Below are positions 1-64,000 of a stretch of DNA of 64,000 nucleotides, piece by piece. The stretch comes from Clavaria fumosa (taxonomy: Eukaryota > Basidiomycota > Agaricomycetes > Agaricales > Clavariaceae). Every line of letters starts with the position of its first letter. Positions within the stretch are counted from its first letter, which is position 1. A program made the translations under genes and the position numbers. The stretch lies in contig OX637794.1 of NCBI GenBank assembly GCA_951802425.1, forward strand, positions 682,001 to 746,000, in the 5' to 3' direction. A model generated the notes under the pieces. It did not search any database and was not told the origin of the DNA. It worked only from the letters and a program-made list of their open reading frames with translations.

Positions 1-40
1 CCCTTGCTTCCGAGCCAAGCACATAACGCGAGTGAGGACA

Positions 41-1413
41 ATGAAACGCGGTTTCTTGAACAAGACTAAAGCTTCTGCTACGCGTCAGTTCTCGGATGAT
101 CTGCGGTTGCCATGCTCATCCTGCTTTCTAGATATCCCATCACAGTCCACTGTGACCAAACCTGCTGGCGCGATCTCGAGTTCACCTCTCCCCATATCCA
201 TGCCCGACGATGCCACCGCTCACCACTTCACCAGAACTATCCATGGTTTCAAGTTCATGAACCATGACCCCCACGCAACCGTTCAATATCCTGAGGACAC
301 CTGTATATTGACTTCCGTTGCTCCAAAGAGCACTCACATATTGCCGCTTGGAAATGAACACGCTGAATGCATTTTCACTGGTGGCACGGCCATAAAGACT
401 GTCTTCTCCATACCCAAATTCCCTCTGCCCATGCCAATGCCAAATGGAATCACCTATCTGATTCAACCCACATCCAATACGGGCCTCGGGATATTCGCAT
501 CACAGGACATCAAGAAGGGTGATCTCATCCTTGCTGAACGACCTCTCTTCCTCGTCCCCGTGGCCATGCCTCGACCCGCCATCGGGGATCCTGACATTTC
601 TGACATGGAGAAATTCCTTCAACCTTGTTTTGAGCGACTTTCACCAGAGAATCAAGCCGCCTATCGTGCGTTGGCTAATTGCCACACTGAAGACGGCAGT
701 GGACCTCTTCTGGGTATTCTCCGAACCAATGGCTTCAGCGTCCAATTGGGAGAAGCGCCTTTGAACAGGTACAGTGCTGTTTACAAGGAACTTTCTAGAG
801 CCAATCACAGGTATAATGGCATTTTTTGTATTCATTCCATCAGAACCCATTGCTGAGACACACCCCAAATAGCTGTAGACCAAACGCCATAAACACGTTT
901 GCATTACCGACCTTCTCCGTTCAACTTCGAGCATTACTTGACATCAAGAAGGGTGATGAGATATTCATGTCCTACCTTGACTTGCCTGAAATAACCCCAA
1001 AACGCCAAGCTGTTCTCGCTCCATATGGGTTCCAGTGTACCTGTGCCTCATGCACCTTACCCTCATTTGATCATCTCTATCAGAAACTCCACAACCGTGT
1101 CTTGCGCCTCCACAGCTCAGTCGTTAAATGGCTCCAAGACCGCTCCCTACCATGGGACCATCTCATCAAACCGGCCTTGGCATTGGTACCATTGTTGGAG
1201 GCGAATGGCATTGTTGCCATGGAGATCTATGAGACAAACATGGTCACACTGATGACATGTTATGTGGCATTGGGAGACTTGCCTAATGCGATGAAATACT
1301 CAAGAATCTGTGGAATCTGGGGTCTTGTACAGAGGGGGGATCTGGAAGGCTATGAAAAATCGAAGGATCCTCTGACACTTCTGACACATATAGGATGGTG
1401 TACCCGTGTTTAG
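41..1413 (+). CDS. SET-domain protein, copy 1 (one intron)
   Basis: Predicted SET-domain lysine methyltransferase-like protein of 436 residues. It is made of exon 41-810, intron 811-872 (62 bp, GT...AG, interrupting a Ser codon) and exon 873-1413. The start is the first ATG in frame; an upstream GTG was ignored. Visible SET motifs are GLGIFAS with the following KKGDLILAE at about residues 148-163, the cofactor-pocket NHSCRPNA (about 255) created exactly by splicing, GDEIFMSY, and a post-SET cysteine cluster CTCASC near residue 312. There is no MYND zinc finger; only a CSSC pair near the N-terminus. Two further copies lie at 21675 and 50614. SMYD/SET proteins without MYND are common in basidiomycetes and their substrates are mostly unknown. 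The copy appears intact. Function as a methyltransferase is inferred. Confidence 0.85.
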
Positions 1414-1692
1414 CACATTTTTTTTTTTTTTCACAGCAGGAGACAAGTGAATTAGTTTGTAGTATACCTGATTTTTTCATGAAACTGGCCTGAGGTATTC
1501 AGAGATCCCACCTCATGTTCTATGGTTCCAGAGATATGGGTTGAAGCCAAGAGGTATAGACAAGTACTAAGGATGGTAATGAAATGACATATCCAAACCA
1601 GTTGCTAACATGTAAAAAGAGTGTTTCCACTGGTACCTTGATTTATGAGTGATGAGCCTGGCAAGTATAAGGCCAGAGGGAGTGCCTCAGCC
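1414..1692 (+). repeat. 3' flank shared by the three SET copies
   Basis: A T-tract followed by a conserved 3' flank that recurs after SET copy 2 (from 23039, resuming at 48350 beyond a retrotransposon) and copy 3 (62867-63352). Copy 1 departs from the other two at about 1693. It marks the duplicated unit. No ORF of note lies in it. Confidence 0.8.
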
Positions 1693-1783
1693 AGTGTCAG
1701 TCCAGATCCCTCTCAAAGAGCAAAAGGGGGAAAGGGCTCAATTTCAATGTGAGGAATCACAACTATTACAAGGGAGGTATATA

Positions 1784-3436
1784 CAGTGACTCACAAAACT
1801 GTTCGAATGTTTTGCACTTTTGAGATGATTCACATAAATCTCTCCAGATAAAATTCTGAGGATATTTGTGAAGATAGCCATATGTCTTAGCTACAACCTT
1901 GCTCTATACCATAAGGAACTATCTCCATTTTTGGTAATGTTATTACACCATTTTCTTTCTCACATCATTTGAACAGTTTTGTTGCTGACAATTTTATAAG
2001 TCAAATGTATAAGTATTAGTGTTTAGTATGGCCTCCTTTTGCCTTCAGCACAGCCTCAACCCTTCTAGGCATGCTTTCAATCAATCCCTGACAAACAGAA
2101 GCAGGTATCTTGTTCCACTCCTCTTCCACCCTCTCCCACAACTCTGACACTCCACCTGGTGCCCTTTCATACTCTCCAAGCCTCCTCTTAAGATGACTCC
2201 ACAGATGCTCAATGGGATTGAGATCTGGAGATTGAGCAGGCCATATGAGGACCTTGAAACCATGGACCTTAAGCCAATCTTTGGCCTAGTGGCTCTGGTG
2301 CTTGGGGTCTCCATCATGTTGGAATATGATGTCTTCAGGGGTCTTGTCATAGTATTGGAGGCTAGCCTGAAGTTCATCCTCCAGGATAGCAGTGTAAAGG
2401 TGCTTATCCATCCTCCCATCAATCTTGCAGGCATATCCCACCCCCTCCCACATCATACATCCCCAAACCATCACAGAACCACCACCAAACTTCATTGTTC
2501 CCTCCACCAACCTGTCACCCACTCTATTTTCACCCTGCTTTTTCCACACCCATTTCTTCCCATCAGATCCCAACCTATTGATCTTAGTCTCATCTGACCA
2601 GACAACCCTCTTCCAGTCCTCCATAGTCCAATCTTTATGTGCTACAGCAAAGTCCATCCTCTCCTTCCTATGTCTACTACTAAGTAAGGGCATTTTCTTC
2701 TTAGTTACAGCCTTTAGACCTGCAGTCTTTAGGCACCTTCTAACAGTTTGTGCAGAAATAGGCTGGTTAGTAATACTACTAAGGGTCCTGGCAATCTGCA
2801 CAGCATTTTGTGCCTTGCCAGAGCTGATCAAGCATGAAAGGTGTGGCCAGATAGGATTTTATTGACAAACTCACCTGATTAAATGCTGAGCATAATTGAC
2901 ATTAGTGGAAGACAGCTTGGATGGGCAACCACCAGAGCTCTTGGGAAGGTCTTGGCAGTGCTGAGAGCGAATGGAATGGATAGTACCAATGCTGGAGCCA
3001 GTCAGAAGGGCTATATGGTGAATGGAATGGCCAGAGTGAAGGAGGGAGAGGATAGAACACATCTTATCTGAAGAGAGGGCCCTCATCCTGAGTTGGGGGG
3101 TAAACTGCAGAGATGGCCCTCTATATATACTCACAGACAGTATAATCATGTGACATTGTTGATTCCAAGCCACAATCAACAAAGTCACATGACCTTCTCT
3201 CATATATACTAGTGGAATACTGTCAGCAACAAAACTGTTCAAATGATGTGAGAAAGAAAATTGTGTAATGGCATTACCAAAAATGGAGATAGTTCCTTAT
3301 GGTATAGAGCAAGGTTGTAGCTAAGACATATGGCTATCCTCACAAATATCTTCAGAATTTTACCTGTTTTATCTGGAGAGATATAAGTGAATCATTCCAA
3401 AAGTGCAAAACATTTGAACAGTTTTGTGAGTCACTG
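1784..3436 (-). mobile_element. Tc1/mariner DNA transposon with long TIRs
   Basis: Terminal inverted repeats begin CAGTGACTCACAAAACTG at 1784 and end with the reverse complement at 3436. They extend inward for roughly 200 bp (about 1784-1992 and 3228-3436) with a few mismatches. A TA dinucleotide lies at each edge (1782-1783, 3437-3438), as expected for this superfamily. A transposase pseudogene occupies the interior on the minus strand. The element abuts the TA-flanked MITE at 3441. Confidence 0.9.
2016..3086 (-). pseudogene. Tc1-type transposase with intron and one nonsense codon
   Basis: Minus-strand transposase of about 339 codons, the usual Tc1 length. Exon 3086-2875 carries an HTH-rich N-terminus starting MRALSSDKMCS. 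A 51-bp intron follows (2874-2824, GTGAGT...CAG), and splicing yields LISSGKAQNAV. The second exon contains the DD34E triad: WSDETK, QHDGDPKH and SPDLNPIEHLW, with 34 residues between the second D and E. A single in-frame TAG lies between QSH and AKDW (near 2288), in place of what is probably CAG, so this copy is not autonomous. The remainder ends at a TAA at 2016-2018. The intron placement is inferred from frame and splice consensus. Confidence 0.85.
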
Positions 3437-3440
3437 TATA

Positions 3441-3710
3441 CTAAGATAGACTGCATGCATAACCAACTAATGTCATGTGGTTTATTGCACAAAGTGTGAC
3501 AAAGGGATAAAAATTCAATAAAAAACTGTGATTGTACCATATGAGAAATCCAAAACGATGAAAATTTCTGGATTTGCATCTAAAATTTAACCATCATTTC
3601 CAATTTTTGTGCAAATGTGTGATCAAATTGTTATGTAATAAAGTCTATCCTCTGTCACATGCTTGTCATGACACATGACATTAGTTGGTTATGCATGCGG
3701 TCTATCTTAG
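3441..3710. mobile_element. TA-flanked MITE, 270 bp
   Basis: Inverted termini CTAAGATAGACTGCATGCAT and the rest of a nearly 40-bp TIR match the reverse complement at 3673-3710. TA lies on both sides (3439-3440, 3711-3712). No coding capacity. It is probably a non-autonomous Tc1/mariner-type element. Confidence 0.8.
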
Positions 3711-3712
3711 TA

Positions 3713-4163
3713 GACAATGCAGTGCACAGTATGGGTCATGTGAGCAGAAATGAGGCTATGTGCACTGAGTTGTGAGGAGTCAGAGAGGCAAGATAGGGAA
3801 AGGGGAGTACCAAACAGGGGAGGGAGTGGCAAGGGGGAGATAAGGAACCATGACAGGGGAAATGCTTGGCATGGTCTTGACTGGCTGAGGGGAGGTCTCA
3901 ATTAGGCTAGATTGTTTGATGGGGAGTGTCAGTGACACTATCTTGGATCCACCTCCATCATGAATTCCAAAGTGTGGGAAAAGCACCAAGCAGTGGGGAG
4001 GATCACATGATCATTAACACTGTTAATGCTGGTAATGCTCTTAATGCTCCTGCAAGGTTGTGGGTGGGTGCTAAAGGTTGCATGTGGACATGTGACTTTG
4101 CTTTTTGCTATTGCTATTGGCCTTTGGTATCTGTTAGGGTGGCTTAGGTAAGCAGTCCTGACA
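3713..4163 (-). repeat. Degenerate gypsy LTR-like segment (Gy-A related)
   Basis: The right edge has the Gy-A LTR arrangement: an LTR end in ...CTGACA at 4163 followed by a polypurine tract (on the minus strand) and then the 3' end of pol. The rest is diverged from the Gy-A LTR at 56793. I could not place the left boundary, so this is a related, older subfamily rather than the same one. Confidence 0.4.
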
Positions 4164-4560
4164 TGAGCCCCCTCTTCAAGGCTGGGCATCACAACTGGCC
4201 AGTTTTGCCTTTTCTGGGTATTGAAGGAAGAAGTTGCAGAGGAGTAGAGATACATTGGTGAGGTTACTGCAGGGTTCCCAGGTGTTCTCTTCAACTGGGT
4301 AGCCTGCCCACTCCACCAGGTACTTCACTCCACATCCTACTTTCTTGACATCCAGAATCTCTTCAACATCATATTCCAAATGGTCATCATCAATAGTGGG
4401 GGGAGGAGGTGGTGGTCAGGATTGAGAAGTGAAGGAGGGGGGGTTGTACAGGGTTTGCAGCACCTCATTGAACACATCATGAATATGCCAAGCCAGTGGT
4501 AGCTTAATGTGATATCTGGAGGGTCCACAATGGCAAAGGGTCCAGCATGTTGTCAAGTTT
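4164..4560 (-). pseudogene. Gypsy integrase C-terminus and chromodomain fragment
   Basis: Minus-strand remnant of the 3' end of a gypsy polyprotein. The chromodomain is recognisable (YDVEEILDVKK, VKYLVEWAGYPVEENTWEP) and ends in a tail like that of Gy-A at 57095 (KLA then DAQP). Upstream, residues corresponding to the KLDN...GPFA segment of Gy-A can be followed with several frame breaks and stops up to about 4560. It directly abuts an oppositely oriented RT fragment, so the locus is rearranged. Confidence 0.7.
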
Positions 4561-4690
4561 TTGTTGATTATCAACTACTCAAGGCTGAATGCACACCTGA
4601 TCAAGGACAAGTACCCCCTCCCCCACATCCAAGACACAGTGGATATGCTCAAGGGGGCAAACATCTATTCTAAGATTGATGTGAAGGTGA
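4561..4690 (+). pseudogene. Gypsy reverse transcriptase fragment
   Basis: A short plus-strand stretch reads NYSRLNAHLIKDKYPLP then DTVDMLKGANIYSKID, clearly the finger region of a Gy-A-like reverse transcriptase (compare the minus-strand copy near 59640-59720). It is head-to-head with the chromodomain fragment on the left. No stop occurs within it, but it is cut off at both ends. The following 200 bp to 4887 hold nothing I recognise. Confidence 0.7.
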
Positions 4691-4892
4691 ACAAAATGTT
4701 TAAATAATATTTCTGAACATTTCCTCTCAGCAAAAGTAAGTTCCAAAATGTGTGTAGAAGGCTCTATGAGGCCCACAGATTTGGCACTGCCAGACTTGTG
4801 CACTTATATAATCAGTGGCTGTGCGCATGCACTAGGTTTCTGTGGCCTCATTCTCTGGCTCTCATTCCCCCCCCACTGTCAAACACCCTCTG

Positions 4893-5117
4893 TGTAAGGC
4901 TATAGGCCTTTTCTGTTCTTGTATTACATAATCTACCTACCATAATAGTCTACTAGCATAGCCGCTTAGGCTATGCTTACATCAGCGGCCCCTAGAGGGC
5001 CGCTTGCCTATATATACCGTGTCGTGACTGTACAGAGAGGGTAGATCCCTCTACATAGAACTACTACACTCAATATACAGTTGAGTCTGGTTCTTTTGAG
5101 GGATAGAAAGCTTTACA
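4893..5117 (+). repeat. Gy-E 5' LTR (225 bp)
   Basis: Begins TGTAAGGC and ends CTTTACA. A TATATATA box is at 5009-5016. Several perfect hairpins lie within it, for example AGCATAGCC/GGCTATGCT (4955-4977, loop 5) and GCGGCCC/GGGCCGC (4985-5003). The sequence just downstream shows neither a TGG-starting tRNA-type primer site nor a self-complementary site like those of the other families here. Confidence 0.9.
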
Positions 5118-5155
5118 ACTTTTTTGAACCTTCAACACAACAAGTGTGGTGAGAA

Positions 5156-8010
5156 ATGGGTTACACCTGTATAGCCACGCAGAAAAAGCACAACAGGAAG
5201 GGAGGAGAAACTCCTCCCTTGGTAGGACCTCTGTGCGACACAGGCATCACACAGCCAGAGGGAATAGGACCCTCTGCCGAGCCCAGCGGTGAACCCCTGC
5301 TAAGGGCTGACATGGCGTCACTGGCCCCTGATGACGGCGTTAGGTCCAAAATGCCATCGACACGTGGCAATCGCCATGAGGAGGGCGCCACAATGCACCA
5401 AGTCACTGGCGAGGCGCCATCATTCGAGAAGGCCAGGCCTTCAAAAGGAAAGGGCAGAGAGCCCTTAGAAACCTGTGAGAGGTGGCCGCGAGAGTGGTCA
5501 AGCTCGCGGGCTCCCTCCAATAGTGGAGATGAGCCCACAGTGATAGCGCGAGCTAATGCTGTAGCTGAGAGACTCTCGGACATTCAGGTGGAACTCTCCC
5601 ACCAGGACGAAGAGTTTGAGGCTCTTGTAAGGGCGATGAAAAATCGCCAAGCCACTATTCGGCAACGGCTAAGCGAGGAGGCTACCCATGTTAGGCGGGT
5701 GTTGGACTCACTAGATGAGCAGGGAACCACGCTAGCGGCTCCCTTACGGTGGCAATGCCGTGATTCATTGGAACCTGAAGTGGGGCTTGCCCCGCCGAGT
5801 CAGGTGCCCTCAGGGGTAGCCCCGGAGGCCAGATGGTCGGCGCCAGCCGACTGCGAGGAAGGGTGGCGAAGGGAGAACTGCGCGGACGGTTCTCGAACCC
5901 CTGGTGAACCAGGAATAGAGGGCGGTGGCCCTTGAGAAACAGCGGGGCCGGAGCCACGGCTTATGTCGTGCTACCCACAGCTGGGTCAGTGAGAGCCAAT
6001 GGGCTGGATGGGCCTGTTCAGATGGATGGAACTGCCCCAGAAGGAGCGGGAGATTACTTGGGAGGTATCCCTGAGTTCTACAAATTACCAGAGCGATGTA
6101 TTACATCACTACCTCATGATGATATGAGATAAAACCTCACTATTGCCTGAGGCAATAGCTGAGATTAAGGGGATTAAGATTGACCCCCCTGAGCTTTATG
6201 ATGGACAAGACAACCTCATTGTCTGGGAAAGGTGGCTTGATGGCCTCCTTAATTACTTCTACTTCTATAGAGTAGTTGGCCCACAGTTGGAGCACCAATG
6301 TGTTATGCTAGCGGGGTCACACTTAAGCGGAATAGCCACTACTTGGTATACCCAAGAAGTAATGGGTCTATCCCATGCTCCTCAAAGGTCCACCTTTGAG
6401 GAATTGATAACCGCTATGTTTAAGCGGTTCCTGACTGAGGTAACGGCCCAGAAGGCAGTGGATGCCTTCTATCAGGTGAAGTTTACAAAGGCGAAGGGCA
6501 CCTTGGGATTCTGGAATGAATTGGTCCAGGTGGCAGAGAGAATGCTCACCCTGCCTGATGCCGGTATGATGAAAAGGCAGTTCCTTAATGGACTGCCTAA
6601 TGAGATGGTGGAGGCCATCTTCAAAACTTGTGCGATTAGCATCGAGTTATCCTCGGTTGAGGATATTATCGACACTAGTCGCCAAGTGGAAGTGACCCTC
6701 CACTACCTCCAGCAGCAGAGGGCAGTGCCTTCGGCAGGGAACCAGGCAGGTCCCAAAGGAAACCCGCCCACAGGCAGAGTGCCTGTGGGGCAGAGGTTTG
6801 TGAGACTGCGGCTGTATCGGCTGCACACAGACTGTAGGCCAGGGGAACCTGTTCCTTTGCGGATCAACCATGCACGAGATGAGAGCGCCCAAGCCGGAGG
6901 GAGCAAACCCCGGCTAGAACCACCTAAGGCGGTGCCCAAGATTGGGGTATGAGGCGGAGAGGAGCAGAAAGCTCCTCTAACATGCTATGTGTGCGGGAAA
7001 GTAGGGCACTATGCGAATGTGTGCCCTCAGTCACAGCAAAAGCCAGAGGCTTTTAGGGGAAATGTAAGGAATTATGCCTTACAAGAGGATCCAGGTGAGA
7101 CAGAGCCCGAGGAACCACAGGAAACACCTGTGGTTGAAAGCGAGGAACCGGAGGGTGAAATCCCACCAGAGGAAGTCACGGAAGATGACTATGCTGGTTG
7201 CAGGGACCAGTACGATTCAGACGAGCTCGAGGAGGAGGTGGAAAGCGACCAGGTCACTGGAATCTGGGAAGTGGAAGAGGATGAAGTCCTCTATGCAACA
7301 GAAGTACGCATTGGCCATGTTGATGACAGGCTGTTTCGGGTGCATGTCCAGAAAGAGCGGATGGGATCGTGCCCGGTAGTGACAAAGGAGGCAAGGCAAT
7401 GCCTTGTGGCCTACATCACTGTGAACAGTGTAAAAGCATACACACTTTTTGATTCGGGAAGCACCCTGGACCTGATGAGCCCAGACTTTGCCCGGGTGAC
7501 AAAGGTACTGACCTTCCAACTGGATAATCCAGTTCCTATCCAACTTGGCTGTATCGGCAGCCGATTGACAATCACATGCGGATGCTGCATAGCGGTTGAT
7601 TTAGGAGGAATACTGGTGGAGGACCAGTATTTTGATATAGCGAACATCGACCACTATGACATCATAGTCGGAACGGTGTTCATGTATGACTGCCATGTGA
7701 TACTGGATGTGCACTGATGTGCAATCTGGATTGGAGAAGGGAAGGGGAAAACCCTTCAGGCGATGTCACCCAGTGAGGAGATGGAAGTGTTACACATCTG
7801 TATATCAGCTAAGAACGCGCCGAGGAAGGAAGCTTGAAAGAGCTGACTACACTCAGGCCCCTGAGAGGAGGGTGAGCCCTGGAAGGGGGGAGAGGCTAAT
7901 GCCTCTGTAAAGATAGACGACGCCTACCTCGAAGGTAGGCATGAGTACTGGTTTAACCAGTACACCGAGCTCTTTGGGGGAGTTCCCCCAGACCGCCGCC
8001 ATTTCGGGCG
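5156..8010 (+). pseudogene. Gy-E gag-protease frame, broken by in-frame TGA codons
   Basis: One reading frame runs from ATG 5156 to about 8010. It is interrupted only by TGA codons, at 5933, 5990, 6125, 6950, 7715, 7835, 7844 and 7862, usually where Arg (CGA) would fit. Parts in order: an N-terminal region with a coiled coil (residues about 140-190, VAERLSDIQVELSHQDEEF), a retrotransposon gag core (from IDPPELYDGQDN, about 6180-6720), a CCHC zinc knuckle CYVCGKVGHYANVC (about 6983-7024), an acidic linker, and an aspartic protease with FDSGST near 7450 and a downstream DIIVGTVF. A one-base frame change near 8010 leads into RT. The product would be capsid/nucleocapsid plus protease. Confidence 0.8.
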
Positions 8011-9662
8011 GTGAACCACCGCATACCCTTAATAGATGAAAAGCAAGTCTATAATTATTACCTGCCTCGGTGTGCTGAGGCATTCAAGGAACAATTCCTT
8101 GAGAAGGTGAACCATTATATTACTAACAGTTGGTGGGAAGCAGGAGTGGCATCGCAAGCAGCTCCTATGCTATGCATACCAAAAAGCAGCTGGAACCCGC
8201 TGCTATGGACAGTTGTAGACTGTTGGAAACGGAATGCAAACACAGTACGGGATATTACCCCGTTGCCTGATCAGGATCAGATCAGACAGGATGTGGCTAG
8301 AGCCGCATATAGGTCAAAGATTGACCTATTGGATGCGTACAAGCAAGTACACGTAGAACCTGAGGATGTGTGGAAGATGGCGTTTGTGACCGTCTTGGGC
8401 ACCATGTTCTCACAGGTGATGCAGATAGGGGATTGTAATGCCCCTGCTACCTTCCAGCACCTGATGACGCACATATTTCATCATCAGTTGGGAAAGTATG
8501 TGCATGTGTACTTAGATGATGTATTCATCTTTTCCAAGACCTTGGAGGACCATGAGCGTCACTTAAAGACAGTCTTTGAGACCCTCAAAGGCGCGAGCCT
8601 TTTCTTGAGCAAGAAGAAGTGCTTGTTATACGTGAAGAGTGTAGATTGCTTAGGGCATATTATAGATGCCCAAGGAATCCATGTCACAGTGGATAAAATG
8701 GATAAAATCTGTGACTGGAAAACACTGACAAGCATTACCAAGGTGCAGAGGTTCCTTGGATTAGTACAGTACATCGGACAGTTCATGCCTGATCTGTCCA
8801 CTTATACTGGCCGTTTGGCTAGTCTGTGTAGTGAAACACGAACGTTTCACTGGAGACCACTCCATGACAAGTGCATGGAGATGATTAAGGCATTGGCATG
8901 TAAAATGCCAATACTATGCCCAGTAGATGTGGCAGTACAAGAGCCAATTTGGCTTGTGTGTGATGCCTCAGTGTTGGGCGTAGGGGCCATGTATGGCCAG
9001 GGAAAGACATGGGAGACCTGCTGTCTGGCAGGGTTTATGTCTAAAAGGTTCAGCCTGGCCCAGTTTAGTTATAAAACTTGGGACTGGGAGGCCTTAGTGA
9101 TTGTCGAATCACTACAGAAATGGGAGGATAAACTCCTCGGTAGATGAATCAACGTGGTCACAGACCACGAAGCACTGGGGTTCTTTAAGAACCAAACACA
9201 CTTGTCAGGCCGGCAGGCCAGGTGGATGGAATACATGGAGAGGTTTGACTACTCCATCACTTACATTAAAGGCGAGAGCAACAAAGTTGTGGATGGCCTT
9301 TCGCATTACCATATGAGTGACACGATGGATGAGATTCATCCAGGTCATGAGTACGTGAAGGCGGACGTTCGCCTTGACCCTGAAGGGGACGAGTTGCCCC
9401 GTGGATGCCTGGAGGAGGTGCGCGCACTACGAGTACGTGCACCTGCCGCGGACCAGGAGACCGAGCAGGAGCAACCGCTGCCTGTGCCCCAAGCGGACGG
9501 GGATGTGAGGGACGAGATGCTCGTGCCCTTAAGGCCCTGCGTGGAAGGGGGGGATAGCAGGATGCTGCAAAGCATCCATGATGGCTATGAACAGGATCGC
9601 CTGTTCAAAATAATTTTGGAAAAAAACCAGGAAACTACACCAGTTTTAAGATCAGGGATGAC
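8011..9662 (+). pseudogene. Gy-E reverse transcriptase-RNase H
   Basis: Continues from protease in a shifted frame. RT shows KIDLLDAYKQV, NAPATFQHLM and the catalytic box VYLDDVFIFSK (near 8510). RNase H follows with WLVCDASVLGVGA and, past one in-frame TGA at 9145-9147, VVTDHEALGFFKN and YIKGESNKVVDGLS. A run of seven A near 9618 shifts the frame just before the linker to integrase. The copy is therefore inactive as it stands, although the catalytic YLDD is retained. Confidence 0.85.
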
Positions 9663-11059
9663 CTGATCTTTGCTGAGAATTAAAAGGGAGACGAGGTGCT
9701 CTGCGTGCCTCATACCCTTCATGAAGGGAAAAGCATCCCTGGGAGAATAATCCAGGAAGCCCATGCAGTCCTAGGACACATGGGGTCGCGGATAATGACG
9801 GATTATGTCCGCCATTACTACTGGTGGCCATCAGTGTCTAAAGACATTGATAAGTTTTGCTCATCATGCGGCATATGCCAGACGAGCAAGACTTCTCTGC
9901 AGAAGCCGCAAGGGCTTCTACACACCCTTCCGATCCCCAGGCGGCCCTGGGAATCAATAGGAATGGACTTCGTAGGTCCATTTCCTATGTCAAAAGAGGC
10001 GGACTACCTCTGGGTGGTGATCTGCCACCTCACTTCACTGGTACACCTAGTACCAGTTACTGTTTCGGTAACAGCAGCAGAGCTAGCCTGGCTCTTCCTA
10101 ACCCATGTAGTGAGACTACATGGGTTGCCAGGATCGATTGTGTCTGATCGTGATCCGAGATTTACGTCTGCCTTCTGGCAGGAAACACACCAACTACTCA
10201 GTGTCAAGCTGCGGATGTCCACAGCTTTCCATCCACAGACAGATGGAGCGACGGAACAGTCGATCCGATCTGTGGTCCAACCGGACCAGATGGATTGGGC
10301 GGAGCGAATCCCAATGGTCGAATTTGCCATTAACGTGTCAATCAGCGCATCGATGGGGTTTGCCCCATTTGAGCTCACCTATGGGTACATGCCCCAGATG
10401 ATGGCAGAGTTGCCAGATGACCTCCGGGCAGTGCCCAGAGGTGTAAGGATGTTCGCGGAGAAAGCCGCGCTCAACCTTGCAATGGCACACGACACAATTA
10501 TAGAAAGTCATGTCCACCAGATGTTTTATGCTAACCAGCGTAGATGGGCAGAGCACCCATTTAGGGAGGGAGAATTAGTCTACCTCTCAACAGAGAATTT
10601 GAATCTCCCTAAAAAGAAGCTAGAAAGCTCATGCCGAAGTTTATTGGGCCTTACCCAATACGGTCATGTAGACTGGAATCGTCGACATACGAGCTGGAGC
10701 TCCCCAACTCACTAAAGTCGAGGAGGATCCATCCGACATTCCATGTCAGCCAGTTGCAGCGACATGAGCCGAACGACGATGCGTTGTTTCCGCATCGTGA
10801 AGTGAAAGTCTTTTATGACTTTGGCATGGACCCAAAGGAGGAATGGCTAGTAGATGCCATTATTGGCCATAGGTGGGCAGGATGCCACCTAGAATGCGAG
10901 GTCTGATGGAACCTCAGGGATATGACTTGGGAGCCATATATGGGAGTCAAAGAGCTAGCAGCTCTAGACCACTGCCTTGAGCTACAAGGTGTAGACTCGT
11001 GGAGGGCGCTACCTAGGCGCCCTCGAGCAGAGCACGGACAGAGCGCCCATGCGGAGTAG
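9663..11059 (+). pseudogene. Gy-E integrase with chromodomain-like C-terminus
   Basis: Integrase carries an HHCC zinc domain (EAHAVLGH, then CSSCGICQ) and the DDE core: WESIGMDFVGPF, IVSDRDPRF and HPQTDGATEQ, the last containing the catalytic Glu. The upstream linker has a TAA at 9681, the only stop I noted that is not TGA. Another one-base frame change occurs near 10635. The C-terminal part reads EEWLVDAIIGHRW and, after a TGA at 10904, MTWEPYMGVKEL, which resembles a chromodomain. Ends at TAG 11057-11059. Confidence 0.8.
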
Positions 11060-11192
11060 TAAACACGATCGAGCCAGACCGCGGGGTTGTTAGCCACAGT
11101 GATTAAGTCACGTGGTGGCTCCACCGTAAGGTACAAAACCTTAAGAGGGCCCGCCCTCTTTTTCTCTTTTTCCTCATCAGCCATTTTTTACA

Positions 11193-13331
11193 ATGGATGA
11201 TCCGATGGGGGAAACCCCATCTCCTTGCGCTACCTGTGCTGCTGCCGCTACCGCCGCTGTCCCTGGCCTCGCACCAGGGAACTCGCTGCCGACGAGCATC
11301 ATTGGAACAGCTGGGTTGTCCCAGCCATCGTTGTCGCAAGGGGAGGAAACTCTCCCCTGGGTCCAGGATTGCATGATCCATGTGATCACCCACAGATCCC
11401 AGTGCACTCAGTGTATCGGATTCCGTCGCCACATCTTCAAGTCACTGCTGCACTCGGACGAAGCGTTTCAACAAACACTTAAGGAAGTGCAGGAAAGCGC
11501 TAAGCGTGAGCTCAAGCCGGAGCTTGGGATGATGCAGCGCAAGTTGGATGACTTGCATGAAGAGTATGAGAAGGGCAATGCCCTTTGTGCCGGGCACCGG
11601 CAAAAGCTTGAAAAAGCTTATGATAGCCTGGATAAGGTCGAGAACGACCTTAGAAAGGCACGGGAGAAGATTCTCTCCCTGACTAAAAAGTTGGCAAGCG
11701 CCAATGAGGAGCTCACCGTGGTGCGAACTGCAGCAAAAGGGAAGGGACTGGAAAGGGATCCCTTGGAGCGGGACCCTAAAAGGGCCTGCACTGCTGTCTC
11801 ATACGTGGACATAGCGCCGCCTATGGGGGATGTGGACGTCCCCATGAACGTTGAGGAGGGGTATCCCCCTCTTCCACCTGCTGGTATTAGCCAGCAGAAC
11901 CCCAATGCCTCACTGAGGCATAAACAAATATTTGTGGAGATGGTGCTTGCACCTCTGACAAGGGGTTATCCCTTTAATGCTCCCCGCCTGGACAGGGCTC
12001 CGGATGGCTATCCCTGGCCATCAGGGATGTCTGTCAAGCCCAGTGCGTGGGCTGTCAAGTTGAAGACAGTTGAGGAGGTGATAGCCCTCAACCAGCAGGC
12101 GCATCATGGAGCGCTTGATGGCAGTTATGATATGACTGCCATAATGAAGATGCGATGGGCCATTAAGGAGGCCCAGAAGAATGCGGCAGTGGGAAAGCTG
12201 CCTATGCCAGTTGAGGACTGGCTGTTGAGGAACTGGAGAGTTCCTGCCGGCATCGAGAAATCGGCAGACCGGGTGGCACGCCATCTGCAGGGGCAGATGT
12301 TGCGAGAGAGCGGAGGGATGGGCAACCCATCCCTGAGGGCAGGACCCTTGGAAGTCGCAGGAGGGGGAGCACCCTCCTATCCATCATACCAGACATTGCC
12401 ACTGACAGCAGCAGGAGTGGTTGCGCCTCCCATTAGGGAGTTTGTAGAGACTGGGGAGCCGTTGCTCCCCCAAGAGCTGTGGCTCTCCTTTGTAGGGGAG
12501 AAGGGGGAAATTCCCCCTATGAATCCGAAGGGCAACAGAGGCGCAGTGTCAGACCTGCGCTGCTGGGCTGCCGACATAAGGATGGGCAGGGCGGCCGTCC
12601 TTGGGATTGAAAAAGATGGGGACTCACCCCTGTCTTTTGCACGCAAGGTGGCCATCTGGTGCACCATAATGGCATGCGCACTGTCTCGGGCCCGAATGCA
12701 GCACCCGTTCCTAGCTATGGCTGTAGCCCTCTTTGTGTCAAAGGGGGCATACGCGCAGGCCATCAAAGGGAGAGTCCTCCCTGTACGACATTCCAGGCAC
12801 TGGAACACAAAGATAATGCCAACTGTCATACAGATGATCAAGGCGTTTGTAGACGCTGGAGTCTCCATTGGGGAAACAGAGCTCTGGGACGAATTTGTAC
12901 TCACGTGGGCATGCGAGTATGTGCGAAAGGGGAATGCCCCCTTGGACGATGATATCCAGCTAGTGCTGGGTGAACGGGAGAAGCCTCCCATACCTCCCCG
13001 GACATATGCACTACTAGAGTGTATAGGGTGTGGGGCGCATCCGTGCCGTCTTCGGTTGAGCAAGAAGATGGGAGACGAACGGAGGGACGAACGGAGGGGC
13101 GATGCACCCCTGGACGATGGTGGAAGTACATCCACCGTTAAAAACCCCCTAGGGTTACCTATCGGGGGTTTAACAATATCTCAGACAGAGGGTGTGGGGC
13201 CCTCTCAAAAACAAAAGAAAGTGGCTAAGTCATCAGCCACTAAGGCCGCAAAGAGGCCTGTTGTGTCATCGCCCAACTGGAGTGACGACGAGGGTGAGCC
13301 GCCATGCAACTATGAGCAGGGCTCAGACTAA
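11193..13331 (+). CDS. Gy-E accessory ORF, 712 aa, unrecognised
   Basis: An uninterrupted 712-codon ORF between integrase and the 3' LTR, with a clear ATG at 11193. No known domain was recognised. Features: a CTQC cysteine pair near residue 70; a long coiled coil at about residues 90-180 (KLEKAYDSLDKVENDLRKAR); Pro/Gly-rich linkers; a central conserved-looking region with WCTIMACALSRAR and a hydrophobic stretch FLAMAVALFV; a CIGCGAHPC cluster; and a basic, Ser-rich, acidic-ending tail. No signal peptide, so an envelope role is unlikely. It keeps an open frame while upstream gag-pol carries about ten stops. It could be a structural, RNA-binding or host-interaction factor; function is unknown. 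Confidence 0.8.
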   Translation: MDDPMGETPSPCATCAAAATAAVPGLAPGNSLPTSIIGTAGLSQPSLSQGEETLPWVQDCMIHVITHRSQCTQCIGFRRHIFKSLLHSDEAFQQTLKEVQESAKRELKPELGMMQRKLDDLHEEYEKGNALCAGHRQKLEKAYDSLDKVENDLRKAREKILSLTKKLASANEELTVVRTAAKGKGLERDPLERDPKRACTAVSYVDIAPPMGDVDVPMNVEEGYPPLPPAGISQQNPNASLRHKQIFVEMVLAPLTRGYPFNAPRLDRAPDGYPWPSGMSVKPSAWAVKLKTVEEVIALNQQAHHGALDGSYDMTAIMKMRWAIKEAQKNAAVGKLPMPVEDWLLRNWRVPAGIEKSADRVARHLQGQMLRESGGMGNPSLRAGPLEVAGGGAPSYPSYQTLPLTAAGVVAPPIREFVETGEPLLPQELWLSFVGEKGEIPPMNPKGNRGAVSDLRCWAADIRMGRAAVLGIEKDGDSPLSFARKVAIWCTIMACALSRARMQHPFLAMAVALFVSKGAYAQAIKGRVLPVRHSRHWNTKIMPTVIQMIKAFVDAGVSIGETELWDEFVLTWACEYVRKGNAPLDDDIQLVLGEREKPPIPPRTYALLECIGCGAHPCRLRLSKKMGDERRDERRGDAPLDDGGSTSTVKNPLGLPIGGLTISQTEGVGPSQKQKKVAKSSATKAAKRPVVSSPNWSDDEGEPPCNYEQGSD

Positions 13332-13649
13332 GTGTCCGAGCTCTTTAAAATAATAATTATATATATATATATATGCCTACCCTGCAGGACGAGACAGTGG
13401 CACTTGGGGCACCCCCCACTGGGGCATGCTGCTCGTGACACGCTGTCCAACTGGGGGCAGGTCATGCAGACCACCGGGTAGGACCTGTCAGCACCAGGCA
13501 AAGGCCCCAGGAGGGGATCGCGCCCAGTGACATGGCGGTAACCCTGCCCAAGGGGATGCGCCCCTTGTAAAATTACCCTATGATCCTGCTTGTCGTCCCG
13601 CGCTGCCTGTGTGTTGTCTCTGGTTGGGGGCCTCTCCAGTGGGGGAGGG
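13332..13649 (+). other. Gy-E 3' untranslated region and polypurine tract
   Basis: Non-coding stretch between the accessory ORF and the 3' LTR. It holds an AT dinucleotide run at about 13351-13374, then GC-rich sequence with more short inverted repeats, and ends in the polypurine tract GTGGGGGAGGG abutting the LTR at 13650. Confidence 0.7.
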
Positions 13650-13874
13650 TGTAAGGCTATAGGCCTTTTCTGTTCTTGTATTACATAATCTACCTACCAT
13701 AATAGTCTACTAGCATAGCCGCTTAGGCTATGCTTACATCAGCGGCCCCTAGAGGGCTGCTTGCCTATATATACCGTGTCGCGACTGTACAGAGAGGGTA
13801 GATCCCTCTACATAGAACTACTACACTCAATATACAGTTGAGTCCGGTTCTTTTGAGGGATAGAAAGCTTTACA
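13650..13874 (+). repeat. Gy-E 3' LTR (225 bp)
   Basis: Same length as the 5' LTR, differing at about three C/T positions. Followed by the TSD CTCTG at 13875-13879. Confidence 0.9.
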
Positions 13875-13963
13875 CTCTGTGCACTTTGTGTGCAATCTAG
13901 GTTACAAAGTAAGCCTCCAAAACTTCATATTTACCTATCTTATCATTTAATTTACTGTTTTCT

Positions 13964-14298
13964 TGTCAACAAGTGTTGCGTTGACTCCCGGGTATTCGAG
14001 GGACTCAGGTAGAATCGGCCAAATGGGAGCAAAGGACGTATGTGATAGAAAGTAACAACCTAAGGGGTTGTTACAGGTGAGTACGGTTACTTATATACTA
14101 CAAGAGGATGAGTCATAGCGCCGCATGGGAGAAGCATGTAGTCCGTGCATAAGGGGCGAGGCATGTGTGGTAACATGGGAAGGGCGCGGCATGAGGCATG
14201 TGGTACGTGAGAGGGGGAGGGCGTGTGATGAGTAGAAAAAGGAGGGGAGTGATATGGTGAAAGGGAAGAGAAGGGGGTGACGTGGTAGAATTGTAACA
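13964..14298 (-). repeat. Gy-D 3' LTR
   Basis: Starts TGTCAACAAG and ends TTGTAACA on the plus strand. On the minus strand the adjacent purine tract is AGGAGGGGAAC. Nearly identical to 20682-21016. Confidence 0.92.
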
Positions 14299-14336
14299 TA
14301 GTTCCCCTCCTGTGGTCCGGCGTCCCGACGGACTCG

Positions 14337-15089
14337 CTAGGCCTCCGGGCTCTCTTGGCGTTCGCGCGGTGGTGGTTCGGTCGGTGGCTCGAGTTCGGTG
14401 GGTGGGTCGAGACTCGTGTCGCGTGTGTCGGGCACGAGAGGGTGTTCGTAGGCGTCAGCGGGGACAATCCACGGGGTCATGACATCGGTGGAAACGGGTA
14501 TGACCCAGGGGGGTCCTGTGCGGCTGTGGTGTACGGCCCATTCTTCTTGTAGGATAGGCTCGGGCGGTAACGGCACCTCGAATCGCAGTCTTGAGCTCCA
14601 GGAGTTTACCCATATTTCGACGAGGATGGGGGAGGCGCGGAGGACGCGTCGTTGTTGCTCAAATTGCAGTCCTCGTAGTTCCGTCCACATCGCGCGGCTA
14701 AAGCTTACGCTGAGCCGCTCGGCCATTCTGCGGAGCCAGACGTCGTCTTCAGGCTCCAGGAGTTCTCGGTTCTGTCGAAATTGCGGTATGCGCGAAGGGG
14801 GGTCGTCCGTCATCAGCGGTGGGGGGTCTAACCCTAACACTCGGCGTGCATGGGGGATCCGCACCGCGTCTAAGATATGGCGCATGCGAGCAGTTGTCCC
14901 AGGGGACGACGGTGGGCGTTGGAGGGCCGGCGGTGTGCCTCGCGGGTCCGGTCCAGGTCGCAGGTCAAGTGCGGGTCGTTGGCGGGTGGTCTCAGCGGGA
15001 GGGGGGCGTGGCAGGTGGTTCGGCCATCCTGCGGCACGGCGGGCGTACATTCCACGGCGTGGGGTTTGAGGGGTGCGCTCGGGCGGCAT
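14337..15089 (-). CDS. Gy-D accessory ORF downstream of pol, 250 aa
   Basis: Open frame from ATG 15089 to 14337, on the same strand as pol and lying between the chromodomain stop (15191) and the 3' LTR. Very Pro/Arg-rich N-terminus (MPPERTPQTPRRG), a middle segment with regular Trp/Leu/Arg spacing (DDVWLRRMAERLSVSFSRAM, ILVEIWVNSWSSRLRF), and an acidic Pro/Glu tail. No known domain recognised. It resembles Gy-E in placing an additional gene after integrase, although the two proteins do not look alike. Expression would need a separate or spliced transcript. Confidence 0.6.
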   Translation of the reverse strand: MPPERTPQTPRRGMYARRAAGWPNHLPRPPPAETTRQRPALDLRPGPDPRGTPPALQRPPSSPGTTARMRHILDAVRIPHARRVLGLDPPPLMTDDPPSRIPQFRQNRELLEPEDDVWLRRMAERLSVSFSRAMWTELRGLQFEQQRRVLRASPILVEIWVNSWSSRLRFEVPLPPEPILQEEWAVHHSRTGPPWVIPVSTDVMTPWIVPADAYEHPLVPDTRDTSLDPPTELEPPTEPPPRERQESPEA

Positions 15090-15190
15090 GGTAGTGGGTG
15101 TAGGTTGTGAGGGGAGAGGAAGAAGGTGTTCGGTCGGCAAAGTTGCTTGCGGTTTTCTTTTTAGGTGTTCGACCCTGAGTGTGTGATCAC

Positions 15191-18100
15191 TCAGGTAAAA
15201 GACACCGTGAGAGCACGTGTCGCTTCAGGGTGCTTTCGGTGGAAGTCTGCAATCGCTTCCGCCGCTTTCTTCAGGTTTGCCTTCGGCTCCCACGTGTTGT
15301 CCTCGTGGGGATAGCCGGCCCATTTCACCAGATACTGCAACTTACGTCTGTGTCTCCGGCTCTTCAGTACTTCTTCCACGTCATATTGCAAGTGGTCGTC
15401 AATCAATTCGGGAGGTGGGCGTTCGTCCGGAGTCTGATTGGGGAACTTTCCTTCCTTATACGGCGTAAGTAGTACCTCGTTGAACACCGGGTGGATCTTC
15501 CAAGTCGCGGGTAGGTTGAGTCGGTAGGCGGCCGGTCCTACTTTTTCTATAACCACGAAAGGGCCAACCCTTCTGTCTGTGAGCTTCTCCACTGGTCATT
15601 CCGTGTTCAGGTTAGTGGCATCTAACCAGACTAGGTTCCCTTTCTTGTAGTCCAATGTTTTTTTATTTTTATGTTTATCGTAGGCGGTTTTCATGTATTG
15701 AGCGGCTTTTTCCATAGCCTTTTTGGCGTTTTCTCTGGCTTTCTGTAATTTCATGGCGAAGCCAGAGGCCTCCGGGGTATGCGGCACATCGGGCAAGCTA
15801 ATATCACCCATATGGGGGTGGAAACCATAGTTCAAGAAGAAAGGGCTATATTTGGTCGCGGAGTGCTGTCGGTTGTTCAGGGCGAATTCCGCGGTGGGTA
15901 GCCAGTCCGCCCAATCGTCTTGCATGAAGTCGACATATGAGCGCAGGTATATCTCTATCTCCTGGTTCATTCTTTCCGTTTGTCCGTCGGTTTGTGGGTG
16001 GTAGGCGGTACTCGGGTTTCCTTTTATCCCAATAATCTTGTAGAACTCCTCCATGAAGTTCGAGACGAACTGGGACCCTCGGTCACTTATCACCTTGCAG
16101 GGCACTCCATGGCTACGAAGGACTCGGTCACGTAAGATCTTTGCTGCTCCTAGTGCTGTGAGTTTCGTGTCTGTGGCTTCTAGCAGGGTCATTTTCGTAA
16201 GTTTGTCACATATTACGAGAATGGCGTTGTTCGTGGCAGACTTCGACAGCGGCCCGATCAGGTCCCAGGTAATCGTGTGCCACGGGCAGGGCGGTATCGC
16301 GTGCGGGTGCAGGGGCGCGCGTCGCTTCGTCCGGTCAGGTTTTGTCCTCTGACATTTCTCACAGCCAGTTACATATTCCGTTACATCTTCCTTCATCCCC
16401 GGCCATGTGAATTGCCGGGTAACACTCTCCAAGGTCTTTTCAGGTCCGGGGTGTCCTCCAAGCGGGGAGTCGTGTAGCTCCATCAGGACTTTGTGTATTA
16501 GGTCCTGGGGCACCCAGATCTTTCCCTGGTGTCGGAAGAGTCCATCCGTTCCTTTTTCGTAGGGTATCGCTTTAGGCGGCATTGTGTTTGTGTGTGCCTC
16601 CAGGAGCAGTTGATCAATTGTCGGCTCGGGGATCAAGAGTGTAGCAAGGCGCTGGGCCGGGAAAACCTGTACTAAGGGTTTTTCGTACTTGTCTGTTCCC
16701 TCCCAGTGGTCCGGCCGTCGGGAGAGAGCGTCCGCTTTCATGTTTGTTTTTCCCGGTTTGTATTTCACCTCGAAATTAAAGCACTGTAGCTTTGACTGCC
16801 ATCGCGTTTGTCTGGGGTTGAGCTTTTGACTTTTTTGAAAATATTGAAGGTTTGCATGGTCGGTGTGGATTTCGAAAGGGTCCTTGGCCCCTAGCAAGTA
16901 GTGGCGCCATTCTTCTAGTCCCCTGATGATCGCTAAGAACTCCTTGTCATATGTCGCATAATTCATTTCCGCCGGGGAGAAGGTTTTCGAAATGAAGTCT
17001 ACTGGTCGCCAGACGCCGTCGGGTTGTTGCTGTGAAAGTACTCCTCCGGTGGCGTAATTACTCGCGTCTACTTCCATTTTCCACTTGCCTTCATCTTGTG
17101 GGATTGCTAGCACTACATCGCTTTGCAGTATATCGATTAGACGTCTCCAGGCTCGTTCTTGTCGGTCCGTCCAGGTATACGGTGCGTTGTCGCTTAACAG
17201 CTCGTATAGCGGCTTGGCGATGGTAGCAAATCCCTGTATGAATCTTCGGAAATAGTTTAGTAGGCCGATCCCCTTTTGGAGGGCGTGTTTGTTCCTCGGC
17301 ACTGGCCAGTCGGCTATTCCTTTGCATTTTTTGGGTGAGTGCCGGATACTCCCCTCCGAGATCAGTAGTCCCAGAAATGTGACCTCTGACTGCTCTATCT
17401 TGCACTTCGATTCGCGGACGCAGAGGTCGTTTTCCTGTAATATTCTGAATACCTCGTGCAGTAGGCGTCGATGTTCGTTGACCGTTTCTGTTGCCACAAG
17501 GATGTCGTCGATGTATACAAACACCTTCCCAGTGGCTATCAGTGTGCGAAAGATATAGTTCATCCTCCTTTGGAAGACCGAAGGGGCATTCATTAATCCG
17601 AACTGCATGACGGTGGGTCGTACCGTGCCATATTTAGTGATTATGGCGGCGAGGTGTTGTGCCCCCTCGGCCATCGTGACGTTCCAATAGCCCCATTCCA
17701 CGTCCGTGCTTGAGAACACCTTGGCTTTCTTTAGGCTTGCCACTGTTTCATCGATCCTGGGTAGCGGGTATATGTCCTTGACACAAAACGAGTTCAAGCG
17801 CTTGTAATCGATAATGGGTCGCAGCTTGTCTCCTTCGTCTTTGAAGAAGATCGGACTAACATAGTCCGATTCTCCCCAGACTAGTCGGCCGTTCTCCAGA
17901 TTTTCTTTGAGCCAAGCTTTCAAAGCCTCGTCTTCCCTGCTGGTAAGTGGATAGACTTTCGAGCGCAGGAAGCCGGGGTCATTTTTAAACTTGATTTCAT
18001 AGTCGATCCCCGGTAGAGATTTGGGAAGTTTCTGGCCAGTCTTTCCAGCAAACACCTGGGGGTATAGAGTCTTCCAATCAGGTGTATTTGCCATTTCGTG

Positions 18101-18667
18101 TAGATTTCGCAGGCCATAGCCATAGTCCACGATGTGGCAGTCCTTTTTCTTGCATTTGTCAAAGCGAATGTATTTTTCAAACCACCGGATACTGGGGTTA
18201 TGGTATCGGAGCCAGTCGTGTCCCAGAATCGCCGGGTGGCCGGTAACTCGTCCCAGCAGGAATTGCTTGATCTCGACGTGGCCTCCAATGTTGAGTCGTA
18301 GGGCCACTGAATGTTTAAAAGCCCCTGATACATTCGTGGTGCCATCGATATTTTTGAATATTATAGGAGTCTCAAGTTTTGCAAGGTTCATTTTCCTAGT
18401 GGTGGCCCATTCCAAGTCCATAACCGACATCGTACAGCCAGAGTCGATTAGCAGTTTGATGTCATAGGTCTCTTTGGTGTCCAAGGTGGTTACAAATCCT
18501 GGCATGTCCAATTGCCGTTCTCCTCCTTTCCCATATGTGGTCCTGGGATCGGTGTCCCAATCCACATCATCATTATATCCTGGGAGTTTCTTAGAGGTGA
18601 GGTCTTTGAGGGTGTGCTTAGCCCTCTCAGCCTCCTTTGGCAACGGAAATAGTGGGGTGTCATTCAT
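15191..18667 (-). pseudogene. Gy-D pol: protease-RT-RNase H-integrase-chromodomain
   Basis: One frame from ATG 18667 to 15191, broken once by TGA at 15598-15596 between NLNTE and PVEKL (Arg CGA expected). Motifs: protease LLIDSGCTMSVMD; RT with VYIDDILVATE; RNase H WKMEVDASNYATGG and EIHTDHANLQYF; integrase zinc region GGHPGPEKTL with CEKCQRTK; DDE core WDLIGPL, VISDRGSQF and HPQTDGQTERMNQ; chromodomain YDVEEVLKSRRHRRKLQYLV then WAGYPHEDNTWEP. The frame differs from gag by one step, so expression probably uses frameshifting or reinitiation. The chromodomain suggests targeting to modified histones (family knowledge). Confidence 0.92.
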
Positions 18668-18723
18668 GGTTCGTTTTACATGGCGGCGGGCGGGTACAAT
18701 ATATAAGGATCCTGCCTTAGCAC

Positions 18724-20016
18724 TCAGGCGGATCCCTGCTGAAAATCCTCTTCTCCGGCATTCGACGTTGCTACAGTCGTCTCTGGTCCAGGTGTCGGTG
18801 CCCTGGGCCTCTGTTGGATGTGCAGCTGGTCCCGCAACTGCGCGATGGTGTTCTCCATTTCTTCAAAGTCGTTCTGCCCAGCAGTCGAGGCGGCGTACGA
18901 TGGGTTGAATGAGGTAAGGGAAGCCGGGTGCGAAGCGGGGTATGCGGGAACAGGGTAAGGGGAAAAGAGAGGGGGCGTATAATATCCGGGAGGGGAACGC
19001 ATTTCGAATGCGTTGCCGAGCCTCGCCTGTTGTCGGGGGGTGGAGCGGCGTTGGGGCGGCTCAGGGCAGAGTCGTGCTGGGTGACCAACCTGTCCGCAAT
19101 TATAGCAAATGAGCGGACGACGGGGGCCGGTTCCTCGGCTTGTGTCCATCGGGGTACCTTGCCTGGTACCCGGCGGGACTTGTCTGTTCCATTGTCCAGG
19201 GGGCGGCGCCTGCTGTTGTTGTTGTTGTTGCTGCTGCTGGGGGCGCGGTTGCCATTGTGCCTGTTGTGGCTGTGCGGGTGGTGCGTTCCACTGGTTCTGC
19301 CTTTCCCATACCGCCTGTGGTTGCCACTGGGGTGAGCGCCAGTAGCGGTTCTGCGGGGGTTGGCGTTGTGCAGGCTGGTTCCAGGCGGGGCGTGGCGTTG
19401 CTTGCGCCCGCATCTCTCTTTGCACTGCCGTGTGTAGTTGGTGCTGCCTGTCAAGGCGTATAGCCAACACTCGGAATGCTTGGTAGTCGGCGGGCTGGTC
19501 TGCGCATGCAAGGATTTTCTCCATGAGCTTCGGGTGCAGCGCCCTCATCAACAGGGCGTGGATCATGTTCCAGTGGGTATCCTCTTTGTACCCAGCTCGG
19601 CTCATGAGAGTTTCAAGTCTTTGGAAGAATTGTGCGGCGTCCATGCCTACTTGCTTGAAGTTGTTAAGCTCCTGAACGGCTAGCGCTTGGTCTTCGATGG
19701 GGGCAAAAGTCTCCCTCATGCGTGCTTCGAATGTGGCCCAGATTACGTTTTCGCCTCCTGGTTCCAATAAGACATTCGCGGCTTGGTTCACCCATTCCGC
19801 TGCGTATTTCTCTGTCATGTGGCTTAGACAAAATACCACCTTGTGGAAGTCGGTAGGGTATTTCGCCTCATTCAGTCGGAACTCTAGGCGTAAGCTCCTC
19901 AAAAACGTCTGGAACTCGTGCCTTTCTCCAGTATATGGGACAATCTTCAATGAGAATGTGGCAGGCGCGAGGGGCGCCGCTGGTGCGGGTTCGGCGTCGG
20001 GGGCTACGTCAGCCAT
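18724..20016 (-). CDS. Gy-D gag, 430 aa
   Basis: Intact gag starting at ATG 20016. It has a Pro/Ala N-terminus, a capsid-like region (YTGERHEFQTFLRSLRLEF through HWNMIHALLMRALHPKLMEK, about residues 25-180), a Gln-rich linker with a CAG tract, a zinc knuckle CYNCGQVGHPARLC near residue 305, and a C-terminal coiled-coil segment (FEEMENTIAQLRDQL). It would form the virus-like particle and bind genomic RNA. The pol frame begins 56 bp downstream. Its ATG lies four bases after the stop of the upstream leader frame. Confidence 0.9.
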   Translation of the reverse strand: MADVAPDAEPAPAAPLAPATFSLKIVPYTGERHEFQTFLRSLRLEFRLNEAKYPTDFHKVVFCLSHMTEKYAAEWVNQAANVLLEPGGENVIWATFEARMRETFAPIEDQALAVQELNNFKQVGMDAAQFFQRLETLMSRAGYKEDTHWNMIHALLMRALHPKLMEKILACADQPADYQAFRVLAIRLDRQHQLHTAVQREMRAQATPRPAWNQPAQRQPPQNRYWRSPQWQPQAVWERQNQWNAPPAQPQQAQWQPRPQQQQQQQQQQAPPPGQWNRQVPPGTRQGTPMDTSRGTGPRRPLICYNCGQVGHPARLCPEPPQRRSTPRQQARLGNAFEMRSPPGYYTPPLFSPYPVPAYPASHPASLTSFNPSYAASTAGQNDFEEMENTIAQLRDQLHIQQRPRAPTPGPETTVATSNAGEEDFQQGSA

Positions 20017-20020
20017 GCCT

Positions 20021-20641
20021 TTAGTCTAGTTCTTCGAGGTAAATTCGTGGGGGGTCTTGGAAGATGTCTATTCGTAGACGATCTTGGAGCGATCCGAAGG
20101 TGAGGTCAGTTTGTGCTTCGGAAGAACGGTGTGTAAGGGGTGCCTCGTCGGTCTGTGTGGCAACAGACAAATGTGTTGGTTCTTCGAGTTCTTCGAGAGC
20201 GCTTTGGTAGTCGCTTTCGCTAGTAAAATCTGTAAAGTCTTCGTCTCCCTGAAGGAAGTCCGTGTCTTCGTCTGTGTGTCTCTGTTCGTCGGCTACTGCC
20301 TGTAGCTTCTGTGTGAGCGTTCTTCGGAATGTTCGCCACTCGGGGGCGTGTTCGATAGTCAGCGGGTTGTTTCGTGCGAAGTCCTGTGGCACGAGAATTC
20401 TTCTTGTAGCAAAATGGTAGCGAGGCGCCAACTGAGCAGCCTCGGAGTGTCTCGGGTACTGGAAGCTTTCGTAGCTTCGATACGGTGTGCTCGGCGGTGT
20501 TAATTGTTCAAAGTCCGTTTCCTGGTCCAGTCCAAAGAGGGCTCTCCTCCTGACAAATCGTTCGTACGCCGTCCAAAAGCGTGCCAGTGTGTCTTCTCGG
20601 AATACGCAGACCTTGCTTCGGTCCGGGCAGGGTGGGGGTGC
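20021..20641 (-). CDS. Gy-D leader ORF0 without ATG
   Basis: A frame open for about 200 codons from a stop near 20641 to TAG 20023-20021, ending four bases before the gag ATG. No ATG occurs in it, so it would need a non-AUG start, a spliced leader exon, or no translation at all. Composition looks coding: FARNNPLTIEHAPEWRTFRR, an acidic Ser/Thr region, THLSVATQTDEAP. Close coupling to gag suggests stop-restart translation. The Gy-C family has a coding-looking leader in the same place. Confidence 0.4.
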   Translation of the reverse strand, partial: APPPCPDRSKVCVFREDTLARFWTAYERFVRRRALFGLDQETDFEQLTPPSTPYRSYESFQYPRHSEAAQLAPRYHFATRRILVPQDFARNNPLTIEHAPEWRTFRRTLTQKLQAVADEQRHTDEDTDFLQGDEDFTDFTSESDYQSALEELEEPTHLSVATQTDEAPLTHRSSEAQTDLTFGSLQDRLRIDIFQDPPRIYLEELD

Positions 20642-20670
20642 CTAGGTCCGTGAGGAGGTAGGCGGGGGAG

Positions 20671-20681
20671 AGGTTGTTACT
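20671..20681 (-). promoter_or_regulatory. Gy-D primer-binding site (self-complementary type)
   Basis: Minus-strand AGTAACAACCT directly abuts the 5' LTR. It is the exact reverse complement of AGGTTGTTACT, present in the LTR (20769-20779, minus reading) 36 nt after the start of TATATAAG. This matches a transcript 5' end folding back as primer. Confidence 0.75.
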
Positions 20682-21016
20682 TGTCAACAAGTGTTGCGTT
20701 GACTCCCGGGTATTCGAGGGACTCAGGTAGAATCGGCCGAATGGGAGCAAAGGACGTATGTGATAGAAAGTAACAACCTAAGGGGTTGTTACAGGTGAGT
20801 ACGGTTACTTATATACTACAAGAGGATGAGTCATAGCGCCACATGGGAGAAGCATGTAGTCCGTGCATAAGGGGCGAGGCATGTGTGGTAACATGGGAAG
20901 GGCGCGGCATGAGGCATGTGGTACGTGAGAGGGGGAGGGCATGTGATGAGTAGAAAAAGGAGGGGAGTGATATGGTGAAAGGGAAGAGAAGGGGGTCACG
21001 TGGTAGAATTGTAACA
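20682..21016 (-). repeat. Gy-D 5' LTR
   Basis: Contains, in minus orientation, a TATATAAG box (20808-20815) and the self-complementary start word at 20769-20779. Followed on the right by TSD TTTCT. Confidence 0.92.
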
Positions 21017-21021
21017 TTTCT

Positions 21022-21296
21022 CTGCATTTCAGGCCAATTTCATCCTTCTGTCACCCTAGGGGACTGTGTGTATCTGGGGGGAAGAATTTGGAGCTTTGGA
21101 ACACCTAGGTAAGGTACAAGGTTTTATGTCATGACCCCTTATGTTTCTGCTGCAATTGTACATGAGTGGAGATGTTTTGGATTATGTCTGTATTTTTCCT
21201 GTAATCTACATATAAAAGAGCCTGTGTTTACAAAAAATCCCATGCCAAATGCTTCAGAATTGACCAAGGAGAGAGTAAATTTTATTTGGGTTAGTG
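21022..21296. other. Spacer without recognised gene
   Basis: About 275 bp of AT-leaning sequence between Gy-D and the MITE. No ORF with family resemblance was found. Confidence 0.5.
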
Positions 21297-21431
21297 CATC
21301 AGCAAAACAGCTTGGCTAAATTGTTGGTATAGAGAAGTATGGACCAGTATGTAACACCCCAAGACCTTTTGGGGTTACACACCAGTCCATACCAGTCCAT
21401 ACTTACATTTAGCTGAGCTGTTTTGCTGATG
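21297..21431. mobile_element. CATCAGC foldback MITE (135 bp)
   Basis: Termini CATCAGCAAAACAGCT and its reverse complement; the interior is itself nearly palindromic around CACCCCAAG and CTTTTGGGG. A longer relative lies at 52223-52622. The TSD is unclear. It sits just upstream of the SET copy 2 promoter. Confidence 0.75.
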
Positions 21432-21497
21432 CTGAGATTAAGGGCTTAGGCGCATTTTTGCTTATGTAAGCATAGTGGGGATGGCCCATATTGGTTC

Positions 21498-21674
21498 TGA
21501 TTCTTCTTGCGCAGACATCAACCTACCTCTTGTACACTGACCAGGACTGACTGGCGCTGACCGTGCTGACCGACCAGGTGATCATAGCCCCTCGAAGCTT
21601 GACAGGACTTACTTGGTTCTGTTTCCTCTCCCTTGCTTCCGAGCCGAGCCAAGCACATAACGCGAGTGAGGACC
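21498..21674 (+). promoter_or_regulatory. SET copy 2 promoter with captured rad1 first exon
   Basis: Nearly identical to 50425-50613. The left part contains, on the minus strand, the 9-codon first exon of rad1 (MSAQEESEP) but not its splice donor, since the homology breaks just there. The rest is the divergent rad1/SET promoter, here left without rad1. Confidence 0.75.
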
Positions 21675-23038
21675 ATGAAACGCGGTTTCTTGAACAAGAC
21701 TAAAGCTTCTGCTACGCGTCAGTTCTCGGATGATCTGCGGTTGCCATGCTCATTCTGCTTCCTAGATATCCCATCACAGTCCACTGTGACCAAACTTGCT
21801 GGCACGATCTCGAGTTCACCTCTCCCCATATCCATGCCCGACGATGCCACCACTCACCACTTCACCAAAACTATCCAAGGTGTCAAGTTCATGAACTACG
21901 ACCCCCACGCCACCGTTCAATATCCTGAGGACACCTGTATATTGACTTCCGTTGCTCCAAAGAGCACTCACATATTGCCGCTTGGAAATGAACACGCTGA
22001 ATGCATCTTCTCTGGTGGCACGGCCATAAAGACTGTCTTCTCCATACCCAAATTCCCTCTGCCCATGCCAATGCCAAATGGAATCACCTATCTGATTCAA
22101 CCCACATCTAATATGGGCCTCGGGATGTTCGCATCACAGGACATCAAGAAGGGTGATCTCATCCTTGCCGAACGACCTCTCTTCCTCGTCCCCCTAGTCA
22201 TACCTCGACCCGCCATCGGGGATTTTGACTTGGAGAGATTCCTTCAACCTTGTTTTGAGCGACTTTCACCAGAGAATCAAGCCGCCTATCGTGCGTTGGC
22301 TAATTGCCACACTGAAGACGGCAGTGGAGCCCTTCTGGGTATTGCCCGAACCAATGGCGTCAGCGTCCATTTGGGAGAAGGGCCTTTGAACAGCTACAGT
22401 GCTGTTTACAAGGAACTTTCTAGAGCCAATCACAGGTATAATGGCATTTTCTGTATTCATTCCGTCAGAACCCATCGCTGAGACACACACCAAATAGCTG
22501 TAGACCAAACGCTATAAACAAGTTTGCATTACCGACCTTCTCCGTTCAACTTCGAGCATTACTTGACATCAAGAAGGGTGATGAGATATTCATATCCTAC
22601 CTTTACTTGCCTGAAATAACCCCAGAACGCCAAGCTATTCTCGCTCCATATGGGTTCCAGTGTACCTGTGCCTCATGCACCTTACCCTCATTTGATCATC
22701 TCTATCAGAAACTCCACAACCGTGTCTTGCGCCTCCACAGCTCAGTCGTTAAATGGCTCCAAGACCGCTCCCTACCATGGGACCATCTCATCAAACCGGC
22801 CTTGGCATTGGTACCATTGTTGGAGGCGAATGGCATTGTTGCCATGGACATCTATCAGAAAAACATGGTCATACTGATGACATGTTATATGGCATTGGGA
22901 GACTTGCCTAATGCGATGAAATACTCAAGAATCTGTGGAATCTGGGGTCTTGTACGGGGGGGGGATCTGGAAAGCTATGAAAAATCAAAGGATCCTCTGA
23001 CAGTTCTGACACATATAGGATGGTGTACCCGTGTTTAG
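21675..23038 (+). CDS. SET-domain protein, copy 2 (one intron)
   Basis: Second copy, 433 residues: exon 21675-22435, intron 22436-22497 (62 bp), exon 22498-23038. Same SET motifs as copy 1: GLGMFASQDIKKGD, NHSCRPNA across the splice, and CTCASC. It is shorter because a few residues are missing after GDFD. Differences from copy 1 are scattered substitutions with no stop, so the gene looks usable. Its 3' flank is split 239 bp past the stop by the nested Gy-C block. Which lysine substrate it would methylate is unknown. Confidence 0.85.
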
Positions 23039-23276
23039 CACTTTTTCTTTTTTTTTCACAGCAGGAGACAAGTGAATTAGACCTGATTTTTTCATGAAAC
23101 TGGCCTGAGGTATCCAGAGATCTCACCTCATGTTCTATGGTTCTAGAGATATGGGTTGAAGCCAAGAGGTATAGACAAGTACTAAGGATGGTAATGAAAT
23201 GACATATCCAAACCAGTTGCTAACATGTAAAAAGAGTGTTTCCACTGGTACCTTGATTTATGAGTGATGAGCCTGG

Positions 23277-23911
23277 TGTCGTGGTGACATCATGTGACCT
23301 GAAAAGGTTGCGGACCTGTGACCAGTCACATGACTGGTAAGTCATGAGGTCTCACATGACAGTAACCAACAGTACAGCCCAAATGTGTGATGGCACATCA
23401 AGTGGGATGCCATCACCCTGTCATTGGTCTGACGCCTGACATTGCCCATCAAACGACTATTCCCATCACAACCTTGTATTCTCCCATGCCCCTCCCTTAC
23501 CACTATCCCATCCCCCTGACACCCTTATCTCCCTCCCACATCAGTTTCTTATCTCCTTGGCACCCTTGTCCTTTCCCTTACCATTATCCCATCCCCTCAC
23601 CAACTGACACTTCCCTTCTTGGCACTATCGCAACCCCATGATTGTCACTTGGATACCTTCATTCCTTCCCAACTGTCGCTTCCACTGTACATCTTTCCTT
23701 GTTACCTTGTACTATGTCATTCCTATGGCCCCAGACTCTAGTATATATGAGTAGGTACATGACCTGTAATTCCTTAGACTTTAATATTCTCAGACATCAA
23801 ATCTTTCTACCTCCTTGTTGAGCCTCTTCATCAGCTATCCACATGACCTTCGTGACCTTGTTGTGACCTCACTGCAACCTTTGAGCTCCAGATTTAGGAT
23901 CAACTGTGACA
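23277..23911 (+). repeat. Gy-C outer 5' LTR (635 bp)
   Basis: Starts TGTCGTGGTGACATC and ends CTGTGACA. TATATAT at 23742-23748 precedes the putative start word AGACTTTAATATT (23776-23788) by 34 nt. Confidence 0.9.
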
Positions 23912-23912
23912 T

Positions 23913-23925
23913 AATATTAAAGTCT
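23913..23925 (+). promoter_or_regulatory. Gy-C primer-binding site (self-complementary type)
   Basis: AATATTAAAGTCT, one base past the LTR, is the perfect 13-nt reverse complement of LTR positions 23776-23788. The same arrangement is kept in the inner copy (plus-strand 43941-43953). Confidence 0.75.
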
Positions 23926-24061
23926 CAACCCCATCCCTTGTCCCAACTTGGCATCCGTGATGCCCCGACATTGACGACCAACCCCAACCAACCCCACCTG
24001 GCCCTCCTAACATACTTGGAAGCTGCAACCCTCGCTATTTGCCAAACTGGATTCTCAAACA

Positions 24062-24649
24062 TTGAGAAAGAAGAATTTGCCAGAGCCCCTAGGTCTCACC
24101 AATCACCAGAAACAACACCGTTTCTTCACCCTTTGCCACATTGGTTGCCATACACCAGTACCAGTAACATGTTGCAACTCCCCGGATGGACGTCCCCTGA
24201 GAAGTACAGTCTACCACTCCGTAGAAAGACAATTTATCAAGACAGGACTGTGGTCCTCGAGAGAAATCTGTCAGCAGAAACTTTACCCTGAATTCCTTCC
24301 TGCCAATCTTCCCACACTACTAACTGCCGCCCTTAACAAGGAAATATTCCATCAGGCTACCGAAGGCCTGATGATAGAGACATCAAAAATGTTGAGTCCC
24401 CACCGAGAACACCCTCGCCCACTCCTCCTGCACGAATCAGTACCCACGTCGACACCCCCAAGCCCGAATCCGCCTCCAACCATTTCTTATGAGCACGCAC
24501 AGCCAACGTGTGGCTCCTCATCGACACCAGCCGCCACCCAGCCCGACTCACCACTTGGGCGCCCATCAACCCCTGAGCATACCCTAGTGCCTGGCCTCAG
24601 CCTGCTTCAGATATCTGAAGAAGTCTTCAGGATGCCCTTGGCCAGCTGA
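24062..24649 (+). pseudogene. Gy-C outer leader ORF upstream of gag
   Basis: A 195-codon open stretch before gag. The segment around ICQQKLYP, LTAALNKEIFHQATEGLMIE is also readable in the inner copy near 43490-43620 despite frame breaks there, which suggests real coding sequence. It could be the N-terminal part of gag or a separate leader protein. No known domain. The start is not an ATG, so a 5' exon or frame break is likely. Confidence 0.45.
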
Positions 24650-24799
24650 GTACCCTCACCGCCATCCGCAACCCCTGCCCTCCCTGTAGCTCTCAATCCC
24701 CCATCACCTCAGACTCCCTCTCCCCCTCCTCAGTCTCTTCCATCTCCTTTGCCTCCGAATCCATGGAACTCCCAGACATTAATGACAAAGTCTTTGGAT

Positions 24800-25684
24800 A
24801 TGATGTCTAGTGGATTCTCCCTTGCCCCCTTCGATGGAAGCAAGACTGCTTACTGAACCTTCACCTGGCAGCTCAATGTCTTTTTCCTTGCAGAACCCAA
24901 AAGGTTCAATACAGACATAAAATGAATTCTTTTTGCCCTGAACCAGATGTGCGGAGGTTACGCTGGAGATTGGGTGAACTCTGTTGTCGAGAAGATAGTC
25001 GTGAGTCCCATCTTGTGCCCCACTTGGGCTGTCTTCAAGGGGAGAATGGACGTGGAGTTTTCTGACTTGGTAGAAAAGGAGAACACTTACCTTAGGCTTG
25101 GAAAGCTTAAGCAGGGTAAGCAACCAGTCAATGAGTTTCTGACAGAGTTTGACCAGCTAGTTGCAAAGGCCGAACTTTCTGAGGAAACCCACTGAGACCT
25201 CCTCGTCACCCTCCTCAAACCCACGCTAAACTTTGCCATCACTGACCATATTTATGCCACTGCCTCTCTTCCTCCAAACTACTCTGCTTGGAAGAGAAAA
25301 GCCCTTGCCATCAACATGATGCTTGAATGTCGCGATGCTATGCACCCTGCCCAGCAAGTCATTTTTGCCAAACCACCCAACCGCCCGGCCCCGCAACCTT
25401 CTGTGCCCCCCCAACATGACCCAAACGCCATGCAGGTCGACCGAATCCTGTCATGCGGCAATTGTTACAATTGCCAGCAGCCTGGCCACCTTGCGCGTAA
25501 TTGCCTGCTCCCTCACAAGCCCCCAAATTCCCTGCATTGATGTCCGCACCAACGATACCTCAACTGCCACTGTCAACAAGCTTGAGGCCCTGGTGGCCCA
25601 ACTCCGTGACACCATTGAGGTGAAGGACAAGGAGCTCAGGGTGTTGAAAGAGGTGAAGGCGGATTTTCCCACAGGCGAGGAGTG
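24800..25684 (+). pseudogene. Gy-C outer gag
   Basis: Gag related to the intact minus-strand copy at 42198-43187. Recognisable parts: SGFSLAPFDGSK, CGGYAGDWVNSVVEKI, NEFLTEFDQLVAKAEL and the zinc knuckle CYNCQQPGHLARNC near 25460. In-frame stops occur early (TGA in YWTF, TAA in DIKQI), at THRDL and after the knuckle. Not functional. Confidence 0.8.
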
Positions 25685-26855
25685 AAGGAAGCAGCCTCCC
25701 CACCTAAGTCCCCCCCCTGTACTAGTGCTGTGACAATGCCATCTTCTGATTCTCATCCAGAACTGCTTCTAAGGACAACAAAGATAGTAGGCCATCAACA
25801 AATGGCCCAACTCGAATTCAAGGTACGGATCTCCCCCCCCTGCATTCCCGAGTAGAGCCGTGCTTGGAAAAGTGCTCATTGACAGTGGAAGTACTACCTC
25901 GGTCATGGACCATGGCTTTGCCAAGCGAAACCAGTTTCCCATGGAATGGCTCCTGGCCCCGATGATCATGAGGAATGTGGATGGCACACCTAACTCGCGA
26001 GGACCCATCACACACCTCACCAAGACCTCACCAAGGTCGCGGTCGAGTTTGGCCTCAGTCACCGCAAGGTTATCAAATGCTACCTAGGTGACTATCCCAA
26101 CTTTGACCTTGTGCTGGGCAATGATTGGCTCTGGAAGCACAACCCCATTATCGACTGGCGAACCCGATCTCTCGAATTCCAACACTGCCGCAACCTTCCC
26201 TGCAGTGCCGCAGTTTGTGTCATCGCCCAACGACTCCCCCGACTGGCCCACACTCTTCCCACAAGTATTCGGAGAAGAGTTCTACAATGTATTACCCCCA
26301 CACCACCCCAGAGTTGACATCGACATCCAGCTGGAGGATGGTGCCCATCCCTACTGATCCCAAATCTACCTGACACCCAAGACTTACCATGCAGAACTCC
26401 ACAAGTGGCTAGACGAGAACTTTGCAACTGGACACATCTACCCTGGCCAGTCGCCCTGGGCGAGCCCCCTCTTCTTCAAGAATGAAGGAGACAAGCTCCA
26501 GCCTGTGGTTGACTACAAATGGTTAAATGAGGTCATGGTCAAGAATGCCTATCCCCTCCCTCTCATCCGGAACATCTATGACTGCCTGCAGAAGTTCCGA
26601 TACTATAAAAAGATCAATATCTGGATTGGATTCAATAATATCTGGGCATCGAAGGAGAGCAAGAGATTACTGGCATTCATATGCGAATACAGACAATTCC
26701 TCTGTCGAGTCATGCCTTTTGGAGTGACTAACGCCCCTGTGATCTTCCAGGCCTTCATGGATAATGCCTTAAAGGATCTTGTGGCCACCAGTCAAGTTTT
26801 TGTCTATATTGACAACATCCTCATCTGTTCCGATACTTGCAAAGAACTCTGCGAC
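25685..26855 (+). pseudogene. Gy-C outer protease and 5' half of RT
   Basis: Protease with VLIDSGSTTSVMDHGF near 25880, then frame-broken sequence to RT: VDYKWLNEVMVKNAYPLPLI, VMPFGVTNAP and VYIDNILICSD, where the second catalytic Asp of YIDD has become Asn. RT is cut at 26855 by the inner Gy-C copy and resumes at 44592. Confidence 0.8.
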
Positions 26856-27492
26856 TGTCATGGTAAATCCTAAATCAGGAGTCCAAAGGTCACAGTGAGG
26901 TCGCAACAAGGTCGCGAGGGTCACATGTTTAGCAGACAAGTTGGCACAAGTGCAAGTAGAAAGAGGCAATTTCTAGAGAATATTGAAGTCTAAGGAATTA
27001 CAGGCCATGTACCTACTCATATATATACTAGAGTCTGGGGCCATAGGAATGGTATAGTACAAAGTAGCAAGGAGAGACATACAGAGGGAGCGACAGTCGG
27101 GAAGGAATGAAGGTATCCGAGCGACGGTCACAGGGTTGTGATGGCACTGGAAAGGGAAGCATCGGTCAGTGGGGGAACAGGATAACGGTATAGATAAGGA
27201 ACAAGGGCATCAAGGAGATAGGAAGCCATTGTGGGAGGAGGATAAGGGTGCCAAGGGGATGGGATAGCGGTAAGGGAGGGGCGCAGGAGAGTACAAGGTC
27301 ATGTTAGGGATAGTTGCTTGATGGGCGATATCAAGTGTCAGGCTGTTGACAGGGTGATGGCATCCTGCTTGATGTGCCATCACACATTTGGGCTGTACTG
27401 TTGGTGGTAGTCACGTGAGTCCCATGACTTACTGGTCATGTGACAAGTCACGTGTCCGCAACCTTTGCGGGTCATGTGATGTCGCCACAACA
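26856..27492 (-). repeat. Gy-C inner 3' LTR
   Basis: 637 bp, reverse complement of the Gy-C LTR type. The adjacent purine tract on the minus strand (AGGAAGGGGAATA) precedes it as expected. Confidence 0.88.
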
Positions 27493-28870
27493 TATTCCCC
27501 TTCCTAAGATTTGTTCTCCTGAACAAACTCCGCAATGGCCTCCTTCATGTCTGCGAGGTTCTCCAGGAGCTCCCACATATTCTCCTCGGGTGGGTAGCCG
27601 ACCCAACTCACTGGTACTGAACCTTTCCTCTTCACTTCCTCTTAGCCAGGACTCTCTCAATGTCGTATTGCTCCCCTCCTTCCACAAGTTTGGGCAGGGG
27701 TTGGACAGAAGATGGGTCTCTGCAGAAGGGTTTGAGTAAGGTCTTGTTAAAGACTGGGTGGATCTGCCAACTTGGGGGAAGGGTGAGGCGATAAGCCGAT
27801 GTTCCCACCTTTTCCTCCACAGGGAAAGGGCCAACAAACTTGGGTCCAAGTTTCTTGGAGGGGAGTTTGAGGGGGAGGTTTTGTGAGTTCAGATACACTA
27901 GGCCACCCTTCTTATAGATCTCCAGCTCTCACGAGTGGTCATCGTAGGTTGCGGAGTCAATTTCTTGGCCTTTGCATAGGATTTCACGAAGCCAGTCGCA
28001 GGTGGCAGAAATCTTGGCAAGGAAATCGTCTGCGGCAGGTACGTTGGAGCTGATGGGAAAACCGGGGATCGGGGAGGGGTCGAAACCGTGGAGAGCCGAG
28101 AAGGGGGTGATGTCCGAGTCATGAATAGGTCATGAGTTGAGGGTGAACTGGGCTAGGGGGAGAACAGCAGCCCAATTGGCCTGGTCTTCCTTGGTCAGTG
28201 CACGGAGGACTACCTCTACTTCCTGGTTAGCTCTCTCCACCAATCCATTGGTCTGGGGGTGGTAAGCAGTAGAGGCAGTGGACTTGATGCCTAGCTTGTC
28301 ATAGACTTCGCGCATGAATTTAGAAATAAACTGTTCCCCTCAGTCGGACACTACCTTCTCTGGGAGTCTGTAGTAGGCATATATCTTCTTGAGGAGGATC
28401 GAGGCTGCCCCCTCCAATGTGAGTTCCTGGACCATCGGGGCAAGGACTATTGTCTTGGTCAAGTAGTCCTTGATGACCAGGATCATGTCATATCCTGCAG
28501 ACTCCGAGACAGGACCAATCAAATCCCAACCGATGACCTGCCAAGGTCGCAAGGGGATGGGGAGAGGGTGGAGAGGCACCGGCTTACGACCACATTGGGG
28601 TTTTATCCTCGGGCAGACATCGCAGGCAATAATGTAGGTGCAGGTGTCCTTTCTAAGCAAGGGCCAATACCAGTATTTTGCGACCACAACCTGGGTTTTA
28701 GAGATTCCAGGGTGTACAGTAGTCCAAGCCGAGTGGTGAAGGTCAAGGATGTCCTTTACGAGTGATGCCAGGACCCAGAGCTTTTCCTGCACCTGGAGGT
28801 ACCCTTCCTTATCCTTCTCCACCTCTTCCAGAGGGGTCTCCAAGGCCTGTTCGATCCTCAATTTCTCCAT
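27493..28870 (-). pseudogene. Gy-C inner integrase and chromodomain
   Basis: Minus strand: integrase zinc region (HHSAWTTVHPGISKTQ, CDVCPRIKPQ), catalytic-core pieces WDLIGPVSES, VVSD at the 28340 end and HPQTNGLVERANQEVE, then GPFPVEEKVGTSAYRL and a truncated chromodomain (YDIERVLAKRK then stop). Broken by several stops and frame changes. Confidence 0.8.
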
Positions 28871-30655
28871 TAGGGACAGGGTTTTGTTGACCCAGAAGAA
28901 ATGATCTGGAAGCAGGACCTGAGCCGGGCAGGGAGGTTGGTCATCATAGTCAGGGTGGCAGGATAGGGTGTCAGTGGCAGCATTTGATTTTCCGGAACAG
29001 GGAACAATCTTAAAGTGGAAGAGGGACAGGAACTGTCTCCATCAGTTCTGGCACCCATTGAGTGGATTCGGCTTCCAGAAATAGGAGAGGTTCTTGTGGT
29101 CCATATGGACCTCGAAGTCCTGACTGAGGAGATAGTGTTTCCATTCCTCAAGTGCATGTACCACCACGAGGAGTTCTAAGTCATAGACATTGTAATTTAA
29201 CTGGGCATCCCGGAGCTTTGTTGAGAGGCAGTCCACCATCCTCCATATTCCATCCTGTTGCTGATATAGGATAGCCGAGGTCACGACCTCGCTGGCATCC
29301 ATCTCAATCTTCCAAGGCATCCTGTCCTGTGGGATTGTGACCTGAACTGAGTTCCATATTGCATCCTGGATGTCATAGAATGACTTTAGTGCGGTGTCCA
29401 TTAACTTAAATTCACCTTTGCCAGTGCAAGCATGGAGGGGGGCAGCGATCCTGGCATAGTTTGGAATATACCATCAGTAGTAACTCCCAAGGGCCGTGTA
29501 CCTGCATGTGTCTTTGGCTGACTTTGGAATTGGCCAGTTATCGATTGCCGAACATCTTTTCTCACTCTTCTCAATGGTCCCTTGTCAGATTTTATTACCA
29601 AGGAAAGTCACCTCCATTCGCTCGAATTCGCACTTCATGGGTTTGACAGTCAGGTGGTTTTCCTGGAGGACCTGGAAAACTCGCATGGTAAGGTTGCGGA
29701 GTTCTTTGTGAGTATCGGAACAGATAAGAATGTTGTTGATGTACACAAAGACCTGACCGGTGGCCACAAGATCCTTCAGGGCATCGTCCATAAAGGCCTG
29801 AAAGATTGCAGGGGCATTAGTTGCTCCGAAAGGCATGACTCAGCAGAGGAATTGTCCATATTCGCATATGAATGCCAGCAACCTTTGATGCCCAGATGTT
29901 GTTGAATCCGATCCAGATGTCGATTTTCGAGTAGTACTGGAACTTCTGCAGATGATCATAGATGTTCCAGATGAGGGGGAGGGGGTAGGCATTCTTGACC
30001 ATAACTTCATTTAACTGTTTGTAGTCAACCACAGGCCAGAGCTTGTCTCCTTTGTTCTTGAAGAAGAGAGGGCTTGCCCAGGGTAGATATGTCCAGTTGC
30101 GAGGTTCTCATCCAGCCACTTTTGAAGTTTGGCATGATAGGCTTTTGGCATTGGGTAGATCTGAGATTGGTAGGGGTGGGCACCATCCTCTAGCTGGATG
30201 TCGATATTGACTCTGGGGTGGTGCAGGGGTAAAACATTGTAGAACTCTTCTCCGAATACTCGCGGGAAGAGGGTTGGCCAGTCAGGGGAGTCATTTGCAA
30301 TGACACATACCATAGCACTACAAGGGAGGTTGCGGCAATGTCGGAATTCGAGGGAGCAAGTTCGCCAGTCGATAACGGGGTTGTGCTTCCAGAGCCAATC
30401 ATCGCCCAGCACAAGGTCAAAGTCGGGGTAGTTGCCAAGGTAACACTCGATAACCTTGCGGTGGCTGAGGCCAAACTCGACTGCGACCCTGGTGGAATGC
30501 GTGATGGGTCCTCACGAGTTAGGTGTGCCGTCCGCATTCCTCATGATCATCAGGGAAGGGAGTCGTTCCATGGGGAACTGGTTCCACTTGGCAAAGCTAT
30601 GGTCCATAACCAAGGTCGTACTCCTGCTATTGATGAGTACTTTTCCAAGTGCAGC
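28871..30655 (-). pseudogene. Gy-C inner protease end, RT and RNase H
   Basis: Minus strand: protease continuation VLINSRSTTLVMDHSF (DSG has become NSR), RT pieces VDYKQLNEVMVKNAYPLPLI and MPFGATNAPAIFQ, then VYINNILICSD (YIDD has become YINN), and RNase H WKIEMDASEVVTSAI with VHMDHKNLSYFWK. The loss of both the protease Asp and the RT Asp pair by G-to-A changes shows it cannot be active. Confidence 0.8.
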
Positions 30656-31081
30656 CCTACTGTTAGGGATGGGAGTAATCCCATAGTCAGAGTGCAAAGT
30701 ATCTGGTGCATAGCCTACAATCATCCACCATTGTGGCTGGTCATCAGTAGAACCTCTTGGAACACAGTTCTATGTTCTAAGATAAGTGGTTTGGGAGAAG
30801 CATTAGCAATGGTGCTTCATTGACTAAGCACATTACCTGCCACATCCCTCTGTATTGCCTATAGGATCACTCTTGTGTCACCAGAGTGATTCTGTGGTTC
30901 TAGGTAATCTCTGACAAGTCCCATTGACAGAATAATTCCTTACTCTTATTGTGAATAAGAGTAAATATGCAAACATTACAGTTGACTATGCACATCTCAT
31001 TGCATAATTGCATAGGCATATGAAGGATATATTGTAAGGATGTCATGTTTGTACTTTCAGGGTTTCAGTATGTATGCCCCT

Positions 31082-31806
31082 TGTTACGACCCCATCCGCT
31101 TGCATAAGCACTATCCCCGCCCCGGACTCCGAGCTCCGTACCAACTCCGATCCGCTCCGCCGTAACTCCGTACGCCCCGCTCTGCATCTTCATCGGACTT
31201 TACTCCGCCGACCTTTGGACCATTCGGACTTCGTTCTAGAACCTTCTCCCTCCATCCCCTCATTCTGTTTACTATTGAGAGGATACCCTTGACCCATGGG
31301 AGTCGCTTTTGTTGTTGTTTCTTTGTTCCATGAAAATTGCACAGGCACATGTGGTGAAACTCTCCTAGTAATTTGATATGTACATTGTTTCACATTACTC
31401 CTATACTCTGTCCTTGCAGTATAAGTTTCCACCTGTATCTCCCTGCTCCTTAGTTCGAATATTAACGTCTCTTGATCCTAAAAACATCTCTGAGCTTTCG
31501 TCCTCATCGTCCTCGACGTTCTCCATGTCATCTGACCAACTCCGACCAACTCCGACGGACTCCGATCAACTTTGGAGTTTTGACTTGTGTTCTGATCCTT
31601 CCTTAGGTATTGTTCTTGTTTGATAAATAGGGACACGTATATACGCGGTGGCACAACACATACGTTGAGGCCGCAGTCCCATAAGTCTCTCTTCCTCTTG
31701 TTTACTTCTCCGTTTCTCCGATATCGGACTCCGACCGGACTCCGATAGAATATCTCCGCTTCGCTCCGCTAACCCCTTCGCCGCTAACCTTGTTAGGACT
31801 GTGACA
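31082..31806 (+). repeat. Gy-B 5' LTR (725 bp)
   Basis: Starts TGTTACGACC and ends ACTGTGACA. TATAAG box at 31420-31425; start word AGTTCGAATAT at 31452-31462. Confidence 0.92.
31420..31462 (+). promoter_or_regulatory. Gy-B TATA box and putative transcript start word
   Basis: TATAAG starts 32 nt upstream of AGTTCGAATAT, the word complementary to the primer-binding site. The spacing fits a normal TATA-to-start distance. The start itself is inferred. Confidence 0.6.
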
Positions 31807-31808
31807 GT

Positions 31809-31819
31809 ATATTCGAACT
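31809..31819 (+). promoter_or_regulatory. Gy-B primer-binding site (self-complementary type)
   Basis: ATATTCGAACT, two bases past the LTR, is the exact reverse complement of LTR positions 31452-31462. No tRNA-like TGG site is present here. Confidence 0.75.
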
Positions 31820-31846
31820 TCAAACCTCGTATATACAAACTTAACA

Positions 31847-32824
31847 ATGCCTACTACACGTTCCGGTGCTCGACCTCCACCTCCTGTTGCTGACGACGTC
31901 GACATTCCAGAACCGGCCGACAATACTCCGACTCCGAGTGTGTCCGGACCTCCGGACCACGACGAAGAGTCAGATCCCGTGGTCACTGACGACGACGACG
32001 AGCTAAATGAACCTCATAAGGTACGCTATGTCCTTTCCTTTCTCCGAGGCTTCGCCTTGGAATGGTTCGAACCAATGATCCTGGATGGTGAAGACCATCC
32101 GGTTCTTTCGAACTATAAGATGTTCATTGCTCAACTTACAGAGAACTTTGGTCCTTACGACGCGATCCATGAGGCAGAGTTCGAACTCGAACGCCTCCGG
32201 ATGCGCGAGGACCAGAAGTTGACGAAATATACCATTTCATTCAACAGATTCGCGTCCATTGTCCATTGGGACGAGTACACGTTGCAGCGGCAGTTCTACA
32301 AAGGACTTGCTAGCTGCATCAAAGACGAACTGGCCCGCGTTAACCGTGTGGACACGCTCCGTGGACTCCGCGAGCAAGCCAGTGCGATCGATGGCCGTTA
32401 TTGGGCTTGTCAGCAGGAGATCTCTCGGGACTCCGTTAAAGCTCCGACGCCTAACAACACCATAAAAAAGGAGACTTCGGATATTCCCAAGTCCCCGAGC
32501 ACTTCCGGCGCTAATACCAAGTCCGAGAAACCCTCGGATAAGCGTCCGGTGAACTCCGGTTCGACTTCTGGGAACTCCGTTCCAAAGGTCGCTGAGGGCT
32601 CCGCTAACTCTGGTAGCTCCAGCAACACAAAGAAGGCCCATCTGGGTCAGGATGGAAAACTGACTCCAGAGGAACGCCAATGGCGTTTCGATAATAATCT
32701 GTGCCTCTTCTGTGGAATAGCGGGCCACAAAGCCAACGAGTGTCGTAAGCGGACCTTGCGGGCCAGTGCCAGCGCTGCACGAATCACCTCCGAGGGAGAT
32801 GACTCCGTGCCAAAAAAAGATTGA
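31847..32824 (+). CDS. Gy-B gag, 325 aa, probably internally shortened
   Basis: Open frame from ATG 31847. Acidic N-terminus, then the second half of a retrotransposon gag domain (VRYVLSFLRGFALEWFEP through YTISFNRFASIVHWDE), a Ser/Thr-rich linker and a CCHC knuckle CLFCGIAGHKANEC near residue 296. The first helices of the usual gag core appear to be missing between the acidic stretch and VRYVLS, suggesting an in-frame deletion. The stop overlaps the start of the pol frame. Confidence 0.85.
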   Translation: MPTTRSGARPPPPVADDVDIPEPADNTPTPSVSGPPDHDEESDPVVTDDDDELNEPHKVRYVLSFLRGFALEWFEPMILDGEDHPVLSNYKMFIAQLTENFGPYDAIHEAEFELERLRMREDQKLTKYTISFNRFASIVHWDEYTLQRQFYKGLASCIKDELARVNRVDTLRGLREQASAIDGRYWACQQEISRDSVKAPTPNNTIKKETSDIPKSPSTSGANTKSEKPSDKRPVNSGSTSGNSVPKVAEGSANSGSSSNTKKAHLGQDGKLTPEERQWRFDNNLCLFCGIAGHKANECRKRTLRASASAARITSEGDDSVPKKD

Positions 32825-35800
32825 GCAGCCCAGAGAGCATAGTACGACTCTCCGGCTGCTCCGACTCCGATCGTACTGAACCGATACTCGATACCCTTTC
32901 CTTTCATCGTTCTCTTTCCCTTCTTGCCTCCTCTCCTTCTATTTCATCTCCGTTCAAAGCTATGATAGACTCCGGCGCTGAACTTTGTTTCATTGACACC
33001 AAATTTGCTTCTCGCTTCCGTCTTCCGAAAACTCCGGTGACCCCTCGGGAGGTCGTTTTTATTAACGGGACCACCTCCGTATGGGTTACCGAAGTGGTCT
33101 GGTTATCCATTTGGCTCTCCGCCATGGATCCGACTGACGTCTTGTGTGTAGTTACTGATCTTGATCCCTCTAGTGATGTGATCTTGGGAATGAATTGGCT
33201 GTTCCAAAACAACCCGCTGGTTGACTGGATTACTGGCCAGATAAAGCCCAGACCATCTACGAAAGAGGAGAAAACTCCGAAATCTGATCCGGAGGGTGCA
33301 CCGGCCAGCACTCTCCACTCTGTCCCTCTGTCCACCTCTGTCCCTCTGTCTGTCTCCGCTCCGTGTGCTCCGGTTCAAATGTCATCTGCAGCGACTGCGA
33401 ACCAGACCCGGACTCCGTCTCCATCTCTGCCTCTGTCTCCGTCTTTGACCCAGCCTCTGACCTTTCCGTCTACTCCGTCTCTCCAGGAGACACCCAAAGT
33501 TTCTTTTGTGAATGCTGCCACATTCGTCACGGCTTGTGGACTTCGCGGGTCCCAAGTCTTTGGCATGACATTGTCGAGCGAGTCCGCGCACGCAGCCTCC
33601 GCTTCGTTCAACGTCCCCGACACCACCCCCCAGGACCTCCTCTCCGTTCCGGAGGAGTACAGGGACTTCCCAGATGTCTTCAGTAAAAAGAAGGCAGATA
33701 CCCTTGCTCCGCATCGACCATATGATTTAAAGATCAACCTGCTGGATGGCCAATCCCCTCCGCCAGGTGCGGTCTACTCTCTGTCACAGTCCGAACTCAG
33801 CGAACTCCGTGAGTTTTTGGACAAGCACCTCCACATCGGATTTATCCGTCCAAGCCGTTCTCCGCACGGAGCACCTGTGCTCTTTGTCCGGAAGAAGAAT
33901 GGAATGCTCCGATTATGCGTTGATTTCCGTGGTCTCAATAAATTGACCAAAAAAGACCGTTATCCGCTCCCGCTGACTAAAGATCTTCTCGACGTTCCAG
34001 GAAAAGCCCGAATCTATACAAAACTCGACCTCTGACACGCGTATCACCTGGTCCGTATCGCTGAGGGTGACGAATGGAAGACCGCATTCCGCACCTGATA
34101 CGGATCCTTTGAATGGTGTGTGATGCCTTTTGGGCTCACAAACGCGCCTGCCACATTCCAGCACTTTATGAACGACATATTCTCCGACCTTCTCGACACG
34201 TTCATGGTCGTCTACCTCGATGACATCCTAATTTACTCCGAGGATCCGAAACAACATGTTGAGCACGTCCGAGAGGTACTCCGAAGGCTCCGGGAGCACG
34301 GTCTCTTCCTGAACCCGGCTAAGTGTGAATTTCACGCCGAAACCGTGGAGTATCTCGGATTTGTTTTATCTCTGTCTGGACTTTCTATGGACACGGCTAA
34401 AGTGAAAACTATACAGGATTGGCCGACTCCGCGGAAGGTCAAGGATGTCCAGTCCTTCCTCAGGTTCACCAATTTCTACCGCCGCTTTGTCCATGGCTAT
34501 TCCGAGATCGTCGCTCCGATGAACCGCTTGACGCATAAAAACATCGAGTGGCAGTGGTCCGACGATTGCCAGTCCGTGTTTGACTATCTAAAAACCGCAT
34601 TCTCCACGGCTCCGATCCTCTCGCACTTCATACCTGGAGCTCCGCTGATAGTCGAAACGGACGCCTCGGACTATGCTGTTGCCGCAATACTTTCTACGGT
34701 CGCCTCCGATGGTGAAGTCCATCCTATCGCTTTTCATTCCCGCACCCTAGGCGTCTCCGAACTGAACTATGACACCCACGATAAGGAACTCCTCACTATA
34801 TTTGAGGCGTTTACCACTTGGAGGCACTATCTCGAAGGTTCTGAAATTCCGGTCGACGTTGTTACCGACCACAAGAACCTAGAGTACTTCTCCACAGTCC
34901 GCCTGCTCACCCGGCGTCAAGCCAGGTGGTCGGAGTTCCTTTCCCAGTTCAATTTCGTGATCCGATTCCGCCCCGGACGCCTCGGAATGAAACCCGATGT
35001 GTTGACTAGACGTTGGGACGTCTATCCCAAAGAGGGGGATAGCGACTATGCCCGCGTCAATCCGCAAAACCTCCGGCCGATGTTCTCCAGCGAACAATTG
35101 ATATCGTCTCTCCGAGCTTCGTCGCTTTACGTACCCGCACTCCGCGCGTCGTTTGTGATTGACGATCATCAACTCTGAGAGGACATCCGGTCTGGACTCT
35201 TGCTCGATCCTGTGATCGTCCCGATCCTAGAAGACCTCCGCTCAAACTCCGCGGACCCTAAGTGGTCCATGGACAATGACGGACTTCTCCGCGAGCGCGG
35301 ACGGATTTATGTACCGGACGTCAATGACCTCCGACTCTGCATTTTACGCGCGAGACATGATCACCCGCTCGCCGGACATTTCAGTCGGACCAAGACTATG
35401 GCCTTGGTCTTCAGGGATTATACCTGGCCGAAACTCCGAGGATTTGTATCGGACTTTTGCAAGTCTTGCATGACTTGTGGTAGGGCGAAAGCCCCTCGGC
35501 ATAAGCCATATGGAACGCTCAAGCAGCTACCCATACCTGAGAAACCGTGGAATTCCATTTCGATGGATTTCATCGAGCAACTCCCTGAGAGCTCCGGTTT
35601 TACCGCAATATTGGTGGTTGTTGATAGGTTTACGAAGCAGGGAATCTTCATCCCGACGACCGATGAAGTGAACTCCGCAGAGTTGGCCCGTCTATTCGTA
35701 TTCCATGTCTTCTCGAAACATGGAGTTCTGTCGCATGTCACCTCCGATCGCGGCTCCGAGTTCGTTTCCCGTTTTTTCGCTCGTTGGGTAAAGTCCTGGA

Positions 35801-36653
35801 CATGACTTTACACATGACTTTACACTTCACCTCCGGATATCATCCGGAGGGCGACGGACAGACGGAGCGGACTAACCAGATGTTGGAACAATACCTCCGT
35901 TGTTACTGCAATTACCAGCAGGACAACTGGTCGCAGCTTCTACCCCTCGCCGAGTTTGCCTACAACAATGCCCTGAGCGCCACCACTGGGGTTTCTCCGT
36001 TCTTCGCGAACAAGGGTTATCATCCGAATATCTCGGTACTTCCCGAACGCGAAGTAACTTCGGTCCGTGCCCGAGAGCTCGCTGTAGACTTGGATCAGCT
36101 GCACCAAGAACTCCGTAACCAAATCGCCAAAGTGCAGAGTCGCTATCAGGGTCTGGCGGACAAACGTCGGACTCCAGCACTGGAGTTTAAGGTCGGAAAC
36201 CGAGTATACGTAAAGGCGAAGTTTTTCCGTACGACCAGACCCTCCAAAAAACTCTCCAACAAGTTCCTCGGACCTTTCGAAATCATCGGAGAGGCCGGTT
36301 CGCACTCCTTCGTACTCCGACTCCCTGAGGCCATGCGAGCCATCCACCCTGTCTTCCACATTTCCATGCTGGAGCCAGTCACTCCGAATACAATTCCGAA
36401 TCATACCATCACCCCGCCTCCTCCGGTAGAGATTGATGGAGACTTAGAGCACGAAATCTCCGAAGTGCTCGACTCCAAGATCAACAAACGCCGCACCTGC
36501 AAACTCCTATACCTGGTGCAGTGGTCCGGATACGAAGGAACCGATGAGGAAACATCCTGGCTTCCTGCTACAGAACTTGTTCATGCCTCTGAGGCCATTT
36601 CGGATTTCCACCAAGCTTATCCGAACAAGCCCGGACCTCTCAATACCCTCTAG
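32821..36653 (+). pseudogene. Gy-B pol: protease to chromodomain
   Basis: Protease AMIDSGAELCFIDTKF, RT with MPFGLTNAPATFQHFM and VYLDDILIYSED, RNase H IVETDASDYAVAAIL and VVTDHKNLEYF, integrase zinc region GHFSRTKTM with CMTCGRAKAP, DDE core MDFIEQLPES, VTSDRGSEF and HPEGDGQTERTNQ, then a chromodomain (HEISEVLDSKINKR, LYLVQWSGYEG). Three in-frame TGA codons (34033, 34096, 35176) stand where CGA Arg is expected. A one-base indel near 35785 and a 14-base tandem duplication (ACATGACTTTAC repeated near 35800) break integrase. RT and integrase active-site residues are otherwise kept. Confidence 0.88.
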
Positions 36654-37173
36654 ACCTTTCCCCGTTCACTCCGATACCCCGAAATTTCTCTTATGCTTCT
36701 ATTTACATACATTTTCCATTCAATCCAATTCCGTCTCTTTTCTCCGTTCACTCCGATACCCCGAAATCTCTCTTATGCTTCTACTTACGTACATTTTCTG
36801 TTCTATAATACTCCATCTCTCGCTTCTCCGTCTTCTCCAAAAAAAAAAAAAAAAAAAAAACTGTATTTCTGTCTCTCCGTCTCTCTGTCTCTCTGTCTCT
36901 CTCTCTGTTCCTGTCTCCGAAAACTCCGAAAACTCTAAAAAACCTCCTTTCTTCTTATTCCTTTTCTCCGTAAACTCCGAACCTTTGATTTTTTCTCCCA
37001 AGTCCGACTCCGAACCTCTCTTCATCTTCTCCATGTTGTCTTACTTTATTTTCCTTTCACTCTGCTTACTTTTCACTCGAGTTCAAAGATAAAAAACAAA
37101 AATTTTATAAAAAAGAAAACAAAAAAAAAAAAAAAAAGAAACAATAAATACAAGTATATAAAATTTTTATTTT
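36654..37173 (+). other. Gy-B region between pol and antisense ORF
   Basis: Non-coding. Contains a tandem duplication of about 75 bp (36665-36810, CTCCGATACCCCGAAAT repeated), an A20 run near 36840, CT-rich repeats (TCTCTGTCTC) and a second A-rich stretch near 37110-37140, which could serve as convergent 3' ends for pol and the antisense gene. Confidence 0.6.
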
Positions 37174-38301
37174 TTAGGCGGAGGGGGGCGAGCCGGGCGA
37201 CACCTGCAAAATTCCTTCGGGCTCCTTAAGCCCGGACTCCGCTCCCACTTCTCCTGCCTCCGCCTCCGCCTCTGCCTCCGCCTCTGCCTCCGCCTCTGCC
37301 TCCGCCTCTGCCTCCGCCTCTGCCTCCGCCTCTGCCTCCGCCTCTGCCTCCGCCTCTGCCTCCGCCTCTGCCTCCGCCTCTGCCTCCGCCTCCGCCTCTT
37401 CCTCCGCCACTTTCTCCAACCCCACCTCCTTCGCCTTTCCCTTCTCCTTCTCCTTCCCCGTCACCTCCACCACCATGTCCTCCGCCTCCGCTTCCTCCAC
37501 CTCCGCCCTCAGAACCTCTGCCTTCTCCTTCCTCACCTCCTCCGCTGCCTCCGCCTTCTCTGCCACCTCCATCCTCTTCCCCCACTTCTCCAAAATCCCG
37601 CGGAGAATCTTCCGATCCTCCGCCACGGCCTTCCGCTCCACTGCGGCCTCCGGCCTCCACTCCTCCATCGCAAACACCCCCCTCAGGACCACGCTATGCG
37701 TGGCCTGCATCAAATTTTTAATCTCCTCCTCCATCCGCCAACCCCGCGGCACCCACATCTCCGCCCTATCCTCCTCCGACTCCGCGGACCGCTTGGTCCG
37801 CGTCCCCTTCGCCTTTTTCCGCTCCGGCCTCTCCGCCTCTCCTCCTCCGCACTTCTGCTTCGCCCCCGCACAGGCGTTGCAGGCCGTCCCCCGCCCCCCA
37901 CTCGGCCACACGCAGGCCACCCCCAACCTATGGCATCGTGCGCACTCCGCGCGATCCGCCTCCGTCTCCGGTGTCGGAGACCGCTTCCTCCCCACCCCTT
38001 GCTCCCGCGCCACCTCCGCCGCCCTCCGCTTCGCCTCCACCGCCTTCGCCCTCTCCAGCTCCTCCCGCCGCACCCTATCCGCTGCCTCCCTCGCTTTCCG
38101 CTCCTCCTCCTCCCGCCTCCGTTGCTCCTCCTCCTCCCTCGCCCTTTTCTCCCTCAACGCGTTAATTTTCTTCATGAGGGCCGCGATCTCGGGGTCCTCG
38201 TCCACCGCGCGAGGTTGCGTGGGGGCGGCGACGACGGGTCGTGGGCGAGGGCGGGAGGGGCGACTGGGCCCGGCTCCGGGCGTCGATTGCGTGTTGGACA
38301 T
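37174..38301 (-). CDS. Antisense gene within Gy-B, zinc-cluster/coiled-coil protein
   Basis: An intact 375-codon ORF opposite to gag-pol, from ATG 38301 to 37174. N-terminus Pro/Arg-rich (MSNTQSTPGAGPSRPSRP); a charged coiled coil at about residues 40-100 (ALREKRAREEEEQRRREEEE); a Cys cluster CARCHRLGVACVWP followed by TACNACAGAKQKC (about 117-152), which looks like a fungal zinc-binding, possibly Zn2Cys6-like or CCHC-like, module; a second helical region; then a Glu-Ala repeat encoded by a GAGGCN array. It has a nuclear-protein look. Whether it serves the retrotransposon or is a captured host gene cannot be told from one copy. Confidence 0.7.
   Translation of the reverse strand: MSNTQSTPGAGPSRPSRPRPRPVVAAPTQPRAVDEDPEIAALMKKINALREKRAREEEEQRRREEEERKAREAADRVRREELERAKAVEAKRRAAEVAREQGVGRKRSPTPETEADRAECARCHRLGVACVWPSGGRGTACNACAGAKQKCGGGEAERPERKKAKGTRTKRSAESEEDRAEMWVPRGWRMEEEIKNLMQATHSVVLRGVFAMEEWRPEAAVERKAVAEDRKILRGILEKWGKRMEVAEKAEAAEEVRKEKAEVLRAEVEEAEAEDMVVEVTGKEKEKGKAKEVGLEKVAEEEAEAEAEAEAEAEAEAEAEAEAEAEAEAEAEAEAEAEAEAEAEAEAEAGEVGAESGLKEPEGILQVSPGSPPSA
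37252..37398. repeat. Hexa/dodecanucleotide tandem array (CCTCCG/CCTCTG)
   Basis: GCCTCCGCCTCT is tandemly repeated about twelve times, encoding the Glu-Ala run of the antisense protein. All three minus-strand frames stay open here. Confidence 0.85.
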
Positions 38302-38530
38302 GATAAGTTTTTTTGAAAGGAATTGCCCGTGTTAGGGGCGAGTGGTGGGAGTGATGAGTTAAGGAAGAGAAAAACGGAGTGCGACGCACACAATCGTTTT
38401 AACCCCCAAAAAATTTTCGGACTCCGATCGAAGCGCCGCGAAACTCCGGTGCTAACTTGATATGGGAGCCACGTGTTCACGCGGACTTTGGCCACAGGGT
38501 CTCAGGGGTTCGACCCTAAGAGGGGGATAC

Positions 38531-39255
38531 TGTTACGACCCCATCCGCTTGCATAAGCACTATCCCCGCCCCAGACTCCGAGCTCCGTACCAACTCCGAT
38601 CCGCTCCGCCGTAACTCCGTATGCCCCGCTCCGCATCTTCATCGGACTTTACTCCGCCGACCTTTGGACCATTCGGACTTTGTTCTAGAACCTTCTCCCT
38701 CCATCCCCTCATTCTGTTTACTATTGAGAGGATACCCTTGACCCATGGGAGTTGCTTTTGTTGTTGTTTCTTTGTTCCATGAAAATTGCACAGGCACATG
38801 TGGTGAAACTCTCCTAGTAATTTGATATGTACATTGTTTCACATTACTCCTATACTCTGTCCTTGCAGTATAAGTTTCCACCTGTATCTCCCTGCTCCTT
38901 AGTTCGAATATTAACGTCTCTTGATCCTAAAAACATCTCTGAGCTTTCGTCCTCATCGTCCTCGACGTTCTCCATGTCATCTGACCAACTCCGACCAACT
39001 CCGACGGACTCCGATCAACTTTGGAGTTTTGACTTGTGTTCTGATCCTTCCTTAGGTATTGTTCTTGTTTGATAAATAGGGACACGTATATACGCAGTGG
39101 CACAACACATATGTTGAGGCCGCAGTCCCATAAGTCTCTCTTCCTCTTGTTTACTTCTCCGTTTCTCCGATATCGGACTCCGACCGGACTCTGATAGAAT
39201 ATCTCCGCTTTGCTCCGCTAACCCCTTCGCTGCTAACCTTGTTAGGACCATGACA
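38531..39255 (+). repeat. Gy-B 3' LTR
   Basis: Same 725-bp length as the 5' LTR. Differences by eye are C/T or G/A only, nearly all at CpG. Confidence 0.92.
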
Positions 39256-39260
39256 CCCCT

Positions 39261-39822
39261 CAAAGTAGAGACATTGCATGTAGCATTCTTATAGTCAAGT
39301 CATTATATCCACCTATGAGACTGTTCTATTGTACCATGTAGCATATAGGTGTATGCCTACATTTATTGTCTACATGCCTACAAAGCTTCATGGGAAAGCA
39401 ATAGGAACTGGCTGAGATATTTACAAAAGGAATTATTGAAAATATTGCACCAAAAATGCGAACTGTTATAGCATGCCAAGTTCCTGTTCAATTATTTTGC
39501 ATATAGTATCAAACTATAGTTATATTTTATCTCTACCTATGTGCAAAGTTTCATGAGGATTGGTTGAGAACTCATGGAGTTATTCACAGTTTGGTAAAAC
39601 TTGTTGACAGTCAAAGTGCTGTACCTGCCTAGTTGGGACAGTCATCCAGAGTCTTGGTCATCCATCCATCCTAAAGGGGGATGAATTTCACAGGGAGACC
39701 ATATCTAGAAATTATTACTTAAGCAGGAGTGCTTAGATAATTGTTTATCCCTGTTATATCCCAAGGGCAAAGCCCTCTAGAGCCAAAATACCTTTTAGGG
39801 ATGCAGAGAGCAAGCCAGAGTA
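39261..39822. other. Unclassified element sequence, no gene seen
   Basis: AT-rich interior of the 30661-42027 element. No ORF or family resemblance recognised. Confidence 0.4.
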
Positions 39823-40027
39823 GTGTTGCCACAGTTCGGTTAATTTCGGTTAACCGATCTCAAACTGATCTCAAATAAAATCTGTAAAATCACAGAAAAA
39901 TTAGAGTAGGTTTAAAATATGTGTAGAAATCTCCAGAAATATTTCCAGAATTTTACAGAATTGATTGAAGTTTTAAAAGCATTGGTTTGAGTTTGGTTAA
40001 CTGAAATTAACTGAACTGTGGCAACAC
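39823..40027. mobile_element. TA-flanked MITE (205 bp)
   Basis: Termini GTGTTGCCACAGTTCGGTTA and a reverse-complement partner with a few changes, over roughly 33 bp. TA on both sides (39821-39822, 40028-40029). No coding capacity. Confidence 0.8.
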
Positions 40028-40029
40028 TA

Positions 40030-40808
40030 AGCCAGAGAGACAAATTGCCTAATTAGGAAGGTTTAAGCGGAGTTTGAACTTTAAAATCAAACCTTCGGTT
40101 TTGAAGACTCTTTCCAGACTGACTCAGAGGCCCACACACTGATTGGGAATACCTAATAATAGTTTTACTGTATCAGGCCAATGCACAGCCTCCTCTGAGT
40201 CACTCCAGCACAGTCTAGGCTGTTTTGGATAAACCCAAATGGGGGAGGTGACTCCATCTGACTCATTCTGACTCATTCTCTCAAAAACTCGAGTTGGGGA
40301 GAGGATAAAAATAGTAAATACTTATATGGCAAGAGTACATGCCTTATGCGATTATCTGAGTATTTTATTATGATTTTATATGCAATATTTGGCCATGTAT
40401 CTCGAAATTACTGTATTTAGTAGATAGGCTTGAAACAATATTATAAATAGGCCACTGAAGGACATGTTCAGTAGCACCTACTTGACCCCAGAAACTGCCT
40501 GATCACCTTAGTCAGCTGAAGCTAAGAGCCAGCACCACTCCTAAAGGAGTTATTAATGTATTTGTCCCACTGATGTCTAAATACCAGTGTGGACAAATAG
40601 CTGATTATCTCATCAATGCCTTGGGCTGGTGCAATGATTTTATTATGTAAGCATAGCCAGGCTATAGGGCTAATGACTGAGTGTCTAGTCACACTGAAAG
40701 CTTACATAATACATGTGCTACAAATATTTTTGTGCTTAGGTAATTTTACTGTGTTGTAACTGATGTCTTGCTTTGTATTATAGGGATTAGATATAAACAA
40801 TTTATATC
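40030..40808. other. Unclassified element sequence, no gene seen
   Basis: AT-rich, no convincing ORF. Part of the 30661-42027 element. Confidence 0.4.
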
Positions 40809-41533
40809 TGTCACAGTCCTATCAAACTAGTAGTGAAGGGGTTTAATGGAACAGAGCGGAGTTGTGGTTATCGGAGTCTGATCGGAGTCCGATGTCAGAC
40901 AAACAGAGGAACAGATAAGAAAGGCAGAGACAGATGGAACTGCAGCCTCAACATATGTGTTGTGCCACCACGTATATACCTTGTCCCTATTTATCAAACA
41001 GAAAACAATGCCAGAAAGAAATCAAACACAGAAGTCAAACTCTGAGAATATTGGAGTCTGCCGGAGTTGGTCAGAGTTGGTCGGATGATGTGGAGAACAT
41101 CAAGAATGATGAGGATGAAAGCTCAGAGACGTTTTGGGGTCAGAGACATTAATATTCGAACTGAGGAGCAGGGAGATACAGGTGGAAACTTATACTGCAA
41201 GGACAGAGTATAGGAGTAATGTGAAACAATGTACATATCAAATTACTAGGAGGGTTTCACCAAATGTGCCTGTGCAATTTTCATGAAACAAAGAAACAAC
41301 AACAAAAAGCGACTCCCATGGGTCATGGGCATCCTCCCATTGGTTACCAAAATGAGGGGATGGAGGGAGAAGATTCTAGAATGAAGTCCAAACAGTCTGA
41401 AGGCTGGCGGAGTGAAGCCCAATGAAGGTGCAGAGCAGAGTGAACAGAGTTACAGTGGAGTGGATCGGAGTTGGTACAGAGCCCAGAGTCTGGAGCGGGG
41501 ATCATGCTTATGCAATCGGATGGGGTCGTAACA
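40809..41533 (-). repeat. Solo Gy-B LTR (725 bp, diverged)
   Basis: Reverse complement of the Gy-B LTR, ends TGTCACAGTCC and GTCGTAACA, flanked by TSD ATATC (40804-40808, 41534-41538). Clearly older than 31082-39255: many more substitutions. A solo LTR formed by LTR-LTR recombination. Confidence 0.85.
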
Positions 41534-42197
41534 ATATCTAAAGAAGGAATAGGAATTTGGTCAAGGTATAAGAGAGTGAAAGGGAGATAGGATAGAGAAG
41601 GTATCAGAGATTTAATGTTGGAAGGATCTCCTATCCCATTGGAGAGATATGAATATTGTCATAGTACAGTATTCCTATGAATAGACTTAAGTATTTAATA
41701 TCTCATTATTGGTTGGATATTAAAGCAAGGTGTAAGAGGATGAAATAGTCGAGATGACTATGGGGATCCTTTGGTCAATTACCCTTGTTTGAGATATTGA
41801 TGCTTGAGTCACTATAGAATATTTCTATTTGCTGCCCACATTAGCAATGCCTTGTAGACAATATTAAGGTTATCTTAGTATCTGTTTACAGGAAGGTGTG
41901 CAACCAGAAGCTCAATTGGGACATTGAGCTTGCCTAGTAATAATATTTGAGGTTCCTATTAGGGTTAACTTCAGTTTCCCTTACTTAAATATTATTATTC
42001 ACAGGTAGCAAACCTGGTTCCATAACACCTACTGGGGAAGGTGGGGGGGCTGATCCACACTTTAAATTCGAGTTGGGCTGTTTGCTGATGGCCCACTATC
42101 TTGGTTGTCCTTAGAAGCAGTTCGGGACGAGAGTCAGACAATGCCATTGACACATTACTAGTACAGGGGGGGGACTTCGGTGGGGAGGCTGCTTCCT

Positions 42198-43187
42198 TCA
42201 CTCCTCGCCTGCAGGAAAATCTGCCTTTGCCTCTTTCAGCACCCTGAGCTCCTTGTCCTTCACCTCAATGGTATTGCAGAGCTGGGCCACCAGGGCCTCA
42301 AGCTCATCAACAGTCGCAGTCAAGGTATCTTTGGTGCAGACATTGATTTGGGGAACTCGGGGGGGCTTGCGAGGGAGTGGGCAGTTATGCGTGAGGTGAC
42401 CGGGCTGCTGGCAACTGTAGCAATTGCCTCTCGAGAGGATCCGGTCGACCTGCATGGTGTTTGGGGGGGGCGTGGAAGGTCGCGGGGCCAGGCGATCAGG
42501 TGGCTTAGTGAAGATAACTTGCCGGGCAGGGCGCATGGTGTCACAACATTCGAGCATCATGTCAATGGCGAGGGCCTTCCTCTTCCAGGTGGAATAGTTG
42601 GGTGGAAGGGTGGCGGTGGCATATATGCAGTCAGTGATGGCAAAATTGAGTGCTGGCTTGAGGAGGGTGACAAGGAGGTCTCTGTGAGTTTCCTTCGAGA
42701 GTTCGGCCTTCGCAACTAGCTGGTCGAACTCTGTCAGAAACTCATTCACTGGGTGTTTACCTTGCGTAAGCTTTCCAAGCTTAAGGTAGGCATTCTCCTT
42801 TTCTACCAAGTCCGAAAACTCAGCATCCATCCTTCCCTTGAAGATGGTCCAGGTAAACGAGGCAGGGGCCGCAACTATTTTCTCAACCACGGAGTTTGCC
42901 CAGTCTCCGGCATAGCCTCCATGCATCTGGTTCAGGGTAAAGAGAATTTGTTTTAGGTCTGTGTTGAACCTTTCTGTTTCCGCGAGGAAGAAAATGTTAA
43001 GTTGCCGGACGAAGGTCCAGTAAGTAACCTTACTCCCATCGTAGGGGGCAATAGAGAATCCGCCAGACATTGTATCCACGGAGTTCCTTGTTGATGTCCA
43101 GGAGTTCCATTGAGTTGGAGGCAAAGGAGACAGAGGAGGGAGAGGGAGTCCGAGGTGATGGGGGATTGAGTTGAATGGGGAGGGCAA
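42198..43187 (-). CDS. Gy-C inner gag core (open)
   Basis: Minus-strand open frame of 329 codons and the best-preserved Gy-C gag: SGGFSIAPYDGSKVTYWTF, MHGGYAGDWANSVVEKI, NEFLTEFDQLVAKAEL, a zinc knuckle CYSCQQPGHLTHNC near residue 260, and a C-terminal coiled coil (VDELEALVAQL). The N-terminal end is uncertain, since the first codons (MPSPFN) are not an obvious start and homologous leader sequence continues upstream to about 43940. The gene belongs to an element whose pol is dead. Confidence 0.75.
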   Translation of the reverse strand: MPSPFNSIPHHLGLPLPPLSPLPPTQWNSWTSTRNSVDTMSGGFSIAPYDGSKVTYWTFVRQLNIFFLAETERFNTDLKQILFTLNQMHGGYAGDWANSVVEKIVAAPASFTWTIFKGRMDAEFSDLVEKENAYLKLGKLTQGKHPVNEFLTEFDQLVAKAELSKETHRDLLVTLLKPALNFAITDCIYATATLPPNYSTWKRKALAIDMMLECCDTMRPARQVIFTKPPDRLAPRPSTPPPNTMQVDRILSRGNCYSCQQPGHLTHNCPLPRKPPRVPQINVCTKDTLTATVDELEALVAQLCNTIEVKDKELRVLKEAKADFPAGEE

Positions 43188-43939
43188 GGGTCACAGGAGG
43201 AGGTGAGGGTGCAGGGCTGTGCAAGGGTGTCCTGAAGACTTCTTCCAATATCTGAAGCAGGCCGAGGCCAGGCACTAGGGTAGACTCAGGGGTGTAGACT
43301 CGGGGGTTGATGGGCGCCCAGGTGATGGGTGGCGGTGGGTGTCGATGATGAGCCACGCACTGGGTGTGCGTACTCATAGGTAACAGTCGGTTGTGGGTTC
43401 AGGCTCGGTGGTGTCAGTCTGAACTGCGGTGGTGGCATAGGTAAGGGGTCATGGGGTAGGAGCAGGTGAGGGAGTTCTTGGCAGGGACTTGACATTTTTG
43501 ATGTCCTCAATCATCAGGCCTTCAGTAGCCTGACGGAATATTTCTTCGTTAAGGGCAGCAGAAAGTAGCATGGGAAACTCGTTGGGAAAGTAAGTTGGGT
43601 AGAGCCTTTGCTCACAAATCTCTCTTGAGGACCAAGGTCTGGGTTTGATAAACTGTCGCTCGACTGAGCAATAAACAGTGCTCTGCAGAGGTCATCCATC
43701 CAGAGAGTTGCAATGGTAGTGGGTGCCAGTGTACAGTGGTCAATGTAGTGAAGTGCAAAGAAGCGATGTTGCTTTTGCCTATCTGTAAGGCCTTGGGGGA
43801 CTGGCAAGTTCTTTTCTCTCTGGAGCTGGGAATCCAGTTATGGCTTCCAGGTACGTTAGGAGGGCCAGGCGAGGTTGGTTGGGGTCAGTTGTCAATGTCG
43901 GGACATCGTGGACATCAAGTTGGGACAAGGGATGGGGTT
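43188..43939 (-). pseudogene. Gy-C inner leader region upstream of gag
   Basis: Counterpart of the outer leader ORF, with frame changes. Recognisable words on the minus strand include LTDRQKQHRFFAL and, in another frame, AALNEEIFRQATEGLMIED. It ends at the primer-binding site (43941-43953). Confidence 0.4.
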
Positions 43940-43954
43940 GAGACTTTAATATTA

Positions 43955-44591
43955 TGTCGCGGTCGATCCTAAATCAGGAGTCCAAAGGTCGCAGTGAGGT
44001 CACGACAAGGTCACAAGGGTCACGTGTTTAGCAGATTAGTTGGCATAAGTGCAAGTAGAAAGAGGCAATTTCTAGAGAATATTAAAGTCTAAGGAATTAC
44101 AGGCCATGTACCTACTCATATATATACTAGAGTCCAGGGCCATAGGAACAGTATAGTACAAAGTAGCGAGGAGAGACATACAGAGGGAGCGACAGTTGGG
44201 AAGGAATGAAGGTATCCAAGCGACAGTCATGGGGTCACAATAGTGCTGGAAAGGGAAGTGTTGGTTGGTGGGGGAATGGGACAACAGTATAGATAAGGAA
44301 CAAGGGTGTCAAGGAGATAGGAAGCCATCGTGGGAGGAGGATAAGGGTGCCAAGGGGATGGGATAGCAGTAAGGGAGGGGTGCGGGAGAGTACAAGATTG
44401 CATTAGGGATAGTCGCTTGATGGGCGATATCAAGTGTCAGGCCATTGACAGGGTGATGGCATCCCACTTGATGTGCCATCACACATTTGGGCCGTACCGT
44501 CGGTGGTAGTCACGTGAGTCTCGTGACTTACTGGTCATGTGACAAGTCATGTGTCCACGACCTTTGCGGGTCACGTGATGTCACCATGACA
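43955..44591 (-). repeat. Gy-C inner 5' LTR
   Basis: 637 bp; plus-strand ends TGTCGCGGTCGATCC and CACCATGACA. The minus-strand primer-binding site abuts it with one base between. Confidence 0.88.
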
Positions 44592-44952
44592 GCAACCTTA
44601 CCACACAAGTTTTCCAGGTCCTCCAGGAGAACCACCTAACTGTCAAACCTGCGAAGTGCGAATTCGAGCGAATGGAGGTGACCTTCCTTGGTAACAAAAT
44701 CTGGCAAGGGACCATCGAGAAGAGCGAGAAGAGATGCTCGGCAATCGATAATTGGCCAATCCCGAAATCAGCCAAGGACATGCGCAGATACACGGCCCTC
44801 GGGAGCTACTACCGGTGATACATCCCGAACTATGCCAAAATCACCACTCCACTCCACACTTGCACTGGCAAAGGTGAATTTAACTTAACGGACACCATGC
44901 TAAAATTGTTCTACAACATCCAGGACACAATATGGAACTTGGTTCAGGTCGC
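44592..44952 (+). pseudogene. Gy-C outer RT 3' half
   Basis: Continues the RT cut at 26855: QVFQVLQENHLTVKPAKCEF, VTFLGNKIWQGT and DNWPIPKSAKDMRRYT, with one TGA (YYR*YIPNY). Cut again at 44952 by a solo LTR. Confidence 0.8.
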
Positions 44953-45868
44953 TGTAGTAGGCTGAACAGGTGTTGGCTGCAAATAGATGTTCATGGCTGG
45001 GTTCTTCAGGGGGTCTTGTTACACGATGGAGACACTAGATAGAACCTTGGAGGATGTAGAGGTTGAGTGCAAAAAGTTCAGAGAATGAAAATATACATTG
45101 TCTGGAGTATCTGGTATTGGATCCGATAGAGTCCAATTTTCGGATCAAGAGTTCGAGGGGCTGGTGATGATGAAGGCCAGCAGATCAATGGGTACAATGA
45201 GGGATGAGCCTGTTAAAGGTCACAGCACAATGTGGGCATTCAAAAGCTGGATTTCCATAGAGTCCGGTACATACTTATGTACATTTTTCTAAGTACAGCA
45301 AATCCGATCCTACGGAAATCTCCGGAAGCTACAGAAGACAATGCGGTATTGTGTACAAGGTCATATAAGGGCCATAATTCATAAGTGAGTCATGTGGTTT
45401 GGAGGGATGAAATGTCCAATAACTAGCATATGTCCGGACCACTCGTAAAATGAAGGAAAGTGAGGCTGGTACAGCAAAGGAGTACTAGGAACAATGGGCA
45501 AAGTACTGCAAGGGGTTTGAAACATTTTAAATGATCGGATGGTTGAAAGGGATCACAATATGAAATTTACAGCATGTATATGAAATAGAGGAAGGGGAAT
45601 GGAATAGTGAGTATGTCGAGCGCTGACCATGCTGGAGTGATGAAATAGAGGGGTGTAGGCAGTGTGTGTGACCTGTGGGCTGTGATCATCACAGGGAATC
45701 AGAGACCGGAGAGTCCGATGTCAGATAAGTATCGGATGTTTTCGGATGTTATCAGATGGTGTCAGATTGTTATCGGATCATATCAGATGTAATTGCCTTA
45801 GGTCCTGAAATATCCAGATAATCGATATCTGTCATGTTTCCTTGTCTAAACCGCATGTCATCCTTACA
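44953..45868 (+). repeat. Solo LTR of another family (916 bp)
   Basis: Interrupts the RT/RNase H junction of the outer Gy-C. Ends TGTAGTAGG and TCCTTACA; 4-bp TSD TCGC (44949-44952, 45869-45872). Joining the flanks restores the protein reading QVAIPQD. Orientation is arbitrary. The interior repeats ATCGGAT/ATCAGAT words near 45720-45790. Confidence 0.7.
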
Positions 45869-47706
45869 TCGCAATCCCCCAGGATGGGATGCCTTGGAAA
45901 ATCGAGATGGATGCCAGTGAAGTTGCAACCTTGGCTATCCTGTATCAGCAACAGGATGGGATATGGAGGATGGTGGATTGCCTCTCGACGAAGCTCTGAG
46001 ATGCCCAGCTAAACTATGATGTCTATGACCTAGAGCTCCTCGCAGTGGTTTGAGCACTTGAGGAATGGCAACACTACCTCCTTGGCCAGGATTTTGAGGT
46101 TCACACAGATCACAAGAACCTCTCGTATTTCCAGAAGCCTAACCCACTCAATGGACGCCAAAACCGGTGGAGGCAATTCCTATCACTCTTCCATTTCAAA
46201 ATCATTCCTCGTTCTGGGAAATTGAATGCCACTGCCGATGCCCTGTCCCGCCACCCCGACTATGATGACCATCCTCCTCACCCTGCTCAAATCCTGCTAC
46301 CGGACCACTTCTTCCAGGCCAACAAGACCCTGTCCTTGATGGAGAAGTTGAAAATCGAGCAAGCCCTCAGGACCCCACCAGAGGAAGCAGAAAAAGATGA
46401 GGAAGGATACCTCCAGGTACAGGAGAAGCTTTGGGTACCACCGTAACTCATTAAGGACATTCTCAACCTCCACCACTCTGCTCGGACCACTGCACACCCG
46501 GGAATCTCTAAAACCCAGGTCGTGGTCATGAAATACTGGTACTGGCCCTCGCTTAAAACGGACACCCATGCCTATGTTATTGCCTGTGACATCTGCCTGA
46601 GGATAAAACCCCAACACGGTCGAAAGCCGGCACCCCTCCATCCCCTCCCCATTCCCTCGCAACCTTGGCAAGTCATCGGTTGGGACTTGATCAGCCCTGT
46701 CTCAGAGTCCGTGGGTTATGATACAATCCTGGTAATCAAGGACTATTTAACAAAGATGATTGTCCTTGTCCTGACTGTCCAGGAGCTCATGTCGGAGGGA
46801 GCGGCCTCGATCCTCCTTGAGAAGGTATATGCCTACTACAGGCTCCTGGAGAAGGTAGTGTCCGACTGAGGGGGACAATTTATTTCCAAATTCATGTGCA
46901 AAGTCTATGACAAACTAGGTATCAAATCTGCTGCCTCTACTGCCTACCACCCCTAGACTGATGGACTGGTAGAGAGAGCTAACCAGGAGGTAGAGGTAGT
47001 CCTCCACGCACTAACCAAGGAAGACCAGGCCGACTGGGCTGCTGTCCTCCCTCTAGCCCAGTTCGCCCTCAACTCGCAACCTGTTCGCGACTTGGACATC
47101 ACTCCCTTCTCAGCCCTCCATGGTTTTGACCCCTCCCTGATCCCCGGTTTTCCCATTGGTTCCAACATACCTGCTGCCGATGACTTCCTTACCAAGATTT
47201 CCACTACCCATGACTGGCTCTGCGAAATCCTACAGAAAGGCCAAGAAATCAACTCCACAACCTATGATGACCATTCGCAAGAACTGGAAATCTACAAGAA
47301 AGGCAGCCTAGTGTATCTGGACTCATGGAACCTCCCCCTCAAACTCCCCTCCAAGAAGCTTGGACCCAAGTTTGTCAGTCCTTTCCCTGTGGAGGAGAAG
47401 GTGGGAATGTCGGCCTATCACCTCACCCTTCCCCCGAGCTGGCAGATCCACCCAGTCTTTAACGAAACCCTACTCAAACCCTTCCGTGGAGACCCATCCT
47501 CCATCCACCCGCTGCCCGAGCTTGTAGAGGGAGGAGAGCAGTATGATGTTGAGAGAATCCTGGCTAAGAGGAAGTGGAGAGGAAAGGTCCAGTACCTGGT
47601 GAGCTGGATAGGCTATCCGCCTGAGGAGAACACATGGGAGCCCCTGGAGAACCTGGCAGAAGCGAAGGAGGCTGTTGCGGAGTTTGTTCAGGAGAACAAA
47701 TCTTAG
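45869..47706 (+). pseudogene. Gy-C outer RNase H, integrase and chromodomain
   Basis: RNase H WKIEMDASEVATLAIL and VHTDHKNLSYFQK; tether NATADALSRHPDYDD; integrase CDICLRIKPQH, WDLISPVSES, VSD then TGA (Arg expected) and HP then TAG (Gln expected) before TDGLVERANQEVE. The last 205 codons (47092-47706) are open and include GPKFVSPFPVEEKVGM and chromodomain YDVERILAKRKWRGKVQYLV, WIGYPPEENTWEP. The stops fit C-to-T changes. Confidence 0.85.
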
Positions 47707-47717
47707 GAAGGGGAATA

Positions 47718-48344
47718 TGTCATGGTGACATCACATGACCTGCAAAGGTTGTGGACACATGACCAGTCACATAACCGGTAAGTCACGAGGTCTCACGTGA
47801 CAGTAACCAACAGTATGGCCCAAATGTGTGATGGCACATCAAGCAGGATGCCATCACCCTGTCATCAGTCTGACACCTGACATCGCCCATCAAACAACTA
47901 TTCCCATCGCGACCTTGTATTCTCCCACGCCCCTCCCTTCGTCCCCCTGATGCCCTTATCTCCCTCCCACATTAGTTTCTTATCTCCTTGGCACCCTTGT
48001 CCTTTCCCTTACCACTATCCCATCCCCTTGCCGACTGATGCTTCCCTTCTTGGTGCTATCGCGACCCCATGATTGTTGCTTGGATACCTTCATTCCTTCC
48101 TGACTGTTGCTTCCACTGTACATCTTTCCTTGTTACCTTGTACTATGTCATTCCTATGGCCCCAGACTCTAGTATATATATGAGTAGGTACATGACCTGT
48201 AATTCCTTAGACTTTAATATTCTCAGACATTGCATCTTTCTACCTCCTTGTTGAGCCTCTTCATCAGCTATCCACATGACCTTCACGACCTTGTCGCAAC
48301 CTCACTGTGACCTTTGAGCCCCAGATTTAGGATCTACCGCGACA
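47718..48344 (+). repeat. Gy-C outer 3' LTR (627 bp)
   Basis: Starts TGTCATGGTGACATC and ends TACCGCGACA; preceded by purine tract AGGAAGGGGAATA; followed by TSD CCTGG. Confidence 0.9.
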
Positions 48345-48349
48345 CCTGG

Positions 48350-48593
48350 CAAGTATAAGGCCGGAGGGAGTGCCTCAGCCAGCCCTTTTCAGATGGTCAC
48401 CTCACCAGTGGTCCATCAGGCTGTCTTGCACTCAAAGGTTTCTTCTGCCTGCAGTTCTGGGAGGGACAGGCCTTGCCTTGCTTCCATCAAGGTGACTTTC
48501 AAGATTTTGTGATGCACATTTGAGCTCAACACTATCTTGGAATATTATCCATCAGGCTGGAGTTTAGGGAGCATGAAGGTTTTGGAGATCAAG
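48350..48593 (+). repeat. Continuation of SET copy 2 3' flank
   Basis: Picks up exactly where the flank stopped at 23276 and matches 63117-63352 after SET copy 3. Homology ends at about 48593. Confidence 0.8.
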
Positions 48594-48766
48594 TGGTAAA
48601 CTCGCGTGTTACGATAATTTATAATGCCGTATAACATAGAATGCTTGTCTGGTAGGTTGATTGTATTTCGCTGAACAATGTCTATGGCCTCCGTTTTGCT
48701 ACTTGGCTCCTGAACATTAACAATATTAGAGGTAAAATCATACGCGTTCTTGACCCTCGGGCATTG

Positions 48767-50451
48767 TCATGTCACTTTCCTACATCCGTTGCTGCGGCTA
48801 CGGCTGTTTTCCAACACATGGTTAATCTCTACAACTCTTCGTCCAACGCCAGACACTAGACCACCCAAACGTAGATCAGTCTATGCACCCAGAAAGCACG
48901 ACCATCCGAGACAACTAACTACTCACCCGAAACTCAATGAAAGCGTCTGACCCTACAGGCTTCCCACTCAAGCCATTCCTCGGCATGAGGAACTGCAAAC
49001 TCAAGAGACCCTCGTTATCGATGCGCAAAGACGTCTTGGTCGATAATTGGAGCGCCCGGAGCGCCCGTGTGATGTGCGCAAAACGATAGCTGGCGGAGGG
49101 CGGTCCCGCCCTTGTGTTCATCATTTTGGTATTGTCTATGATGACGGCGCAAGACAGACCTGAAGCGAACAGCAGAGACGCATTCCACGGTCTCCAGCAC
49201 CTCCCTATCGTTCGGGTAATCCATCTGTCTTCCCAGGCTCGGTCAATCTACGCAGCAGGGCAGGACAAGGGGCCATAAACCGACCTCGGCACTGCCGAAA
49301 TTCCCACTCGCCTGCAGTCTTAATATCGGTTTGACTTCGCCAACTCCAGCTCGTGATCTGCCTCCCAGTGGGGGCGGGTTGCCAATAATAACCAGTTTGT
49401 CGCAGGAAGGGTCAAGCTCGGAGAGCGCATCGCGTAGCCATGAAGACTAGATGGGGCTATCAGAACAATATTCAGGTCGTATAGGAAACATGGACCTTGA
49501 GGATAACTTTGAGCACACTGAGACAGAGTTAGTAAACATAGGCTGCCATTTAGAGGAAGATCACAGACGTCTGGTTGGAGTCAAATGGGAGATCAAGCTG
49601 CGGCTCCGAATTGAAAGTCGTGATCTCGCACGTCGTTGTTGGGCCATTCGATTCCTCAGCACTGAAACCTTACTGTCAGCAAGGCATGGAGAGGTGACTC
49701 AAAGCACATGCAGCAACAATGTCAGGGGGTGCCCGCTCCCAACATACTTCATCCGCATCCCTGTCCTCTTCCCCTCGCCCAGGGCACCAGAAAGGTGTCG
49801 ATCAAACCCGTTTCTGCCACCACCGCCGCTCGCACTGAACCCGCCATCGTCATCACGATCGCTGCCGTCGTCTGCTCTACGCCACCTCTTCTGCATCCCG
49901 CTCGGGCCCAACGCAGATGGCGGGACGCCGGCAGAGCCGAAGATGTTCAAGCAATCGATCAGGATGTTGAGCGGCACCTCAAACGTCGCGTTGTTTGTCT
50001 GGTCTGGATCTTGGGCGTCAAAATCGGAGGACGGAGAAGCGGGAATGCCCGTTGCGGAGGGCTCGGGGTGGTATGCGTACTCGTCGAAGACATCCTTGAA
50101 TACATATGCAGTCGCTGCAATAGTGCTGCATGAACGAACGGCTGTACGTGCATGTGAGGAATGAACCACACAGACCGAGAACGGTGCGAGCTTCCTCTAC
50201 TGTAATGGTGCAGCCACTGCCTGTGATGATCACGGTGGCACGCTTATAATAAAAGCACTTGAGGCTCTGCTCGCACTTTGAGTAAAGCAAGTAGAAACCC
50301 ACATTGGCAAAATGTATGCCACGCAAGAGGGTAACGAAGTACCGAACGTCGTGGACGGACGTGACCAGAACCTGTTAAGGAAAATATAAAGATGGGTCAG
50401 GATATAGCATGTTCTTTGGCATACTGGTTCTGATTCTTCTTGCGCGGACAT
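48767..50451 (-). CDS. rad1: RAD1-like checkpoint clamp subunit (multi-exon)
   Basis: Homologue of eukaryotic RAD1 (budding yeast Rad17), the sliding-clamp subunit of the 9-1-1 DNA damage checkpoint complex. Frame-consistent exons on the minus strand: 50451-50425, 50371-50303, 50242-50176, 50114-49712, 49661-49569, 49517-49496, 49446-49285, 49224-49160, 49089-48927, and possibly 48880-48767. The first nine total 1071 nt. Recognisable family segments: SVHDVRYFVTLLRGIHF, CTITVEEARTVLATAY, LNILIDCLNIFG, WLRDALSELD, MDYPNDREV, KTSLRIDNEGLLSLQF. Introns are 49-70 bp; the one at 49662-49711 has a GC donor. The last exon is uncertain: reading through the donor at 48926 would end the protein at 48915. 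Divergent from SET copy 3. Confidence 0.9.
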
Positions 50452-50613
50452 CAACCTACCTCTTGTACACTGACCAGGACTGACTGGCGCTGACCGTGCT
50501 GACCGACCAGGTGATCATAGCCCTCGAAGCTCGAAGCTTTGAAGCGCCAGGACTTATTTGGTTCTGTTTCCTCTCCCTTGCTTCCGAGCCAAGCACATAA
50601 CGCGAGGAGGACA
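50452..50613. promoter_or_regulatory. Divergent promoter between rad1 and SET copy 3
   Basis: Only 162 bp separate the two ATGs. The region contains repeated CTGACCG-type words (ACTGACCAGGACTGACTGGC, CTGACCGTGCTGACCG) and a CT-rich stretch before the SET start. Conserved at 21498-21674. Confidence 0.65.
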
Positions 50614-51104
50614 ATGAAACGCGGTTTCTTGAACAAGACTAAAGCTTCTGCTACGCGTCAGTTCTCGGATGATCTGCGGTTGCCATGCTCATCCTGCTTT
50701 CTAGATATCCCATCACAGTCCACTGTGACCAAACCTGCTGGCACGATCTCGAGTTCACCTCTCCCCATATCCATGCCTGACAATGCCACTGCTCACCACT
50801 TCACCAAAACTATCCAAGGTCTCAAGTTCATGAACTATGACCCTCACGCCACCATTCAATATCCTGAGGAAACCTGTATATTGACTTCCGTTGCTCCAAA
50901 GAGCACTCACATATTGCCGCTTGGAAATGAACACGCTGAATGCATTTTCACTGGTGGCACGCATCAGGAAAAAGAACCCCCAGCAGTAGACATCAGCATA
51001 GACTATGTAGACTACACAGCCTGTATAGACTGCTGTAGCATATGTACTGAGAAAAATAGTAATACATAGAAGGTATGGATTACTATATAGCATGCAATAG
51101 ACTG

Positions 51105-51413
51105 GGTAGCATATTATGAGTGCATTGTAGTAATGGTAGTAGAGCCTATGTACTATGTTGAGCCTAGTAGCATATTATGAGTGCATTGTAGTCACGGTAG
51201 TAGAGCCTATGTACTATGTTGAGCCTAGTAGCATATTATGAGTGCATTGTAGTTACGGTAGTAGAGCCTATGTACTATGTTGAGCCTAGTAGCATATTAT
51301 GAGTGCATTGTAGTTACAGTAGTAGAGCCTATGTACTATGTTGAGCCTAGTAGCATATTATGAGTGCATAGTAGTAATAGTAGTAGAGCCAATGTACTAT
51401 GTTGAGCCTAGTA
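51105..51413. repeat. Subterminal tandem repeat, about 61 bp x 5
   Basis: Unit contains TAGCATATTATGAGTGCAT, then GTAGTAGAGCCTATGTACTA and TGTTGAGCC; five adjacent copies with few differences. Near the left end of the TIR insertion, a typical place for transposase-binding repeats. Confidence 0.85.
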
Positions 51414-51649
51414 GCAACTAGTGATAGTGCTGTTGGGTAGGATAGTAAGCCTTTGTACTACATTGAATTGACAGCACAGATGTTGTCATGATTATGATAT
51501 AATCAGGAGCTGAGTGGAGGTGAGGTGAATTCCAGTGCAAGGTTGAAGCAATAAACTCATGAGTGTTTCAGCAGGCTATAGATTAGGATCAAAATGAACA
51601 ATTCATGATATTGTGCAGTATATGACAAGTACATAGAGTAGTCTCTTTT

Positions 51650-51937
51650 TGTTGCTTACATAAGCCATCCCAAAGAGGAGTTGTGGAGAAACTGGGGGAG
51701 GAGGGTTGTTGGAAGGTCACATGACCTGTGGCTGGGGTCAGATTACATAATCGTAAGATCACATGACCTGGAGCCTGGGCATGTCACGTGATCCAAGGGT
51801 CTGAGCATGGGAACACCAGCAAATGCTGAAGCATTTGGTATATATACCTTTGCTTTTCCTCTTTTGTACTCTTTCCCCCTTATGTTAGTATTGTTGTCAT
51901 GACCTTACATTTAAGTTGTGTGAGACCCAGTCTGATA
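51650..51937 (+). repeat. Solo Gy-A LTR (288 bp)
   Basis: Starts TGTTGCTTACATAAG and ends CAGTCTGATA, with 5-bp TSD CTTTT (51645-51649, 51938-51942). Diverged from the Gy-A LTRs at 56793 and 62097 but alignable throughout. Confidence 0.85.
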
Positions 51938-52222
51938 CTTTTGGACTAAAATTGTTACAAAGATTTGTACTCCATAAATGAATGCATATCAGTATACTTG
52001 TTGAGATAAAATTGAGCTGCTGAATGAAGAGCATTATTTCTGGTCCATGAGATAGGTACATCTGCTAATCCAAAGTGAGGAATCAACAGACAACTGTGCC
52101 AAATTTGCAGAATTTTGTCAAGTAGACAAAATAATCTGATACATGCCAGTTGCTAGATCAAAGCTTGTAAGTGGTCTGTACCAGTGAACATATGCTAAAG
52201 GATGTGGTACTATGCCCAGGCA

Positions 52223-52622
52223 CATCAGCAAAACAGCTTGGCTAAATGTAAGTATGGACTGGTATGGACTGGTGTGTAACACCCCAAGTTGTCTTGGGGT
52301 ATTACATACCAGTCCATACCTCTCTACTGTACCATTTCATTCAATTGACCAGGTGGTGTGATGCATTCCTCTGGTCAAATTTTGAATTGACTGAAAGTAG
52401 AAGTCAAGTGTGACATGAGGGATAATTGACTGCCCCTCCACCAGTATATATTAGGTAACTGTCACCCAAAAAGGGAATTTCACCTTACAAATTGACCAAT
52501 TCCTCAAATGATGTGTGACCAGTGTGATTTTTGGCCAATTTGGGGAGGTGCATGATGCATGACAGGTCAATTGAATGAAATGGACAGTATACTGACAACT
52601 TAGCTGAGCTGTTTTGCTGATG
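52223..52622. mobile_element. CATCAGC foldback MITE, long form with nested palindrome
   Basis: Same termini as 21297-21431 (CATCAGCAAAACAGCT and its complement). The middle carries a second inverted repeat, CCATTTCATTCAATTGACC (52332-52350) against its complement at 52565-52583, probably a second MITE inserted in the first. Confidence 0.7.
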
Positions 52623-53200
52623 AGATGCTTTGGAAGATCAAAAATCTTGCTACATGAAGACCTAGTTGAAGTTGACATCAAATTGTAGACAATTGATAGC
52701 CTTAGACTAACCTTTTAATCCATCCTCTTTCCACTGTGATTTGTTCTCAATGATCAAGGTAGTGTCAAAGCATGGTGGAGTTGCTGGCTTGCATGGTCCA
52801 TTAGAATGGCCAGGCATTCCATGAATCTGATATAACTGTTCATCAGCTTGGGGCTTGGATGGCAACTTGACAGTAATATATTTATACATATCAAATCAAT
52901 CATGATAGTTTGGATGAATATGATCTCTTCCAAAAGATTGCTCCAAAAAGGTGTTCAAAGCTTGGATAAAGCTAGGCACCCATCTATCTTGGTAAACCAG
53001 CACAGAAAATATCAATTAATTTTTTTGACATATCCACATTAATCTACAGATCAAGTAGTGTCTTATGAAAAAAAAAATCTTGAGAATTGCTTGAGAATTG
53101 ACTGAGAAATGGGCCAGAACATTTGTGGGTCACTGATTTGGTAAGCTTATGGCTGTACTTGTGGCATGGTGGGAATTGCCGTCCCAGAAAGTCGTCACAT
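52623..53200. other. AT-rich spacer inside TIR insertion
   Basis: No gene or repeat family recognised. Confidence 0.4.
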
Positions 53201-53219
53201 GTTCTGTGTTGAACTTGTC

Positions 53220-53520
53220 GTTCTCTCTGCCTCCCACCATCACCCTCTCTCCTCCCTTTCTCCCATCCCCAGCAACGACGATAGCGGCGACAGCACCCTC
53301 ACCCTCACCTCCAACGATGACGACGACGGCGGCAGCACCCTCACCCTCTCCCTCCTCCAGCGATGACGACGACGGCGGCGGTACCCTCACCCTCTCTCTC
53401 CTCCAGCGATGACGGCGACGGCGGCGGCACCTCCTCCCTCTCCCTCACCCTCTCCTTCAGTGACAACCACGGCAGTGGCGGCACCCTCAGCGAGGGGCCA
53501 CCAGGTGCGCCCTCTCCCTT
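53220..53520. repeat. CACCCTC / GATGACGACG tandem repeats
   Basis: Three to four imperfect copies of a unit of about 50-70 bp (CTCCAGCGATGACGACGACG followed by ACCCTCACCCTCTC). Leads into the GNC field. Confidence 0.7.
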
Positions 53521-53686
53521 TTTTCATGATTTTTTTCAATTTTTTTTAATCTACAGGGCGATGGAGGGCGACGGCACTTCTCCGTCTCCTCTCTCTCACT
53601 CTCCTCACTCTCCCTCTCCTCCCTCTCCTCCCTCGCTCTCTCCTCCCTCTCTCCTCCCTCTTCCTTCCCCTCCCTCTCTCCTCCAG

Positions 53687-53818
53687 CAACTACGACGACG
53701 GCAGCGGCGGCGGCGACGGGGGTGGCGACGGCGGCGGCGGCGGCGGCAGCGACAGCAGCGGCGGCGGCGGCAGCGGCGGCGACGGCGGCGGCAACAGCAA
53801 CATCGGCGGCAGCGACGG

Positions 53819-53850
<32 letters not shown>

Positions 53851-55841
53851 ACGGCGGCGGCAACAGCAACATCGACGGCGGTGGCGGCAGCGACGGCGGC
53901 GGCGGCGGCAACAGCAACATCGACGGCGGCGGCGGCGGCAGCAACAGCGGCGGTGACGGCGGCGGCAGCGACAGCAGCGGAGGCGGCAGCGACGGGGGCG
54001 GCAGCGGCGGCGACGGCAGCGGCGGCAACAGCAACATCGACGGCGGTGGCGGCAGCGACGGCGGCGGCGGCGGCGGTGACGGCGGCGGCAGCGACAGCAG
54101 CGGAGGCGGCGGCGACGGGGGCGGCAGCGGCGGCGACGGGGGCGGCAACAGCAACATCGACGGCGGTGGCGGCAGCGACGGCGGCGGCGGCGGCAGCGAC
54201 AGCAGCGGAGGCGGCGGCGACGGGGGCGGCGGCGACGGGGGGCGGCAGCGACAGCGGCGGCAGTGACAGCGACGGCGGCGACGGCGGCGGCGACGGCGGC
54301 GGCAACAGCGAGGGCAGCAGCGGCGGCGGCAACAGCGAGGGCAGCAGCGGCGGCGACGGCGGCGGCGACGGCGGCGGCGACGGCGGCGGCAGCGGCGGCA
54401 GCAGCGAGGGCAGCAGCGGCGGCAGCAACAACGACGGCAGCGGCAGCAACAACGACGGCGACGGCGGCGGCAACAGCGGCGGCAGCGACGGCAACGGCGG
54501 CGGCAGTGACGGCGGCGGCAGCGACGGCAACGGCGGCGGCAGTGACGGCGGCGGCAGTGACGGCGGCGGCAGCGACGGCAACGGCGGCGGCAGTGACGGC
54601 GGCGGCAGCGACGGCAACGGCGGCGGCAGTGACGGCGGCGGCAGCGACGGTGACGGCGGCGGCGGCGGCAGCAGCAACATCGACGGCAGCGGCAGCAACA
54701 ACGACGGCGGCGGCGGCAGCAGCAACATCGACGGCAGCGGCAGCAACAACGACGGCGGCGGCGGCGGCGGCGACAGCAGCGGCGGCAGCGACGGCGACGG
54801 CGGCGGCGGCAACAGCAGCGGCGGCGGTGGCGGCGGCGGCGGCAACAGCAGCGGCGGCGGCAACAGCAGCGGCGGCGGTGGCGGCGGCGGCGGCAACAGC
54901 AGCGGCGGCGGTGGCGGCGGCGGCGGCAACAGCAGCGGCGGCGGTGGCGGCGGCGGCGGCAACAGCAGCGGCGGCGGTGGCGGCGGCGGCGGCAACAGCA
55001 GCGGCGGCGGTGGCGGCGGCGGCGGCAACAGCAGCGGCGGCGGTGGCGGCGGCGGCGGCAACAGCAGCGGCGGCGGTGGCGGCGGCGGCGGCAACAGCAG
55101 CGGCGGCGGTGGCGGCGGCGGCGGCAACAGCAGCGGCGGCGGTGGCGGCGGCGGCGGCAACAGCAGCGGCGGCGGTGGCGGCGGCGGCGGCAACAGCAGC
55201 GGCGGCGGTGGCGGCGGCGGCGGCAACAGCAGCGGCGGCGGTGGCGGCGGCGGCGGCAACAGCAGCGGCGGCGGCGGCAACAGCAGCGGCGGCGGTGGCG
55301 GCGGCGGCGGCAACAGCAGCGGCGGCGGCGGCAACAGCAGCGGCGGCGGTGGCGGCGGCGGCGGCAACAGCAGCGGCGGCGGTGGCGGCGGCGACAGCAG
55401 CGGCGGCGGTGGCGGCGGCGACAGCAGCGGCGGCGGTGGCGGCGGCGACAGCAGCGGCGGCGGCAACAGCGGCGGCAGCAACATCGACGGCAGCGGCAGC
55501 AACAACGACGGCGGCAGCGGCAGCGACGGCGACGGCGGCGGCAGCGACAGCGACGGCGGCGGCAGCGACAGCGACGGCGGCGGCAGCGACAGCGACGGCG
55601 GCGGCAGCGACAGCGACGGCGGCGGCAGCGACAGCAACGGCGGCGACAGCGGCGGCAGCGGCGGCGGCAGCGACAGCGACGGCAGCGGCAGCAACAACGA
55701 CGGCGACGGCGGCGGCAGCGACAGCGACGGCAGCGGCAGCAACAACGACGGTGACGGCGGCGGCAACAATGACGGTGACGGCGGCGGCAACAACGACGGC
55801 GACGGCGGCGGCAACAGCGGCGGCGGCGGCGGCAGCAGCAG
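53687..55841. repeat. 2.2-kb GNC-triplet repeat field with 33-bp units
   Basis: Almost pure (GGC/AGC/GAC/AAC)n. Between about 54810 and 55400 a 33-bp unit (eight Gly codons then AAC AGC AGC) is repeated in tandem, about 15 times. Because the triplets contain no stop in any frame on either strand, long ORFs appear in all frames. They are not taken as genes. Confidence 0.9.
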
Positions 55842-55898
55842 CAATGGCCCAGGCCCCCTACTGCAGTCACAGACTGACAGTGGGGACCTGGGCCATTG
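55842..55898. repeat. 57-bp foldback at right edge of GNC field
   Basis: CAATGGCCCAGGCCCC pairs with GGGGACCTGGGCCATTG with one bulge, and inner TACTG/CAGTG continues the stem. It marks the end of the triplet field. Confidence 0.7.
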
Positions 55899-56049
55899 AT
55901 TTTGTGCTGGCTGGTGTGCAGAGGAAGGAAGGAGCAGTGGTGGCAGCAGGAAGCGGCACATAGCACTACCATAGTCTACTGTAGTATCAACCTGGGCTAC
56001 CATTTGAGACAAGTAAACTATTGAATCACCTTTGCATACTCTGGTGCAT

Positions 56050-56170
56050 TGTATGGGATCTACTCAGTCTACAGAGCAATATATAGGAACTACCATTACT
56101 ACCATTACTACAGAGCAATATATGGGAACTACTGTTACTACAGAGCAATATATGGGATCTACTGGGTCTA
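56050..56170. repeat. Right subterminal repeats of TIR insertion
   Basis: Short repeats of ACTACAGAGCAATATATGGG and TACCATTACTACC. They differ from the left subterminal array. Confidence 0.6.
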
Positions 56171-56792
56171 TATAACGCGTTACTAGCTACTGAGCTACTG
56201 CTGCTACCATGACTACATAGTACTATATTGTTTGAGCTTTTTTTCCTGATGCGGCCATAAAGACTGTCTTCTCCATACCCAAATTCCCTCTGCCCATGCC
56301 TATGCCAAATGGAATCACCTATCTGATTCAACCCACATCCAATACGGGCCTCGGGATATTCGCATCACAGGACATCAAGATGGGTGATCTCATCCTTTCT
56401 GAACGACCTCTCTTCCTCGTCCCCACGGTCGTACCTCAACCCGCCATCGGGGATTCTGACATGGAGAAATTCTTTCAACCTTGTTTTGAGCGACTTTCAC
56501 CAGAGAATCAAGCCGCCTATCGTGCGTTGGCTAATTGCCACACTGAAGACGGCAGTAGACCTCTTCTGGGTATTCTCCGAACCAATGGCGTCAGCGTCCA
56601 ATTGGGAGAAGTGCCTTTGAACAGGTACAGTGCTGTTTACAAGGAACTTTCTAGAGCCAATCACAGGTATAATGGCATTTTCTGTATTCATTCCATCAGA
56701 ACCCATTGCTGAGACACCCCAAATAGCTGTAGACCAAACGCTATAAACACGTTTGCATTACTGACCTTCTCCGTTCAACTTCGAGCATTACT

Positions 56793-57083
56793 TATCAGAC
56801 TGGGTCTCACACAACTTAAGTGTAAGGTCATGACGACAATACTAAGATAAGGGGAAAAGAGTACAAAAAAGGAAAAGCGAAAGTACTTATAGCAAACGCT
56901 TCGGCACTTGCCGACTTTCCCACGCTCGGACCCTCGGATCACATGATGCGCCCAGGCCCCAGGTCATGTGATCTTACATGATTACATAATCCGACCCAGC
57001 CACAGGTCATGTGACCTTCCAACAACCCTCCCCAGTTTCTCCACAACTGCACTTTGGGATGGCTTACATAAGCGATCCTAACA
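56793..57083 (-). repeat. Gy-A 3' LTR (291 bp)
   Basis: Plus-strand ends TATCAGACTGGG and CGATCCTAACA (minus: TGTTAGG...CTGATA). TSD TTACT on its left. Confidence 0.93.
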
Positions 57084-57094
57084 TCACCCCCCTC

Positions 57095-60000
57095 TTAAGG
57101 CTGGGCGTCCCGACCAGCTAGCTTGGCCTTGTCGGGGTGAGCAAGGAAGAAGTCCCGGAGAAGCAGTGCCACATTGGTGAGGTTCCGTCGTGGCTCCCAA
57201 GTGTTCTCCTCTACAGGGTATCCCAACCACTTCACCAGGTATCTCACTCCACGCCCCACCTTCTTAACATCAAGGATCGCCTCCACATCATACTCCAGGT
57301 GGTCATCATCAATCGTAGGGGGCGGAGGGGGAGGCAGGTTCTGAGAAGGGAAGGAAGGGGGGTGGTATGGTGTCAACAGCAACTCATTGAAGACCCGATG
57401 GATGCGCCAGGCCCGAGGGAGCTTGAGGCGATACCCAGCAGGTCCCACCTTCTCCTCAACTGCAAAGGGGCCTGCTCTCTTGTTGTCAAGCTTTTTACAG
57501 GGCCGGTCCATCTTCAAGTTTCTAGTATCCAGCCAGACCAGATCTCCCTCAGAGTACTCCCGACTTGGGCATTTCCCCTTATCATAGCTCTTCTTCATCG
57601 CTGCCACCGCTTTCTCCATTGCCTCCTTGGCTGCTCTTCGGGACTCCGTGAGCTTAGCCATCCACTCGTCCGCTGCCGGGTTCACCTCAGAAGGTGGCCA
57701 GAGCCCCCCATTCCATGGGTGTCGTCCATAATCGAGGAAGAAAGGTGTCTGTCCTGTCGCTGAGTGCTCACGATTATTAAGAGCAAACTCCGCAGTGGAC
57801 AACCATTCAGCCCAGTCATCCTGGAGATGGTCCACGTAAGCCCGGAGATAGATCTCCATCTCCTGGTTCGCCCGTTCCGTCTGTCCATCAGTCTGCGGAT
57901 GAAAGGCAGTACTTGGATTTGCCTTTACCCGGATCATGGAGTAGAACTCCTTCATGAAGCGGGACACGAACTGGGACCCCCGGTCACTCACAACCTTGTG
58001 AGGGACTCCATGGTCACGAAACACTCGATCCCAGAGGAGACGCGCTGCTCCAAGTCCTGTGAGGTCAAGCCCGATCACTTCGAGCAGTGTCCGTTTCGTG
58101 AATTTGTCGACAATAACAAGGATGGCATTATGTCCACGGGAGAGGGGGAGGGGACCGACTATGTCCCATGAGATCACCGACCAGGGACCATCGGGCACCA
58201 GATGGGGGTGCAGTGGGGCAGCACGCTTGGTACGGTCAGGCTTCATCCGCTGGCATGTCTCACACCCCTGGGCATACCGATCCGCATCTTTTACCATGTC
58301 CGGCCACCAATAACCCTTCACTAGTGCTGCTCTCAACTTCCGGGGCCCAGGGTGTCCAGCAGCGGGGAGGTCATGCTCAAACTCGAGAACGGCCTCATGA
58401 GCTCCTAGGGGGACCCAAGTGACTATCCCCTTTCGCCAGAGTCCAGCATGATCTCATGTCCACTCATCATCAAGCTCCTCTGGCTTCTGTATGTGTACTG
58501 CGCTATTTTTCTGGAGTAGCGTCTCCATTTCCGATGTGAATGACACACGGACTTCCGTTTCCGGGAAAACCTGCACCGGTGCATCCTCCTCCACCATCTC
58601 TCCATAGTCCGGTCTCTGGGAGAGTGCATCTGCCTTTGTATTCGACTTGCCCATGCGATACTTTATCTCAAAGTCAAAGCACTGGAGCTCTCCAACCCAA
58701 CGAACCTGCCTCGGCTTCAACTTCTGGGGCTTCCGGAAGTACTGGAGGTTTGCATGGTCCGTCCAGATCTCGATCGTCTCCTCTGCTCCAATGAGGTATG
58801 CTCCCCACTCGCGAAGTGCCTGAATCACAGCCAAGAACTCCTTGTCGTACACATCGTAGTTCTTCTCAGCTGCAGTGAGGGCCTTGGAGATATAGTCAAC
58901 AACTCTCCAGGTTCCATCCGTCTGCTGCTGCGAGAGCACTCCACCAGTTGCCAGGTTGCTTGCATCTGTCTCTACCTTCCATCTCCCTTTGTCCTGAGGC
59001 AGAGCCAAGACTGGGGCTGATATGAGTGCCTGGCGGAGATCTCGGAAGGCTGCTTCCTCCTCCTCCTCCCATTTCCATGGAACATTCCCAGTCAGCCGGA
59101 AGAGTGGCTTTGCCTGGGCAGAAAGATTCGGGATGTGCCGGCGGAGGTAGTTCAGCATCCCATTGAACCTCTGGACATCCTTCACATTCTTAGGACGTGG
59201 CCAATCTCGGACTGCCGCACCCTTGGCTGGATCATGCTCTAGTCTGTTGTGGGAGATCTTCATCCCCAGGAAGATGATCTCACTCTTCTCAAACTCGCAT
59301 TTACTGAGTTTGAGACACAACCCATTCTCTCCAAACTTCCTCAAGACCCGATCCATCCAGTACCGGTGTGTAGCCAAGTCCTCTGCAAACACAATGACAT
59401 CATCCACATAGGCCCTCACATGTCCTCCTGCAATCTCCTCCCTCAACACATGATTCATGAAGCATTGGAAGGTAGCAGGGGCATTCTGCAGTCCAAACCA
59501 CATGACAGCTGGTTCGAAGAGTCCACGGGGTGTCAGGAAGGCGCAGCGGTGCTGGTGCTCGGGCCAGACCTGCATAGATGGGAAACCTCCCTTTGCATCA
59601 ATCTTAGAGTAGATCGACACTCCTTTAAGCACATCCACTGTGTCTCGGATGCGGGGGAGGGGGTACTTGTCCTTGATCAGGTGTGCATTCAGCCTCGAGT
59701 AGTCGATGATTGGCTGCAGTTTGTCCTTCTCATGTTTGAAGAAGAAGGGGCTGGCATACGGGGATTTTGAGGGCCGGATTCGTCCAGAAGCAAGCTGCTC
59801 ATCCACCCAACGGTTCATCTCCACCATCTCCTGCTGTGTCAAAGAATACAGCTTGGAGGAGAGGTGCTCAGGGTCCTTTTTGAACTCGATCTTAATATCG
59901 AAGTCTGGTCGGGAGCAGGGAAGTTCATCCCACTTCGCTTCACTAAACACCAAAGGGTAGCGGCTGGGCCAATCGGGGGTAGGGCCAGAGTTGGGAAAAC

Positions 60001-61522
60001 GGGTGTCCAGAATACTCGTGGATGCAAGGGTACTCGTTTTCAGGGGTGCAGAGGCTCGAGGGGATGGGGAACACTGTGGGGGGCAGCGGGTGAGGCTCAG
60101 CTCTGCCTTCTGCCAGTCGATATCCGGGTTATGCCGCTTGAGCCAGTCATGCCCAAGGATGACCTTGTGGGACTGGGTCTTTCCCAGCAGAAAGTGGATC
60201 CGCTCCTGGTGGTCACCAACTCTCACCAGCACCTCTATCCCATACCGGACCTTTCCATTCCTGTTCTGTGTCCCATCCACATTATACATGGTGATTGGGT
60301 TCAGCAGGAGAGATGGCTCCAGTCCCACTCCTTTCGCCCACTCCAAATCCATGAAGCAGTTGGTGCACCCTGAGTTGACAAGGGCCTTCATTGTGGTCCC
60401 TTTGCCAGTGCTGAAAGCCTCCAAGTGCACCTGGATGGCTAGCTCTCGTGGCACATGTTTCTGCACTTCTGGCCGCACTCTGGTTAGGTGCTCTGCCAGT
60501 CTCACTTCCTCCTTCACCTCAGCCCCAATTCGGGTATGTCTCTGCTGCAAGATAGTATATCGGGGTATACTTGCAGCAGGCACAGGGACGGAAAGGGGGC
60601 TGGCACACTTCTTCTCCCCAGTGGGAGTCCTCCTCTCTCTCTCACACAGCTCTATGCAGGCTCGGAGCCATGCAATCTCTTTCTCATATCCCTCCGCCAT
60701 TTGGGGGGCACATGGTGCTGCCCAGGTTTGGGCCCTTGGGACCTGCAGACGCGTATCAGGCAGGGGGCAGAAACGGACAGCATGGCCAGTCTGGTGGCAT
60801 CGGAAACAACATCTCTCATCAGCAGGGGCCCATCCTCGGGCCATGGCCACATCTGGAGTACACAGCAGAGGGGTCACAAGAGGTCGCGAAACAGTCACAG
60901 CAGGTCGCACGGGGGTCACAGTGGGTCGCGGTGTCCATTCCGTGAGTATCCCATCCAGTCGCCTTTGCTGGGCATCAAGCCTCTCAGCCAGCACCCTCCA
61001 TTCTCCATATGTCTCTGGCATCGGGGAGACACCATAGATTCTCTCCACCAACCTCCTACTCAGGTTCAACTCCAGCCAATGGACTAGGATTCCTGAGTCC
61101 TTCTCTGCACTCAACTTCACCCATTGGAACAGCATCTCGAATTTTGCGAAGAACTCTGGTGCTGTCATGGCACCCTGTTTCAGCCCTGCAATATCAGCAA
61201 GGGCAGTCGCACGGTCATTCGGGTCATCGAATGCGCGCTTCATCTCCTCCACAAACTCTGCCCAGGTTCCGGCCTCGCCACTACCCAGGATCTCTTCCGC
61301 CTTCATATTCGCCCACTCCGCAGTGAATCCTTCTCCAGTAATTTTGCTCAGAGCAAGAAGGACCTTCACCAGGTCCACAGCATAGACAGTCGGGTTCGCC
61401 ATAAACAGGAGGCGAAGGGATTGGAGGAATGTACGGAAGTTCCTTTTCTGCCCATCAAAGGGGGCAACAGATAGGTCAAGCCTCATAGGTTGGGCTACAG
61501 GCAGGGCGACATGGTCTGCCAT
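57095..61522 (-). pseudogene. Gy-A gag-pol polyprotein, single frame with one TGA
   Basis: A single 1476-codon frame from ATG 61522 to 57095, interrupted only by TGA at 58456-58454 (EWT then stop then DHAGLW; CGA expected). Gag core (LSVAPFDGQKRNFRTFLQ), zinc knuckle CFRCHQTGHAVRFC, protease KALVNSGCTNCFMD with the catalytic Asp replaced by Asn, RT AYVDDVIVF, RNase H VETDASNLATGG and IWTDHANLQYF, integrase GCETCQRMK, WDIVGPLPLS, VVSDRGSQF and HPQTDGQTERANQ, chromodomain YDVEAILDVKKVGRGVRYLV and WLGYPVEENTWEP. Gag and pol share one frame, as in Tf1-type elements. Both lesions fit CpG decay. Confidence 0.93.
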
Positions 61523-62084
61523 CACAGGCCCTGGATGTTGTAAATAAAGTTCCAGGCCTTGGGCACTCAGGATTTCTTCGATCTCTTAACAGTCCTGTCC
61601 TCTTAGGCTGCTCTTCTGTGTACTTATGTACCTATAGAACTCTTATTCTATGAAACTTTTGTTAACGTGGGGCCCAAATGGTGTCCCAGGTGGTCGCTCC
61701 ACAACTCCTAATGAGTTGCCCGTGCACCCTTCTGACAATGGTCACAGAGCAAGGGCCCTGTCCACTGGACCGGGAAACTACAGAAAGACTATGTAGGGGC
61801 CTTTCCTTGCCCTGTACACTACACGATTCACTGGTACGTAGCTGTAAAACAAAGTTCCGGGCCTTGGGCACTCGGTATCACTTGGGGAGGGTCACAGTTG
61901 ACTTCCTCCTGGTCTGGTCACGTGTATCTACACACAGTAAAAATTTCGCGCGGTTCTGTTACACACCGCAGGCAGGGTAAAGGAGAAGAGGATGATAGGG
62001 GCTGAGCTGTGACAACGTGTCACAGTTTGAAATTAAGGGTCCAGGCTAGCCGGGTTAGGACACGGGGCTAGGGCGGACAGGCGG

Positions 62085-62095
62085 ATCTTAGTATT
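62085..62095 (-). promoter_or_regulatory. Gy-A primer-binding site (self-complementary type)
   Basis: Minus-strand AATACTAAGAT, one base from the 5' LTR, is the exact complement of ATCTTAGTATT in the LTR (62142-62152, minus reading), which lies 43 nt after TATAAG (62190-62195). Confidence 0.75.
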
Positions 62096-62096
62096 A

Positions 62097-62386
62097 TATC
62101 AGACTGGGTCTCACACAACTTAAGTGTAAGGTCATGACAACAATACTAAGATAAGGGGAAAAGAGTACAAAAAAGGAAAAGCGAAAGTACTTATAGCGAA
62201 CGCTTCGGCACTTGCCGACTTTCCCACGCTCGGACCCTGGATCACATGATGCGCCCAGGCCCCAGGTCATGTGATCTTACATGATTACATAATCCGACCC
62301 AGCCACAGGTCATGTGACCTTCCAACAACCCTCCCCAGTTTCTCCACAACTGCACTTTGGGATGGCTTACATAAGCGATCCTAACA
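62097..62386 (-). repeat. Gy-A 5' LTR (290 bp)
   Basis: Same termini as the 3' LTR; followed by TTACT and the rest of the SET exon. Confidence 0.93.
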
Positions 62387-62866
62387 TTACTTGACATCAA
62401 GAAGGGTGATGAGATATTCATGTCCTACCTTGACTTGCCTGAAATAACCCCAAAACGCCAAGCTGTTCTCGCTCCATATGGGTTCCAGTGTACCTGTGCC
62501 TCATGCACCTTACCCTCATTTGATCATCTCTGTCAGAAACTCCGCGACCGTGTCTTGCACCTCGACAGCTCAGTCGCTAAATGGCTCCAAGACCGCTCCC
62601 TACCATGGGACCATCTCATCAAACCGGCCTTGGCATTGGTACCATTGTTGGAGGCGAATGGCATTGTTGCCATGGAGATCTATGAGACAAACATGGTCAC
62701 ACTGATGACATGTTATGTGGCATTGGGAGACTTGCCTAATGCGATGAAATACTCAAGAATCTGTGGAATCTGGGGTCTTGTATGGAGGGGGGATCTGGAA
62801 AGCTATGAAAAATCGAAGGATCCTCGGACACTTCTGACACATATAGGATGGTGTGCCCGTGTTTAG

Positions 62867-63352
62867 CACTTTTTTTTTTTTTTTTCACAGCAGGAGACAA
62901 GTGAATTAGTTTGTAGTATGCCTGATTTTTTCATGAAACTGGCCTGAGGTATTCAGAGATCCCACCTCATGTTCTATGGTTCCAGAGATATGGGTTGAAG
63001 CCAAGAGGTATAGACAAGTACTAAGGATGGTAATGAAATGACATATCCAAACCAGTTGCTAACATGTAAAAAGAGTGTTTCCACTGGTACCTTGAATTAT
63101 GAGTGATGAGCCTGGCAAGTATAAGGCCAGAGGGAGTGCCTCAGCCAGCCCTTTTCAGATGGTCACCTCATCAAGCTGTCTTGCACTCAAAGGTTTCTTC
63201 TGCTAGCACAACCGCAGTTCTGGGAGGGACAGGCCTTGCCTTGCTTCCATCAAGGTGACTTTCAAGATTGTGTGATGCACATTTGAGCTCAACACTATCT
63301 TGGAATATTATCCATCAGGCTGGGTTTAGGGAGCATGAAGGTTTTGGAGATC
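62867..63352 (+). repeat. SET copy 3 3' flank
   Basis: Homologous to 1414-1692 and to 23039-23276 plus 48350-48593. No gene in it. Confidence 0.8.
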
Positions 63353-63869
63353 CAGCTGGGAGCAACAAGAGACATGGTGCAGTGAGTGGAATTAGAGCCC
63401 ACTCACAGGTCTCATAATCTATTGAATAAACAATTAGGCTAGGTTAGCAAGATGATGAATCAAAAGAGGGAAAAGGGTGCATACCTCCCAAGTGACAAGA
63501 GTGATTGGGAGTATGGTGTGCAATACTAGTAGGCCATATACTGGTGCAGTATGAGCAGTAGCAAGCAAGGACAGCTAACTATAACAGCAGTAATGGTTCT
63601 AGTGGAGGAAAGAGTGTGTATGGCAGGGGCAAATGAAGAGTGGGAAGAAACTAGACAGGCAGGTGGCACGCAAGTTTGAACATCGGACACCTTGCTGAAG
63701 CAAGGTGTCATACGGCTGGTCTTTCAAGGTTGGTGCTTAGCTGATTGCCAATTTGCCATGCCTCCTGTCTGGCTCACGTGATGTGTGGTTTATACCATGC
63801 CAACCGCTCCTAGCCAACTCAGGTCTCCTAGCTCGCTACACCTAGCTCGCTACTCCCTTTCACACGTCG
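63353..63869. other. Intergenic, no gene recognised
   Basis: About 520 bp of single-copy-looking sequence. The last 100 bp carry CT-rich and GCTAGCTCGC-like repeats upstream of the next ATG, possibly its promoter. Confidence 0.4.
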
Positions 63870-64000
63870 ATGGCGCCCATTCTCGTTCACAATCTGACCT
63901 CAGACCCGATTTCTATCTCGAGTAATAGGAATGCTCCCCCAACCGTTGTGAATCCGCATTCCCAGACCATCACACAGGTCGGTTTCTGTTCGAAATTGAC
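63870..64000 (+). CDS. Start of an unidentified gene, truncated by window end
   Basis: From ATG 63870 a frame stays open to the window end, reading MAPILVHNLTSDPISISSNR and onward. A CAG/GTCGGT near 63978 could be a splice donor. The composition looks protein-coding, but 43 codons are too few to name a family. Confidence 0.4.
   Translation, partial: MAPILVHNLTSDPISISSNRNAPPTVVNPHSQTITQVGFCSKL

What the first reader, a model, noticed from the sequence alone, without database searches (positions are those of the whole stretch)
4893..13874. Retrotransposon Gy-E is saturated with short perfect hairpins
Across LTRs, gag, protease, RT, integrase and the accessory ORF, perfect inverted repeats with small loops recur every few tens of bases. 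Examples: 5198-5220 (10-bp stem, loop AAA); 6140-6158 (8-bp stem, loop TGA); 6380-6401 (10 bp, loop 2); 6767-6789 (10 bp, loop 3); 7922-7940 (8 bp); 7945-7963 (9 bp, loop 1); 8830-8851 (8 bp); 9648-9670 (9 bp); 10100-10126 (12 bp, loop 3); 11202-11219 (7 bp); 11634-11651 (7 bp); 11878-11897 (7 bp). I do not see this in Gy-A, Gy-B, Gy-D or the host genes. Coding sequence is bent to this pattern, which is remarkable. Possible causes: selection for RNA structure (packaging, self-protection or triggering of silencing), or a mutational process such as reverse-transcriptase template switching that perfects quasi-palindromes.
Basis: seen in the sequence. Interest (0 to 1): 0.9.

Follow-up and report, generated by a model that had tools for sequence, protein, structure and literature searches.

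The report
Retrotransposon genome packed with RNA hairpins
A fungal jumping gene of the Ty3/Gypsy kind carries about ten times more short, perfectly paired hairpins than its own codons would give by chance, along nearly its whole length and straight through its genes, so its RNA is probably folded about as tightly as an RNA phage genome; why is not settled.

Summary
Gy-E (4893-13874) has 66 perfect inverted repeats (stem >=7, loop 0-8; 62 without one (TA)n run), 7.3/kb, against about 1/kb in the rest of the window. With codon-preserving shuffles: pol (copy L013) 20 vs 1.9, gag-PR 17 vs 1.8, accessory ORF 15 vs 2.0; two other Gypsy ORFs are at or below chance. All 20 pol copies fetched share it (21-40 stems per 4.1 kb); 16 sampled genome stretches without Gy-E do not. 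Only stems >=5 bp are enriched, mostly with loops up to 7. Folding energy exceeds dinucleotide shuffles by 21-27%, as in ten ssRNA phages (13-30%), with about three times their perfect-hairpin density. Conserved residues are kept, free residues bent. RNA-level selection is favoured by A-rich, C-poor loops and G-U exceeding A-C mismatches. A hairpin-inverting mutation process also acts: two loops occur inverted between copies, one as CC in 47 and GG in 38 of 88 matched copies without CG or GC. Recent copies show no extra constraint on stems. Best reading: genome-scale ordered RNA structure in an LTR retrotransposon, helped by template switching. The cause is not proven.

The parts
4888..4892 (.). 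target site duplication CTCTG, left
   Evidence: identical to 13875-13879
4893..5117 (+). 5' LTR, 225 bp, TG...CA, with hairpins at 4955-4977 and 4984-5004
   Evidence: 3 differences to the 3' LTR; hairpins
5156..7717 (+). gag-protease region (one frame, broken by stops in this copy); 17 stems >=7
   Evidence: RVP_2 in 6989-7717; 1.77 expected from codon shuffles
6379..6402 (+). 11-bp hairpin, 2-nt loop CC here, inverted to GG in 38 of 88 copies matched by the pattern
8011..10960 (+). RT-RNase H-integrase (several ORFs in different frames in this copy; one 880-aa open stretch in copy L013); 21 stems >=7 with two-letter arms left out
   Evidence: RVT_1, RT_RNaseH, Integrase_H2C2. The end 10960 is my working bound, not a mapped stop
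10100..10126 (+). longest hairpin, 12 bp, loop GAG
   Evidence: loop not inverted at the 12 places whose strand I checked
10420..10442 (+). quasi-hairpin (AGT loop here) whose loop GGT/AGT is inverted to ACC in 2 copies, standard in 51
11193..13331 (+). accessory ORF, 712 aa, unknown; 15 stems >=7
   Evidence: no Pfam match, one database relative P0121
13650..13874 (+). 3' LTR
13875..13879 (.). target site duplication CTCTG, right

Best explanation
[quoted passage not shown] The hairpins act by number, not as individual signals (no common loop motif, no regular spacing). Inferred, not shown: dense local pairing keeps the RNA compact for packaging and closed to antisense RNA, siRNA-guided cleavage and nucleases in a fungal host presumed to have RNA interference. 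Shown: some hairpin loops have been inverted in place, a footprint of template switching, so replication probably helps create and perfect hairpins, with protein function filtering which ones stay.
For: Excess of about 7-11x over codon-preserving shuffles in the three coding regions. Folding energy vs codon shuffles: pol z -21 sense, -16 antisense; gag -9.5/-7.2; accessory -10/-10; the two other Gypsy ORFs between -1.4 and +0.3. MFED 20.7% (window copy, 50 of 50 windows positive) and 26.6% (L013) vs -0.6 to 5.3% in six control stretches; in PMC7642675 HCV 7.5-10.7%, SARS-CoV-2 about 15%, maximum 23.4%. Ten ssRNA phage genomes: MFED 13-30% on both strands, 1.6-3.6 perfect stems/kb vs 6.8-8.5 in three Gy-E copies. 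Loops A 0.34 vs 0.26 and C 0.18 vs 0.26 by chance, U and G nearly unchanged. One-mismatch stems: G-U 31 vs 7.3 expected, A-C 21 vs 9.2; L013 21 vs 1.8 against 9 vs 2.4; phages 104 vs 28.0 against 65 vs 25.1. Stem codons lie in columns at least as conserved as the rest; residues of strongly conserved columns are kept (0.95 match in stems and outside), free columns are bent: 3 of 35 stem vs 40 of 133 non-stem residues match the relatives' commonest residue (counts from its fractions). The protein's capacity for hairpins ranks 2 of 61 and, composition-corrected, 4 of 121.
Against: No extra constraint on stems among recent copies: non-CpG shared variants 43 of 1,410 stem sites vs 126 of 3,136 outside, p 0.13; shared/singleton ratio the same, p 1.0; shared CpG variants the same; only CpG singletons are fewer in stems, p 0.017. 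G-U is rarer relative to perfect stems than in phages (L013 21:31, phages 104:71). The window copy and L036 show hardly any G-U over A-C (31:30, 33:28). G-U vs A-C present in 60% or more of copies is only 12 vs 7, p 0.11. Stem G+C is not raised over chance stems (0.55-0.57 vs 0.59-0.61). No polymorphism skew towards G-U. Relatives as a group also lie above their shuffles in hairpin capacity (ratio 1.12), so the protein signal is modest. No RNA probing and no sister family.
Confidence: 0.52

Rival explanations
1. Mutational ratchet: the element's reverse transcriptase (or another polymerase in its cycle) often switches template at nascent hairpins, copying one arm into the other. Quasi-palindromes become perfect ones; selection only removes those that harm the proteins. 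The hairpins themselves have no function.
For: Two loop inversions: window 6379-6402 loop CC/GG, 47/38 of 88 matched copies, no CG or GC, and GGT/AGT to ACC in 2 copies vs 51. Perfect stems dominate, stem G+C not raised. Non-CpG variants create vs destroy stems >=7 at 15:29, null ratio about 0.2, in singletons (8:16) as in shared variants (7:13); stems >=6 20:51. Template switching as maker of perfect hairpins and inverter of loops is published (PMC8794818).
Against: Only one clear reverse-complement footprint (16-19 nt) among the difference clusters of the 20 pol copies; the other rows of 9-11 nt are little above the reversed and direct controls; one site in the gag comparisons. Rough balance from these rates gives well under 1 hairpin/kb, far below 7/kb (my estimate). 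CpG variants show no clear create excess (20:53 against a null of about 0.3). Density is not higher in less conserved protein windows (1.29, 2.0, 1.71 per window from low to high conservation). Loop strand asymmetry is not expected. No inversion in the 100 listed of 109 LTR hairpin matches or at the 12 strand-checked places of the 10100 hairpin.
Confidence: 0.3
2. DNA-level function: the palindromes act as cruciform-forming or protein-binding sites in the integrated DNA or cDNA.
For: Watson-Crick symmetry of most stems; in-place inversion could also come from cruciform resolution.
Against: No shared loop motif, short stems, loop composition strand-asymmetric, G-U over A-C in 16 of 20 pol copies.
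Confidence: 0.07
3. Dispersed packaging signals: many hairpins each bound by Gag.
For: Hairpins spread over nearly the whole RNA.
Against: No single loop sequence shared (some 3-mers such as GCA 10 vs 3.4 are raised), variable stem and loop lengths, irregular spacing.
Confidence: 0.06
4. Compositional or codon-usage artefact.
For: None found.
Against: Dinucleotide and codon-order controls; two other Gypsy ORFs at or below chance.
Confidence: 0.01

Closest known systems
[quoted passage not shown] coronaviruses, HCV, pegiviruses (PMC7642675: passages read, abstract passage among them)
   Same: Pairing energy raised along the genome including coding sequence, made of many consecutive stem-loops, weakly tied to synonymous constraint
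   Different: Gy-E is a retrotransposon replicating through DNA in a fungus; its MFED (21-27%, other shuffling algorithm) lies around the published maximum of 23.4%; stems are short and mostly strictly Watson-Crick
Single-stranded RNA phage genomes (MS2, Qbeta, SP and 7 metagenomic Leviviricetes, measured here)
   Same: MFED 13-30%, alike on both strands; G-U over A-C in the sum
   Different: Gy-E has about three times the phage mean of perfect stems >=7 per kb (6.8-8.5 vs 1.6-3.6), purine-rich 5' arms (0.59-0.65; nine of ten phages 0.43-0.51, one 0.59), fewer G-U relative to perfect stems; phage loops are rich in A and/or U, Gy-E loops in A
Template-switch mutations that create and mend RNA hairpins (PMC8794818: abstract, Results part 1 and sections 8-9 read)
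   Same: Perfect reverse-complement arms, loop inversion as footprint
   Different: There rare events in rRNA and microRNA genes; here hairpins fill a 9-kb mobile element, and only two inversions were found
Ty1 and Ty3 genomic RNA structures (PMC11381356: abstract and one section; PMC9503155: passages)
   Same: LTR-retrotransposon gRNA with local structure
   Different: Described as mosaics with stable regions up to 30% of the RNA and A-rich; no end-to-end saturation by perfect hairpins is reported in what I read. Their sequences were not measured here

Membership tests
Ty3/Gypsy LTR retrotransposon | Paired LTRs TG...CA with target site duplication | tested here: met
   225-bp LTRs, 3 differences, TSD CTCTG
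Ty3/Gypsy LTR retrotransposon | Protease, RT, RNase H, integrase in this order | tested here: met
   RVP_2, RVT_1, RT_RNaseH, Integrase_H2C2 in this order; rve below its cut-off
Ty3/Gypsy LTR retrotransposon | tRNA primer binding site and polypurine tract | not tested
   -
GORS | MFED clearly above sequence-order-shuffled controls | tested here: met
   20.7% and 26.6% vs -0.6 to 5.3%; my shuffles preserve dinucleotides, the published ones use the NDR algorithm
GORS | Structure spread over the whole genome, coding included | tested here: met
   50 of 50 windows positive, minimum 5.2%
GORS | Overall folding kept while individual pairings drift between relatives | not testable with these tools
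GORS | RNA folded so in the cell | not testable with these tools
Template-switch-made hairpins | Loop inversion or multi-base reverse-complement change in one step | tested here: met
   two sites
Template-switch-made hairpins | Such events frequent enough to explain the hairpins | tested here: inconclusive
   single-base mends cannot be told from point mutations; mild create excess at non-CpG sites only

The most novel reading that the evidence does not exclude
Gy-E belongs to a retrotransposon lineage that writes perfect hairpins into its own genome by hairpin-templated reverse transcription and is selected to keep them. The result is an LTR retrotransposon with an RNA-phage-like, end-to-end structured genome that shields the RNA from antisense and siRNA attack. 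This would give a generator for the unexplained genome-wide structure of RNA genomes.
Probability: 0.3. Interest if true: 0.9.

Novelty: new variant of a known kind. Interest (0 to 1): 0.74.

Why it matters
Genome-wide RNA structure is known from RNA viruses and RNA phages, where its purpose is still debated. Finding it, near the top of the published range, in a multicopy fungal retrotransposon gives a system with many copies in one genome. There, the two competing origins (selection on folding, or polymerases that perfect hairpins) can be separated. In the eight literature searches made (listings, plus the four papers named) I saw no report of a hairpin-saturated LTR retrotransposon; most subscription papers and bioRxiv preprints are not in that library.

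Tried and rejected
Distant relatives by DNA: viral contigs with one protein and with an alignment, genome contigs with the alignment: none confirmed; plasmids: only remote RT hits. Searches of the own genome with three relatives' proteins and with accessory-ORF DNA gave capped lists (39-85 rows) that I read as Gy-E copies by place and identity; no other family stood out. L041 and L042, fetched in the hope of a sister family, are 94-97% identical Gy-E. Classical covariation was given up: copies too similar and variation dominated by CpG transitions. An apparent compensatory change in the LTR hairpin of the L030 repeats is at CpG on both sides and not counted. Codon register of stems: no preference. 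First view that G-U is not favoured (strict definition) was changed by the wider count and the phage yardstick. Equal folding of the antisense strand was first taken as evidence against RNA selection; ssRNA phages show the same, so dropped. Depletion of variants in stems was not significant once misaligned stretches were removed. The automatic loop-flip test gave 6 of 287 sites at stem >=4 and 2 of 36 at stem >=7; by eye only the site of L003 is clear, the rest are 2-nt loops or misaligned flanks. The arm change that L003 carries beside its inverted loop also occurs without inversion in L007, so it is not counted as part of the event. Rows left out: L010, L019, L020 (decayed or with foreign flanks) and the shared counts of 80; L021, L022, L030, L036 from the genome background. 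drop stems whose arm has only two letters, hence 58 instead of 66. Loop-width limit: copy L036 shows some excess up to loop 12. L064 and L065 duplicate L063 and L066 and were not used.
Full report
What was checked. Preserving protein and codon counts, shuffles give 1.8-2.0 where 15-20 are seen in gag-protease, pol (copy L013) and the accessory ORF. Two ORFs of other Gypsy elements in the window give 1 and 0 where 1.0 and 1.3 are expected (their domains). Of 20 sampled 10-kb stretches of the genome, the three dense ones carry Gy-E sequence (L021, L036, and L030 with tandem LTR-like pieces); 16 others average 0.65/kb with at most 3 in any 1-kb bin; the twentieth, L022, overlaps the window.

Anatomy. 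Gy-E is flanked by CTCTG duplications and 225-bp LTRs with 3 differences. It has protease, RT, RNase H and integrase domains and an unplaced 712-aa ORF before the 3' LTR, with one database relative. The genome, 48.8 Mb, holds many copies: 40 scored of 193 candidates for an RT stretch, 88 places for one gag hairpin.

Shape of the signal. Stems of 2-4 bp are at chance in pol; the excess begins at 5 bp (29 vs 9.7) and falls off slowly to 10-12 bp. It lies mostly at loops of up to 7; wider spacings are near background, with some excess to 12 in copy L036. Bases in perfect stems >=5 with loop 3-7 make up 18.9% of Gy-E and 5.5% of the rest. LTR, gag, pol and accessory ORF have similar densities; the 3' untranslated part has few.

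Folding. Against codon shuffles the pol of copy L013 has z -21 (sense) and -16 (antisense). With 350-nt windows and dinucleotide shuffles, the energy difference is 20.7% for the window copy and 26.6% for L013. PMC7642675 gives about 15% for SARS-CoV-2, 7.5-10.7% for HCV and a maximum of 23.4% among vertebrate RNA viruses (shuffling algorithm not identical). Ten ssRNA phage genomes measured here give 13-30% on the sense and 13-30% on the antisense strand, with 1.6-3.6 perfect stems/kb against 6.8-8.5 in three Gy-E copies.

Protein. Stem codons lie in columns at least as conserved as the rest (difference 0.044, 6% of circular shifts as large). Where relatives are nearly invariant, Gy-E keeps the residue in stems and outside alike (0.95); where the commonest residue is under 40%, stem residues match it in 3 of 35 against 40 of 133 outside. 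The number of hairpins that synonymous choice could make from the Gy-E protein is second highest of 61, and fourth of 121 after correction for composition; relatives as a group also lie a little above their shuffles. So codons, and at free places probably residues, are bent to pairing.

RNA or DNA, selection or mutation. For RNA: loops are rich in A and poor in C, with U and G hardly changed. One-mismatch stems favour G-U (31 vs 7.3) over A-C (21 vs 9.2); G-U exceeds A-C in 16 of 20 pol copies, with one tie and three the other way, and in the sum of ten ssRNA phages. But the full-length window copy and L036 are nearly even (31:30 and 33:28), and stems shared by 60% or more of the copies give 12:7, p 0.11. 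The 5' arms are purine-rich (0.64 vs 0.52); nine of ten phages do not show this. Against current selection: stem sites vary among copies about as much as other sites, and the variants that create stems are as common among singletons as among shared ones.

Template switching. In L003 a pol hairpin has its loop turned from GGT to ACC; 2 copies in the genome carry it, 51 the standard form (exact pattern matches, mirror matches of the palindrome removed by the strand of the copy). In gag, at window 6379-6402, the loop is CC in 47 and GG in 38 of 88 places, with 2 TC, 1 GA and no CG or GC (three palindromic double matches removed; copies with other flank changes are not matched). Two adjacent transversions with no mixed form, inside a hairpin, are what a single inversion gives. 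Two other hairpins show none: 0 of the 100 listed LTR matches (109 in all), and none at the 12 strand-checked places of the 10100 hairpin. Non-CpG variants among copies create stems more often than random substitutions would (15:29 against about 0.2); CpG variants do not clearly. The process is real here but, at the seen rate, does not by itself account for the density; that balance is my rough estimate.

Conclusion. The pattern is real, strong, seen only in this family among what was sampled, and new to me for an LTR retrotransposon. I favour genome-scale RNA structure, created with the help of template switching and kept for its overall folding (0.52), over a purely mutational ratchet (0.30). 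Shown: the excess, its predicted folding strength, the protein bending, the two inversions. Inferred: that the RNA folds so in cells, and that folding protects or compacts it. The host's RNA interference is assumed from general knowledge of Agaricomycetes, not tested.

Noticed in passing
L030 (G000:C2:100001-110000), 2838-10000: At least 12 tandem units of 585 bp, each holding a stretch of about 185 bp 83% identical to the start of the Gy-E LTR: an LTR-derived tandem array.
   Followed up: partly
L041 (G000:C7:403879-407283), about 1040-1680: A Gy-E copy whose pol contains about 640 nt of foreign sequence that reads like a copia-type gag/protease piece (my reading, not searched), inside an open frame listed as 1170 aa.
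   Followed up: no
window 11193-13331: Intact 712-aa accessory ORF between integrase and 3' LTR, no Pfam match; a single relative (P0121, 56% over 54%) in the protein search, which scored a capped set of candidates.
   Followed up: partly
window 53602-56012: GC-rich repeat with a spacing of 9-15 bp and long open frames on both strands; no Pfam match for the 760-aa frame.
   Followed up: no
window 51045-51477: Six tandem copies with a 61-bp period.
   Followed up: no
Gy-E copies L001-L020, L043-L062: Differences between copies are dominated by C-to-T and G-to-A changes at CpG on both strands, as methylation decay would give; L020, L010 and the window copy have the lowest G+C.
   Followed up: partly
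L008 693-718 and other copies: An 18-nt in-frame stretch that helps form a 10-bp hairpin is present in some copies and missing in at least 7, flanked by GAGCTC repeats.
   Followed up: no
proteins P0049, P0052, P0088, P0002: Relatives whose protein sequences also have unusually high capacity for hairpins; their DNA may be hairpin-rich too.
   Followed up: no
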